A stretch of DNA of 47,149 nt from Promethearchaeota archaeon (GTDB lineage Archaea > Asgardarchaeota > Lokiarchaeia > Sigyniarchaeales > SOKP01). Made by a program: the position numbers and the translations under genes. The notes beneath the pieces are model-generated. The model worked only from the letters and a program-made list of their open reading frames with translations, was not told the origin of the DNA and did not search any database. The stretch covers positions 1 through 47,149 of the forward strand of contig WJIS01000109.1 of the NCBI GenBank assembly GCA_014730165.1. Reading direction: 5' to 3'. Within the stretch, counting starts at the first letter, position 1, and every line of letters starts with the position of its first letter. Shown here piece by piece: positions 1 through 47,149 of this stretch.

Positions 1-1
1 G

Positions 2-460
2 TTTGAAGTTAATGGATTTACCAATGATGTATCAAAAAGCAACGTTGCTTATTTAAAAGTTCATTTGGATCATATAAAATATAATGATAATTATGAATCT
101 GGTGGAGCAGAGATGTTTATAAAAACTTGGGCAGGAGATGGAAATCATCCAAAATATTATGATAGAGATGATTTAGGTACAATTAGTGGAGTGGATGATG
201 ATGAAACGGTATATTGGAATGTTGAAATGTTTAAAGGATATATTAAGAAAGATGCTCCCCTAAAGATCCGATGCGAGGCGTGGGAAGATGATAGTTGGTC
301 TAGCGATGATTATTATCCTGCTTTTAATTGGTGGTCCGAAGATTGGTCCGGTTATATCGATGGAGGTAAGTGGGGATGGTTCCCATGGGATGCTAACGAT
401 TGTGAATATCAAATATGGTTCACACTTCAAAGTCCCGAATACGCCTTCAGTCTAAGTTAA
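2..460 (+). CDS. C-terminal part of an acidic, Trp-rich hypothetical protein (5' end outside window)
   Basis: The frame is open from the first complete codon of the window to a TAA at 458-460, so the start lies upstream. About 152 residues are visible. They are rich in Asp, Trp and Tyr, with acidic clusters such as GVDDDETVYW and EDDSWSSDDYYPAFNWW, and look like an all-beta, possibly calcium-binding module of C2 or jelly-roll type. No catalytic motif or membrane segment is visible. I do not recognise the family. The next feature is a pseudogene on the other strand. Confidence 0.6.
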   Translation, partial: FEVNGFTNDVSKSNVAYLKVHLDHIKYNDNYESGGAEMFIKTWAGDGNHPKYYDRDDLGTISGVDDDETVYWNVEMFKGYIKKDAPLKIRCEAWEDDSWSSDDYYPAFNWWSEDWSGYIDGGKWGWFPWDANDCEYQIWFTLQSPEYAFSLS

Positions 461-558
461 AAAATTTTAAAAAAATTATCCTTTTTTTATAATTCATTAG
501 AATATTAAAGAAATGGAAGTCACACTTTTCTCATAGGGTTTTTATATGTATATAAAAG

Positions 559-766
559 CTAATTTAAATACTCAGAAACGATCTTATCCAATTCTTTCTT
601 TTTCTCATTATCCAATTCATCGGTATTTGGTTTTTGTTCTAATTCACTTATGAGATCATTTGCACGTTGTTTTATATCTTTTGATGGTAGTTTGTTTAGC
701 TTCTGTCAATATATCTTGAATATGGGCAGTATCTAATAATTTAATTTTTGGTCTTATAATTGTCAT
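559..766 (-). pseudogene. Remnant of a trimethylamine methyltransferase (MttB) family gene
   Basis: Reading leftwards from ATG 766-764, the frame gives MTIIRPKIKLLDTAHIQDIL, which matches the usual N-terminus of the MttB/COG5598 family (RPK.KLLD..HI..I). A second frame, overlapping it near 660-710 and ending at TAG 561-559, gives DLISELEQKPNTDELDNEKK followed by KELDKIVSEYLN, like the family's extreme C-terminus (ELD.IV). About 400 internal residues are missing. I infer an internal deletion that left only both ends. The family match comes from remembered consensus sequences, not from an alignment. MttB uses methylamines or betaines to methylate a corrinoid protein. A complete corrinoid locus lies at 18-23 kb. 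Confidence 0.6.
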
Positions 767-1037
767 AGCTATCAAGTATTAATATTGTTCATAAATATAA
801 AGCTATGATCGTATTTTAATTCAGAGCTTCTTGATGAAATAAGATTGGTTTTACATCTATTTTTTCCATTTTATTGAGAAATAAACACCATATTTCACAT
901 TTTAGATATGAGTTTATGATTAAACGGTTATGAATTCATAAAAATAAAATTAATATAACAGAGAATTAATACAAATATAAAAATGAAGAATAGTATTCCT
1001 ATCCATTGCTTTAATAACGATTAAATTATTCCAACAT

Positions 1038-1844
1038 ATGAGATCAATTATACTTCCATTTAGACAACAAAATGAGGAAACTCCTTTATCTAAAATCCAT
1101 CCTTTAGCTCGAATAATCATTCCGTTTATTTTGGTTATTCCCACACTGCTTATTAGCGATTATTTTTTGATTATCACCATACTTCTCTTAACACTTCTGA
1201 CTAACCTATTTTTTAGGTTAAAAACCATCAAAGTCTTATCCACTACTAAAGCGATTCTACCTTTTATTATTATAATTACAATCTTTATTCCTCTTTACTA
1301 TGGAAATACAATATATCTACAAGTATTTATTGGAATTCAAATAACAATTTATCAAGAAGGATTAGCCTTTGCGATATTGTTATTTCTAAGAATATTTACT
1401 GCAATTTTTGTATTTTTATCTTATTTCTCTGCACTTTCTTACTCTGAATTTATCGAAGCGATAACTAAAGCTCACTTACCTTCTATGTTTGTAGGAAGTA
1501 TTGTCATACTTCTACATTATATTCCTATATTAGCAACTTCAAATCGAAAAATTCTCGAAGCTCAAGAATTAAGAGGAAAAAAAGTAACATCCTATTGGTT
1601 AAAATTAAAAGCTCATGCGTTTATCATGGGTAAGAGCATAGTATCTAATATGGAAAGAAGTGAAAAATTATATGAGAGTTTAAAAATGCGAGGTTTTTCG
1701 GGGAAAATTACGTTCGCTCCCCGCGGGATTAAAAAAATGGATTTGGTGATATTATTCTTCTTCCTATCGCTTGAAATTATATTTGTTATTATTATAGATT
1801 TAGAAACAATATATCTGGGGGTTATTCAATTCTGTATTCCATAG
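1038..1844 (+). CDS. ecfT: Energy-coupling factor transporter transmembrane protein (EcfT/CbiQ family)
   Basis: This 268-residue membrane protein is the T component of an ECF-type vitamin or metal importer; it couples the ATPases to a substrate-binding S protein. Several hydrophobic helices lie between residues 25 and 165, with a last one near 235-258. The two cytoplasmic coupling motifs are visible: EAQELRG (about residues 173-179) and SLKMRGFSG (about 213-221), equivalent to the family's Ala-Arg-Gly motifs. It starts at ATG 1038. The ATPase gene follows and overlaps its last codons. No S component is visible, so the substrate (cobalt, nickel, biotin or another vitamin) cannot be named. Confidence 0.88.
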   Translation: MRSIILPFRQQNEETPLSKIHPLARIIIPFILVIPTLLISDYFLIITILLLTLLTNLFFRLKTIKVLSTTKAILPFIIIITIFIPLYYGNTIYLQVFIGIQITIYQEGLAFAILLFLRIFTAIFVFLSYFSALSYSEFIEAITKAHLPSMFVGSIVILLHYIPILATSNRKILEAQELRGKKVTSYWLKLKAHAFIMGKSIVSNMERSEKLYESLKMRGFSGKITFAPRGIKKMDLVILFFFLSLEIIFVIIIDLETIYLGVIQFCIP

Positions 1845-2596
1845 AAATTCAAAATCTTAATTTTAGCTATAATTCAAAGTTTAATATTGAAGATCTTTCT
1901 CTAAAAATCAAGAAAAACGAAATTTTTGCTTTAATAGGAAATAATGGGTCGGGAAAAACAACATTATTGAGATTAATTGTTGGATTACTAAAACCCAATT
2001 CAGGAGATATACAGATATTTGGTGAAAAATTAACGAGAAAAAAAGAACAACTCTGGCAGCTACGACAAAAAATTGGCTTCTTATTTCAAAATCCAGATGA
2101 TCAGTTATTCGCTCCTACTATTGAGGAGGATGTTGGTTTTGGGGCGAGAAATATGAAGCTTCCAGAATCAAAGGTGAATCAGAGGGTTGAATGGGCTCTC
2201 AAAGCAGTAAACCTCTATGATTTCCGTAATGAATCACCATTCAACTTATCATGGGGTCAGAAAAAAAGAGCATGTTTAGCAGGACTTCTTGTATTACAAC
2301 CTAAATTACTCATTTTGGATGAACCCTTTGCAAATCTAGATTTTCGGTCGATACTAGACCATTTAAAAATATTAGAAAGTTTAAGAAAACAAAATAAGAT
2401 GACTATTTTGTTTACTACACATAACATGTTCTTCGTTGAACATTGGGCCGATAAAATGCTTGTTTTATCAAATGGAAATAAAGTGTTTGAAGGGACACCA
2501 GTCGAAGGCTTAAATTTACCTGAAATCAAAGAACTTATCGGTTCATATGATCAAATTGAGGAATTTATCAAAAAATCTAGAAAATCTGAAGTTTAA
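1829..2596 (+). CDS. ecfA: ECF transporter ATP-binding protein (EcfA/CbiO family), probable non-standard start
   Basis: This ABC ATPase powers the ECF importer. Motifs in order: Walker A GNNGSGKTTLL, Q-loop FQNPDDQLFAPTIEEDVGFG, signature LSWGQKKR, Walker B LLILDEPFANLD, and H-loop TTHN. The VGFG stretch after the Q-loop is typical of CbiO/EcfA. The coding frame extends upstream of Walker A through YSIEIQNLNFSYNSKFNIED, so the gene begins near 1829. No ATG, GTG or TTG exists in frame before Walker A; the first candidates are ATT 1829 or CTG 1832, just after a GGGGG at 1817-1821. It overlaps ecfT, which suggests translational coupling. A start-region sequence error is the alternative. Confidence 0.85.
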   Translation: MLYSIEIQNLNFSYNSKFNIEDLSLKIKKNEIFALIGNNGSGKTTLLRLIVGLLKPNSGDIQIFGEKLTRKKEQLWQLRQKIGFLFQNPDDQLFAPTIEEDVGFGARNMKLPESKVNQRVEWALKAVNLYDFRNESPFNLSWGQKKRACLAGLLVLQPKLLILDEPFANLDFRSILDHLKILESLRKQNKMTILFTTHNMFFVEHWADKMLVLSNGNKVFEGTPVEGLNLPEIKELIGSYDQIEEFIKKSRKSEV

Positions 2597-2690
2597 ATTT
2601 CGATATTATAACGCTTTCTTTTTCCCCTTAATTAAGTATAAATTGAATTACACTATTCTATAGTAAAAGTAAGAAATGTAGTATCAAAAA

Positions 2691-3146
2691 ATGTATTTGA
2701 TCTTAACGTACTTTCATAAAATTAGGGGACCTATGATATATTTAGCTTATCCAGAAGATGTTCCCTCATCAATAAGTACAAAAACCTTAAGATTTTTCGA
2801 TTTAGATATTGAAGAGCAGTTTTTTGAAATAGTACTAATAAATAAGAATCAAAAAATAGTCAATCTTTATTTTGAAATTCCAAGTAAATGGGCGCGTGGA
2901 AAGTGTGAAATGGTCATGCTATCACTCTCTATGAAAAAACATTATAAAAGTGAACTAGTATACGACTTTTTAAGAGACACTGTTCATAAAATAGTTAATA
3001 CGGAAGACATTTTTAAATGCTTTTATAAAGAGGATGATTTTCGTGAAGATGATATCGAAATAGATATGTACTATGAAATACTTAAAAAAATCCTTAGAAA
3101 TGGATTGAATGAGTTGATCCAGGATCTCAGTGATACTGATTCTTAG
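2691..3146 (+). CDS. Small conserved archaeal protein, possibly longin-like fold
   Basis: A 151-residue soluble protein begins YLILTYFHKIRGPMIYLAYP. This opening (a beta strand, then Gly-Pro and another strand) resembles N-termini of longin- or roadblock-like small proteins that are frequent in Asgard genomes. The middle holds WARGKCEMVMLSLSM, and the C-terminal 60 residues are helical and acidic. No catalytic motif is visible. A TATA-like stretch lies about 55 nt upstream of ATG 2691. The fold assignment is inference. No partner gene is close; the next gene is convergent. Confidence 0.6.
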   Translation: MYLILTYFHKIRGPMIYLAYPEDVPSSISTKTLRFFDLDIEEQFFEIVLINKNQKIVNLYFEIPSKWARGKCEMVMLSLSMKKHYKSELVYDFLRDTVHKIVNTEDIFKCFYKEDDFREDDIEIDMYYEILKKILRNGLNELIQDLSDTDS

Positions 3147-3202
3147 GATTAATAGATATATTGAGAAGCGATGAGTTTTTGATATATAAGAGGCTATACT
3201 TT

Positions 3203-4042
3203 TTAAAACCGAGATATGATATATTTAAAATTCTCATCTTTAATTATCCAAGAACGCAGAAATCTGTCCTTTTGCTTTTGATCCCATAACTTTTCTATAT
3301 TTTTAATTCCCTTATATTCCTCCTCAAGAAGATCTTTTCCAACTGGAAATCTTCCATGAGCAGGATAAACCTCCTTTGCATCCCCCTTATTCAATAGATC
3401 TATCAACTTAGATAAACTCTCTAATACCGTGCCAAATCTTTTCTTATGTGGAAGAAACAGGGATCCATAATGAGCTAAATCACCCGGAAATAAATCTCCT
3501 CTGCTTGTTAGAAGCGAGATTGAGCCAGGAGAATGACCGGGAGTATGAATTACTTTAATTTCAAAATCTCCTAAGTCGAATGTATGTTCCTCATCTATAG
3601 GTATGACTGAGTTAGGAGGTTCAATTATGTAATTCTTACTTTCATAGTTTTTAGCTATTTCTTCTGGAGAATCTTTTAGATTTGAGACATTCACAGGATT
3701 TGAAATGAATGATGCTTCGATTTTATGGATAAACACTTTATCAAATTCCGAGTTACATCCGATATGGTCAAAATGACCGTGGGTATTAACTACAATTAAT
3801 TCTTGTTTATCGATTATAGATTCAATTACAGGTTTTAGCGGTTCAACTCCAGACCCAGTATCAATTAGCAACGCCTTTTCAGATCCTATAAGCAGAAAAA
3901 TATTTGTATAATGCGTGTAATAACGAGGATCAACTTTTTCTAAGTTTTCGCGTATACAATATAAATAATCCTTTACTTTCTTTACTTCAAACCAATTCTT
4001 ATATTCTGGCATTTGTAGGCTATTAAATAATACTTCAAACAA
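3203..4042 (-). CDS. Metallo-beta-lactamase fold metal-dependent hydrolase
   Basis: A 279-residue protein with the HxHxDH dinuclear metal motif NTHGHFDHIG (His88, His90, Asp92, His93). Further metal ligands are in HTPGHSPGS and GDLAHYGS, and YPAHGRFPVG supplies the late histidine. The order matches glyoxalase II-like MBL hydrolases. The N-terminal strands carry the usual LLIDTGSG. There is no signal peptide, so it is probably cytosolic. Substrate is unknown; thioester, lactone or phosphodiester hydrolysis are possible. The 5' side (4043-4416) holds a structured-RNA candidate about 210 nt upstream of the start, which on this strand could be part of its leader. Confidence 0.85.
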   Translation of the reverse strand: MFEVLFNSLQMPEYKNWFEVKKVKDYLYCIRENLEKVDPRYYTHYTNIFLLIGSEKALLIDTGSGVEPLKPVIESIIDKQELIVVNTHGHFDHIGCNSEFDKVFIHKIEASFISNPVNVSNLKDSPEEIAKNYESKNYIIEPPNSVIPIDEEHTFDLGDFEIKVIHTPGHSPGSISLLTSRGDLFPGDLAHYGSLFLPHKKRFGTVLESLSKLIDLLNKGDAKEVYPAHGRFPVGKDLLEEEYKGIKNIEKLWDQKQKDRFLRSWIIKDENFKYIISRF

Positions 4043-4249
4043 ATTTTTTACTATTAATTATAACCTATTTATTACTATGAAAAATTCTTTATATTAGAAT
4101 TCTTTTCATTATATAGGGAAAACAATGACGGAAAAATAGCGTTACGAGGGCATACGGATAAAGAATTTTCTTATAGATGAAAATATGTGCAAAACGACGC
4201 TTACATCCAGAGTTTAATAATCTTTATTATTATAACTGCAATACTAAAT

Positions 4250-4341
4250 GGGCTCTTTACCAAGCTACGGTTAACTCCACTGCGATGAGGTGTGAGTCAG
4301 TCACCCAGATTGCAGACATGATTATGTCCCTGTAAAAGCCT
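4250..4341. ncRNA. Candidate structured RNA (GC-rich island with closed multi-helix fold)
   Basis: In a gap without open frames, a GC-richer block folds compactly. The outer stem pairs 4251-4260 with 4332-4340 (GGCTCTTTAC with GTAAAAGCC, one bulged C). A 7-bp stem pairs 4280-4286 with 4309-4315 (CTGCGAT with ATTGCAG) and is capped by a GTGA/TCAC hairpin. A short hairpin pairs 4316-4319 with 4324-4327. The fold holds on either strand. No T-arm consensus is present, so it is not an ordinary tRNA. On the minus strand it lies upstream of the MBL hydrolase gene and could be a leader element; otherwise it is a free-standing RNA. Confidence 0.45.
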
Positions 4342-4416
4342 AACACGAGAGAACTTTTTTGATTTAATGGTATTTACCTTAAAATGAGAAAAAAGAGTTA
4401 GTGCTTTAGGCGACAT

Positions 4417-5079
4417 CTACTCTATAATTAAATCAATAAACCAAAACCTATCATCACGAAGAACTACTTCTCCTCGGTTAACCCTTATGGGTTTTGAGAA
4501 AAATGGTGCATCATAAACGAATGTATGGAATTCTCCATTCTCTCCGCATGGGTCTATATTATCTGGTAATTCTTCAAGCAAAGCTTCATCAAAATCTCTT
4601 CCAACAAACTTTTTATCTAAGAAATGGCTGTCAACACAAGTTAATATTGCCTTAAACCCAGAATTTATGAACTCTCTCGCAAGTTTAGTAGTATTTATAC
4701 CCCATAACGGAAAAATTGCATTCATATCTACTTTTTCTAGATTAATTTCCCTGTAGTTCCGAATATCTTCGAGATATAAATCTCCAAAAATAATGGAATG
4801 AATCCCATTTTTCTTATAGTCTGTCATTTTATTTCTCATCTTATTATCGTATTCCTCATTGGTACAACTTTCAGAAATAAGGATGAGGTCTAAGTTAATG
4901 TCCATCATTTTAGCTTGCTTTTCAAGAAGCTCTTTTCTTATACCATGCATACTTACTCTATTATATTTTTTCGTGAGGTTGGTTAGTAGAGAAACTATTT
5001 GCATTTCTGGCTTCTCCTTGATTCTATACAAAGCAAATGCAGAATCTTTTCCTCCGCTCCAAGATAATACTGATCTCAT
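4417..5079 (-). CDS. dph6: Diphthine--ammonia ligase (Dph6-type ATP pyrophosphatase)
   Basis: This 220-residue enzyme is expected to amidate diphthine on elongation factor 2, the last step of diphthamide synthesis. The N-terminal PP-loop is SWSGGKDSAFALYR (residues 6-19). The family's C-terminal hallmark, CGENGEFHTFVYDAPFF, is present near residues 177-194. Length equals the single-domain archaeal form, without the fused deaminase-like domains of eukaryotic Dph6. The start is ATG 5079. It stands alone between a structured-RNA candidate and a roadblock gene. A related alpha-type ATP pyrophosphatase of unknown specificity is the alternative. Confidence 0.82.
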   Translation of the reverse strand: MRSVLSWSGGKDSAFALYRIKEKPEMQIVSLLTNLTKKYNRVSMHGIRKELLEKQAKMMDINLDLILISESCTNEEYDNKMRNKMTDYKKNGIHSIIFGDLYLEDIRNYREINLEKVDMNAIFPLWGINTTKLAREFINSGFKAILTCVDSHFLDKKFVGRDFDEALLEELPDNIDPCGENGEFHTFVYDAPFFSKPIRVNRGEVVLRDDRFWFIDLIIE

Positions 5080-5187
5080 AGCAGAATAATGATATTAAAA
5101 TTAAGTAAGCATGATGTTCAGTTTATAGATATTTGGAATACAAAATAAGATTATTCCTTTTTGATAAAAAAATTATTATTAAAATCA

Positions 5188-5655
5188 TTAAAGTAAGCTT
5201 ATAGTGTCAGAATTAAATAATTCCTTTAACTCCTTATTAATAACGTCTTGATCGCTTTCCAGATACCTGTTAAGTATTTTTTCTAATTTAGGAGCCCATT
5301 TCTTCATAATAGCTCTTATAAAACCTATTTGGACATTCTTTTCCGAAGCTAAACAGAGTACACCTTTTCCAATCTTCATTGAAAAAATCATTCCACTATG
5401 ATATTCTGTTATTTGTAGTCCTATACCACCATATCCCAGAATTTGACCTTGTTCTTCCCCTGCCATAAATACTGCTCCGCCAATAGCACCAATCTTTTCA
5501 ACAGATATATTATTATTGGAAAACTGAAACTTAGATTGACTCATAATAGTAATTCCTGTTTCATCAATTACAATCGCATGTTTTAATCCAGCAGTACTAT
5601 TAATTATCGATATTAATATCTTTTTTAGCATGCGTTCATCCTTAGCGTAGCTCAT
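5188..5655 (-). CDS. Roadblock/LC7 domain protein
   Basis: About 155 residues if read from the ATG at 5655-5653; the frame also has an ATG four codons upstream at 5667. The first 110 residues show the roadblock/LC7 pattern: an N-terminal helix, AIVIDETGITIMSQSKF as the first strand pair, then EKIGAIGGAVFMAGEEQGQI and later strands GMIFSMKIGKGVLCLAS. A helical C-terminal extension of about 45 residues follows. Roadblock proteins dimerise and regulate small Ras-like GTPases such as MglB/MglA; Asgard archaea have many. A second roadblock-type gene lies next upstream on the same strand, 200 bp away. No GTPase is in the window. Confidence 0.78.
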   Translation of the reverse strand: MSYAKDERMLKKILISIINSTAGLKHAIVIDETGITIMSQSKFQFSNNNISVEKIGAIGGAVFMAGEEQGQILGYGGIGLQITEYHSGMIFSMKIGKGVLCLASEKNVQIGFIRAIMKKWAPKLEKILNRYLESDQDVINKELKELFNSDTISLL

Positions 5656-5857
5656 ATTTAACAGCAACTCTACTTATTCATTCTAATTAAAGAATTTTTC
5701 TTGCTATTTATATTATTTTTTTAAATTATATAAACCCAAATCTTATAGGGATAAATCTGAACCCCTAAGACTCTAGTTAAGATCTAGAAAAAATTCTCTA
5801 TATAAATAATTAAGTTATTTGAACTATTTTTCTAATACCCGATACGAAATAAAAAAC

Positions 5858-6208
5858 TCAGAAGAGAATTTGTCTTCTGATAATATTTTTTAGTTTCTTG
5901 AATCCGTTTACGTATTGATTGGGTTTATGAAGTATTAACAATAATTTTATTGTCCCATTTTGATTTAAACTTCTTTTCACTTTTACATACTGAGACGAAG
6001 GAATAAAATTTCTTTCATCTGCAATTGCTTCTAAAGCAAGGTCTTGTTCTCTGTAAGGAAAGTTATGAGTAATTTTTGAAGCTAATGGAAATCCATTTTT
6101 ATCTGCTACTACTCCCGCAGCGAAATTTGGAAAGTTTTGAATAACTTTATTCAAAAAATATGATACTTGACTGTGACTGATTAATCTATCTCTCAATTTT
6201 ATACCCAT
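5858..6208 (-). CDS. Roadblock/profilin-like small protein
   Basis: I choose the ATG at 6208 (MGIKLRDRLISHSQVSYFLN), giving 116 residues. The 37 residues upstream in the same frame are hydrophobic and low in complexity and look like chance translation of AT-rich DNA. The core FLNKVIQNFPNFAAGVVADKNG followed by FPLAS resembles the helix-plus-strand opening of roadblock domains. The late strand IKLLLILHKP also fits. Function is probably regulation or scaffolding of small GTPases. The alternative longer start at 6319 would add one membrane helix. Confidence 0.6.
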   Translation of the reverse strand: MGIKLRDRLISHSQVSYFLNKVIQNFPNFAAGVVADKNGFPLASKITHNFPYREQDLALEAIADERNFIPSSQYVKVKRSLNQNGTIKLLLILHKPNQYVNGFKKLKNIIRRQILF

Positions 6209-6699
6209 CAAAAAATATAATTCTGATAGGTAAATGGAACAAGTAATTGATATTAAAACAAAATAACATAGAGATATTACAAAAATTTTTGTTTCGCTTA
6301 GGAACTGATAAATCATCAATAAATTACCCAGTATATTTTTTAGAGCTTAAAGATTTAAAGATATTAATCTAATTTCTACTTCTATTATTTTTATAATAAT
6401 TCATTTAAAATCTCTTTTAAAAGAATTGGCTTATCAGTTGTCGAAAAATGGTGCTATGATTTACGGTTGATAAGAATGATCAATTTAAATAGATGTATTT
6501 TTTCATAGGTATAAGTTATGATAATGATAAACAAAGGATTACCTGAAAGTGTGAGAATTAATTACAACGTTCTTAAGCGCTTTAATAACGCAATTTTTGG
6601 GATCCATATAAGAAATTTTAAAAATATATATGAGTAGGAGTTTATCGGAAGGTATCACATTTTGGCATAAGAATCATGAAAACTATGGAGGGAGCAAAA
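6209..6699. other. Intergenic stretch, no confident gene
   Basis: AT-rich sequence between the roadblock-type gene and a small ORF. A 39-codon plus-strand frame at 6518-6637 has no clear ribosome binding site and no recognisable family. I see no repeat or RNA fold here. Confidence 0.4.
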
Positions 6700-6816
6700 A
6701 TGAATAAAGAAGATTTTAAAAACTTCAAAGTGCTAAATCTTAAAGTTAGAAAGTTGAGTGAATTAATAAACAAGCTGGAAAAGTTAATGGAGAATTCAGG
6801 AGAAACGAGAAATTGA
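6700..6816 (+). CDS. Small 38-residue hypothetical protein with strong ribosome binding site
   Basis: The frame encodes MNKEDFKNFKVLNLKVRKLS then ELINKLEKLMENSGETRN. A GGAGGG at 6688-6693 lies 6 nt before ATG 6700, the best Shine-Dalgarno site in this neighbourhood. Two in-frame ATGs upstream (6676, 6685) are less well placed. The peptide is charged, amphipathic and probably one helix. It lies about 120 bp upstream of the vapB antitoxin gene on the same strand, so it may share its transcript. No family recognised. Confidence 0.45.
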   Translation: MNKEDFKNFKVLNLKVRKLSELINKLEKLMENSGETRN

Positions 6817-6934
6817 AAAGAAATAAATAATCCGATTTGGAATGGGAAAAAAATAACATCTCCCAAAAAATTATTACTATGGAGTTCTATTTTATTAATG
6901 TAAAAGAATCTTTGAAAAAGGTGGAAAAATTACG

Positions 6935-7195
6935 GTGAAAACTGAAATCAGGAAAGTTGATTCCCAAGGTAGAATCGTGTTGTCCTATAAATGGAGAGAG
7001 AAAGAGCTAAAAGATAATAATGAAGTGATAATATTAGAGGAAAAGGGGGTTCTTAAAATAATTCCCAAGAAAAAAATTGATTTAACTAAATTTTTCGACA
7101 CAATTGAGTTGGATGAGGACTTACTAGAAAAACTTGAAAATTGGTCGGAATTTGAGAATTATCTCTTTAAAAAACAATATCATGATAGATCATGA
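6935..7195 (+). CDS. vapB: AbrB/VapB-type antitoxin
   Basis: An 86-residue protein starting at GTG 6935. The first 50 residues are a swapped-hairpin AbrB DNA-binding domain: KVDSQGRIVLSYKWREKELK then NNEVIILEEKGVLKIIPKK. The acidic C-terminal tail (DTIELDEDLLEKLENWSEFE) is the usual toxin-binding part. Its TGA overlaps the ATG of the PIN-domain toxin gene (ATGA at 7192-7195), the classic VapBC arrangement. It would bind the operon promoter and neutralise the toxin. The toxin frame is broken, so the pair may be inactive. Confidence 0.8.
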   Translation: MKTEIRKVDSQGRIVLSYKWREKELKDNNEVIILEEKGVLKIIPKKKIDLTKFFDTIELDEDLLEKLENWSEFENYLFKKQYHDRS

Positions 7196-7634
7196 AGTAT
7201 TTAGACGCAAATGTTTTCATTTATGCTTATTTTAAACCAAAAAAGGAGATACAGCTATCCAATAAGCTTAAATGGTGCAAGGATAAAGCATAAAAAATCT
7301 TCAAGATATTAATGATGAACATGGTAATTTTTGTATTTCGCTCATCCAATTATCAGAAGTGGTAAATCTTTTAAAATCTGTAATGTCTTGGGAAAATTTA
7401 CACGAATTCATTATGGGATTAATCTCCAATAAATCAATTACCATTGTAGAAATATCAAAATTAAAGTATATCACTGCTGTTGACAAAATGATTAAATATA
7501 ATATGGATGCGAATGATCTCTCTGCATACTTATTGATGAAGGAGAAAGGTATCAAAGAGATCTATACTTTCGATCGCCATTTCGAAAATTTACCTGAAAT
7601 CGTTTGCTTACCAGAAATACCAAAAGAATTCTAA
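7192..7634 (+). pseudogene. vapC: VapC-type PIN-domain toxin with frameshift
   Basis: The first frame (7192-7293) gives MKYLDANVFIYAYF, the PIN start with its first catalytic Asp, then ends at TAA 7291-7293 beside an A-run. From about 7293 the next frame continues the same domain: DINDEHGNFCISLIQLSEVV with the conserved Glu, YNMDANDLSAYLLM, and TFDRHFENLPEI with the last Asp, ending at TAA 7634. Together they make a normal VapC of about 145 residues. One base lost in the A-run near 7290-7297 would explain it. PIN toxins are Mg-dependent RNases. Either a real inactivating frameshift or a sequencing error. Confidence 0.75.
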
Positions 7635-8247
7635 ATTGCTATATTTATCTTAGATAATATTGATTTTATATCCTCAATTTCTCTAGAGATGTTTAAAGAG
7701 TACCCGATATTGTTCCTCGGAGTGGAAGAGCTCTCTGAGGATGATGTGAATGATATTAATAAAGACTTCAATACAAAAGTTCAAATTATTATTTAAGTCT
7801 TAATAGCCAAATACAAAATGAAAAATTCTCGCAATAGAATGGTCTGAATCTCCCAAAAATGCTCTAAAGAATATTTTAGAATATGTCTTACAATATTCAA
7901 AGTTGTATTCTGAATTTTTATTAAATAGTTTTCTTGAGAATAGTGAATAAATGAATGAATTTCTACAAATGGGTCAAAAAGTTCCTGAATTAGGTTTTCC
8001 AAACGATCGGGAATTAATTCTTCAGAACTATCATATTATCTATTCCTTTTCTAATTTATTAAAATAATCCCAAACTTGTAATAATAAATTTAATACATTA
8101 TAGAAATAATATTTTAAATCTATGAGAAAATAAGCTAATATCCTAAATTCTTCCTTTATTTCAATCAATTTAAAAAACGACAAAGCTCTATTTTTTGAAT
8201 ATAGGGTTTAAAAATCAATCTCACATAGAAATTCATAAAAAAAAGAG
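7635..8247. other. 613-bp stretch without a supported gene
   Basis: A 36-codon plus frame at 7689-7799 (MFKEYPILFLGVEELSEDDV) directly follows vapC in the same frame but has no visible ribosome binding site. A minus frame at 7793-8002 beginning at TTG (LENLIQELFDPFVEIHSF) is protein-like but lacks a good start, and could be a gene fragment. The plus strand of the same place also reads as a short helical frame ending at 7952. Nothing here is convincing. Confidence 0.4.
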
Positions 8248-8841
8248 TTAATCTTGGTGAGAATACCTCTGTTCCTTCCAAGGATCTGCTTTGTTTGAAT
8301 ATCCTCCACGTTCCCAATATCCCAGCCGATCTTCTCTAAGAAAAGTAATTTTTTTCACCCATTTAGCACTTTTATAAAAATACAAATTAGGGATCACTGC
8401 TCTTACTGGGCCTCCATGTTTGTCATTAATTGGTTTACCTTCATATGATAGTGCTAGAAGAGTGTTCGGAACTTTGGTTCTTTCAATTGGAACAGTAGTT
8501 GTAAATCCACCATCAGCACATGTAAACTCAATAAAATTTGCTGTAGGTTTTGGTTTAACAATCTCAAATAATTTTTCAAATGATATACCTTTCCATGTGG
8601 TATCAAATTTACTCCAAGAAGTTACACAATGGATATCTTCGGTGATCTCTCGATCTTGAAGCTCAATAAGTGTATTTAAATCGAATCTTTTTGGATTATT
8701 CACTTCGCCCTCTATAGATAATGCATATTCATCACGGTTTACATGTGCTATTGATCCTTTTTGAAGAACAGGAAATCTTCTTATTTTATGTTGTCCTGGA
8801 GGTAAACGAGGGCGATCCTCGCTATTATTTGTATTAACCAT
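8248..8841 (-). CDS. Molybdopterin-dependent oxidoreductase (sulfite oxidase/YedY-like domain)
   Basis: A 197-residue soluble protein made of a single oxidoreductase molybdopterin-binding domain. The likely molybdenum-ligand cysteine is in HCVTSWSKFDTTWKGISF (about residues 91-108). The family motifs FTCADGGFTTTVP and GKPINDKHGGPVRAVIPNLY are present, and KSAKWVKKITF is the typical exit strand. There is no Tat signal or heme domain, unlike YedY/MsrP or eukaryotic sulfite oxidase, so it is probably cytosolic. Substrate is unknown; S- or N-oxide reduction or sulfite oxidation are possible. The redox partner is not nearby. Confidence 0.85.
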   Translation of the reverse strand: MVNTNNSEDRPRLPPGQHKIRRFPVLQKGSIAHVNRDEYALSIEGEVNNPKRFDLNTLIELQDREITEDIHCVTSWSKFDTTWKGISFEKLFEIVKPKPTANFIEFTCADGGFTTTVPIERTKVPNTLLALSYEGKPINDKHGGPVRAVIPNLYFYKSAKWVKKITFLREDRLGYWERGGYSNKADPWKEQRYSHQD

Positions 8842-8972
8842 ATTATATAAAACATAAGGATATTATCTAAAAATTAATCCTATAATTTATAATGTGAGGT
8901 TTAATCTAATGGTTATATTTTCATGATTAATTACAAAAAGAACAAGGAAAAATATTAAAAAAATTATAAAAA

Positions 8973-9932
8973 TTAATTATTCAGAGGTAGTTTTAGATTT
9001 TCGATTAATTCACTAAATCGGTTTCTAACAGTAACTTCTGTAACTTGAGATATCCGTGCGATTTTTCGCTGAGTTCTTCTTTCTTTTGCTAAAATTGATG
9101 CAGCATATATTGCTGCGGCACAAACTCCTGTAGGACCTCTTCCAGAGGTGAGACCGCGCTGTTCAGCCATCAATAGTATCTTTTTTGCCATTTTTTGGCA
9201 TTTTGCAGATAATTCTAACTCAGATATAAATCTTGTTAAGAAATCGGAGGCTTTCGTAGGATTTAAATTAAGTTTTAGTTCTTTAGAAATAAATCTGAAT
9301 GATCTACCAATCTCTTTTTTATCTACACGTGCGATATCTGCGATTTCGTTTAAGGTTCGAGGGACTTTATACATTCTACAAGCAGCATATAAACTTGCAG
9401 CAGCAACACCTTCAATACTACGACCTCTAATTAAATGTTTTTCTACAGCATCTCTATATATCTTTGCTGAACATTCTCTCAAATTTTTTTGAAGATCCAA
9501 ATTACTAGCCATTCTATCTAATTCACTCAGAGCAAAAGTCAAATTTCTTTCTGTAGCATCACTTACTCGGATACGACTCTGCCATTTTCGTAAGCGATAA
9601 ATTTGACCTCTAAGTTTTGCGGGTATCTCTTTGCCATATATATCTCTGTTCTTCCAATCAATCATTGTTGAAAGTCCCTTATCGTGAATCATATAAGTCA
9701 TGGGAGCACCTGTACGAGTGCGTTTTTTCTTCTGATCTGCATCAAATGCTCGCCATTCGGGACCTCTATCAATGTATTTCTCGGTATGAACCAAGCCGCA
9801 ATTTTCACAGACAATTAATCCTCTGTTTTCATCATAGAACACGTTTTCACCACATTCAGAACATGAATTCGCTTCCAAAATCGGTCTTTCGAATGTGGTA
9901 TCAGCTTCTTTCCAACTTGAAATATTAGACAC
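8973..9932 (-). CDS. tfb: Transcription initiation factor IIB (TFB)
   Basis: A 319-residue general transcription factor that bridges TBP-bound promoter DNA and RNA polymerase. The N-terminal zinc ribbon is [22 protein letters not shown]-like with two CxxC pairs (about residues 22-44). The B-reader/linker follows ([21 protein letters not shown]). Two cyclin-like repeats occupy about 115-215 and 216-315, with [15 protein letters not shown] in the first and [15 protein letters not shown] in the second. Length is normal. It follows gar1 on the same strand by 37 bp, a conserved archaeal gene pair, so both are probably co-transcribed. Confidence 0.97.
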
Positions 9933-9969
9933 CTTTCTAATTTTAGATATTACTAAAGTAAAACATAAA

Positions 9970-10224
9970 TTACCTTACTTTCACATAAAACTTGTTATAG
10001 GATTCAAATTCCGTCTTAGGTTCAGATTTGGGTTTAATAGAAATAAAAGGCATCTGTATTGGACCAAAAATGTCAATAATTGTTCCAATCTCATCGTAAG
10101 TCTCACTATAAATTGGTTTTCTAATAATATTTTCAAAATCTTTATTCCATTTAGTTGCTCTAAAAATATAATGCTTCTTTGCGGACAAACCCAAATGAAA
10201 TAGATCTAATTTTACCCAATTCAT
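9970..10224 (-). CDS. gar1: H/ACA ribonucleoprotein protein Gar1
   Basis: An 84-residue protein whose second half, [20 protein letters not shown] followed by PK and a final FYVKVR strand, matches the archaeal Gar1 barrel (GxVxDIFGPVxxPYxSIKP). Gar1 binds Cbf5 and promotes substrate turnover in H/ACA-guided pseudouridylation. It lies immediately upstream of tfb, the usual archaeal order, which supports the call. The N-terminal strand ([18 protein letters not shown]) replaces the common LGKVLHISPSGNLIVR pattern. Start ATG 10224. Confidence 0.9.
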
Positions 10225-10663
10225 AAAATATACTGTGATTTATTATTGAGTGCTAAAGTTTTTAAAGGCATCAGATAATTATATAAACTACTTAAATTTA
10301 AGATTCATATTTAAATTTTAACATTTTTTGTAATGGCTTTATTTCTTGATTAATAATAATATTGATTTCTAACACGATTTTATCTATTTTTAATATTTTT
10401 ATCATTTAGATATTACTATAAATGGAATATGTCACTTTCAGATAAAAATATCAATATTAACTTGATCTATTAAAAAAACTATTTGTTAATTCTAGAAAAT
10501 CCAAACATAATAGAATTTCATAATTTAGTGGTTTTGCACATCCAGATGTTCATATGTTCTTTTGTGCTGATAAGAAATCCATCTGGATAACCAAAAATAG
10601 TTTGAATAAAAATAAAAATCCAACTTCCTTATCTAACTAAATGAAATAATAAAGATCTAGCAG
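10225..10663. other. 439-bp divergent intergenic region with an inverted repeat
   Basis: Divergent spacer between gar1 and the Gfo/Idh gene, so both promoters should lie here. ATCCAGATG at 10540-10548 is the inverse of CATCTGGAT at 10580-10588. A shorter GCACA/TGTGC pair (10536-10540 and 10564-10568) partly overlaps it. This could be an operator or a transcript hairpin. No ORF or RNA gene is visible. Confidence 0.4.
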
Positions 10664-12088
10664 ATGATGAAAAATTTTAATGAACCTATAATAGCAATTT
10701 TAATTGGTGCTGGAAATCGGGGAATGACCGCATATGCACGATATGCCGAACTTCATCCAGATGAATTGGATTTTATCGCAGTCGCAGAACCTGTAGAAAT
10801 TAGACGTGAGAAATTTGCCGATTTACATAACATAGATCCAAAATTGTGTTTTATTACATGGGAAGACTTGTTAGCAGAAGGAAAAATAGCTGATATTGCT
10901 GTCATATGCACCCAAGACCAACTACATGTGGAACCTACTCTTGAAGCTCTTGAAAAGGGGTATGATGTTCTTCTTGAAAAACCAATGGCTCATACTTTAA
11001 ATGGTTGCGTTAAACTAGTAAAAAAGGCAGAAGAAAAAAATCAAATCTTAGGAATTTGTCATGTTTTAAGGTATGCTCCTTTTTTTGACAAGCTTTATCG
11101 ATTAATAAATGACGGGTTGATAGGAGAAATAGTAAACATTTCACATAGAGAAAACTTGGGGTGGTGGCACATGGCTCATAGCTATGTAAGAGGAAATTGG
11201 AGGAATGTTGAGGAATCATCTCCAATGATTTTAGCTAAGTGTTGTCATGATCTCGATATTCTGTATTGGATTGTTGGATCTTCTCCACGTAAAATAAGTT
11301 CTATGGGAAATCTTATGAATTTTAAGAAAAAAAATGCTCCTAAGGGAGCACCAAAATATTGTGTTGAAGGTTGTCCCATTCAAGATACTTGTCTATATTA
11401 TGCGCCAAGAACTTATATAGATATCGAACCTATTCTTCAAATGATCGATAAGAGCGAAAAATCTTTTTTTAAATTTATAGCAAATTTAAGAAGAAATCAT
11501 TTAAAAATCCTTAGCTTTCTAAGTAAGATTATTCCCTTTTTAAAACAAGTTCGATACTGGAAAGAATGGCCGGTCGAACCACTTTATCATGGTCATAAAG
11601 AGGATTATTCAGATGAGGCGAAATTTGAACTTCTAAAAACAAGCAAGTATGGTAGATGTGTTTATCAATGTGATAATGACGTTGTAGATCATCAAATCGT
11701 AAATATTGAATTTGAGAACGGAGTAACAGCATCCTTAACTATGCAAGGTTTTTCAGAAAATGAGGGGCGATCTGTAAGAGTTGATGGTACTAAAGGTACT
11801 CTAACAGGTATATTTCAATTATCTGGTGAGAAGATTGATTTCTATGATCATTTTACGGGACAAAAAGAAACTTTATATAATCAACCAATGAATTTAACGG
11901 CTCATGGAGGAGGTGATCTTAGAATTGTTGAAGAGTTCCTAAAATCAGTTAAAAATAGAAAAACTAAACCATTAACAAGTTCAAGGGAGTCTTTAGAGAG
12001 TCATTTAATGGCATTTGCTGCAGAAAAATCCCGACTTAATGAGCTTGTTATAGATATGAATGATTTTCGGAATAAACTCGGCTTATAA
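10664..12088 (+). CDS. Gfo/Idh/MocA family NAD(P)-dependent oxidoreductase
   Basis: A 474-residue enzyme. The N-terminal Rossmann domain opens with ILIGAGNRGMTAYARYAELH (GxGxRG). The family's EKP motif is in DVLLEKPMAHTLNG (about residues 105-118). The C-terminal domain carries the catalytic-type histidine region KCCHDLDILYW. A cysteine-bearing insert (YCVEGCPIQDTCLYYAPRTY) lies between, as in large sugar-type members. It may oxidise a sugar, inositol or glycoside ring. It is longer than IolG and lies 28 kb from the inositol-type genes, so a pathway link is only possible. Start ATG 10664 or 10667. Confidence 0.88.
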   Translation: MMKNFNEPIIAILIGAGNRGMTAYARYAELHPDELDFIAVAEPVEIRREKFADLHNIDPKLCFITWEDLLAEGKIADIAVICTQDQLHVEPTLEALEKGYDVLLEKPMAHTLNGCVKLVKKAEEKNQILGICHVLRYAPFFDKLYRLINDGLIGEIVNISHRENLGWWHMAHSYVRGNWRNVEESSPMILAKCCHDLDILYWIVGSSPRKISSMGNLMNFKKKNAPKGAPKYCVEGCPIQDTCLYYAPRTYIDIEPILQMIDKSEKSFFKFIANLRRNHLKILSFLSKIIPFLKQVRYWKEWPVEPLYHGHKEDYSDEAKFELLKTSKYGRCVYQCDNDVVDHQIVNIEFENGVTASLTMQGFSENEGRSVRVDGTKGTLTGIFQLSGEKIDFYDHFTGQKETLYNQPMNLTAHGGGDLRIVEEFLKSVKNRKTKPLTSSRESLESHLMAFAAEKSRLNELVIDMNDFRNKLGL

Positions 12089-12111
12089 TGAATTACTGAG
12101 AAATCTCCTTT

Positions 12112-13212
12112 TTAAATATATTTTCTTTGCAATTCATATTGCGTCTTACACAAACAGTTATGATCTTCTATAGTGAGGGCATTTAAATCTTGACTCAAAA
12201 CAAACTCCTCTAATTTTTGTTTCATATTATTATTACATTCATAATCTAAACAATTATGGATTCCTCTTCTTGTTCCTGCGCCGGAAGGATCACAAACTAT
12301 TCTTGTCTTCTTAAGATCCTTGGGATTTAAAGCTTTTCTTAAACATTTGAATAACGAATAATACCATGGGGGGCGATATCTCTTTTGATGCCATAATGAT
12401 TCTACCAATGAACCTCTCTGAATATTCATTGGATTAATTGAAATTGTATTTACTCCTATTTTGATGAGTTTTTTAATTGAATAGATACATTCATCGATTG
12501 CTGCTTGTTCATTCATAAAAGGAGGTTTAAACAACAAATATGCTTTTATCCCAATTCCCATGTTTTTGCATAGCTCATAGACATCGAGAAAATCATCATA
12601 CAACAATCCTTTGTTGATATAATTGTTTCTAATATGATCATCTGCTGTTTCGAGACCAATACCGATTTCTATATAATTGTACTTCAAAAAATCAAGCATT
12701 TCTTCCAATATTTTTCTATTAATAAACTCTATCCTCGATTCTACGGTTACCTCCTTAATATTCGGAATTAATGTAATATTTTTATAGATCTTAAGTCTTG
12801 TGTTAGGCGAAATTTCAGCTTCATCAAAGAAACTACCTGAATTAAATAGTTTTATAGCATAATTATGTGAATCATTTTGAATTTCTTCTAATTTTTGCTG
12901 AACTGCATATTCAAACTGTTCAATTATTAATTTTTGATCTATATCATCAATTGCAGCATCCTCGATATAACCACACATCGAACAACCGCCAGATTCACTT
13001 AAAGCCCATCCACATCCTCTAGTCTTTAAAATTATCGTAAATTCTTTTCCAATTTCATCTAATAATCTTTCTCTTTTTATCCAGAAGCTAACTGGTTTAT
13101 TCAAATCTCTTCGAGGGTTCTTTTTTTTACCCCTTATAGATTTCTGACGTATAAAATTTATTTCTTCTGCCAAACAATTATATCTTTTTTCCAATGTGTC
13201 ATCTAGTTTCAT
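12112..13212 (-). CDS. raSEA: Archaeosine synthase radical SAM subunit (RaSEA)
   Basis: A 366-residue radical SAM protein. The cluster-binding cysteines are in TRGCGWALSESGGCSMCGYI (C-x8-C-x2-C), the spacing of the archaeosine radical SAM family. IEIGIGLETADDHIRNNYIN is the barrel's SAM-contact region. A second Cys-rich zone near the C-terminus (CDPSGAGTRRGIHNCLDYEC) is also family-typical. With ArcS it converts preQ0-lysine at tRNA position 15 to archaeosine. Its start overlaps the 3' end of arcS by 14 nt, so the two are one operon. Confidence 0.93.
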   Translation of the reverse strand: MKLDDTLEKRYNCLAEEINFIRQKSIRGKKKNPRRDLNKPVSFWIKRERLLDEIGKEFTIILKTRGCGWALSESGGCSMCGYIEDAAIDDIDQKLIIEQFEYAVQQKLEEIQNDSHNYAIKLFNSGSFFDEAEISPNTRLKIYKNITLIPNIKEVTVESRIEFINRKILEEMLDFLKYNYIEIGIGLETADDHIRNNYINKGLLYDDFLDVYELCKNMGIGIKAYLLFKPPFMNEQAAIDECIYSIKKLIKIGVNTISINPMNIQRGSLVESLWHQKRYRPPWYYSLFKCLRKALNPKDLKKTRIVCDPSGAGTRRGIHNCLDYECNNNMKQKLEEFVLSQDLNALTIEDHNCLCKTQYELQRKYI

Positions 13213-15277
13213 ATAATTTCACAACCTTTCCCGAACTGCTATTTTTAATGAATTGAGATCCAACAATCATATCACCCATCGCTACAATTTTATCTTTCGA
13301 ACGATTAAAAATACATACATTTTCATCCGGAAGTAAATCGGAGTTAAAATTGATTATTCCAGGACGGAATAAAGTATTACCTCGTATTTTATCTCCGTCA
13401 AATACTAAATACTTAGAAAAATCAGATTTAAAAGCGATTCTTTCTGCTCCTTGAATTGTGAGCCTTATTTTGCCCGTATCAAACTTAAAGGACCCTAATT
13501 TAACTTTCTGCTTTGAATCAAATATAGTTAATTTTGTATTAAATTTATCTTTCGCATAATAGATACCTTCTCCAATTATATCCTTAGAAAATCCACTTCC
13601 AAACTGATAATCTAATATTTTACTAAATTTCCTTGTCCACGTTTTGGTATAAATTTCATTTTCCGAGTCCTCCTTTAAACTATATTCATCCTTTCTTTGA
13701 TCAATTAGTTGTTGTAGATTATTCAGAGAGGAGTAATTAGTTAAATTTTCTGTTAATTCTGAATAGTAAAAAGGGTTTTCTACCTCTTTTTCTGCTATTT
13801 TTGAGATCTCTCTATAACCTCCATCCAAATGGCATATAATTGGTATATGAGGATTAAATTTTTTTAATAGACTTATAAGCATATCTGAAGCAATTCTCAA
13901 TTCCTCGAAACTCCACTCGCCCGTTACCGAAATATCATAACAGTTTACGGGATATATGTTTTCTAATTGGCGTGGAATTGCCCCTAAAGGAGAGGTCAAA
14001 ATAATTTCCTGAAACATTGGGAAGTCTGAATATTTTCTAAGAATACTATAGAATCTCTGATGAGATCTGGATTCTGAATAGGGTTTTTTAGCTGAACATG
14101 GAAATAGAACTATTAATTTCGTCCAAGATTCAGGTTGAAATGTCTCAACAACTTTTTTTCTGAATCTCTTAAAGTCTGGGCGATTATGAGATGAGGGCCC
14201 TAATGAATTGATTTCTTTATTTTTTTGAATCATCTTTGAGTAGCACTCTATCTCATTGTAATGATAATTATCAAGTATTTTAAGCAGTGATATAAAGTAT
14301 GTATCGTTAAATGCGGATTTTTCCACGAAATTTCTGAAATCTTCTGTATGTAAGTATTGTATTGTTTTTCTCATATAATTAGTAGCGGATATTAGATTAT
14401 GATAACATAAATAATTCATTTTTTCAATGGAATTCTTTTCCTCCAACTCTTTATTCAATTTTTTCCTACAAACTACACAATTACAAGGTAGAAATCTCAT
14501 CTTATAGATCGGGATTATATCTTCTATGCTATCATAGAAATTTTCTGATGCCATATATATAAGATATGAGCTATCAATCAAATCAATCCCTAAATAGACA
14601 AGTAAAGGATAAAAATTTGTTAAAAGTCTCCCAGAAGCCATCAATACCAGATTATTATCCAACTCATTTTTTATCGTAATAAGGGTTTTAATAATTGTCC
14701 TAAAATAGACAAAATTATCAAACAGGTCAGCTAGATTCAATAAACATATATTTTCATGATCTTTAATAAATTTAACATATTCTTCAATAAGCTCTGGATA
14801 TTCAAACAGCTTAATTGTAATTCCGAAATTTAGATGAGGAAATTTATTCAAAATATTTGAAGATAATTCAAAATAATTATGCAGTTCATCATAAAAGAAT
14901 TCTTTATTAATTATCGTAGTCGGAATATTAAATGGGAGAATCGATATCACGTTATCATTTTCAAAGATCTTTTTCTTATTTTCTAAAATAATTGAATATT
15001 TCTTGAACGCGCCTGTATGCAAGTAAAGAAATCCAGAGTCTTTGAACATCTCGTGGATAAATTCATCCTTTAAATAAATTTCGTCCTTGATAACAAAGAC
15101 TTCATGTTGACCACAATTTTCTATGAAATCAAGGTTTTCCATCATAGGTTTATTAATCGGAATTATATTATTAGGTGTATAAAAAGGATCTTTCGCATTT
15201 TCTGTTAATGTAATCCTTCCGATTCTAGAGAACCCAATTCTATTTTTTAATAATTCAAAAAAAAAACTCATTATCAT
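13199..15277 (-). CDS. arcS: Archaeosine synthase alpha subunit ArcS (TGT-paralog with PUA domain)
   Basis: A 692-residue protein. The N-terminal half is a degenerate TGT-like barrel with zinc ligands CNCVVCRKKL (about residues 275-284). The diagnostic core is IVLFPCSAKKPYSESRSHQR (about 397-416), followed by LTSPLGAIPRQLENIYPVNC and YDISVTGEW. The last 80 residues form a PUA RNA-binding domain (GEGIYYAKDKFNTK to the end, including MIVGSQF). ArcS attaches lysine to preQ0 in tRNA; RaSEA then completes archaeosine. The raSEA gene overlaps its 3' end. Length is normal. Confidence 0.93.
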   Translation of the reverse strand: MIMSFFFELLKNRIGFSRIGRITLTENAKDPFYTPNNIIPINKPMMENLDFIENCGQHEVFVIKDEIYLKDEFIHEMFKDSGFLYLHTGAFKKYSIILENKKKIFENDNVISILPFNIPTTIINKEFFYDELHNYFELSSNILNKFPHLNFGITIKLFEYPELIEEYVKFIKDHENICLLNLADLFDNFVYFRTIIKTLITIKNELDNNLVLMASGRLLTNFYPLLVYLGIDLIDSSYLIYMASENFYDSIEDIIPIYKMRFLPCNCVVCRKKLNKELEEKNSIEKMNYLCYHNLISATNYMRKTIQYLHTEDFRNFVEKSAFNDTYFISLLKILDNYHYNEIECYSKMIQKNKEINSLGPSSHNRPDFKRFRKKVVETFQPESWTKLIVLFPCSAKKPYSESRSHQRFYSILRKYSDFPMFQEIILTSPLGAIPRQLENIYPVNCYDISVTGEWSFEELRIASDMLISLLKKFNPHIPIICHLDGGYREISKIAEKEVENPFYYSELTENLTNYSSLNNLQQLIDQRKDEYSLKEDSENEIYTKTWTRKFSKILDYQFGSGFSKDIIGEGIYYAKDKFNTKLTIFDSKQKVKLGSFKFDTGKIRLTIQGAERIAFKSDFSKYLVFDGDKIRGNTLFRPGIINFNSDLLPDENVCIFNRSKDKIVAMGDMIVGSQFIKNSSSGKVVKLYETR

Positions 15278-15346
15278 TCAAGCAGATTAACTAGTAAAAA
15301 TCAATTTATGTAGAGAATAAATCATTGCTCATTAAAAATTATAAGG

Positions 15347-16336
15347 CTATTTTTTTTTATATGATGGAATTATAAAATTAGTGAAAGGAATTCTCTCATC
15401 CAAAACAAAATTAGTATATGTATCTTCAATTTCTCCACTATCATATAGGTCTTGTAAAAAAATCCCATAATCATCAATTTCTTTCACACGAATTATTGAA
15501 AAAATACCAAATTCAGTACCTATTCTGTATAGATCTGTTATTTCAGGTTTCTTTACTAAATCAGATGCTATTTCATCATAATTAGAGGGATCCTTTGGTT
15601 TAATTCGTAAATAAAATTTTCCATTAAATCCAATTTTTTTAGGATTAAAGTTAACACAATAATTTATAATTATGTTTAAATCTTCCATTTCTTTTATTCG
15701 GTTATAAACCGTTGATTGAGATTTCTCTATATCATATACTCTCTTCAAGATATTTTTAATTTCATAGGTAGATAATAGACTTTTTCCTTGTTCTTTCTTT
15801 AAAATTTCTAGTATCTTTTCATTTGTCTCGTCATATACAAAATCCTTAAAATTATAATCCGATAATCTTATCCCATTTGTTTTATAAACCTTTATAACCT
15901 CAATTATTTGATATTTTTTAAAATAGGAATTTGACATAATTTTATCAATTTTGCTTAATATCTGGTTGAATTCTTTTGAATTTTTAAAACTGAACAAACT
16001 AAATAATGAAAACTCACCAAATATTCCGTCCAACATTTCTAATTGAGGAATTTCAAGTAAATTGTCAATAATTTGAGGTTCTGTCGGGTTAGTTTTAAAT
16101 TCTATCAGTCTTATCAATAGATTTGGTTGAACATTAGGATTAATGTTGATTGTAAATTCATTAATTATTTTTAAATCACTGTATTCTTCAAATTTTACTT
16201 GGAAAGTTTGTCTACTTATATCAATATTTTCTGAGATCATAGATATTTTTGGTTTGGATTTAGAATTCAAGCTTTTAATTATCTCTATGATTTTATCATC
16301 TAATTGGTTGATCTTCATATTCTCATTAAATTTCAA
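15347..16336 (-). CDS. Double Lrp/AsnC-type transcriptional regulator
   Basis: A 329-residue protein with two tandem units, each a winged helix followed by a ligand/RAM-like alpha-beta domain. The first HTH lies near residues 10-60 (KIIEIIKSLNSKSKPKISMI, ISRQTFQVKFEEY). The second lies near 170-225 (ILEILKKEQGKSLLSTYEIK, SQSTVYNRIKEMEDLNII). The second ligand domain ends with TDLYRIGTEFGIFSIIRVKE. Ordinary Lrp proteins have one such unit. It is divergent from S-adenosylhomocysteinase, 119 bp away, so it may control that gene or itself. Effector unknown. Start ATG 16336 or 16321. Confidence 0.75.
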   Translation of the reverse strand: MKFNENMKINQLDDKIIEIIKSLNSKSKPKISMISENIDISRQTFQVKFEEYSDLKIINEFTININPNVQPNLLIRLIEFKTNPTEPQIIDNLLEIPQLEMLDGIFGEFSLFSLFSFKNSKEFNQILSKIDKIMSNSYFKKYQIIEVIKVYKTNGIRLSDYNFKDFVYDETNEKILEILKKEQGKSLLSTYEIKNILKRVYDIEKSQSTVYNRIKEMEDLNIIINYCVNFNPKKIGFNGKFYLRIKPKDPSNYDEIASDLVKKPEITDLYRIGTEFGIFSIIRVKEIDDYGIFLQDLYDSGEIEDTYTNFVLDERIPFTNFIIPSYKKK

Positions 16337-16387
16337 TATTAATTATTTGTTAAATTTAACTTTTTATAATTGTACATTCTTTCAGAA

Positions 16388-16399
16388 TTATATTTAAAT
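16388..16399 (+). promoter_or_regulatory. Likely TATA box for ahcY
   Basis: TTATATTTAAAT lies about 60 nt before the ahcY start in the 119-bp divergent spacer, matching an archaeal TATA element with a short leader. The upstream divergent gene encodes a regulator, so an operator may also lie here. Confidence 0.4.
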
Positions 16400-16455
16400 T
16401 TTACTCAAAATTCAATATGTTTAAGGAACATAATAAATAAAAATAGTGAATTTAA

Positions 16456-17724
16456 ATGGTAAATTTTAAAGTTGCTGACGAAAATCTGGCACCTAAAGGA
16501 AAAGAGGCATTATATATTGCTGAAGGAAAAATGCCAGTTACAAGCGGAATTATAAGAGATCGCTTCAAAAAGGAGAAACCGTTAGAAGGGATAACCATAG
16601 CTGGGTGCTTGCATGTTACTAAAGAAACGGGTATTCTAGCTCGAACTCTTAAGGCGGGAGGTGCTGAAGTCTACTTATGTGGTAGTAATCCATTATCTAC
16701 TCAAGATGATGTTGCTGCTGCTTTAGTGAAAGAAGATATAAACGTATTTGCGTGGCATGGAAATACGAGTGAGGAGTTTTATTGGTGTATAAGAAAGTGT
16801 TTGGATGCTGAACCTAATATTCTTATTGATGATGGAGCGGATATGATTGTCACTGCTCATAAAGAATATGAGAATTTAATCACATCGGGAATTATTATTG
16901 GATGTCAAGAGGAAACTACAACTGGTGTCAAAAGATTTAGGGCGATGGAAAATCAAGGCAAACTAAAGGTACCTCTATTTCCTGTAAATGATGCTCAATG
17001 CAAAAATCAATTTGATAATGAATTGGGTACCGGACAAGGCGTGATCTCGGCGATATATGGTATGCATATCCTTTTTGCGGGAAAGAATGCTGTTATTGCG
17101 GGATATGGGCATTGTAGCTCAGGAATGGCATTAAGAGCTCGAGGACTTGGGGCAAATGTGACAGTTACCGAAGTTGATCCAATCAAAGCTCTAAAAGCGA
17201 AATTCGCAGGATATAACGTCAAACCAATAATGGACACACTTCCGGAAGCAGATCTAATTTTAACTGCGACAGGATGTAAACATGTCATTCCTCCTGAACC
17301 AGAAGTCTTTGATACTATAAAAGATGGATGTATTCTGGGCAATCTTGGGCATTTTGATATTGAAATACCAACCAAGGAATTATATGAATATGCTGAAGAA
17401 ATCAAACCGATCCGTAAGGATGTTGAGGAATTAGTCTTTCCTACAGGAAAAAAAGTATATTTATTAGGACAAGGACGACTAGCAAATTTAGTTTTATCTG
17501 AAGGACATCCAAGTGAGGTAATGGATATGTCATTTGGCTTACAGTCGCTCATGTCAGAATTTATAGTCAAAAATAAAGGTAATTTCTCTCCGGGAATGAT
17601 TGAAGTCCCTGAAGATATCGACAATAAAGTCGGAAAGCTGAAATTGGAAGCAATGGGTATTAAAATAGATGAATTGACAGAAGAACAATACAATTATATC
17701 CACGGTTTTGAAGAAGGAACCTAA
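16456..17724 (+). CDS. ahcY: S-adenosylhomocysteine hydrolase (adenosylhomocysteinase)
   Basis: A 422-residue enzyme that splits S-adenosylhomocysteine, or S-inosylhomocysteine in many archaea, and so relieves product inhibition of methyltransferases. Visible motifs: GCLHVTKETGILARTLKAGG near the N-terminus, IDDGADM, GCQEETTTGVKR, the NAD-binding stretch GYGHCSSGMALRARGLGA, and NLGHFDIEI. The glycine-rich loop reads GHCSSG where many enzymes have GDVGKG. Length matches the archaeal form. It is divergent from the double Lrp regulator. Confidence 0.96.
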   Translation: MVNFKVADENLAPKGKEALYIAEGKMPVTSGIIRDRFKKEKPLEGITIAGCLHVTKETGILARTLKAGGAEVYLCGSNPLSTQDDVAAALVKEDINVFAWHGNTSEEFYWCIRKCLDAEPNILIDDGADMIVTAHKEYENLITSGIIIGCQEETTTGVKRFRAMENQGKLKVPLFPVNDAQCKNQFDNELGTGQGVISAIYGMHILFAGKNAVIAGYGHCSSGMALRARGLGANVTVTEVDPIKALKAKFAGYNVKPIMDTLPEADLILTATGCKHVIPPEPEVFDTIKDGCILGNLGHFDIEIPTKELYEYAEEIKPIRKDVEELVFPTGKKVYLLGQGRLANLVLSEGHPSEVMDMSFGLQSLMSEFIVKNKGNFSPGMIEVPEDIDNKVGKLKLEAMGIKIDELTEEQYNYIHGFEEGT

Positions 17725-17872
17725 AAGCTTTTTTAAACTCCTTTTGAAAACATTTTTTCAAATTTTATTTTTTCATTCTTAGGTTTTCAATGATAATGAT
17801 GGTTGGTCTCCAAACCCTAATAAGATCCTCATTATAAATAGGAATATACCATACATTTTTGGAGATTCGTCA

Positions 17873-17962
17873 ATGCTGAAAATATTAATATGGGCAAGTA
17901 TTGGGTTAATTACTATAAGTGTAGCATCCTATTATTATTTGAAGAGAAGATTCCAATTATGA
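17873..17962 (+). CDS. Possible 29-residue single-helix membrane peptide
   Basis: The frame encodes MLKILIWASIGLITISVASY then YYLKRRFQL: one hydrophobic helix followed by a basic tail, as in small inner-membrane peptides. GGAG at 17861-17864 lies 8 nt before ATG 17873, a plausible ribosome binding site. Nothing else codes within 400 bp on either side. Very short, so chance is possible. Confidence 0.4.
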   Translation: MLKILIWASIGLITISVASYYYLKRRFQL

Positions 17963-18371
17963 AGAAATAACACCCTTCTTATTGGAAATATAGATATTAT
18001 AGAAAGACAAATACAAAGACTTTTCTACACAATTATTTAATGAAAATATTTGTAGTTTATGACATAGATAATTCAATTAGATTCAAGATATAGGATAATT
18101 TATTCTTGATTTCAATTTCAGAGTTTATTATTATCTCTTTTTATCTTTTCTATAAAAATATCAATTTTTTATTAAAATACTACTCGGAAGGCTTTCAGCA
18201 TTTATCTTAAAAGCAGATTATTTTATATTTTTTTTCTTGAAAATCTCTAATATTTTCTTATCAGTAGATTTAATATTATTACTGCATAAATCTTCTTAAG
18301 AGGATATTTTCGAATTTTTTACATAATTTAAGAATATAATTTAGATCTAATATTAAAAAAGGAATATCAAA
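17963..18371. other. 409-bp AT-rich spacer, nothing recognised
   Basis: Very AT-rich sequence before the first DUF2284 gene. I see no ORF, RNA fold or repeat beyond homopolymer runs. The promoter of the DUF2284 gene should lie near its right end. Confidence 0.4.
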
Positions 18372-18932
18372 ATGCCGTTTGTAGAGATTAATTATAAGAA
18401 TATTTATTTTGATCCGGAGGTACAAGAAATGTGTGTTTCAAATAATTTTACATGTCCTTTTTATGAACACTCATGGAGTTGTCCACCAGCAAGCCCATAT
18501 TTGGAAAAGCAAATCGGGACCTATAAAGAATTCTATTTAGTTTATTCAAAGTTCGATATGGAGAACTATTTAAAAGAACAAAAGAAAAAGCATCCAAAAC
18601 GTTCGGAATTATATCTAAAAAGTAAACTTTACTACAGTAGTATTCACTCTACAGAATTAGATGAGGAATTCGACAAGTTCCTTTCTCAATATGATAAACC
18701 ATACTCAAAACGATTATTGTTATATAGTGGAACTTGTAATTACTGTAACGTTCAAGATGCAGGAAATTGTACTTATGATTCTGGAGAACCGTGCCGTTTT
18801 CCCAAAAATAGGAAATACTCTATGGAAGCAGTCGGGATTGAAGTAATCAAAACCGTAGTGAAGTTAGATCAAGATATTGGATATCCTTCTAAAAAATATA
18901 CATATAAATTTGGATTAGCTTGTTTTAAATAA
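18372..18932 (+). CDS. DUF2284 predicted metal-binding protein
   Basis: A 186-residue cysteine-rich soluble protein. Conserved cysteines occur in CVSNNFTCPFYEHSWSCPPA (residues 21-40), SGTCNYCNVQDAGNCTYDSG (about 120-139) and EPCRFPKNRKYSMEAVGIEV. This pattern is DUF2284 (PF10050), predicted to bind metal or an Fe-S cluster. Such genes are often found near corrinoid methyltransferases. This one converges on the methyltransferase gene; a paralog lies at 21277-21810 on the other side of the corrinoid pair. The biochemical role is unknown; electron transfer or corrinoid reactivation is speculative. Confidence 0.82.
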   Translation: MPFVEINYKNIYFDPEVQEMCVSNNFTCPFYEHSWSCPPASPYLEKQIGTYKEFYLVYSKFDMENYLKEQKKKHPKRSELYLKSKLYYSSIHSTELDEEFDKFLSQYDKPYSKRLLLYSGTCNYCNVQDAGNCTYDSGEPCRFPKNRKYSMEAVGIEVIKTVVKLDQDIGYPSKKYTYKFGLACFK

Positions 18933-18988
18933 ATGCTATTTGGGTGTTATCTTACAATTATATATAAAAAGTAAAAAAAAAGAAAGAT

Positions 18989-20257
18989 TTAATATTTTCC
19001 GTATTTTTCTACGGCTTCAGTCATAGCTTTGACGTTTTCAACCTTTGCATCTCCCATTCCGTTGAATTCTGTGGAAAGAATAAATCCTCCATTTGGTTTC
19101 TGCTCACTGATAACCTTCTCAACATGCTGGGTAACCTTTTCTGGGGTACCTCCAATTAATAACGAAGAAGGAATTCCTCCCGCTAAACAATAGTCATCCC
19201 CTACTACGTCTCTTACTTTATTAAGATCCGTTTTATCAAACCATAGAATCACTTTTCCTTTAGGAAGTTCTGTTAATGTGTCTAATAAATGGTCATATCT
19301 TCCTTGAAAGCTCATCAAAGGAGTGAATCCTTCCTCTACTAAATCATAAACTATTTGTTTGATGTATGGGAAGTGAAATTCTTTATACTTTTCGGGAGAT
19401 AAATAGGTGTTATACCATATAGGACAAAATACTCTGCGAGAGCCTGTCATGTCTTTTGAAATATTACCTGTCATTTTACCCACAGCTGTTAATACACCTA
19501 CAATGGTTTCACAAGCTTTTTTGACCTTATCTGGCATCCTATAGAGATCTAAAGATAAAGTGTCAAAGTCTCTTAACCATGCTCCTATAAAATCCAGTGG
19601 ATTCGGATTTAAAGCATAATACCATGGAACCCATGCTTGTTCTCTCATTTTTCCTACAAAATCTCCAAGAAACGAGGGAAATTTGCCTAATTCCATACCT
19701 AACTTTAACAATGATCCAACAGCGGTTGGAGAACTTAAATTCGAAAGACTTTTATAAGCTCTCGGAACAACAGTATCCATTAGAAAATCAAAAGGGCGAT
19801 TAATTAATTCATCATATTCCGTATCCTTCATAACCGGTTCATCAATAACAAATTGAGATTCCACATTTTTACCCACTTCTCTTCCTGGATTTGAAGAATA
19901 GATATCATCTAAAATATCATGAGATGCTCCTCCGGCTAAAACTGATGATACAACTACTAGTAATGCTACATCAGGATCAAAACCTGCCAAAGCAGCACCA
20001 AGAGTTACGCTTTCAAAGGACCGATGTAAACTTAAACCATCCCAGTTAAAGTCTTTTGCAAATTTCGTCCCTACTTCTATATATTTTTCATTATCATGAA
20101 ACATATCTTCATAGGTCACACCAGCATATTTAGCAGGAAAATATGTAGTCGCAATACCTATTGGAACTTTATCAGGTTCTTTCCCAGCTGTAGCTGTTTC
20201 CATACGCTCGAGTTTTGCATTTATAATCTCTTCAAAATTATCCATTTTATTAACCAC
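18989..20257 (-). CDS. URO-D family corrinoid-dependent methyltransferase
   Basis: A 422-residue TIM-barrel protein of the uroporphyrinogen decarboxylase superfamily, which includes MtaA/MtbA and aryl O-demethylase methyltransferases. It overlaps the upstream corrinoid-protein gene by 8 nt, so it should methylate or demethylate that protein. In MtaA/MtbA the zinc ligands sit in an HxC motif before the seventh strand and a Cys in LxPGC. Here the matching places read PLMSFQGRYDH and GGFILSTEF, without Cys or the HxC. So either the metal site is remodelled or the substrate differs. A methoxy-compound methyltransferase (MtoB-like) is one possibility. Confidence 0.82.
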   Translation of the reverse strand: MVNKMDNFEEIINAKLERMETATAGKEPDKVPIGIATTYFPAKYAGVTYEDMFHDNEKYIEVGTKFAKDFNWDGLSLHRSFESVTLGAALAGFDPDVALLVVVSSVLAGGASHDILDDIYSSNPGREVGKNVESQFVIDEPVMKDTEYDELINRPFDFLMDTVVPRAYKSLSNLSSPTAVGSLLKLGMELGKFPSFLGDFVGKMREQAWVPWYYALNPNPLDFIGAWLRDFDTLSLDLYRMPDKVKKACETIVGVLTAVGKMTGNISKDMTGSRRVFCPIWYNTYLSPEKYKEFHFPYIKQIVYDLVEEGFTPLMSFQGRYDHLLDTLTELPKGKVILWFDKTDLNKVRDVVGDDYCLAGGIPSSLLIGGTPEKVTQHVEKVISEQKPNGGFILSTEFNGMGDAKVENVKAMTEAVEKYGKY

Positions 20258-20879
20258 CTTCCACCCATTTTTTAATTATTTTTACACCTTCTGACGCATC
20301 GTTAACCCATGCATCTGCTCCAATTCGATCCGATACTTCTTGATCCATCCGTTCTCCGCCAACTATAACCTTCAAATTTGATCTTAAATCAGCACCTTCT
20401 ATTGTTTCAATAGTCTTTTTCATTGGTTCAATAGAGAGCGTTAGAAGTCCACTTAATCCGACAATTTCGGGATTGTTTTCTTTGATCGATTCTACAAACT
20501 TTTCTGGGGGAACATCGACTCCTAAGTCAATTACTTCAAAACCTTCAGCTTCTAAGAAAGTAATGACAATATCTTTACCAATGTTATGTATATCTCCTTG
20601 GACAGTCCCAATTACTATCTTTCCTTTACTTTCTGTGGATTTATCAGCTAATTTTGGCATCAAGACTTCCATTACTTCCCTAAAGATCTCTCCTGCCATG
20701 ATTAAATCAGTTAAGAACACCGATCCACCTTCTCCAGACTCTTCTCCTATCTGTGACATACCCTTACGCCCCGCTTCTAAAATTTCCAGAGGATCTTCAC
20801 CGGCATCAAGTTTATCTTTTACTAATTTCAAGACCTTATCTTCATCTAGATCAACAATTGCTTTTGTAATTTCTTCCAT
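20250..20879 (-). CDS. Corrinoid (B12-binding) methyltransferase protein
   Basis: A 209-residue protein of the MtbC/MtmC/MtaC type. The N-terminal helical cap domain spans about 1-85. The Rossmann-like cobalamin domain carries the lower-ligand motif VQGDIHNIGKDIV (DxHxxG, about residues 115-127), then GLSGLLTLSIEPM and VIVGGERM. It shuttles a methyl group between a substrate-specific methyltransferase and an acceptor pathway. The start has GAGGT about 10 nt upstream. It overlaps the URO-D methyltransferase gene by 8 nt, implying fixed stoichiometry and a shared reaction. Confidence 0.92.
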   Translation of the reverse strand: MEEITKAIVDLDEDKVLKLVKDKLDAGEDPLEILEAGRKGMSQIGEESGEGGSVFLTDLIMAGEIFREVMEVLMPKLADKSTESKGKIVIGTVQGDIHNIGKDIVITFLEAEGFEVIDLGVDVPPEKFVESIKENNPEIVGLSGLLTLSIEPMKKTIETIEGADLRSNLKVIVGGERMDQEVSDRIGADAWVNDASEGVKIIKKWVEGG

Positions 20880-21276
20880 TAAGAATTACCTCACTAATTT
20901 CTAATTAATATGGTTCAATCTATTAGTTGATCTATTCGATAAAAAAATACTTCTAATATTCTATTATATAGGAAATTTATCCTATTATTTTGAAAATTAA
21001 AGGAAATTAAAAACAAAGTAGTGATTTTTCGAAGTTTAAGAATTAATCAGAGTTAAGATTAGACATGATTGTCTTAATAAAAAAATCTCCTATTTATGGC
21101 ACTAAAAATCATAAATATTTACAAATATATGAGTTGTAGATTGTGAATTATTAGATATAAGATATTATGATGAATAAAATGATTTTTATTTAAGATCTGG
21201 AGATTGAATATTCATTCATAACACTATAAACTTATGAAAAATAATAATTTGGGATCAAATCCTTTTAAAATCGCCT
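20880..21276. other. 397-bp spacer upstream of the corrinoid operon
   Basis: AT-rich promoter-side region for the corrinoid-protein gene on the minus strand. I see no ORF and no cobalamin-riboswitch-like fold. Downstream end of the second DUF2284 gene adjoins it. Confidence 0.4.
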
Positions 21277-21810
21277 TTACTTTGCTGAGATTAGTGCGAA
21301 TCTAAAAACATGGTTTTTAGGAGGCCATTCAATATTAAGTCCTGCTTTTTTAACTGTTTTTGTAACATGAATTCCAACAGCTTCCATAGAATACCGTATC
21401 TTATCCGGATATCTACAGGACTCTCCAGTATCATATGTACATTTCTTTCCCTCTTTTGAACATATTCTACAATGCCCATCCCATAATATTTTTATCCTCT
21501 CGTATTTACTCTTGTTTTGCTTAAGAAAACGAGAAATTTCTCCTTCGATTTCATCTCTTAATTCTTTTTGGATATTTAGAGAATTTGATTTTTCGATTTC
21601 TTTCGTATCTTTTTCTGAGCTTATTATAATTTTAGAATAAACTAAAAAGTATTTTTCGAAATTCATTATCTCATCTTCAAGATAAGGAGCTTCAGGTGGA
21701 CATGCCCAATTATGTCCATAATTCGGACATTCAAACTTATTACTAACACAAAAAGTCTGAACTTTTTTGTCAAACAATATTTTTTCTTTTTGAATTTCTT
21801 TCCATGGCAT
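21277..21810 (-). CDS. DUF2284 predicted metal-binding protein (second copy)
   Basis: A 177-residue paralog of the protein at 18372-18932. It has the same cysteine layout: CVSNKFECPNYGHNWACPPE, DGHCRICSKEGKKCTYDTGE and SCRYPDKIRYSMEAVGIHV. It has the same strand as the corrinoid-protein gene and lies upstream of it. Two divergent copies framing one corrinoid methyltransferase pair suggest a role in that chemistry, perhaps as a heteromeric metal carrier or redox partner; this is inference from position only. Confidence 0.82.
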   Translation of the reverse strand: MPWKEIQKEKILFDKKVQTFCVSNKFECPNYGHNWACPPEAPYLEDEIMNFEKYFLVYSKIIISSEKDTKEIEKSNSLNIQKELRDEIEGEISRFLKQNKSKYERIKILWDGHCRICSKEGKKCTYDTGESCRYPDKIRYSMEAVGIHVTKTVKKAGLNIEWPPKNHVFRFALISAK

Positions 21811-21928
21811 ATTTCACACCTTTTAAGTTATTTATGAATCATAAGCTATAATAATGGTATTTCAACAATAAAATTCTTGTTTTTCGTGATCAAATATACT
21901 TAATTAATTGACTAATGACTTTGTCTCT

Positions 21929-22954
21929 TCACTTTGGATACAAAATTGTATTAACATCTATTTCCTTTCCATAAACTTCATCAGCTAATAATTTCAATCC
22001 TTCTAAACCTACTGGCTCGCTTAATAGTTTTTTAGAACTCCATATTCTCAACCTCTCAAATTCGTTTTCTATTTTTTTGATATACTTTAATTGATTAGAA
22101 CGAATATTTTGACAAAATTCACAACCTAATGAATACTTCTCGGGAGTTATAAGATTTATATGTACTCCATCCAGATTTACGTATTTTTGGGTCAAGTCCC
22201 GGGCTCTCTTAATTTCTTCAAAACTCGGTTTCTCGGGTATTGTCACTAAACGGAGTGATCCTTTTCTGTGAATTAATTCTGTGATTCTTTCTCCACGCTT
22301 TTCTAAATCTTCCACCATATTTACTATTTCCTCTCCCAATTCCTCACGTTTTTTATGATCACCAAGTGGATTGACAAGATTTCTAAAAACCCGCGATACA
22401 TTTTTCACCGCTCCCTTTATGGAATTGTAGAAGTTTAGCGAATATTTAAGTACCACCTTAACTTGGTCTTCGGGAATTTCGAATAAGGCGATCATGTTAC
22501 CCGTCGGAGGAAAATCAGCAACTATTATATCGAATTGTATTTCTTGAGTTAAATCTTCAGCATCTAATATTTTTTGAAAAAACATAGCATTTTTGAGAGC
22601 TAATGGGATTGAATCTGGGGTAAATGTAGTATCTATAAAATCTTCAATCTGAGGGATAAATCCCACGACGGGCATTTGTTTCATTAAAGTTTTCATCTTA
22701 TCTATTAAGCTTTTCGTATACTTTTCAGCATATTCATCGGGATCTGGTTCTATCCCCCATAAATTACTTTTCAATTTAGTTAATTTATTACCGATTGGTT
22801 TTTCAAATAAATCAGAAAGATTATGAGCCATATCAAAGGATATGATTAATATTTTTTTATTTGGTAGCAACTCTGAGACCTTCACTGCTGTAGCTGCACT
22901 GATAGAGCTCTTTCCTACTCCACCTTTTCCGCCTAATATAATAATACGATCCAT
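21929..22954 (-). CDS. ArsA/Get3-family ATPase
   Basis: A 341-residue deviant-Walker ATPase. P-loop: ILGGKGGVGKSSISAATAVK (residues 6-25). Switch I reads SFDMAHNLSDLF where the family has D-PAHSLSD. Switch II reads VADFPPTGNM where the family has DTAPTGH. A CxxC pair in SLGCEFCQNIRSNQ resembles the Get3 zinc motif. Get3 homologs deliver tail-anchored proteins; ArsA drives arsenite efflux. Neither ArsB nor another Get protein is nearby. Its position beside a corrinoid locus leaves open a maturation role. The changed switch residues deserve attention. Confidence 0.82.
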   Translation of the reverse strand: MDRIIILGGKGGVGKSSISAATAVKVSELLPNKKILIISFDMAHNLSDLFEKPIGNKLTKLKSNLWGIEPDPDEYAEKYTKSLIDKMKTLMKQMPVVGFIPQIEDFIDTTFTPDSIPLALKNAMFFQKILDAEDLTQEIQFDIIVADFPPTGNMIALFEIPEDQVKVVLKYSLNFYNSIKGAVKNVSRVFRNLVNPLGDHKKREELGEEIVNMVEDLEKRGERITELIHRKGSLRLVTIPEKPSFEEIKRARDLTQKYVNLDGVHINLITPEKYSLGCEFCQNIRSNQLKYIKKIENEFERLRIWSSKKLLSEPVGLEGLKLLADEVYGKEIDVNTILYPK

Positions 22955-23047
22955 TTTTAAAATCAGTCTAAATTCTTGCTTGAGATATTGAAACTTTTAA
23001 TTGATAGCTAGAGAATTAATAAAAATTTGATTATATATTTACGAATC

Positions 23048-23230
23048 TTAAAACTCAGAATTATCAAGAGAGAGGAAAAAAATAACTTTTCCTGATATGA
23101 TTGAACATTGACGATCTCTCTCAAAATTGAAATAAAATCGTCCAAAATCAGTATTTATTTTAAATTGTAAAGTATCAAGATTTGATTTGGAACTGATATT
23201 TTCTATAATATTTTCATTCCAATAACTCAT
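23048..23230 (-). CDS. Small hypothetical protein (60 residues)
   Basis: The frame encodes MSYWNENIIENISSKSNLDT then LQFKINTDFGRFYFNFER and ends KVIFFLSLDNSEF. AAAGGA lies just before the ATG at 23230, a plausible ribosome binding site. The pattern suggests a small beta-rich protein. No family recognised. It is divergent from the secreted protein gene. Confidence 0.42.
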   Translation of the reverse strand: MSYWNENIIENISSKSNLDTLQFKINTDFGRFYFNFERDRQCSIISGKVIFFLSLDNSEF

Positions 23231-23298
23231 AATCCTTTCATAAATTGTTATTCTTTAAAGTTTGATCTATTATTAAGATAATACCTCCCTTGACTCTG

Positions 23299-23322
23299 AT
23301 GGAAAAAAAGTCTTTTTTCCAT
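23299..23322. repeat. Perfect 10-bp inverted repeat (hairpin)
   Basis: ATGGAAAAAA at 23299-23308 pairs with TTTTTTCCAT at 23313-23322 around an AGTC loop. It lies in the spacer between the small minus-strand gene and the secreted protein gene. It may be an operator or an RNA hairpin. Confidence 0.5.
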
Positions 23323-23466
23323 TAAGTAAGAATAATTCTTAAAAAGTTTTCTAGACTAAAACTAATTTCGACTTTTTTGTAAAGCTTTAAATATATTGAT
23401 TTTTATTAATCATTTTGATCTATAACTTTTTTTCGGGGTTATATTTCAATTTTGAGCTGAATTAAT

Positions 23467-24957
23467 ATGAAATCTAATACAATTGGAAAAATTACTATTT
23501 TGGCTTTAATTTTTCTCTTAAGCATTAATTTTTTAACTTATAGTGTAAGAGCCCAAAACCAAGGATCTCCTACCCCTTTAGAAGCTTTTGGACATACATT
23601 TGATGAAAATTATTGGGATACTAACATCTTCAATAATTCGCGTTGGGACCATCCTGATGTAAATCCTGAAGTAAGTTGGTTAAATAATACTTGGAATATG
23701 AAATGGATAAAAGAAGGCAACTTCGAGATGGGTATGTTGAGTTTCTTGAATAAAACCGCTTGGGAGAGTGGAAAAGAAGTAGTTTATACTACACCAGCAG
23801 AAATGTGGTGGCAACACGCATATTTAAATGGCTCGGAAATTTTTATTGCTTCATTACATTGTGCTTGGTTTGGATTTAGTGATACAAATCAGAATCGTTA
23901 TTATGATGAGGGAGAGAATATTAATCCTTTCTTTTATATGGGAGCAACAACACCTCAGATGGTCAATGATGTCGGAATTAAGTCAAATCCAACTGTAGAA
24001 AAAATTCCTTTACAAAGATCCGTTTCTGGAGACATAGTGACTTACGAATGGGGCTACAATTATACGGATATAATTTTTTATGTACCTAAAATTGATCATT
24101 TAAATCAAAATTTTTCAGCTGGTTTTAATTATTCTGATCCAGGAACCTACTTAGGTGGTTCAGAAGTAATCGGAAATCAGACATATATCTCATATAATTA
24201 TAAACTTGAGATTAATACAGGTCTAGGTGTATCTAATTTATATCAAGATTATGAGTCTGGGAAATTTGGTGTATTAAAGCATTATAATGAAAGCTCGGGT
24301 AACTGGGAACTGGTTTCTCCCGGAGAACAAGGATATATGCCGGAAGACTGGGCTATGTGTTTGGGAACGTGGAGTTTTATTATGGCTGATCAAGATTATG
24401 CTTTAAGTGATCTACAAGAGGGAGAAATTAATGCAACTGCACATAAAACTGGTTTAACAGAAGTGAAGACAACTTTAGGAGGAAACCATGCATTTGATTT
24501 TAAGTTTAATCAAAAACCAACTTATGACTTGGATTACATCAATGGAACTACTATGGGAACTTTTAATACGGTATATGAATGTTTAGACGTTAATAATGAT
24601 CAAGGATTCATAGATTTCGCCTCTGGAATGATACATTTAATAGGAGATTTTGCTAAACTAATTTTAAGCTATGCTGTAAACCAAACTAATAGATTTACGA
24701 ATGGTATTCCTTTTGATGTGGCATATGAAGCTTTTCATCCAAATGAAACTGCGGCATTCTTTATTACTTGTTATCCAGAATACGGTGAGAGTGGTGGTGG
24801 CAGATTAGTACATGATCCTTCCTTTACTGCATATTTTTCCGTTCAGAGTGCCAGTGGAGGTATACCAGGATTTTCAGTAGGTATATTATTACTTACTCTG
24901 ATGGTGGGTGTTTCAGTAATTATTTTAAAGACTCCAAAAATCCGCAAAAAGCTTTAA
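23467..24957 (+). CDS. Secreted, surface-anchored protein with CTERM-like tail
   Basis: A 496-residue exported protein. The N-terminus is a signal peptide (ITILALIFLLSINFLTYSVRA, residues 9-29). The mature part has many Asn-X-Ser/Thr sites and is rich in Trp and Tyr. At the C-terminus GGIPGFSVGILLLTLMVGVS is followed by a basic tail KTPKIRKKL: a short PGF-type motif, one hydrophobic helix and positive residues, as in archaeosortase-processed CTERM proteins of archaea. No archaeosortase gene is in the window. The ectodomain family is unknown to me. A TATA-like TTTAAATATA lies about 80 nt upstream. Confidence 0.8.
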   Translation: MKSNTIGKITILALIFLLSINFLTYSVRAQNQGSPTPLEAFGHTFDENYWDTNIFNNSRWDHPDVNPEVSWLNNTWNMKWIKEGNFEMGMLSFLNKTAWESGKEVVYTTPAEMWWQHAYLNGSEIFIASLHCAWFGFSDTNQNRYYDEGENINPFFYMGATTPQMVNDVGIKSNPTVEKIPLQRSVSGDIVTYEWGYNYTDIIFYVPKIDHLNQNFSAGFNYSDPGTYLGGSEVIGNQTYISYNYKLEINTGLGVSNLYQDYESGKFGVLKHYNESSGNWELVSPGEQGYMPEDWAMCLGTWSFIMADQDYALSDLQEGEINATAHKTGLTEVKTTLGGNHAFDFKFNQKPTYDLDYINGTTMGTFNTVYECLDVNNDQGFIDFASGMIHLIGDFAKLILSYAVNQTNRFTNGIPFDVAYEAFHPNETAAFFITCYPEYGESGGGRLVHDPSFTAYFSVQSASGGIPGFSVGILLLTLMVGVSVIILKTPKIRKKL

Positions 24958-25245
24958 AAATCAAACTTTTTTTTTATTTATTAATCTTATTTTAATTTAA
25001 TCATTTAAAAAGATCAATCAATTCCTTAAATCAATATTTCAAAAAAATAATAAAACTATTTATAAAATAACACAAAAAAGAATTTATTTTTAAATTCATT
25101 ATAATGAAATAACCATCATATTTGTGATGGACTAAATAAGTATATTAAAAACTAATCAATTAAAAGTTAAACCAAATCAGAAACTTAAATTATTTAACTT
25201 TATTAAAATATTAATTAATTTCTCATAATATCTCATTTATAGAGA
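24958..25245. other. AT-rich spacer before dnaG
   Basis: Extremely AT-rich DNA without ORFs or folds. The dnaG promoter begins at its right edge. Confidence 0.4.
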
Positions 25246-25254
25246 CTATATAAG
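25246..25254 (+). promoter_or_regulatory. TATA box of dnaG
   Basis: CTATATAAG lies about 30 nt before ATG 25280, the distance expected for an archaeal TATA box of a leaderless or nearly leaderless mRNA. It supports 25280 as the true start of dnaG, upstream of the in-frame TAA. Confidence 0.55.
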
Positions 25255-25279
25255 GTTTAGATGGAAATAAAAAATAATA

Positions 25280-26548
25280 ATGGAAGTGATCAAGATTAAT
25301 AAAACTAATCAAAGTACTGATTTTACAACGAAATATATTATTGAAATCGCATTTAAAATAAAAGGGGTTGTCGAAAAGAGCGATATCGTGGGCGCTGTCT
25401 TTGGACAGAGATAAAAAGAGCTCCTTTTTAACGTCTTAACCGAGGGCTTATTACTTGACCTAGATTTGAGGGATCTTCAGAAATCAGGGAGAATAGGTAG
25501 AATAGAAGTTGGTAATGAATCTACGGAAGGAATTTCCGAAGGATATATTAAAATCCCTAGTAGCCTAACTCGGAAAGAGACAGCGCTTTTAGCAGCGACA
25601 GTAGAAACCGTGACTCGTGTTGGACCATGCGAAGCAGATATGAAACTTCTCGAAATTAGAGATGTCAGAGAACGTAAAAGGAAAAAAATCATAGAAAGAG
25701 CAGCAGAACTACTTAAACAATGGGATCAAAAATCTCTTGATGCTAGTGAAATTGAAGAGCAAATCGATACTGATATAAAATTAGCTGAAATTATCTCATG
25801 GGGTCGAGAAAATTTACCCGCAGGACCAGATGTGGAAAAGGATGACGAATTAATAATCGTTGAAGGCAGAGCTGATGTGTTGAATTTATTACGTATTGGT
25901 ATAAAAAATACGGTTGCTGTACAAGGGACGAGCATTCCAAAATCAGTTATTGAGCTTATAGAGAAGAAACAGACAGTCACAGCCTTTTTGGATGGTGATA
26001 GAGGGGGAACTCTCATATTGAAAGAATTGATGCAAATGGCAGATATTGATTTTTTAATGAGAGCTCCAGAGGGTTTTGAAGTCGAAGAATTAACCAGAAA
26101 ACAGATGATAAAAGCGCTTCAAGGAAAAAAACCAGCAAATGCAGAGGATATCCCCGAAAAGATAATCGAAATCGAAGAAGAAAAGGAACCAATCGAAGAA
26201 GAGAAAGAAAATGAAGAAGTTTATCATGGGAAAGAAAAAGTTCTTGTGAGATTCTTAAAGAAACTTGAAGTAAAGGATAAGAATGTGATAATAGACGCAA
26301 TTAGAAAAATAGATACAGGAAAATCTATTGGATTCAATAAAGACGAAGAAGAATTATTTGATCTACCTGTAAGTGAATTATTTGAAAAGATTAAAGAGTA
26401 TGAGAAGATACCATTTCTTATCATTGACGGAATTCTCACAAATCGACTTCTATCAGCACTTCTGAATATGGATATCAAATTTATTGCGTGTAAAAACAAG
26501 GAAGAAGAGCTTAATACACCAAATAATTTAGCTGTATATTATTTTTAA
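25280..26548 (+). CDS. dnaG: Archaeal DnaG primase (TOPRIM), reading frame interrupted by a probable 30-nt BHB intron
   Basis: From ATG 25280 the first exon encodes YIIEIAFKIKGVVEKSDIVG then AVFGQ, the conserved DnaG N-terminus. An in-frame TAA follows at 25412-25414. The same frame resumes as TEGLLLDLDLRDLQKSGRIG and continues to the end. Archaeal DnaG normally reads GQTEGLL without a gap, so 25409-25438 is an exact insert. Removing it gives about 412 residues. The TOPRIM centre is intact: LIIVEGRADVLNLL and TAFLDGDRGG. Archaeal DnaG associates with the exosome and may prime RNA. The acidic linker and C-terminal DUF-like region are normal. Alternatives are a pseudogene or bypassing. Confidence 0.85.
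25409..25438 (+). other. Probable BHB-type intron inside dnaG mRNA
   Basis: The element has a central 4-bp helix pairing 25403-25406 (GGAC) with 25433-25436 (GTCT). It has 3-nt bulges at 25407-25409 and 25437-25439, and an intron stem of G25410-C25432, one A.A mismatch, then 25412-25418 with 25424-25430 (TAAAAAG/CTTTTTA, loop AGCTC). Cutting after the second base of each bulge, as archaeal splicing endonuclease does, removes exactly 30 nt and restores CAG-ACC-GAG-GGC. No outer exon helix is evident, so it is the relaxed HBh' form. Confidence 0.68.
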
Positions 26549-26549
26549 A

Positions 26550-26981
26550 TCAATTAATTTTATTATTCTTTTTTTTTATATTAACCGTAATTGGAATCCC
26601 TTTCATAATGCTTTCTGTAATAACGCAGAATTCTCTAAATTGTTCTTCACAAATCTCAGTATCTTCTTGATTTCCCTCTTTGACTGAAAGGAAAATATTA
26701 CAATCTACTTTTACAAGCCTTAATCTCATTTTTGGACCAGTATGTTTAAGTTTTCCATCCAAATTAATAATCATTTCATCAACTTTCACACTCTTCTTCT
26801 GTAAACAGAATGATAGAGATGATCCAAGACACCCTCCAATACCCATTAATAAATATTCTACAGAACTGGGTCCTTTATCTGATCCTTTAAACGATCCAGG
26901 CTCATCAATGTGAATATTAGTAAAATGACGTGCAGATCCTACAAAATGAAGATTTTCTACTAATTTAACATTTACTTTCAC
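26550..26981 (-). CDS. OsmC/Ohr family protein
   Basis: A 143-residue protein. The two redox cysteines of the OsmC family are visible: GIGGCLGSSLSFCLQKK (first, about residue 53) and FREFCVITESIMKGIPI (second, about residue 116). The N-terminal strands hold HIDEPGSFKGSDKGPSSVEY, equivalent to the usual DxPxxxGG..GP.P.ExL. Members reduce organic hydroperoxides or act on sulfur compounds. The gene ends two bases from the convergent dnaG stop. Confidence 0.85.
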   Translation of the reverse strand: MKVNVKLVENLHFVGSARHFTNIHIDEPGSFKGSDKGPSSVEYLLMGIGGCLGSSLSFCLQKKSVKVDEMIINLDGKLKHTGPKMRLRLVKVDCNIFLSVKEGNQEDTEICEEQFREFCVITESIMKGIPITVNIKKKNNKIN

Positions 26982-27041
26982 GATTTGTCTCCCGGGTAAA
27001 AAATCGGTCTCTTGCTTTTCTTTAATAAAAGAGATATAGAA

Positions 27042-27290
27042 TTAAGCTCCAATTGGTATAATCGAGAAGATCAATTGAATAACATAGGAAAGAGCTCCTA
27101 AAACCACTAAACCAATTATAACAATTTTAAATACCATAAAATACTCCTCTCTATCGGGTTTATTTGCGATTTTGATAACTCTCTTTATATTCTTGATTAA
27201 AGTGGCTGCCCTCTGAGAGAGACTTTCCTTTTGTTCCGTTTTAGTCTGAGACCGATATTTTTCGTATTTCGGGTATTTACTATTCGACAT
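27042..27290 (-). CDS. secE: Preprotein translocase subunit SecE (Sec61 gamma)
   Basis: An 82-residue protein with a charged N-terminus and one C-terminal membrane helix (FKIVIIGLVVLGALSYVIQL). The amphipathic stretch KNIKRVIKIANKPDREEYFM just before the helix is the SecE/Sec61 gamma signature. It clamps SecY in the membrane. It is downstream of ftsY on the same strand with a 68-bp gap, linking the SRP receptor to the translocon. Confidence 0.9.
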   Translation of the reverse strand: MSNSKYPKYEKYRSQTKTEQKESLSQRAATLIKNIKRVIKIANKPDREEYFMVFKIVIIGLVVLGALSYVIQLIFSIIPIGA

Positions 27291-27358
27291 AGTTATTTTA
27301 CTTAAAATTTATAATAATAAAAATTTATCTATTGACTGGTTCAAATTGACGATAAAGA

Positions 27359-28258
27359 TTATTCCTCTCCTAGGATATTCGAAATAAATACCTCGGGATC
27401 AAATGGTTCGAGGTCATCATACCCTTGCCCAATACCAATAAAGATTATAGGCTTTTTTGTTTCATTCGCTATTGATAATGCAGCACCACCTTTCGAATCC
27501 GCGTCTAATTTAGTTAGAATATTTGCATCAATCCCAATATATTTATTGAATTCTTGTGCTTGAAATAAGGCATCATTACCCGCTAAGCTATCTCCTATAA
27601 ATATTTTTAAATCTGGTTGAGCAATCCGGCATATTTTTTCGATTTCTTTCATTAGATTTTTATCAGTAACTTGTCTCCCGGCAGTATCTATGAGAACAAC
27701 ATCTATATCTTTAGCTTTAGCATGTTCTATCGCATCATATGCAACACTAGCAGGATCTGACTTATATTGGTTTTTTATTACTTTTACTCCCACATTATTC
27801 ATATGATGTGATAATTGTTCGATTGCTCCTGCTCTAAATGTATCAGCTGCAGCCGCGACAACACTAATTCCTTCATTTTTTAAATAATATGCGATTTTTG
27901 CCATAGTTGTCGTTTTACCTGTGCCATTGACTCCCACGAACACCATTACATAAGGACTATTCTCCGTTTGACTCTCTTGTATCCTCTCAATTAGATTAAT
28001 ATCAGATTTAGGAACTAAAAGATCTGTAATTATTCCTTCTAAAGTTTCATATAGCAATTTCTGTGTCGATGATAATAATCCGACTTCCTCGTCTTTAAAC
28101 GATTCTACGATCTTCTCGCAAATCTCATCTGCCGTCTCCATTGCAACATCATTACTAATTAACAAAAGATTTAAATCGCTAATAGTATCTTCTAGTTTCT
28201 CCTCGGTGAGTGTCTTCTTAACAAAAGTTGAAAACGCACTTTTTAATTTGTCTAACAT
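27359..28258 (-). CDS. ftsY: Signal recognition particle receptor FtsY
   Basis: A 299-residue SRP-type GTPase. The N-terminal four-helix domain covers about 1-95. G motifs: GVNGTGKTTTMAKI (109-122), DTFRAGAIEQL, LIDTAGRQVTDKNLM and TKLDADSKGG. The closing GIGQGYDDLEPFDPE is the SRP GTPase signature. It docks SRP-ribosome complexes on the membrane. The acidic N-terminal extension found in many FtsY proteins is very short here. It follows pfdA in the conserved archaeal cluster eL39-eL31-aIF6-eL20-pfdA-ftsY. Confidence 0.96.
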   Translation of the reverse strand: MLDKLKSAFSTFVKKTLTEEKLEDTISDLNLLLISNDVAMETADEICEKIVESFKDEEVGLLSSTQKLLYETLEGIITDLLVPKSDINLIERIQESQTENSPYVMVFVGVNGTGKTTTMAKIAYYLKNEGISVVAAAADTFRAGAIEQLSHHMNNVGVKVIKNQYKSDPASVAYDAIEHAKAKDIDVVLIDTAGRQVTDKNLMKEIEKICRIAQPDLKIFIGDSLAGNDALFQAQEFNKYIGIDANILTKLDADSKGGAALSIANETKKPIIFIGIGQGYDDLEPFDPEVFISNILGEE

Positions 28259-28329
28259 CTGTAGGTTTCACACAAGAAATATTAAAGTAAAATAATTTAA
28301 AATAAGATTTGAAAATAAAGACAATTCAA

Positions 28330-28752
28330 TCATTGTTGTGGTGGTTGCTGACCCATGGATCTTTGAAAGTATTGAGAAATACCTTGTAAATTTACTTCAA
28401 TTTTCTGAAGTTGCTCATTCAAAAATTTCTTTTGCTCTCTATGTTGCTCAATGAGTTGTTCCAAAAATTCACTTGACCCTTCTAAGGTCTTTTCAATTAC
28501 CACATCATCGCTAACGGATAATAGGACTTTATTATTCTGTTTTATATTTGCTTTGATGTTAACCATCCCTCCAATTGGAACGAGGATCTCCTCTCCTTCC
28601 TCAATGTCTTGGAGGTTTTCTACTGTTTTCTTTGTATTTATAAGATTATTTAACGATGCGTCAATGAAATTTAAGTTCTGTTCGTACATATCCTTTTGTT
28701 CACGTAAATACTGAAATTGATACGCTAAAGTTTGTTGATTTTGATTTTCCAT
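28330..28752 (-). CDS. pfdA: Prefoldin alpha subunit
   Basis: A 140-residue protein made of two long coiled-coil helices (about 1-50 and 95-130) joined by two beta hairpins, EEILVPIGGMVNIKANI and NKVLLSVSDDVVIEK, the prefoldin alpha pattern. The tail is Gln/Pro-rich (GQQPPQQ). With PfdB it forms the hexameric jellyfish chaperone that passes proteins to the thermosome. It sits between eL20 and ftsY, the usual archaeal order. Confidence 0.92.
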   Translation of the reverse strand: MENQNQQTLAYQFQYLREQKDMYEQNLNFIDASLNNLINTKKTVENLQDIEEGEEILVPIGGMVNIKANIKQNNKVLLSVSDDVVIEKTLEGSSEFLEQLIEQHREQKKFLNEQLQKIEVNLQGISQYFQRSMGQQPPQQ

Positions 28753-28784
28753 GTTTAATAGGCCTCTCTAAAAAATTTTATTAT

Positions 28785-29018
28785 TTATTGTGAAAGTTCT
28801 CTAATTAAATAATTTTCAGCCTGTTCAGGATTGATTATTTCAATTTCTCTAATCGTGATCTGTCGCCTTAATAATCCAATTGAGGTGATTTGGGATAAGA
28901 CTTTCTCAATTGCATCCTCTTCTTTCATCGCTCTTACTTCCTTTCGAAATAAATTCTCCCGATGATTTTTCCAATATACTCCGGTAACTCTATAAATTTT
29001 TATTTCATCTGAACTCAT
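28785..29018 (-). CDS. rpl18a: Large ribosomal subunit protein eL20 (LX/L18a)
   Basis: A 77-residue protein beginning IKIYRVTGVYWKNHRENLFR and containing KEVRAMKEEDAIEKVLSQIT then LLRRQITIREIEII, typical of archaeal LX. It binds the 50S subunit. It precedes pfdA by 32 bp and follows aIF6, as in most archaea. Confidence 0.92.
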   Translation of the reverse strand: MSSDEIKIYRVTGVYWKNHRENLFRKEVRAMKEEDAIEKVLSQITSIGLLRRQITIREIEIINPEQAENYLIRELSQ

Positions 29019-29180
29019 ACTTGATAAAACCTTTATGTCTTTGTTTTTCTAATAATCAATGAGAATAAAGACTGTAATTAGATAATACTATAAAAATTAT
29101 TAAATTTTCTATTTATAAATTATTTCTCTAGGAGAAAATACCTTTCTTTATTCTTATACGCTAAGTTTCAAATAAAGAAT

Positions 29181-29858
29181 TTATAGTTGCAAGATATTAG
29201 TCAATCTCATCATTTCAGGTCCCGTGCTCTCTTTTCCGAATATTCCATCATGATCATTGACAACTCCTCCAGAACTAAGATATGGAATTCCTCGATTTAT
29301 CGTACTTACATCGGTTTCGACCTTCAGAATAGAGGATATGTAATCAATCTCACCATCCGTAGAAAGTGGATGAACCAAACATCCCTTATTATTTGTTAAT
29401 CCTACAGAGCCTGGGAGGTAGCTTCCCGCAAAATCTAACACTACTGTCTCCACATTTAATATATCTTCAATTTGCTTTTGATGATCTTTCAATAATGAGC
29501 TGATAATCGCGCCGTTATCATTACATATGATCAGATTTCCATAAGCATTATCAATTGATTTCAATACTCCAATTTGAATTGAATTTCCTTCATTGGCTAA
29601 ATTTTGTTCTAGTCGTGCTTCTTCGTCATCTCTGAGTATATGTGGGACAATAATTCCGTATTTATTATTTACCGAATACACTCCAATTAATCTTGAATTA
29701 TTGATAGAAAAAGGATAAAGACTTCCCGTAAAGACTTCCTTTACCTTTTTTAAATCTGACTTTGACATATTTGGGGGATACAATACGTAATCATTACTCA
29801 CTTCCAAATACACACCCACCAAGGGACGTCCAAATAATTCAGTTCTTAATATAGTCAT
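29181..29858 (-). CDS. eif6: Translation initiation factor 6 (aIF6)
   Basis: A 225-residue protein built of five repeated alpha-beta units, the pentein fold of IF6. Repeats are recognisable as VYSVNNKYGIIVPHIL, GNLIICNDNGAIISSLL, GLTNNKGCLVHPLST and GGVVNDHDGIFGKEST. It binds the 50S subunit and blocks premature joining with 30S. It keeps its cluster position before eL20, but between it and eL31 lie a SWIM-like frame and a leucine-rich-repeat piece that are not part of the usual cluster. Confidence 0.95.
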   Translation of the reverse strand: MTILRTELFGRPLVGVYLEVSNDYVLYPPNMSKSDLKKVKEVFTGSLYPFSINNSRLIGVYSVNNKYGIIVPHILRDDEEARLEQNLANEGNSIQIGVLKSIDNAYGNLIICNDNGAIISSLLKDHQKQIEDILNVETVVLDFAGSYLPGSVGLTNNKGCLVHPLSTDGEIDYISSILKVETDVSTINRGIPYLSSGGVVNDHDGIFGKESTGPEMMRLTNILQL

Positions 29859-29936
29859 TCTCTGAAATAAGAAAAAAATCGAAATTTTTAGTTAAAAGTA
29901 AAATCAATTATCTAAATCTAGCAAAATTTATTATTT

Positions 29937-30308
29937 TTAGCATTTAAAAAAACTATATAAATAATTAGGAAGATAGGTAAGCCTCCATTCACTTGATTTT
30001 ACCCAACCGAGCTTGAGGGAATAAAGGAATCCAACCCAAAAGTGGGGGCAGAAACCTCCATTTGAGCCCGTTCTACAATCGCAATCGCACTCGAGGTTTG
30101 CGATATTGTCGGGAGTGATGGAAAGAAAGAAAGTGGGGGTCCAATTTTTCCCCTTCTTCTTAGAGTTACTCTCTGAATTAATACCATGGAAATCAATAGA
30201 GGAATTGCACTCATAAAAAATGATATTAATGATATCATCCTTGCGAAAGATATATCTAAATTTAAATAAGGATAAAATTATTTTAATATATATTAACATT
30301 TTTCTCAT
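29937..30308 (-). CDS. SWIM-like zinc-binding protein, possibly truncated
   Basis: A frame of 123 residues whose second half holds NLECDCDCRTGSNGGFCPHF followed by WVGFLYSLKLGWVKSSEW. The C-x-C-x(n)-C-x-H pattern is that of a SWIM zinc domain. The first 35 residues look like translated AT-rich DNA, and the upstream end overlaps a TATA-like element of the divergent LRR frame. So the real protein may start later (near 30215) or be cut. Function unknown. Confidence 0.5.
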   Translation of the reverse strand: MRKMLIYIKIILSLFKFRYIFRKDDIINIIFYECNSSIDFHGINSESNSKKKGKNWTPTFFLSITPDNIANLECDCDCRTGSNGGFCPHFWVGFLYSLKLGWVKSSEWRLTYLPNYLYSFFKC

Positions 30309-30545
30309 TTGGAATATATAGGATTGATGGGAAATAAGTTGGAGACCCTTCCAGACTCACTAGTTTCCTTAAAAAGGTTAGAACATATAAATATATCAAA
30401 TAATTCATTTATTCACTTTCCTAATGTTATCTTTCATTTACCTTCGCTTCAATATATTACTCTTGATCGTGAACAAAATAGAATTTTCAAGAAGGAAATT
30501 CGAAAATTAGAAAATAATCGTGTAATTAATCATTCTGCTAAGTAA
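30309..30545 (+). CDS. Leucine-rich repeat protein, short or truncated
   Basis: A 78-residue frame opening directly inside LRR consensus: LEYIGLMGNKLETLPDSLVS then LKRLEHINISNNSFIHFPNV and LPSLQYITLDREQN. About three repeats are present with no N-terminal cap. The start would be TTG 30309 or ATG 30327. The 3' end overlaps the eL31 stop region by 16 nt on the opposite strand. It looks like the tail of a larger LRR protein inserted in the ribosomal cluster, or a very small LRR adaptor. Confidence 0.55.
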   Translation: MEYIGLMGNKLETLPDSLVSLKRLEHINISNNSFIHFPNVIFHLPSLQYITLDREQNRIFKKEIRKLENNRVINHSAK

Positions 30546-31009
30546 ACGACAACCAACCCGTCAATATTTTTAGTTACCCGGATCCTCAACCTCAAAGGCA
30601 CTTTTTGAATCCCTCGTTCCCAAATTTTTTCGTTGACTTCTTGCGAAATAACCAAGTGTTCAGGCTTCATATGCCGTGTAGCGAATTCTCTAAGATATCG
30701 AATTGATTTCTTTGCCCATTTTGTCCGTGGTCCTTTTCGAGCATATTTTAGAGGGACAGTATATACTCTTTCATCTATTATTTCTTCCTCTGGTTCTTCT
30801 ATCTCTTCGGCTACTTCTTCTTCATATTCTTCTTCAAAAACTTCAGTAACTTCCTCTTCAGCAGTGATATCATCTAGACTAAATTCCTCAATCTCTTCAA
30901 TTTCTTCCTCCTCTTCTAATTCTTCCTGAATTTCCTCAAGATCCTCACCCTCTTCCGCGAGTTCTTCCTCCAAATCGTCTAAACTTATTTCCTTTCTTTT
31001 TTTAGCCAT
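30530..31009 (-). CDS. rpl31e: Large ribosomal subunit protein eL31 with acidic N-terminal extension
   Basis: A 159-residue protein. The last 80 residues are eL31: DERVYTVPLKYARKGPRTKW then AKKSIRYLREFATRHMKPEH and RLRIRVTKNIDGLVVVYLAE. The first 80 residues are an extension made largely of Glu (for example EEIQEELEEEEEIEEIEEF), absent from ordinary archaeal eL31. The frame is continuous and the start MAKKRKEISLDDLEEELAEE is well placed 35 bp after eL39. eL31 lies at the exit tunnel, so the acidic arm could contact nascent chains or targeting factors. Confidence 0.93.
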   Translation of the reverse strand: MAKKRKEISLDDLEEELAEEGEDLEEIQEELEEEEEIEEIEEFSLDDITAEEEVTEVFEEEYEEEVAEEIEEPEEEIIDERVYTVPLKYARKGPRTKWAKKSIRYLREFATRHMKPEHLVISQEVNEKIWERGIQKVPLRLRIRVTKNIDGLVVVYLAE

Positions 31010-31043
31010 AATTCATACACGTATGATTAGTGTTTTAAATTGA

Positions 31044-31205
31044 TTAATCCTTCTTTAATTTTCTGTTTCTCCATTCTCTGCGGTTATTAGGGCTTGATCG
31101 AACTCTTCCATCGGTTTTCATGATAATCCAATTTGGAATTGAGCGATTTTGTTTTATTTTTTTCCCTCGTCTCATCTTCGATGCAATATCTTTATTTCTT
31201 GCCAT
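31044..31205 (-). CDS. rpl39e: Large ribosomal subunit protein eL39
   Basis: A 53-residue basic protein: MARNKDIASKMRRGKKIKQN then RSIPNWIIMKTDGRVRSSPN and RREWRNRKLKKD. This matches eL39 throughout, including the conserved P-W-I...T...R....N...R.WRR pattern. It lines the ribosomal exit tunnel. It lies between PDCD5 and eL31 on the same strand, the standard archaeal order. Confidence 0.95.
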   Translation of the reverse strand: MARNKDIASKMRRGKKIKQNRSIPNWIIMKTDGRVRSSPNNRREWRNRKLKKD

Positions 31206-31224
31206 TTTGTTTCCCTTTTTTCTG

Positions 31225-31572
31225 TTATAATTTTTTAATTTTAAAATCCTTTTTCTTATTCGATTTTGTGATTTGCTGTAATAACTTTTTAAATTGATTG
31301 TCTGAGAGTTGATTTTTTAATCTTCCCGATCGGAATAATTGAATGAGCTGTAGTTCAATTTGCTCAGCAAATTGGGGTTTTACCATTCGAATATTTTCCA
31401 GACGCTGTCTTCCTTCTTGAGAAAGAATTTTTCTCATTATTTGATATTTTTGTTGTTCAAATGCTTGTTGCTGTTCTTCCGCCATTTGCTTCTGCATGGC
31501 TTGTTGTTTGAGTTGTTCGAGTTTTTTCTTACGAATGTCCTCTAATTTTTCTTCCTCACTCAAGATAATCAC
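31225..31572 (-). CDS. PDCD5 family DNA-binding protein
   Basis: A 115-residue protein with a Gln/Glu-rich N-terminal helix (EDIRKKKLEQLKQQAMQKQM) and the compact three-helix core ILSQEGRQRLENIRMVKPQF with QLIQLFRSGRLKNQLSD, typical of archaeal PDCD5/TFAR19. The family binds DNA or chaperonin in different systems; its archaeal role is unclear. It keeps its usual place between eS19 and eL39. Confidence 0.93.
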   Translation of the reverse strand: MIILSEEEKLEDIRKKKLEQLKQQAMQKQMAEEQQQAFEQQKYQIMRKILSQEGRQRLENIRMVKPQFAEQIELQLIQLFRSGRLKNQLSDNQFKKLLQQITKSNKKKDFKIKKL

Positions 31573-31594
31573 AAAATTATTCTAATTTGAAAAT

Positions 31595-32023
31595 TTATTG
31601 ATTTTTTTTTCTTAAAATTTCATAAGCGGTACGTTCTAATAAACTAATTCCTTCAGAAGAGCATACTCTGCCCATAGTTTCTTTCTGGACAAGAAGATTA
31701 GCATCTTCTAATTGTTGTAATGCAACACGGATTATTTTTCCTGAACCTTTACTGCTTCTAGATTTTCCTCGCTTGTCCTTATTCCTCCCACCATAATGAT
31801 TTCTCAGTCTATTCACTCCTATAGGTCCAAATTTCCTCACTTTTCTTAAGATAGAAGCACATCTTATATACCAGAAGTTTTCTGAATCGATGGGTGCTAA
31901 TTCTTTAAAGTGAGCTGTTTTCCAAAATTCACTTCCCTCAGGAGGGTTGATAGAAGGATATTCCTTTAATTTTTCTGCGATATTGTTAATGAGTTTTCCG
32001 GGTTCAACGACATAAATTGACAT
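31595..32023 (-). CDS. rps19e: Small ribosomal subunit protein eS19
   Basis: A 142-residue protein with the eS19 signatures WYIRCASILRKVRKFGPIGV followed by NRLRNHYGGRNKDKRGKSR, then GKIIRVALQQLEDANLLVQK and GRVCSSEGISLLERTAYEIL. It binds 16S rRNA in the 30S head. It begins the leftward ribosomal operon and is divergent from the YhbY-Rpp21-Nep1 operon, with an AT-rich promoter spacer of 98 bp. Confidence 0.96.
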   Translation of the reverse strand: MSIYVVEPGKLINNIAEKLKEYPSINPPEGSEFWKTAHFKELAPIDSENFWYIRCASILRKVRKFGPIGVNRLRNHYGGRNKDKRGKSRSSKGSGKIIRVALQQLEDANLLVQKETMGRVCSSEGISLLERTAYEILRKKNQ

Positions 32024-32121
32024 ATTGATAAACTCTTTAATTTATAAGTTCTTACTTGATAATATAATATTTTTTTTAATATATATTAAAATAAAAAATT
32101 TGCTATTTTAAAGGCTTAGAA

Positions 32122-32391
32122 ATGGATTATCAACAGCAATTCAAGAAGGTACTATTAGAACAACCACACTTAATATTGGGTAAAAAAGGCATCAAGGAAA
32201 ACAAAGGATTCATTGAGCATGCTTCCAAATTACTTAAAAAGCATAAAGTAATCAAAATCAAAATTCTTAAAACAGCACTTCATTCTCTTTCATTAAAGGA
32301 AATGGCACGAGAACTTGCTAAAAGCACAGATTCTCATTTAGTTGATCTTCGTGGACGTACAATCATTTTATCAAAAAAGCCAATTATTTGA
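32122..32391 (+). CDS. YhbY-like CRM-domain RNA-binding protein
   Basis: An 89-residue single CRM domain. The GxxG RNA-binding loop is LILGKKGIKENKGFIEHASK, followed by KHKVIKIKILKTALHSLSLK and LVDLRGRTIILSKK. YhbY proteins associate with pre-ribosomal large subunits. It opens the rightward operon with Rpp21 and Nep1; its TGA overlaps the TTG at 32388, so the two are coupled. Confidence 0.88.
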   Translation: MDYQQQFKKVLLEQPHLILGKKGIKENKGFIEHASKLLKKHKVIKIKILKTALHSLSLKEMARELAKSTDSHLVDLRGRTIILSKKPII

Positions 32392-32741
32392 CTGTAAGAA
32401 AAAAAAGAGTTATTATGGGTAATTTTCGAAAAGTTTCTCGTAAGATTGCGAAATCTAGGATGCTCTATTTATTCAAAGAAGCCGACAAAATATTCAGTGA
32501 AGATAAAGAACTTGCGAACTCTTATTCTGAGCTAGCTAGAAAATATGCACAACGAGCAAAACTCAATATTCCACCACAATGGCGCAGAAGAATCTGTAAT
32601 CGTTGTAAAAGATTTCTTTATCCAGGTAGGAATTGTCGGATTAGATTGCAATCGAGAAGGGGAAAAGCATCTCATATTTCTGTGACATGTCAAGAGTGCG
32701 GCTCAACAACACGATTTTATATAAAGACTGCTAAAAAGTAA
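32388..32741 (+). CDS. rnp4: Ribonuclease P protein component 4 (Rpp21)
   Basis: A protein of up to 117 residues. A helical N-terminal part is followed by a zinc ribbon with ligands in RICNRCKRFLYPGRNCRIRL and VTCQECGSTTRFYI (two CxxC-like pairs, the second ligand pair of the first half being spaced). This is Rpp21/Rnp4, a protein subunit of RNase P that matures tRNA 5' ends. The start is TTG 32388, overlapping yhbY, or ATG 32415. Confidence 0.92.
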   Translation: MTVRKKRVIMGNFRKVSRKIAKSRMLYLFKEADKIFSEDKELANSYSELARKYAQRAKLNIPPQWRRRICNRCKRFLYPGRNCRIRLQSRRGKASHISVTCQECGSTTRFYIKTAKK

Positions 32742-32775
32742 ACATAAAAAGCAGTATATTTACTTTTAATTGATA

Positions 32776-33450
32776 ATGCCGTTGATTTTGTTTTTGGTTG
32801 ATTGCGGATTAGAATTGATTCCTAAAGGAATAAGAACTCATTCAAGTGTAAAGCGTAATTTAAATTCTAAAAACTATACTTCTCAATTACTTGATAACGC
32901 TTTACATCATTCTGCTATGAAAAAACTGAGAAATAAAGAAAAGCGAGGGCGTCCAGATATCCTTCATTTATGTTTGTTAAATGCACTGGGATCTCCACTC
33001 AATAAAGCTGGAAAACTAGAAATATACTTCCATACCGTTAAGAATAGGATCTTTAAGGTGAATCCCGAAATCCGTATAACAAAAAACTTCAATAGATTCA
33101 AGGGATTAATGGCAAAATTATTAATCGATGGAGAAATTAGGATCAAGTTCGGTTATTTAATATCTCCTGTAAGAAAAAGCCTACAAAATACGATTAATCA
33201 AATAAGAGATTCAAAAATCAACCTCTTTTCTCATAGAGGAACATTCATAAAAAATTATGAAACTTTGTTCCCTAGTGAATCAAATAAAAATCAGATTTGT
33301 ATAGTCGGAGGATTTCAAAAAGGGTCTTTTTCAAAAACTATATCAAATATTTCAAACAAACTAATCTCAATCTCACAATATCCTTTAAATGCCTGGAATG
33401 TGGTGAATAGAGTTCTTTCTTACTATGAAATCACCCATGAAGTATATTAA
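32776..33450 (+). CDS. nep1: 16S rRNA pseudouridine N1-methyltransferase Nep1 (Emg1)
   Basis: A SPOUT-class methyltransferase of 224 residues. RNA-binding RGRPDILHLCLLNALGSPLN lies near residues 56-75; the SAM-binding knot is IGGFQKGSF-like (CIVGGFQKGSFSKTI) and the C-terminus carries SQYPLNAWNVVNRVLSYYE. It methylates a pseudouridine in the 30S decoding region and assists subunit assembly. A TTG two codons upstream (32770) is an alternative start. Third gene of the operon with YhbY and Rpp21. Confidence 0.93.
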   Translation: MPLILFLVDCGLELIPKGIRTHSSVKRNLNSKNYTSQLLDNALHHSAMKKLRNKEKRGRPDILHLCLLNALGSPLNKAGKLEIYFHTVKNRIFKVNPEIRITKNFNRFKGLMAKLLIDGEIRIKFGYLISPVRKSLQNTINQIRDSKINLFSHRGTFIKNYETLFPSESNKNQICIVGGFQKGSFSKTISNISNKLISISQYPLNAWNVVNRVLSYYEITHEVY

Positions 33451-33494
33451 ATTAATTGAATGAAATAATAAAAAAAAGTAAAATAGTAAGGAAT

Positions 33495-33956
33495 CTATGT
33501 ATTAGTTATCCATTGAATTTTTGAAGAAAGATATAAGGATAAAGAACTAGTAAGAGCTAATTGTATTAAAGGAGTTAGTCCAATTCCGAAAATCACAGGC
33601 ATAAATTGGTTATATTCCCATTGATTGAATATAACTGCGAATAATTCTATAAAAATTGCCTGAATTATTCCAATACCTACAAACACGATGAAATCTCGTT
33701 TCTGAGGATATAATAACCAATCAAACTTCCTTCGAATTAATGAATTCCAAAGGATAAAAGTGAAAATCCAAACTGCATCAAAAAGTGTGGCAAAAAAAAT
33801 GATTCTGGGACAATAGACATATATATCATTAATTAAAGGAGGTGAATTCCAATCGTAGAGCAAACTATGAGCTACTTCCCACAATAAATTAAAGAAAAAC
33901 CCAAAAAGGATTATCATTATGATTTTCCTAAGTATCTTTATATTCTTTTCATTCAT
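33495..33956 (-). CDS. Small multi-spanning membrane protein
   Basis: A 153-residue protein with four hydrophobic helices (about 10-30, 50-72, 88-112, 118-145). The N-terminal FNLLWEVAHSLLYDWNSPP is a motif I have seen in hypothetical bacterial and archaeal membrane proteins without function. No catalytic or transport motif is clear. It converges on nep1. Confidence 0.65.
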   Translation of the reverse strand: MNEKNIKILRKIIMIILFGFFFNLLWEVAHSLLYDWNSPPLINDIYVYCPRIIFFATLFDAVWIFTFILWNSLIRRKFDWLLYPQKRDFIVFVGIGIIQAIFIELFAVIFNQWEYNQFMPVIFGIGLTPLIQLALTSSLSLYLSSKIQWITNT

Positions 33957-34138
33957 TCTTTTCTAGTGGTTTTTTTGTATTTTTAATACTAATTTATTAG
34001 ATTTCTTCATTAAAAAAGATTAAACCTAATATGCATAGTCCTCACCCATATAGTTCTCATAAAAAAGAAGTTAAAGTTTTAAGAAATGATTATTTTTAGA
34101 TCATATCTTTTTTATTCCATACCTAGAACTAAATGAAT

Positions 34139-34238
34139 GCGCTCGTTGTATAGAAATAGAAAGATTGCCTTTCTTTGTAAAATGGTAGTATTCTGGCCTT
34201 CCAAGCCAGCGACCCGGGTTCGAATCCCGGCGGGCGCA
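34139..34238 (+). tRNA. tRNA-Gly (anticodon UCC) with a D-loop intron
   Basis: Acceptor strands GCGCTCG (34139-34145) and CGGGCGC (34231-34237) pair with one G.U; the discriminator is A34238. The anticodon arm CTGGC-CTTCCAA-GCCAG gives UCC. The T-arm is CCGGG-TTCGAAT-CCCGG. An extra 27 nt interrupt the D-loop. Removing 34155-34181 leaves a 73-nt tRNA with D-loop AGAATGGTA, keeping A14, G15, G18, G19 and A21. The intron is bounded by a relaxed BHB: central helix 34149-34152 with 34176-34179, bulges 34153-34155 and 34180-34182, and an inner stem 34158-34163 with 34169-34174. Confidence 0.93.
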
Positions 34239-34608
34239 TCTTTTAATTATCTTAAAATCACCTAATCATAAATCCACTATATCCAAGTAATTTTTTATCA
34301 CTAATAATAAAATAATTCTAATAGATAGGAATGGATAAAAATCTAAGTGAGGAAAATATCACGATAAAAATCATTAATAATTCCACCACTTACAATTCAT
34401 AAAAAATAAGAATATAACTCAGAATTTTTCTATAAAATATGAAAAAAGCACCCGAATTATAGACCATTTAATTTCATCAACCAAAAATATCACCCTTTAT
34501 TCAACAATGGGTGTTTTTTTCTTTATTTCCTCAAATAATTTGTGAGGTCTTATTTTTCTATTTTAGATCTCAAAAGAATTTAAAGGTTTAGTTAAGTATT
34601 AGATCCTA
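34239..34608. other. 370-bp spacer with a terminator-like hairpin
   Basis: AT-rich spacer between tRNA-Gly and the radical SAM gene. The only structure is the CACCC/GGGTG hairpin listed separately. A TTTAAAGG-type promoter element for the next gene lies near 34578-34590. Confidence 0.4.
34491..34520 (+). terminator. Hairpin followed by T-run
   Basis: CACCC at 34491-34495 pairs with GGGTG at 34509-34513, followed directly by seven T. This looks like an intrinsic-type terminator on the plus strand, about 250 nt after tRNA-Gly. Confidence 0.4.
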
Positions 34609-35751
34609 ATGGTCAGATATATCTTTCGAGAGTTTAAAACTGCGATTAACAAACTTAAATTTCCTGATTCTTGGTTTTGGGCACGATATACTTCTAATCC
34701 TTATTCTGGATGCCAACATGCTTGTATATATTGTGATGCCCGGAGCAATCGATATTATCTGACGCAGAATTTTGAAGAAGAGATAATTATTAAAAAAAAT
34801 TTTGCGAAAGTCTTAGAAAAGTCTATAAAAAATTCACGTAGTTTACTGCCTGATGTAATTGGTCCTGGGGGAGTATGTGATGCATATCAACCAATAGAAA
34901 AAAAAGAAAAAAATACTCGGAAATTGCTGAAAGTTATAGAAAAATACGAATTTCCCGTAAATTTAGCAACAAAGTCTGATTTAGTGGTAAGAGATTTGGA
35001 TCTATTTAAGAAAATTGCCACTGATACTTCTGCGGCTATAGGATTTTCAATAACAACTATGGATAATAAAATAGCTCGATTTGTAGAGCCATATTCTTCA
35101 TCCCCTCAAGAAAGAATTGAGGCTCTTAGAACTATCAAAGAAGAAGCTCCAGAAATACAAGTGGGAACTTATTTTATGCCGATTATCCCGTTTTTAGAGG
35201 ATGCTAATGAGCAGCTAGAGAATGTTGTCAAAAAATCAAAACTTGCAGGAGCTGACTTCATTCTATTTGCTCCTGGCTTAACCTTGAGAGATTCCCAAAA
35301 AGAATTTTTTGTTCGAAAATTAAGAAAGAGTAAATATAGCAATATAGTAAAACCACTTCTTAATTTATACAGCCCCGGCTCTTATAAAACCGAATTAAAA
35401 GAATATGTTGCTAAATACAATCTCAAGCTCTATAATTTGTGTAAAAAATTTGGAATAAATATCAGAGTTAAGAGATGGCTTCCTTCTGATTATCGTAAAT
35501 GGAATTATAAAATCGCAGAATTACTTCTTAATGAAGAGTACACAAATTCAATTCTTGGAAATCCAAATAAAACAATGAAATGGGCTGGCTTATATCTGAA
35601 TAATTTAGAGGAGTCTATCATAAATTATTTCAAGAGAGGAGAACTCAGTAAATTAAAAAATTTCACTCCCGAAATAATCGAATTTATTCATCCTTACCTT
35701 AAAAAAGGTGAAAAAGAGAGAGATAAAAAAACATTAGATCGATATTTATGA
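34609..35751 (+). CDS. SPL-like radical SAM protein
   Basis: A 380-residue protein of the spore-photoproduct-lyase-like radical SAM family. The Fe-S motif is YSGCQHACIYCDARSNRYYL (C-x3-C-x2-C, about residues 35-44). SAM-contact regions follow: GPGGVCDAYQPIEKKEKNTR, LATKSDLVVRDLDL and AIGFSITTMDNKIARFVEP. Related proteins repair UV photoproducts or have unknown roles. Its TGA overlaps the ATG of an alkD-like gene (ATGA at 35748-35751), suggesting a DNA-repair operon. Confidence 0.87.
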   Translation: MVRYIFREFKTAINKLKFPDSWFWARYTSNPYSGCQHACIYCDARSNRYYLTQNFEEEIIIKKNFAKVLEKSIKNSRSLLPDVIGPGGVCDAYQPIEKKEKNTRKLLKVIEKYEFPVNLATKSDLVVRDLDLFKKIATDTSAAIGFSITTMDNKIARFVEPYSSSPQERIEALRTIKEEAPEIQVGTYFMPIIPFLEDANEQLENVVKKSKLAGADFILFAPGLTLRDSQKEFFVRKLRKSKYSNIVKPLLNLYSPGSYKTELKEYVAKYNLKLYNLCKKFGINIRVKRWLPSDYRKWNYKIAELLLNEEYTNSILGNPNKTMKWAGLYLNNLEESIINYFKRGELSKLKNFTPEIIEFIHPYLKKGEKERDKKTLDRYL

Positions 35752-36494
35752 ACAAAGTAGACGAGATTATAAGGAAAATAAAATTAACATTGAAAAATGC
35801 TACTCCTATGCGATCTCAATAAAATATTAATCGTGAAAAGAGGATTTTAAATCCATCAAATAAAGTCTTTAAAAGTTATGGACTTAAAATTTCAGAATTA
35901 GATCATAATATCAGATCCATTACTAGAGAATATGAATTAAACTTTGAGGAAGTTTCAAATATATTCCAAGAGCTTATTGACACAGTCGTCTATGATGAGA
36001 AGATGGCCGCAATCGGCTTTCTCACTAGGTTTAAAAAATTATTCAATGATTCAATTGTTATACTCTATAAAAAAGCACTTAGTAATCATTGTAATACATG
36101 GGCATTCTGTGATAGTAGCATGATAAAGATTATTGGACCATATTTAGCTAAAAAACAAAAGTCCAACTTAGCTAAATCTACGATAAAAGAGTGGTCTTGC
36201 TCTTCAGAGCTTTGGGTTAAAAGGGCTTCTCTCGTAATTTTTCTCAAAAGAGTAATGATAAAAAAGGATTTCGATGAGAAATTATTCTATAATCTCACTG
36301 AACGTTTAATAGATGATGATGAAGACTATATTAAAAAAGCCTTAGGGTGGATGATTAAAACATGCTCAAAAAATAAACCAAACTTTATTTTTCAATATCT
36401 TATGGAAAATCGCGATAAGTTTGACCGATCTACTCTAAGAACTTCATGTGAGAAATTAAATGATGATTTGAAACAAGATGTATTGAATTCTTAA
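35748..36494 (+). pseudogene. DNA alkylation repair (AlkD-like HEAT) gene interrupted by an in-frame TAA
   Basis: The frame starts MNKVDEIIRKIKLTLKNATP then MRSQ and meets TAA at 35820-35822. Reading on in the same frame gives NINREKRILNPSNKVFKSYG, LKISELDHNIRSITREYELN and the HEAT-repeat body SNHCNTWAFCDSSMIKIIGP with WVKRASLVIFLKR. This is the AlkD family, with its conserved NTWAxCD and the WxxR stretch. No in-frame start exists between the TAA and ATG 36003, and no insert is evident. So it is a nonsense mutation (one base from AAA or CAA) or an error. AlkD removes alkylated bases. Confidence 0.72.
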
Positions 36495-36662
36495 TCTATA
36501 TACTTCCCATTAATTAAGAATAATTGGTCCTTTGTAAATCTTTTATACTCCTCTATTCTTCTACTTAAACTAAAAAAATTTATAATAGATTCTTGATTCT
36601 TATAGTTATCTTATTTAGGAAAAAACAAGATCCTTGTGAATACTAAATAAGAGAACGCAATG

Positions 36663-36857
36663 CTGCCAAGGTGGCGTAGCCCGGAGTATTCTTGGTTCAC
36701 CCAATTATGGGTAAGAACGCACCAGGATATCTCGACATCAGAGATGTGGTGAAACTGAAGATCTGGGTATCGAGAAAGCCACTTCTTTGCGATTGGTTTC
36801 GAAATGGTTCAAATATTAAGTGCAATTCGCACTTGCTTGGACGTCCCTCCCTTGGCA
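36663..36857 (+). ncRNA. Candidate ~195-nt structured RNA
   Basis: A GC-rich block without ORF is closed by TGCCAAGG (36664-36671) pairing with CCTTGGCA (36850-36857). Inside are hairpins ACCC/GGGT (36699-36712), TCTCGA/TCGAGA (36730-36735 with 36770-36775) enclosing CATC-AGA-GATG, and AAGTGC/GCACTT (36818-36834). A GGTGAAACTGAAG segment inside could form a kink-turn. I found no RNase P, SRP or 5S core sequences. A TATA-like CTAAATAA lies about 18 nt upstream. The plus strand is a guess, based on that element. Confidence 0.5.
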
Positions 36858-36942
36858 TTTCTAACTTTATATCTTATTAACCTATTTACCAAAATAGTTT
36901 CCTATAACAATGAGGATCTTAGTTTTTCTCATCCTCCGTTTT

Positions 36943-37581
36943 TTAGACAGATAAAGATTTGATTAAACTCTTTTTGTTTGGTCTTCTGGGATCATTATAA
37001 ATAAATTCTCTAAAATCTTCATTATCATCATCAATATAGTCCCAAAAGTCCTCATAAACTTCTTTTAGCGTTCTTTCTGGAGCCTCTTCTTTGCTTTGAC
37101 TAACCTCTTCGATTTTTTGTGTTTCTTTATTAAACAGGGAAGTTTTTTCCTGTGGTTTAATATTTTTTGCTTTATTTTTTTCCTCATAAGATTTAATTTT
37201 TTTAAGTTTGTTAGGATAATATTCGACATAATTTCCTTCTCGAATGATGTGATTAAATAAATCTTTATCGTCTTTTACTTTTGATGGAAGATTTTTCTTA
37301 TATTGAGTTGGTTTACGTTTAAATTGATAATCTACTTTTTGATACCCTCTTACAATATAGTTCTTATCGACGAACGCTTGAAAATGATGTTTACAGATCA
37401 ATCCTTTAGGAATAGAGATCGTAGTTAAATTTTTTGCCTGATCAACCGCTGACTTCGGAAATTCAAGCTCTTTTTTTTCTTTACATACTGGACAAACAAA
37501 TGAGATAGAAACAGAATCAATTAATTCATTCAAATTTATACATTTTTCTCTATTGCTAATTGTCATATTTGCTTCTAGCAA
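36943..37581 (-). CDS. Zinc-binding hypothetical protein
   Basis: A 212-residue protein. The N-terminal 85 residues hold SFVCPVCKEKKELEFPKSAV and SIPKGLICKHHFQAFVDKNY then IVRGYQKVDYQF, so CPxC and CxHH are probable zinc ligands. The middle is a Lys/Glu-rich low-complexity linker; the C-terminus is acidic (EDFWDYIDDDNEDFREFIYN). I believe this N-terminal domain recurs in Asgard proteins, but I cannot name it. Start ATG 37581, or ATG 37566 (MTISNRE). Confidence 0.6.
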   Translation of the reverse strand: MLEANMTISNREKCINLNELIDSVSISFVCPVCKEKKELEFPKSAVDQAKNLTTISIPKGLICKHHFQAFVDKNYIVRGYQKVDYQFKRKPTQYKKNLPSKVKDDKDLFNHIIREGNYVEYYPNKLKKIKSYEEKNKAKNIKPQEKTSLFNKETQKIEEVSQSKEEAPERTLKEVYEDFWDYIDDDNEDFREFIYNDPRRPNKKSLIKSLSV

Positions 37582-37652
37582 ATATACAAAAAGAATATTA
37601 AAAACTCCAATAATTTTAGAAAGGGAGTGATTGTTATAGCAGAATAAAGATC

Positions 37653-38210
37653 TTATTTAAAAGGAAAGGATCTATTTAAATTCTCTTCAGTAATTTCAAA
37701 ATCGATAATAAGTGAGGAGATCATTTCCGATTCGATAAGGATTTCATGAGGACCTTCGTTTAACTTATCCAGTGTTTCCTGACTTACATGGATTAACATG
37801 AAGATTTCATCTCCTAATCCAATTACTTCTCCCGCTAAATTGCCATCTATAATATCACGAAAACTATATTGCTTGTTTTTTAGATATAGCTCAAATTTTT
37901 GCTGGATTTTTTCAGTATCAATCGATTCATCCGAAGAAAGTAGTTTTTCTCCATCTAAATAAAATCTGATATAATTATCTATAGCTATTTTTCCATGATC
38001 AAGCTCATTTTTCAATTCCTCTTGGTCGAAAGATTCGATCTTAAATTCAGTAGGTATTTGTAAAGGAAAAACTACATTTACTGCTCGAATTAGGATAGCA
38101 TCTGCTATATTATCTTTATCTATATCTACTGTATATACCGATTTTTTAGGAGGAAATATTTTCTTTATGAGAACCTTAAAAGCTGATACATCGAATGGCA
38201 TATAAGTCAC
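37653..38210 (-). CDS. Hypothetical protein
   Basis: A 185-residue soluble acidic protein. It has an early basic stretch (LIKKIFPPKKSVYTVDIDKD) and predicted strands later (GEVIGLGDEIFMLIHVSQET). No motif is recognised. It lies 72 bp from the zinc-binding hypothetical gene on the same strand, so the two may be co-expressed. Confidence 0.55.
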   Translation of the reverse strand: MTYMPFDVSAFKVLIKKIFPPKKSVYTVDIDKDNIADAILIRAVNVVFPLQIPTEFKIESFDQEELKNELDHGKIAIDNYIRFYLDGEKLLSSDESIDTEKIQQKFELYLKNKQYSFRDIIDGNLAGEVIGLGDEIFMLIHVSQETLDKLNEGPHEILIESEMISSLIIDFEITEENLNRSFPFK

Positions 38211-38264
38211 ATTTTATACTGATACTAATTGGAATGAGATAATTATAATATAGTATGTATCTTT

Positions 38265-39329
38265 TTAAGGTTGAGTTATTATTTTTAAACATCTTTTTTC
38301 TTTCATTAACTTAAAGCCTTTTGAAATCAATTGGTCCAAAGGGATGATATGAGTAATTAATTTCTCGAGATCGATCATCTTATTTGAAATTATCTCAATA
38401 GCATCCAAAAAATCACAAGAATCCGAAATATAGGATCCTAATATACTCCTTTGATATCTAACAATTTCATTTGGTTTTATTTGAGCAATTGCTCTATTAT
38501 CTTGACCAAAGCAGATTAATCTTCCCCCATGAGCCCATATTTGTTGAGCCATCTCAAATGTTTCTCCCAATCCAACAGCATCAATAATAACATCTGCTCC
38601 TTGTTTATCTGTAATATAGTCTATATCATTCTTTATATCTGATTCTTTCGGGTTGATGACATGATCTGCTCCTAATTCTATAGCTTTTTGCCTCCTCCAA
38701 TCGTCAAGTTCAATCATAATTAAATTTTTTAAGGGATGAGTACGTATCAACGATTCTATGATAAGGCCCATTGGACCGGCACCAATTATAACAATATTAT
38801 CAGATTCTTTAACCTCAGCAATGTTATGACAATGAACAGCACATGATAGTGGTTCGATCAAAGCAGCATGAGTCATGGTAATATCATTTGGAAGTTTAAA
38901 TATACTAGATCTTGGGACTATACTGTATTCAGCAAACCCTCCATTCTGAAAAATCCCGAAAGTAGTACCCGAGGCTAAATGCTCACAAAGATTTGGATTG
39001 CCTCGTCTACATGGTCTGCATATTCCGCATTTTTCATTTGGATCAATAGCAATTTTATCTCCTGGCTTAAGATCATATACATTGTTTCCAAGTTCCATGA
39101 TTGTTCCCACAAATTCATGCCCTAAAATGGTCTGATCATTTGCTGGATGACCCCCCTGCATAATTTTTAAATCCGTTCCACAAATTCCGCAAGCTTCAAC
39201 TTTAATTAATACTTCATCTTTCTTAGTTATCTCCGGTATTGTTGTTTTTTCTAATATAATTTCGCCTCCAGAATTCTTTATATCTTTATGAAATATGGCG
39301 GCAAGCATTTTTTTCATAAATAGTTTCAC
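38265..39329 (-). CDS. Zinc-dependent medium-chain dehydrogenase (polyol/threonine type)
   Basis: A 354-residue MDR alcohol dehydrogenase. Catalytic zinc region CGICGTDLKIMQGGHP (Cys about residue 46) and GHEFVGTIMELG. The structural zinc cluster is CGICRPCRRGNPNLC. The NAD site is VIIGAGPMGLIIESL. Members oxidise sorbitol, threonine or other polyols. It is next to an MFS carrier and inositol-type genes, so it may catalyse the first polyol oxidation in the same pathway; its precise substrate is not evident. Confidence 0.88.
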   Translation of the reverse strand: MKLFMKKMLAAIFHKDIKNSGGEIILEKTTIPEITKKDEVLIKVEACGICGTDLKIMQGGHPANDQTILGHEFVGTIMELGNNVYDLKPGDKIAIDPNEKCGICRPCRRGNPNLCEHLASGTTFGIFQNGGFAEYSIVPRSSIFKLPNDITMTHAALIEPLSCAVHCHNIAEVKESDNIVIIGAGPMGLIIESLIRTHPLKNLIMIELDDWRRQKAIELGADHVINPKESDIKNDIDYITDKQGADVIIDAVGLGETFEMAQQIWAHGGRLICFGQDNRAIAQIKPNEIVRYQRSILGSYISDSCDFLDAIEIISNKMIDLEKLITHIIPLDQLISKGFKLMKEKRCLKIITQP

Positions 39330-39452
39330 TTTAATGTGTATTAATTCATTTTAATTGATAATAGGAAATATTACTAAATCTAATCTTTATTAAGATTTAT
39401 ATTTTGTAAGATAGAAATGTAAATAGAAAATTTAAAATTTTCAAAAAAGGAT

Positions 39453-40667
39453 TTGATAATAAATTTGACTGAAAACAATATACAAGTATACGGATATCGT
39501 TGGGTAGTTCTTCTACTATTTTTCTTTGTTAATGCGGTTATTCAAATTTTATGGATAAGCTATGCGCCAGTTACTAGTCAAGCTCAAATATATTATAATG
39601 TTGGGGATGCACTATTAATAGATTTATTCTCCTTAACTTTTATGATAGCATATATACCTATTACATTTCTTGCTTCTTATTTAATAGATAAATATGATTT
39701 TAGAGTAGGAGCTAGTATTGGAGCTTTAATCATGGGAGTATTTGGGTTTCTAAGATTCTTAGCCGGGAGAGACTTTTTCTTGGCATTGATTTTTCAACTT
39801 TTAATCGCAATTGGACAACCCTTTCTTTTAAATTCAGTTACAAAACTCTCTGCTAATTGGTTCCCTGAAACTGAAAAAACTACAGCAACTGGTATATCAT
39901 TATTGTCAACTTATATCGGTGTTGCACTTGGTTCTGTACTTTCTCCACTTTTAATAACTGGTAATGATCTCACGCCAATGCTATTAACCTTTGGAATTTT
40001 ATCATTAGTTTCGGCATTTTTATTTGTTGTTTTTGCGAAAGATCGACCACCCACACCACCAACCAGTACAGAAATCGAAGAAAAAGTATTTATGTTTGAT
40101 GGTATAAAACAATTATTTTCAAATAAATACTTTTTAGTTCTTTTCGCTGTATTTTTTGTTGGGTTGGGAGTTTTTAATACTATGGAAACTTATACGGGTA
40201 AGATTATTAGTAATTCTGAACAAGCTGGTTTACTAGGAATGATCATAATAGTTGGTGGTGTTTTTGGTACCATGATAATGTCAATTCTATCTGATAAATT
40301 AAATAAGAGAAAGTCGCTAATGATAATTTCTCTTTTAATTACGTCGATTTCATTATTTGTGTTTTCGTTTATGGTGGATGTGGTAATTTTATTAGTGCTG
40401 GGATTTTTCTTCGGATTTGGTCTTCTTGGAGCATCCCCTATTGCATTAGAATATGCTGTTGATGCTACGAAACCTGTTCCAGAAGCAAGTTCTAATGGAA
40501 TTCTTATGATGAGCGGACAGATAGGAGGTATTATTTTTATTGTTGCTTTTGAAGATCTTACTTTAAATGGTTCCTACTTTCCCGCACTGATAATACAAGC
40601 AATATTACTATTAATTTGTACAATACTAGCATTTTTCATAAAGGAATATAAAATAAGAAAGGAATAA
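39453..40667 (+). CDS. MFS transporter, FLVCR-like
   Basis: A 404-residue carrier with twelve hydrophobic helices. The N-terminus YGYRWVVLLLFFFVNAVIQI and the first inter-helix region NVGDALLIDLFSLTFMIAYI resemble the FLVCR/DIRC2 group of the major facilitator family. The MFS loop motif appears as LIDKYDFRVGASIGALIMG. It starts at TTG 39453 after an AAAAAAGG. Its neighbours are two polyol-type dehydrogenases, an IolO-like epimerase and an IolN-like hydrolase, so import of inositol or a related polyol is a fair guess. Confidence 0.85.
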   Translation: MIINLTENNIQVYGYRWVVLLLFFFVNAVIQILWISYAPVTSQAQIYYNVGDALLIDLFSLTFMIAYIPITFLASYLIDKYDFRVGASIGALIMGVFGFLRFLAGRDFFLALIFQLLIAIGQPFLLNSVTKLSANWFPETEKTTATGISLLSTYIGVALGSVLSPLLITGNDLTPMLLTFGILSLVSAFLFVVFAKDRPPTPPTSTEIEEKVFMFDGIKQLFSNKYFLVLFAVFFVGLGVFNTMETYTGKIISNSEQAGLLGMIIIVGGVFGTMIMSILSDKLNKRKSLMIISLLITSISLFVFSFMVDVVILLVLGFFFGFGLLGASPIALEYAVDATKPVPEASSNGILMMSGQIGGIIFIVAFEDLTLNGSYFPALIIQAILLLICTILAFFIKEYKIRKE

Positions 40668-40957
40668 AAAACGAATTATTCCTTTATTTTTCTTTTTTTT
40701 TAGACGACAAATTATGATACATTTTTTCCTATAGCTTTAAGAGAATTCTTGATCTTATCTAAGAAAACCATAATTATCCTTAAACCTATGATCAGGCACT
40801 GAGGTTGATGAAAATCGATAGGTAGTAATAATTAATACTAAAAATGAATTTTAAAATGAATAGATCCTTTTCCCAATGGTTATTAAAAATATTAAAATTA
40901 AATTATAGATATCAGTTATTTAGATAGTTTAAAAATTCAATTATACGATTAGAAAAT

Positions 40958-42136
40958 ATGAAAGCAATAGAATTGAAAGCAAGATGGGATCCTAAACCCA
41001 ATTATAGCTTGGGATCAAAAGATATTGAAGGAAAACTTACTTATCTCGGTTCTCAAGTATGGCGTGGACCAGAAGTAAACTTAGTTGAAAGAAATATCCC
41101 CAAATTGAAATCAAACGAAGTTTTAATAAAGGTCAAAAGATGTGGTATTTGTGGCTCCGATGTACATATGCTACAAACTGATGATAATGGATACATATAT
41201 TATCCTGGATTAACAGCATTCCCAGCTATTTTAGGTCACGAATTTGCTGGGGAAATTGTTGATACAGGTAAAAATGCTATAAATAAAAGGACTAATCAAC
41301 CGTTTGAAAAGGGAGAACCCGTTACTGTAGAAGAGATGATATGGTGTGGAGAATGTAGACCTTGTTGTGACGGATTTCCTAACCATTGTGAAAGATTGCA
41401 AGAAATTGGATTCTCTATTGATGGAGCATACGCCGAATATATCGCTGTACCAGCAAAATTATGCTGGAGTTTAAGGAAATTAAAGAAGAAATATGATGAT
41501 ATCTATAAGGTTGGAAGCTTAGTTGAACCCACTTCTGTAGCTTATAATGCAGTAATTGAACGCGGTGGAGGGATCAAACCCGGTCAGAATGTGGTTATCC
41601 TTGGAGCAGGTCCAATAGGAATTGCAGCAGCAAAGATTCTAAAAAGTGCAGGAGCAGCAATATGTATCGTCTCTGAACCCGAACCTAACCGTGCTTCATT
41701 AGCAAAAACTATGGGTGCTGATTATATTATTAATCCTCAAAAGGAAAATTTTGTTGAAAAAGTAAAGGATTATACAGACAATGAAGGAGCAGCTCTCTAT
41801 TTAGAAGCAACTGGATTACCTCATATTGTATCAGACGATATCCAAAATGCTATTTGGCAATGTAAATCGGTGAACAGTACGGTAGTTATAGTAGCTCGAG
41901 CAGAACAGAGGATGCCGGTCATTGGTGAATATTTCCAAGTTAAAAGAGCAAATATTACAGGTGCTCAAGGCCATTCTGGTCATGGAACATTTCCAAATGT
42001 AATTAATATGATGGCTTCCGGAATGGATATGAATCCCTTAATTACAAAAGAAATAGTGATTGAAGAAGTTCCTCAATATTTAGAAATTTTACAGAAAGAT
42101 AGAGAAAATTGTAAAATCTCCGTAAAGATAAAATAA
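40958..42136 (+). CDS. iolM: Probable scyllo-inosose 3-dehydrogenase (IolM-like MDR enzyme)
   Basis: A 392-residue zinc MDR dehydrogenase. Catalytic zinc CGICGSDVHMLQTDDNGYIY and GHEFAGEIVDTG; structural zinc CGECRPCCDGFPNHC; NAD site VVILGAGPIGIAAAKIL. The start (KARWDPKPNYSLGSKDIEGK LTYLGS...), the YPGL region and the end (GAQGHSGHGTFPNVINMMAS) closely resemble my memory of Thermotoga TM0412, which oxidises 2-keto-myo-inositol to a diketone. An epimerase and a creatininase-family hydrolase like its Thermotoga partners follow, which strengthens the assignment. Confidence 0.82.
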   Translation: MKAIELKARWDPKPNYSLGSKDIEGKLTYLGSQVWRGPEVNLVERNIPKLKSNEVLIKVKRCGICGSDVHMLQTDDNGYIYYPGLTAFPAILGHEFAGEIVDTGKNAINKRTNQPFEKGEPVTVEEMIWCGECRPCCDGFPNHCERLQEIGFSIDGAYAEYIAVPAKLCWSLRKLKKKYDDIYKVGSLVEPTSVAYNAVIERGGGIKPGQNVVILGAGPIGIAAAKILKSAGAAICIVSEPEPNRASLAKTMGADYIINPQKENFVEKVKDYTDNEGAALYLEATGLPHIVSDDIQNAIWQCKSVNSTVVIVARAEQRMPVIGEYFQVKRANITGAQGHSGHGTFPNVINMMASGMDMNPLITKEIVIEEVPQYLEILQKDRENCKISVKIK

Positions 42137-42185
42137 TTCTTTTTTTTGATTATTCCTTTATTTTTCTTTTAGAGTTATAATTATC

Positions 42186-43004
42186 TCAGTCTTCTATGAT
42201 GGTTTGTAAATATCCCGCGCTTTCTTTTGCCACATCCTCAAAAGAAGGTTTCATAATAGTTTCTATTGAGGCGTATCCATTATAGTTATGATTTTTAAAG
42301 ATATTAAGGAATGTTCTAAAATCGAAATGTCCCGTACCAGGTGCTCTGCGTGTTGTATCCGCTAGATGTAGATGAGATATATGAGATGCAATATCATCGA
42401 GATAATCCCATACAAATCCCGGATCTTCTTCTAAGTGAGTATGAAATGTATCTATTAATAACTTAATATTATCTGAATTTAATTCTTTAATAAGTTCTAG
42501 AGAACTTGCTATAGTGTTATAGGAGTCGATTTCGAACTGATTTATTGGTTCAAAAACTAATTCTACATCCCTATCTTCAGCAAGATTTACGCATTTTTTA
42601 AGAGATGAGATAATATTTAATCTTTCTTTTTTTAAACTGCTATCATAATTATATCTTCCTCTAATTAGTCCAATTATAACGAGTGATTCCGTTTCTATGG
42701 CAAAATCCATGTATTTAATAAGCCTATCTATTGCCTTTTGCCGTAATTGTTCATTAACATGTCCTAAAGAATATCCACACCTAATAAAAGTACTTCCCGT
42801 ACCTAAGGCAGAGACTTCCATATCATATGAATCTACAATCTCCATAATTTTCTTAGCATCATGGATTTCAGGGCGCAACAAGCTTAATTCAATACCATTA
42901 TATCCTAGGGGTTTAAGAAATTTACATAAAGATTTGATTTCTTCTGTATCCTTTTGGATCCCTATTAGAGATTCATTTAAACCCGAAACTATGCTAAGTT
43001 TCAT
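42186..43004 (-). CDS. iolO: Sugar isomerase/epimerase TIM barrel, IolO-like (5-keto-L-gluconate epimerase)
   Basis: A 272-residue AP-endonuclease-2-type barrel. Metal and active-site segments: VFEPINQFEIDSYN (Glu about 152), LIDTFHTHLEE, HLHLADTTRRAPGTGHFDFR and ASIET. The order and the SLGHVNEQLRQKAIDRLIKY stretch resemble Thermotoga IolO (TM0415). IolO interconverts 5-keto-L-gluconate and D-tagaturonate in inositol breakdown. It is on the opposite strand, convergent with iolM and divergent from the hydrolase gene. Confidence 0.8.
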   Translation of the reverse strand: MKLSIVSGLNESLIGIQKDTEEIKSLCKFLKPLGYNGIELSLLRPEIHDAKKIMEIVDSYDMEVSALGTGSTFIRCGYSLGHVNEQLRQKAIDRLIKYMDFAIETESLVIIGLIRGRYNYDSSLKKERLNIISSLKKCVNLAEDRDVELVFEPINQFEIDSYNTIASSLELIKELNSDNIKLLIDTFHTHLEEDPGFVWDYLDDIASHISHLHLADTTRRAPGTGHFDFRTFLNIFKNHNYNGYASIETIMKPSFEDVAKESAGYLQTIIED

Positions 43005-43083
43005 TATTATGTAATTATTTATAATAACTAAAAAATACTTTTAAAAATAATATGATTGAAAAAACAAAGAGGTATAAGTTAAA

Positions 43084-44049
43084 ATGACTGATTGGCAATT
43101 ACCACCTAAAGGAGGACATATGGATATCCCCGATGGCATTTATCTTCAAACAATGTCAATAAAACAGATAAATGAAAGGTTAGATGAGAATGATGTCATC
43201 ATCATACCAATAGGATCAACAGAAAACCATGGTCCTGCAGCATGTATAGGAGAGGACACATATTTGGTCACTCGTATGGCAGAATTAATAGCTGAAAAAA
43301 CTGGATGTACAGTTGCTCAACCAATTTGGTATGGTAGTCATCCGTATCACCATGTCGGTATGCCTGGAAGTATAATTGTACCAGAAGAAATTTTCAAAGG
43401 TATGCTACGAGCTGTAATTACAGGACTTTGGAATATGGGTTTTAGAAAACAAATTCTTCTAAATGGACATGGTCAAGAATATGTAATTCCATCGGCTATT
43501 CATGAATGGGCTAAAAATTATCAGCTACCCGCAGTATTATGTAATGTGAATTGGTATCATGCAATTCCTCAACAATGCATGGATATAGATCATGGAGGCC
43601 CCTTTGAAACACCGTTTATTCATGCGGATGAAGCAGAGACTTCTTTTTCAATGGCATTATTTCCCGAAATGGTAAATCTCAAGGACGCTTGTGATAATGA
43701 ACCAAAAAGTTGGATGCCAGATGGACATGTAGATAAAGCAGGAAATATTTATCAAAAACCCATCAAATGGTATGGTCAAGTAGGTTTTGGACCTATTGAA
43801 GTTTCAGCATATCCCGAGGGAAATGTTGGATGTCCGAGTAAAGCATCATTAGAGAAAGGCAAGCCAGGAATAGAATCATTATTGGATTATCTTGAAAAGT
43901 TGGTCAATGATATTTTAAAGACCTTCCCTCCCGGAAAATTACCTCCAATAGAAGGAATAACCCAAAGAGACCCAGAAGAAGTAAAAAAATACTTAAAAGG
44001 TCCACTTAAAGGAGGAAAAAGTATTTACGAGCTGCGCTATCCACCATAA
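43084..44049 (+). CDS. iolN: Creatininase-family hydrolase, IolN-like (diketo-inositol hydrolase)
   Basis: A 321-residue metallohydrolase. Metal-binding motifs of the creatininase fold are visible: PIGSTENHGPAACIGEDTYL (Glu, His, Asp about residues 43-57), LLNGHGQEY, DHGGPF and FIHADEAETS. In Thermotoga a protein of this family (TM0413) opens the ring of the diketone made by IolM. The neighbourhood with IolM- and IolO-like genes supports that role. Creatinine or formamide hydrolysis is less likely in this context. Confidence 0.78.
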   Translation: MTDWQLPPKGGHMDIPDGIYLQTMSIKQINERLDENDVIIIPIGSTENHGPAACIGEDTYLVTRMAELIAEKTGCTVAQPIWYGSHPYHHVGMPGSIIVPEEIFKGMLRAVITGLWNMGFRKQILLNGHGQEYVIPSAIHEWAKNYQLPAVLCNVNWYHAIPQQCMDIDHGGPFETPFIHADEAETSFSMALFPEMVNLKDACDNEPKSWMPDGHVDKAGNIYQKPIKWYGQVGFGPIEVSAYPEGNVGCPSKASLEKGKPGIESLLDYLEKLVNDILKTFPPGKLPPIEGITQRDPEEVKKYLKGPLKGGKSIYELRYPP

Positions 44050-44170
44050 ATAAGATTTTTCTTTATCTTTATTTTTAATAGGACTTTAAGATCTCAAACA
44101 ATCTACTATTAAACATAATCAACTCCATAACAAATAGCATACACTGTAAGTATCTAAATTATAACTATAA

Positions 44171-44256
44171 GCTTTGATGCATTGTTCAAGAGTGCACGTC
44201 TCTGTGGACCTCAACACTTGCGTGAATCGGTATTAGGTAACACTACTAACAAATTA
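44171..44256 (-). ncRNA. Possible omega-RNA scaffold downstream of the tnpB-like gene
   Basis: Just past the 3' end of the tnpB-like gene, on its strand, CAAGTG (44220-44215) and CACTCTTG (44194-44187) close a hairpin with one bulged base. The block is GC-richer than the flanks and then drops into AT-rich DNA near 44180. TnpB guide RNAs (omega-RNAs) arise from this place, with the guide beginning beyond the element end. Position and hairpin are seen; the function is inferred. Confidence 0.4.
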
Positions 44257-46623
44257 CTACACACAAGCGGGCTGAGTCATTTCCAAAAATTCACTCGGAC
44301 TCATCTGATACCGCTGTGGTTTGATCTTACTTCTACTTAACATTTCTTTCCTTCTTAACTCTTTCGTGGGAATCCCGTTTGAAGGGCAAAATTTAATCGG
44401 CGGGGTAGTGATAAACTCAAGAACTCCCTGCCCCGCTTGATCGGATAGGCATTGGCAAGGATCGGAAACCAAGCGTAGGTTGTAGGCAATGGTGTTATGG
44501 GAAAAAAGCTCCGGATGTTTTTTCTTACCGATATTAGCCGCACCATTGATATCTCCGTGAATGATATATCCGCTCCCAGAACGGAATAACCCATTGTGTT
44601 TGACTTTATTCTGGGTAAACCTGCGTAATCCCGCATATTCTCCGTCTCTCTTTTTCCCGATTGGTTCATCGTCGATATATGAACATTTGCTCGTATACCA
44701 CTCGGGCGTATAATCAACCGTAATCCCAAAATAAAGCGCTTCTTCTTGAATCCTCTCAAACATTCGATTAAAAGGCAGTGAAACAAATAAGTCTCTGGTT
44801 ACTTTCTTAAGTTTAACCGTATCGCTCTGCCATCCCTTGTTATACCCGATTGTAATTGTCCCTACTCCATAATAGAGGCAATAATACATAAGCTTCTTGG
44901 CGATCTTGTTAAGGACATCCCGTTTTACCCTGTTATATTTGTCCCATAACTCATCAATCTCTAACTCAAGTGATTCCAAAAACCGTTGTAAACGTTGAAC
45001 TGAATATCCAGAAATCTTTCTGAGATCCTTTACTTTATAATCCCTTTTCCTTTCTAAATAGCCAAAATACTCTCCCAAAAGAGAATATTTCTCATGCGCG
45101 TAAAGATGATCCATCAAGACTATGTTTCTGACCTTACTGAAAATGCCTTTATAGACTTTTATTCCGTCGTTCTCAGCAAGTTTCTTGAAATTGTCCCAAT
45201 TCATATTTTTTATTGCTCTAAAAAATGATTTGGAATGAAAACATTTGAGAACAAAATCTCCTTCTGATAGTCCTATGTTATTCATCCTGGAAAGGCCAAA
45301 AACCCTTTCAAAAATATATAGAACTATTCTTCCGAAATTCTCGAACTCGTCGTGATGGGTGTGAATTCGAGATTTGATGATTGATTCTAATAATTGAGTA
45401 AACTTATTTTCTTTATACCGCTCTAACACATCGCTAATTACATCAACTCGTCGCTGTAATGGGGGAAGCCTATGATTTATCCCATAGTTCCACCGCTTTA
45501 ACGTTGATCCGCTAAATATAGGAAATCTCGCACCGAAATTGTTAAAAACCGTGAGGAAATTATTTACTCCGAAGTCGATGGAAATGGATCGACCAAGGCT
45601 CTGCTCATATTTTTCGAGATTAAGCCCATACTCTCGGGCTCGCTGCTCCTTGGTCTTATTATAGTGTATGTTAAACGAATAAGAACTCTTTTTTGATATG
45701 ATCTCCACAAACCCACCATTCTCGAACAATTGCCGCAAAACCTTAGTTCTGACCCGTATAAAGGGGATTAAATGATCGTGTGAGGGGGGTAGATACATAG
45801 AACACGTATCGTGATTATATTCGTTGGCGGTTTCAAGACTCTTTTGATTCTTGCTGTGCCCAAGTTCCTGTCTTGGATAAACCAATTTCCAACCTCCCGT
45901 TCGCCCTCCTTTTACTTTTTGGCCGAGGTAATAGGGTAGATTGGGTCGTGATGGTTTTGGTCCGCGCCGACTTTCGGCGGTTTGCTCCCATTTCCCAAGG
46001 TCCTTATAATACCTCTTTATTAATCCTTGATGACTCAAAAAATTCCCACACACTGCTAAAACGATCTGTTGGGCACAAGGAGTATACCCTATGTCCTTGA
46101 AAGACTCCGTAAACTTCATTACCGTTGGGATGGTGCTACGCAAGGCTAGTAATCCATTTTTAAGAAATCCCCTCAAAATATCTATAGCCGCCTTTTTTTT
46201 GTCAGCGGAATAATCGGATCCATCTATGACCTTGTAAAATTTACTCCTAACCCTTTCTGAATACCGATCCTTCTTGTTGGGATCACTTGTACTACGATGA
46301 AAGTAACACTGCCGCAATAACTATAAAGTGTCGTTTGCGAGTACTCGAGATCGGTCAGTAAGGCGATCGAACTCACTTAAATCAAATTTAGCCCGAGAAA
46401 CCCGCATCGATTCGGCGGAATATCGTCCCTCCTCGTCAATCATCGACTCCATTTTCTCAATGTTTTCCCGTTTTGTGATATGAGAGCTCCTTATCCCATC
46501 GTCTTCTTCAAAACCCCTAATCTCTTCCCCACCATTTTCTGAAAACATATCTGGTCGTTTAGGTTCAACACACGGTCTACCTGGGTCCTTAGAACAAAAA
46601 AATTTCTCTTTTTTCCGTCCCAT
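44257..46623 (-). mobile_element. tnpB: Large TnpB-like gene (IS200/IS605 OrfB superfamily) with one in-frame TAG
   Basis: The frame from ATG 46623 runs to TAG 46323-46321, then on in the same frame (from TTG 46317) for 686 residues to 44257; 787 codons in all. RuvC-I: SISIDFGVNNFLTVFNN (Asp248 of the 686). RuvC-II position reads TITIGYNKGWQ without Glu; a Glu instead lies in TPEWYTSKCSYIDDE (539). RuvC-III: HGDINGAANIG (Asp589). About 100 residues are inserted between RuvC-I and -II, so it is much longer than usual TnpB (~400). GC content is clearly higher than around it, suggesting recent transfer. No tnpA. The TAG may be a nonsense mutation or recoded. Confidence 0.82.
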
Positions 46624-46819
46624 ACATAAATGGTATATTTTTATACTTATATATGTCGATAAAAAAAATAATTATGAGAATAATATTGCTAAAAAAATGG
46701 TTAAAATACACAAAATTATGAAAATATTGATGCTTTTCAAGACTACATTAACACATATTACAAATCTTAACTCCTCTTTTATTTTTTTACTTTAACTATT
46801 TCTTTTTTAAACTATTATT

Positions 46820-47089
46820 ATGTTTATCTTTAGAAATTGTCTGTGAGAATTCAATCGCTCTTGTCTTAGTGAGAGTGAGTTATCTTGTGTAGATGAAGGC
46901 TATTGTCCCTATTGTTTTCAAAGATCACTAATATATGATAATTCACAGCAGTCTAGAAAGGCTGAGCATTATTGTTTTGCTTGTGGAAATTTTTTGCATT
47001 CTAGCGACGGAAAATCTCTGGGTGAATGTTATATTTGTCATTCAGAAGACATTACAAGCATTTTAGAAGCAGAGCTTTCGTTAATGTAG
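46820..47089 (+). pseudogene. Small zinc-ribbon protein frame with in-frame TGA
   Basis: From about 46847 the frame encodes EFNRSCLSESELSCVDEGYC then PYCFQRSLIYDNSQQSRKAE and HYCFACGNFLHSSDG, ending CYICHSEDITSILEAELSLM. CPYC, CFAC and CYIC are zinc-ribbon ligand pairs. No ATG, GTG or TTG lies in the open part. ATG 46820 is in frame but separated by TGA 46844-46846 (MFIFRNCL, stop). So it is a truncated gene, a non-standard start, or a selenocysteine read-through. Family unknown. Confidence 0.5.
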
Positions 47090-47149
47090 TTTTTTTTCTA
47101 TTTTTTATTTCAATGAACAATCATAAGAAAACTTATAAGATAATGAAAA

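Follow-up and report, generated by a model that had tools for sequence, protein, structure and literature searches.

A predicted bulge-helix-bulge intron in the dnaG mRNA of an Asgard archaeon, with counterparts in related genomes

The window analysed here, a stretch of 47,149 nucleotides (contig WJIS01000109.1 of assembly GCA_014730165.1) from a Promethearchaeota archaeon of the Lokiarchaeia, contains a dnaG gene whose neighbours include genes for eIF-6, prefoldin and a GTPase of the SRP54/FtsY type. An open reading frame of 496 codons directly upstream of dnaG (23467-24957) has no match in Pfam. As described in the initial annotation of this DNA, translation confirms that the dnaG frame (25280-26548, forward strand) is continuous except for a single internal stop, TAA at 25412-25414, and that the conserved GQTEGLL is split between Gln and Thr by exactly 30 nt (25409-25438), an insert of phase 0 located precisely at the Gln43/Thr44 boundary. 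When the insert is left out, this motif is made whole (VFGQ|TEGLL) and the protein reads AVFGQ|TEGLLLDLDLRDLQ; the translation obtained after removal of 25409-25438 is identified as DNA primase DnaG by NCBIfam NF003108 with an E-value of 9.6e-126 and a score of 420 bits. The TATA box annotated at 25246 is present as a TATA-like sequence, located one base from that position. The window derives from a draft assembly of 392 contigs (G000, 97.8% complete), which was searched for a second, intact dnaG, as raised in the initial annotation, and no further copy was found.

Table 1. Features of dnaG and of the predicted intron, in window coordinates.
Feature	Position	Strand	Basis
TATA-like box	25247..25253	+	27-33 nt upstream of ATG; read in sequence
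dnaG exon 1, codons 1-43 (ATG to CAG, Gln43)	25280..25408	+	homology to intronless relatives
possible outer exon helix, 5' strand, pairing 25442-25445	25399..25402	+	paired in 90.9% of cells among 22 relatives; all changes one-sided
central BHB helix, exon strand GGAC	25403..25406	+	covariation with 25433-25436
5' bulge AGA, predicted cut after 25408	25407..25409	+	BHB geometry
predicted intron, 30 nt, phase 0	25409..25438	+	removal restores GQTEGLL; same-place inserts in 26 further genomes
intron stem, 5' strand, one A.A mismatch 25411/25431	25410..25418	+	BHB geometry, covariation
in-frame TAA within intron	25412..25414	+	in-frame stop in first three codons of 15/17 representative introns
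intron stem, 3' strand	25424..25432	+	BHB geometry, covariation
central BHB helix, intron strand GTCT	25433..25436	+	covariation
3' bulge TAA, predicted cut after 25438	25437..25439	+	BHB geometry
dnaG exon 2, Thr44 to stop at 26546-26548	25439..26548	+	strong purifying selection; NCBIfam match of joined protein

The insert and its borders can be folded as a bulge-helix-bulge (BHB) motif, and the pairing coordinates proposed initially for the helix, the 3-nt bulges and the stem with one mismatch were all correct on re-checking (Table 1). The central helix includes one G.U pair, and an additional outer helix between the two exons can form, with the result that the 3' bulge comprises up to 5 nt. 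A cut after the second base of each bulge, which had been predicted to excise just these 30 nt, restores the conserved protein. Equally good BHB geometry occurs in two of the 94,138 30-nt intervals of the window (both strands), and shuffling of the intron letters reached the same geometry score in 1 of 200,000 trials. The lowest-energy fold of the window RNA alone is other than the BHB (-11.4 versus -5.1 kcal/mol on 49 nt; -15.1 for the best fold versus -11.5 for the BHB on 60 nt). The structural argument has its main weakness here and therefore rests on covariation in relatives. RNAalifold recovers the central helix only, and the minimum-energy fold of the introns of one related family (f10) is the BHB with the outer helix.

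The comparison of dnaG among related Asgard genomes that had been suggested in the initial annotation drew on a set of 228 genomes, probably all metagenome assemblies, 210 of which yielded a DnaG match; genomes with one uninterrupted match were counted as intronless without each being read individually. Inserts of 29-43 nt at the Gln43/Thr44 junction (hereafter position A) are present in at least 26 further genomes from four families, and the insert in the window is consequently no private mutation or error. Within the window's own family (f1), 23 genomes including that of the window carry an insert exactly at this point and many others lack one; in the latter, GQTEGLL is intact, with no codon gained or lost. 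Position A is also occupied in family f3 (G038, 29 nt), in family f10 (G057, 34 nt, and G132, 31 nt) and in family f29 (G227, 32 nt). In all eight genomes of family f21 (L068, L070, L074, L075, L077, L082, L083 and L084), an insert of 28-31 nt lies 13 nt downstream of the window site, and the standard BHB cut there would give GLLGED, as in intronless relatives. With few exceptions a BHB with 3-nt bulges forms, and the conserved protein is recovered when each bulge is cut behind its second base; the exceptions are the two f10 genomes, with one helix mismatch each, and G004, which has a weak inner stem. In a single f1 species (G150; L097, contig C54, about 388-417), 30 nt are inserted between the Ile and Val codons of SDIVGA; the stem and a 4-bp helix pair there, yet cutting in the standard BHB manner would join the exons in different frames. 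Genome G164 holds two dnaG genes (L062 and L099), one intronless and the other intron-bearing and close to that of G156; the intron-bearing copy may represent contamination.

Among 17 representative inserts at position A, 16 have a length that is not a multiple of three, and 15 of the 17 introns contain an in-frame stop within their first three codons. Comparison of exon 2 of the window gene with nine relatives that have the intron gives a dN of 0.14-0.33 at near-saturation of third positions, values that indicate strong purifying selection on this exon. Taken together with the frame-breaking inserts, this implies that full-length DnaG is kept despite a broken frame in the DNA. Covariation was assessed in 22 distinct position-A sequences over four central and three inner pairs. 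These pairs form in 95.5% of cells, with both partners altered in 16 cells; the observed covariation was matched by no shuffle out of 500, and slid registers were only 14-51% paired. The wobble base of the exon Gly codon changes together with its intron partner (C-G in 11 sequences, A-U in 5, U-G in 3, G-C in 2 and G-U in 1). The pairing predicted between exon and intron at position A is thereby backed by covariation. The outer exon-exon helix is paired in 90.9% of cells across the 22 relatives with changes on one side only, and its pairing may be explained by codon constraints. Agreement with the BHB reaches 97.2% of cells for the f21 introns, which contain too little variation for a covariation test.

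Two homologs of the tRNA-splicing endonuclease EndA are encoded in the window genome. The alpha homolog (contig C45) retains the catalytic Tyr, His and Lys, possesses the residues that correspond to Lys44 and Arg46 of A. pernix in the loop specific to Crenarchaea, and aligns best to PDB 3p1z (7.8e-36), which we take to be EndA of Aeropyrum pernix. The second homolog (beta, contig C347) lacks the catalytic His, an arrangement that by homology is of the (alpha-beta)2 type. According to published work, the broad substrate range of the endonuclease requires the loop Lys (PMC6379350; PMC12397907). Two RtcB ligase genes are also present (L116 and L117), and the genome is thus predicted to encode an endonuclease type able to cleave a relaxed BHB, together with a ligase. 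Most relatives have two EndA matches whether or not their dnaG contains an intron, which suggests that EndA permits such introns rather than tracking them.

We consider it highly probable that 25409-25438 is a BHB-class intron of the archaeal dnaG mRNA, cut by EndA and joined by RtcB. The dnaG transcript would fold so that GGAC of the exon pairs with GUCU of the intron, the (alpha-beta)2 tRNA-splicing endonuclease would cut after 25408 and again after 25438, and RtcB would join the exon ends so that DnaG, in archaea a primase-like protein and a subunit of the exosome, is made in one piece; the unspliced mRNA would yield a peptide of 44 residues. We infer from sequence that cleavage, ligation and a need for splicing in vivo very probably apply to dnaG, almost certainly through the tRNA-splicing enzymes. 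The proposal of a protein-coding BHB intron made in the initial annotation emerges as the best explanation by far, given inserts at the same boundary that mostly break the frame, compensating changes between exon and intron, and endonuclease and ligase genes of the expected types in the genome.

A very improbable alternative is translational recoding, whereby no RNA would be removed and the ribosome would instead pass the insert by read-through of the TAA or by hopping. In the window itself, where the insert is 30 nt, frame alone allows read-through with the addition of ten residues, but the insert breaks the frame in 16 of the 17 representative relatives, and the covariation follows BHB geometry, with exon paired to intron. 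Known ribosome hops require a landing triplet that matches the take-off codon, whereas here the last triplet of the intron (TAA or TTA) differs from the take-off codon CAR. The draft state of the assembly, with its many contigs, might favour a pseudogene or an error of sequencing or assembly; we regard this as hardly credible, since inserts at the same site recur in many independent assemblies, third codon positions are saturated while dN remains low, and the genome contains no other dnaG copy. Ribozyme introns need far more than 28-43 nt, and a remnant of a self-splicing group I or II intron that is not an EndA substrate has a next to negligible probability, because these inserts are far too short for a ribozyme and their conserved structure is that of a BHB, even though group I and II introns do occur in archaea (PMC6125680).

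A further possibility accepts the intron as real and makes it a regulatory switch, in which a retained intron would mean an immediate stop and splicing capacity would set the level of DnaG. The early in-frame stop in most representative introns is in keeping with this, and a negative regulatory role has been proposed for the cbf5 intron (PMC2738675). However, many close relatives are intronless, from which it follows that any control exerted through the dnaG intron is dispensable; moreover, the introns share a common descent, and conservation of the GAU...AUC pairing in part accounts for the stop. We consider a regulatory switch unlikely. The initial annotation had proposed that the need for splicing could link the supply of primase/exosome protein to tRNA splicing.

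The predicted BHB intron of dnaG has companions, likewise predicted, in a second gene. A scan for BHB junctions that join coding frames was run on a congener (G004), covering 1.6 Mb and later about 2.4 Mb, most of the genome; it was not exhaustive, as it missed the weak-stem dnaG intron of G004 itself in the right register. One match was outstanding, a 31-nt insert with a perfect 9-bp hairpin in a porB-like gene (L207, contig C6, 79408-79438), where a Glu codon is interrupted (MNTGIQ^ESGG). In three other genomes (G001, G003 and G006; L199, L200 and L225) the porB-like gene carries an insert of 30-31 nt four bases upstream, within the Ile codon, and its removal restores MNTGIQESG; the central helix is complete in G006 and, as read by eye, has one mismatch in G001 and G003. 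The gene is uninterrupted in about 25 relatives. A Pfam search of the 239-residue porB-like piece gave no match, and the name rests on continuity with these intronless relatives and on the motif NYDNEAFMNTGIQ, which we presume to be that of beta subunits of 2-oxoacid:ferredoxin oxidoreductases. None of the other candidates in the roughly 2.4 Mb of G004 exceeded a mirror-geometry control, and one of them (C5:404140) was discarded, since the sequence of its presumed intron looks like coding sequence. On these sequence features, BHB introns appear to be present in at least two genes of the lineage, and in each of them more than one nearby position is used.

In a DnaG tree computed after exclusion of the insert columns, the four insert states (none, A, C and D) need at least 14 changes, a count that does not distinguish gain from loss and comes from a tree in which many inner branches are weak; position C corresponds to one clade (99*). 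Precise loss via cDNA has been proposed for cbf5 introns (PMC2738675), and the dnaG pattern possibly reflects repeated precise loss, perhaps by the same route, repeated gain, or both. We regard as evenly balanced a broader proposal, that mRNA splicing by EndA and RtcB is a recurrent feature of several Asgard genes, with the N-terminal region of dnaG and MNTGIQESG of the porB-like gene as hot spots of independent gains and many precise losses; BHB introns would be gained and lost recurrently at these sites since half of the BHB is already provided by the exon sequence.

If second and third host genes are confirmed, mRNA splicing by protein enzymes would prove more widespread in archaea, and the many species available for comparison would allow a study, away from the spliceosome, of how mRNA introns are gained, lost and shifted in position. 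The Asgard archaea are the archaeal group thought to be closest to eukaryotes. Whether a relaxed (alpha-beta)2 endonuclease lets mRNA introns arise becomes a testable question. There is also a warning for annotation, as gene callers truncate or split such intron-bearing genes.

The BHB intron of cbf5 pre-mRNA was reportedly described by Watanabe in 2002. In the Desulfurococcales and Sulfolobales it measures 16-44 nt (Yokobori 2009, PMC2738675). The open-access papers examined support the view, expressed in the initial annotation, that cbf5 of Crenarchaeota is the only well-known case: they offer no other BHB intron inside an archaeal coding sequence (PMC2738675), with one addition in a 5' UTR (PMC7714728). 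We found no Asgard mRNA intron among these open-access papers, and an earlier report elsewhere is possible. On the same open-access basis, cbf5 has for over twenty years been the sole reported host of a BHB intron in coding sequence, and the candidates described here would add a second and a third gene, in the Asgard archaea. The dnaG intron lies outside the cbf5 family, its host gene being dnaG; the only TruB/Cbf5 match of the window genome is free of internal stops. It resembles the cbf5 intron in being a short BHB intron in coding sequence (28-43 nt here) with a relaxed motif, a patchy presence with loss and a hetero-tetrameric endonuclease in the genome, and in having some lengths in frame and most not. 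It differs in its host, dnaG (also the porB-like gene), in its phylum and in the several insertion positions per gene; in addition, cbf5 splicing was demonstrated by cDNA, whereas that of dnaG is predicted from sequence. The BHB intron in the 5' UTR of HVO_1309 of Haloferax volcanii, for which cleavage was shown experimentally (PMC7714728), likewise has mRNA as substrate of the splicing endonuclease, as predicted for dnaG, but lies in a UTR rather than in coding sequence and involves a euryarchaeal enzyme. BHB introns of tRNA are abundant in the Asgard Atabeyarchaeia and Freyarchaeia (PMC11291895); these share the motif, presumably the enzymes, and small introns at non-canonical places, in contrast to the location of the dnaG intron within a protein-coding transcript. 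The insert in dnaG is thus, by its predicted structure and recurrence, a conserved mRNA BHB intron of the kind known from crenarchaeal cbf5, now in a new gene and a new phylum.
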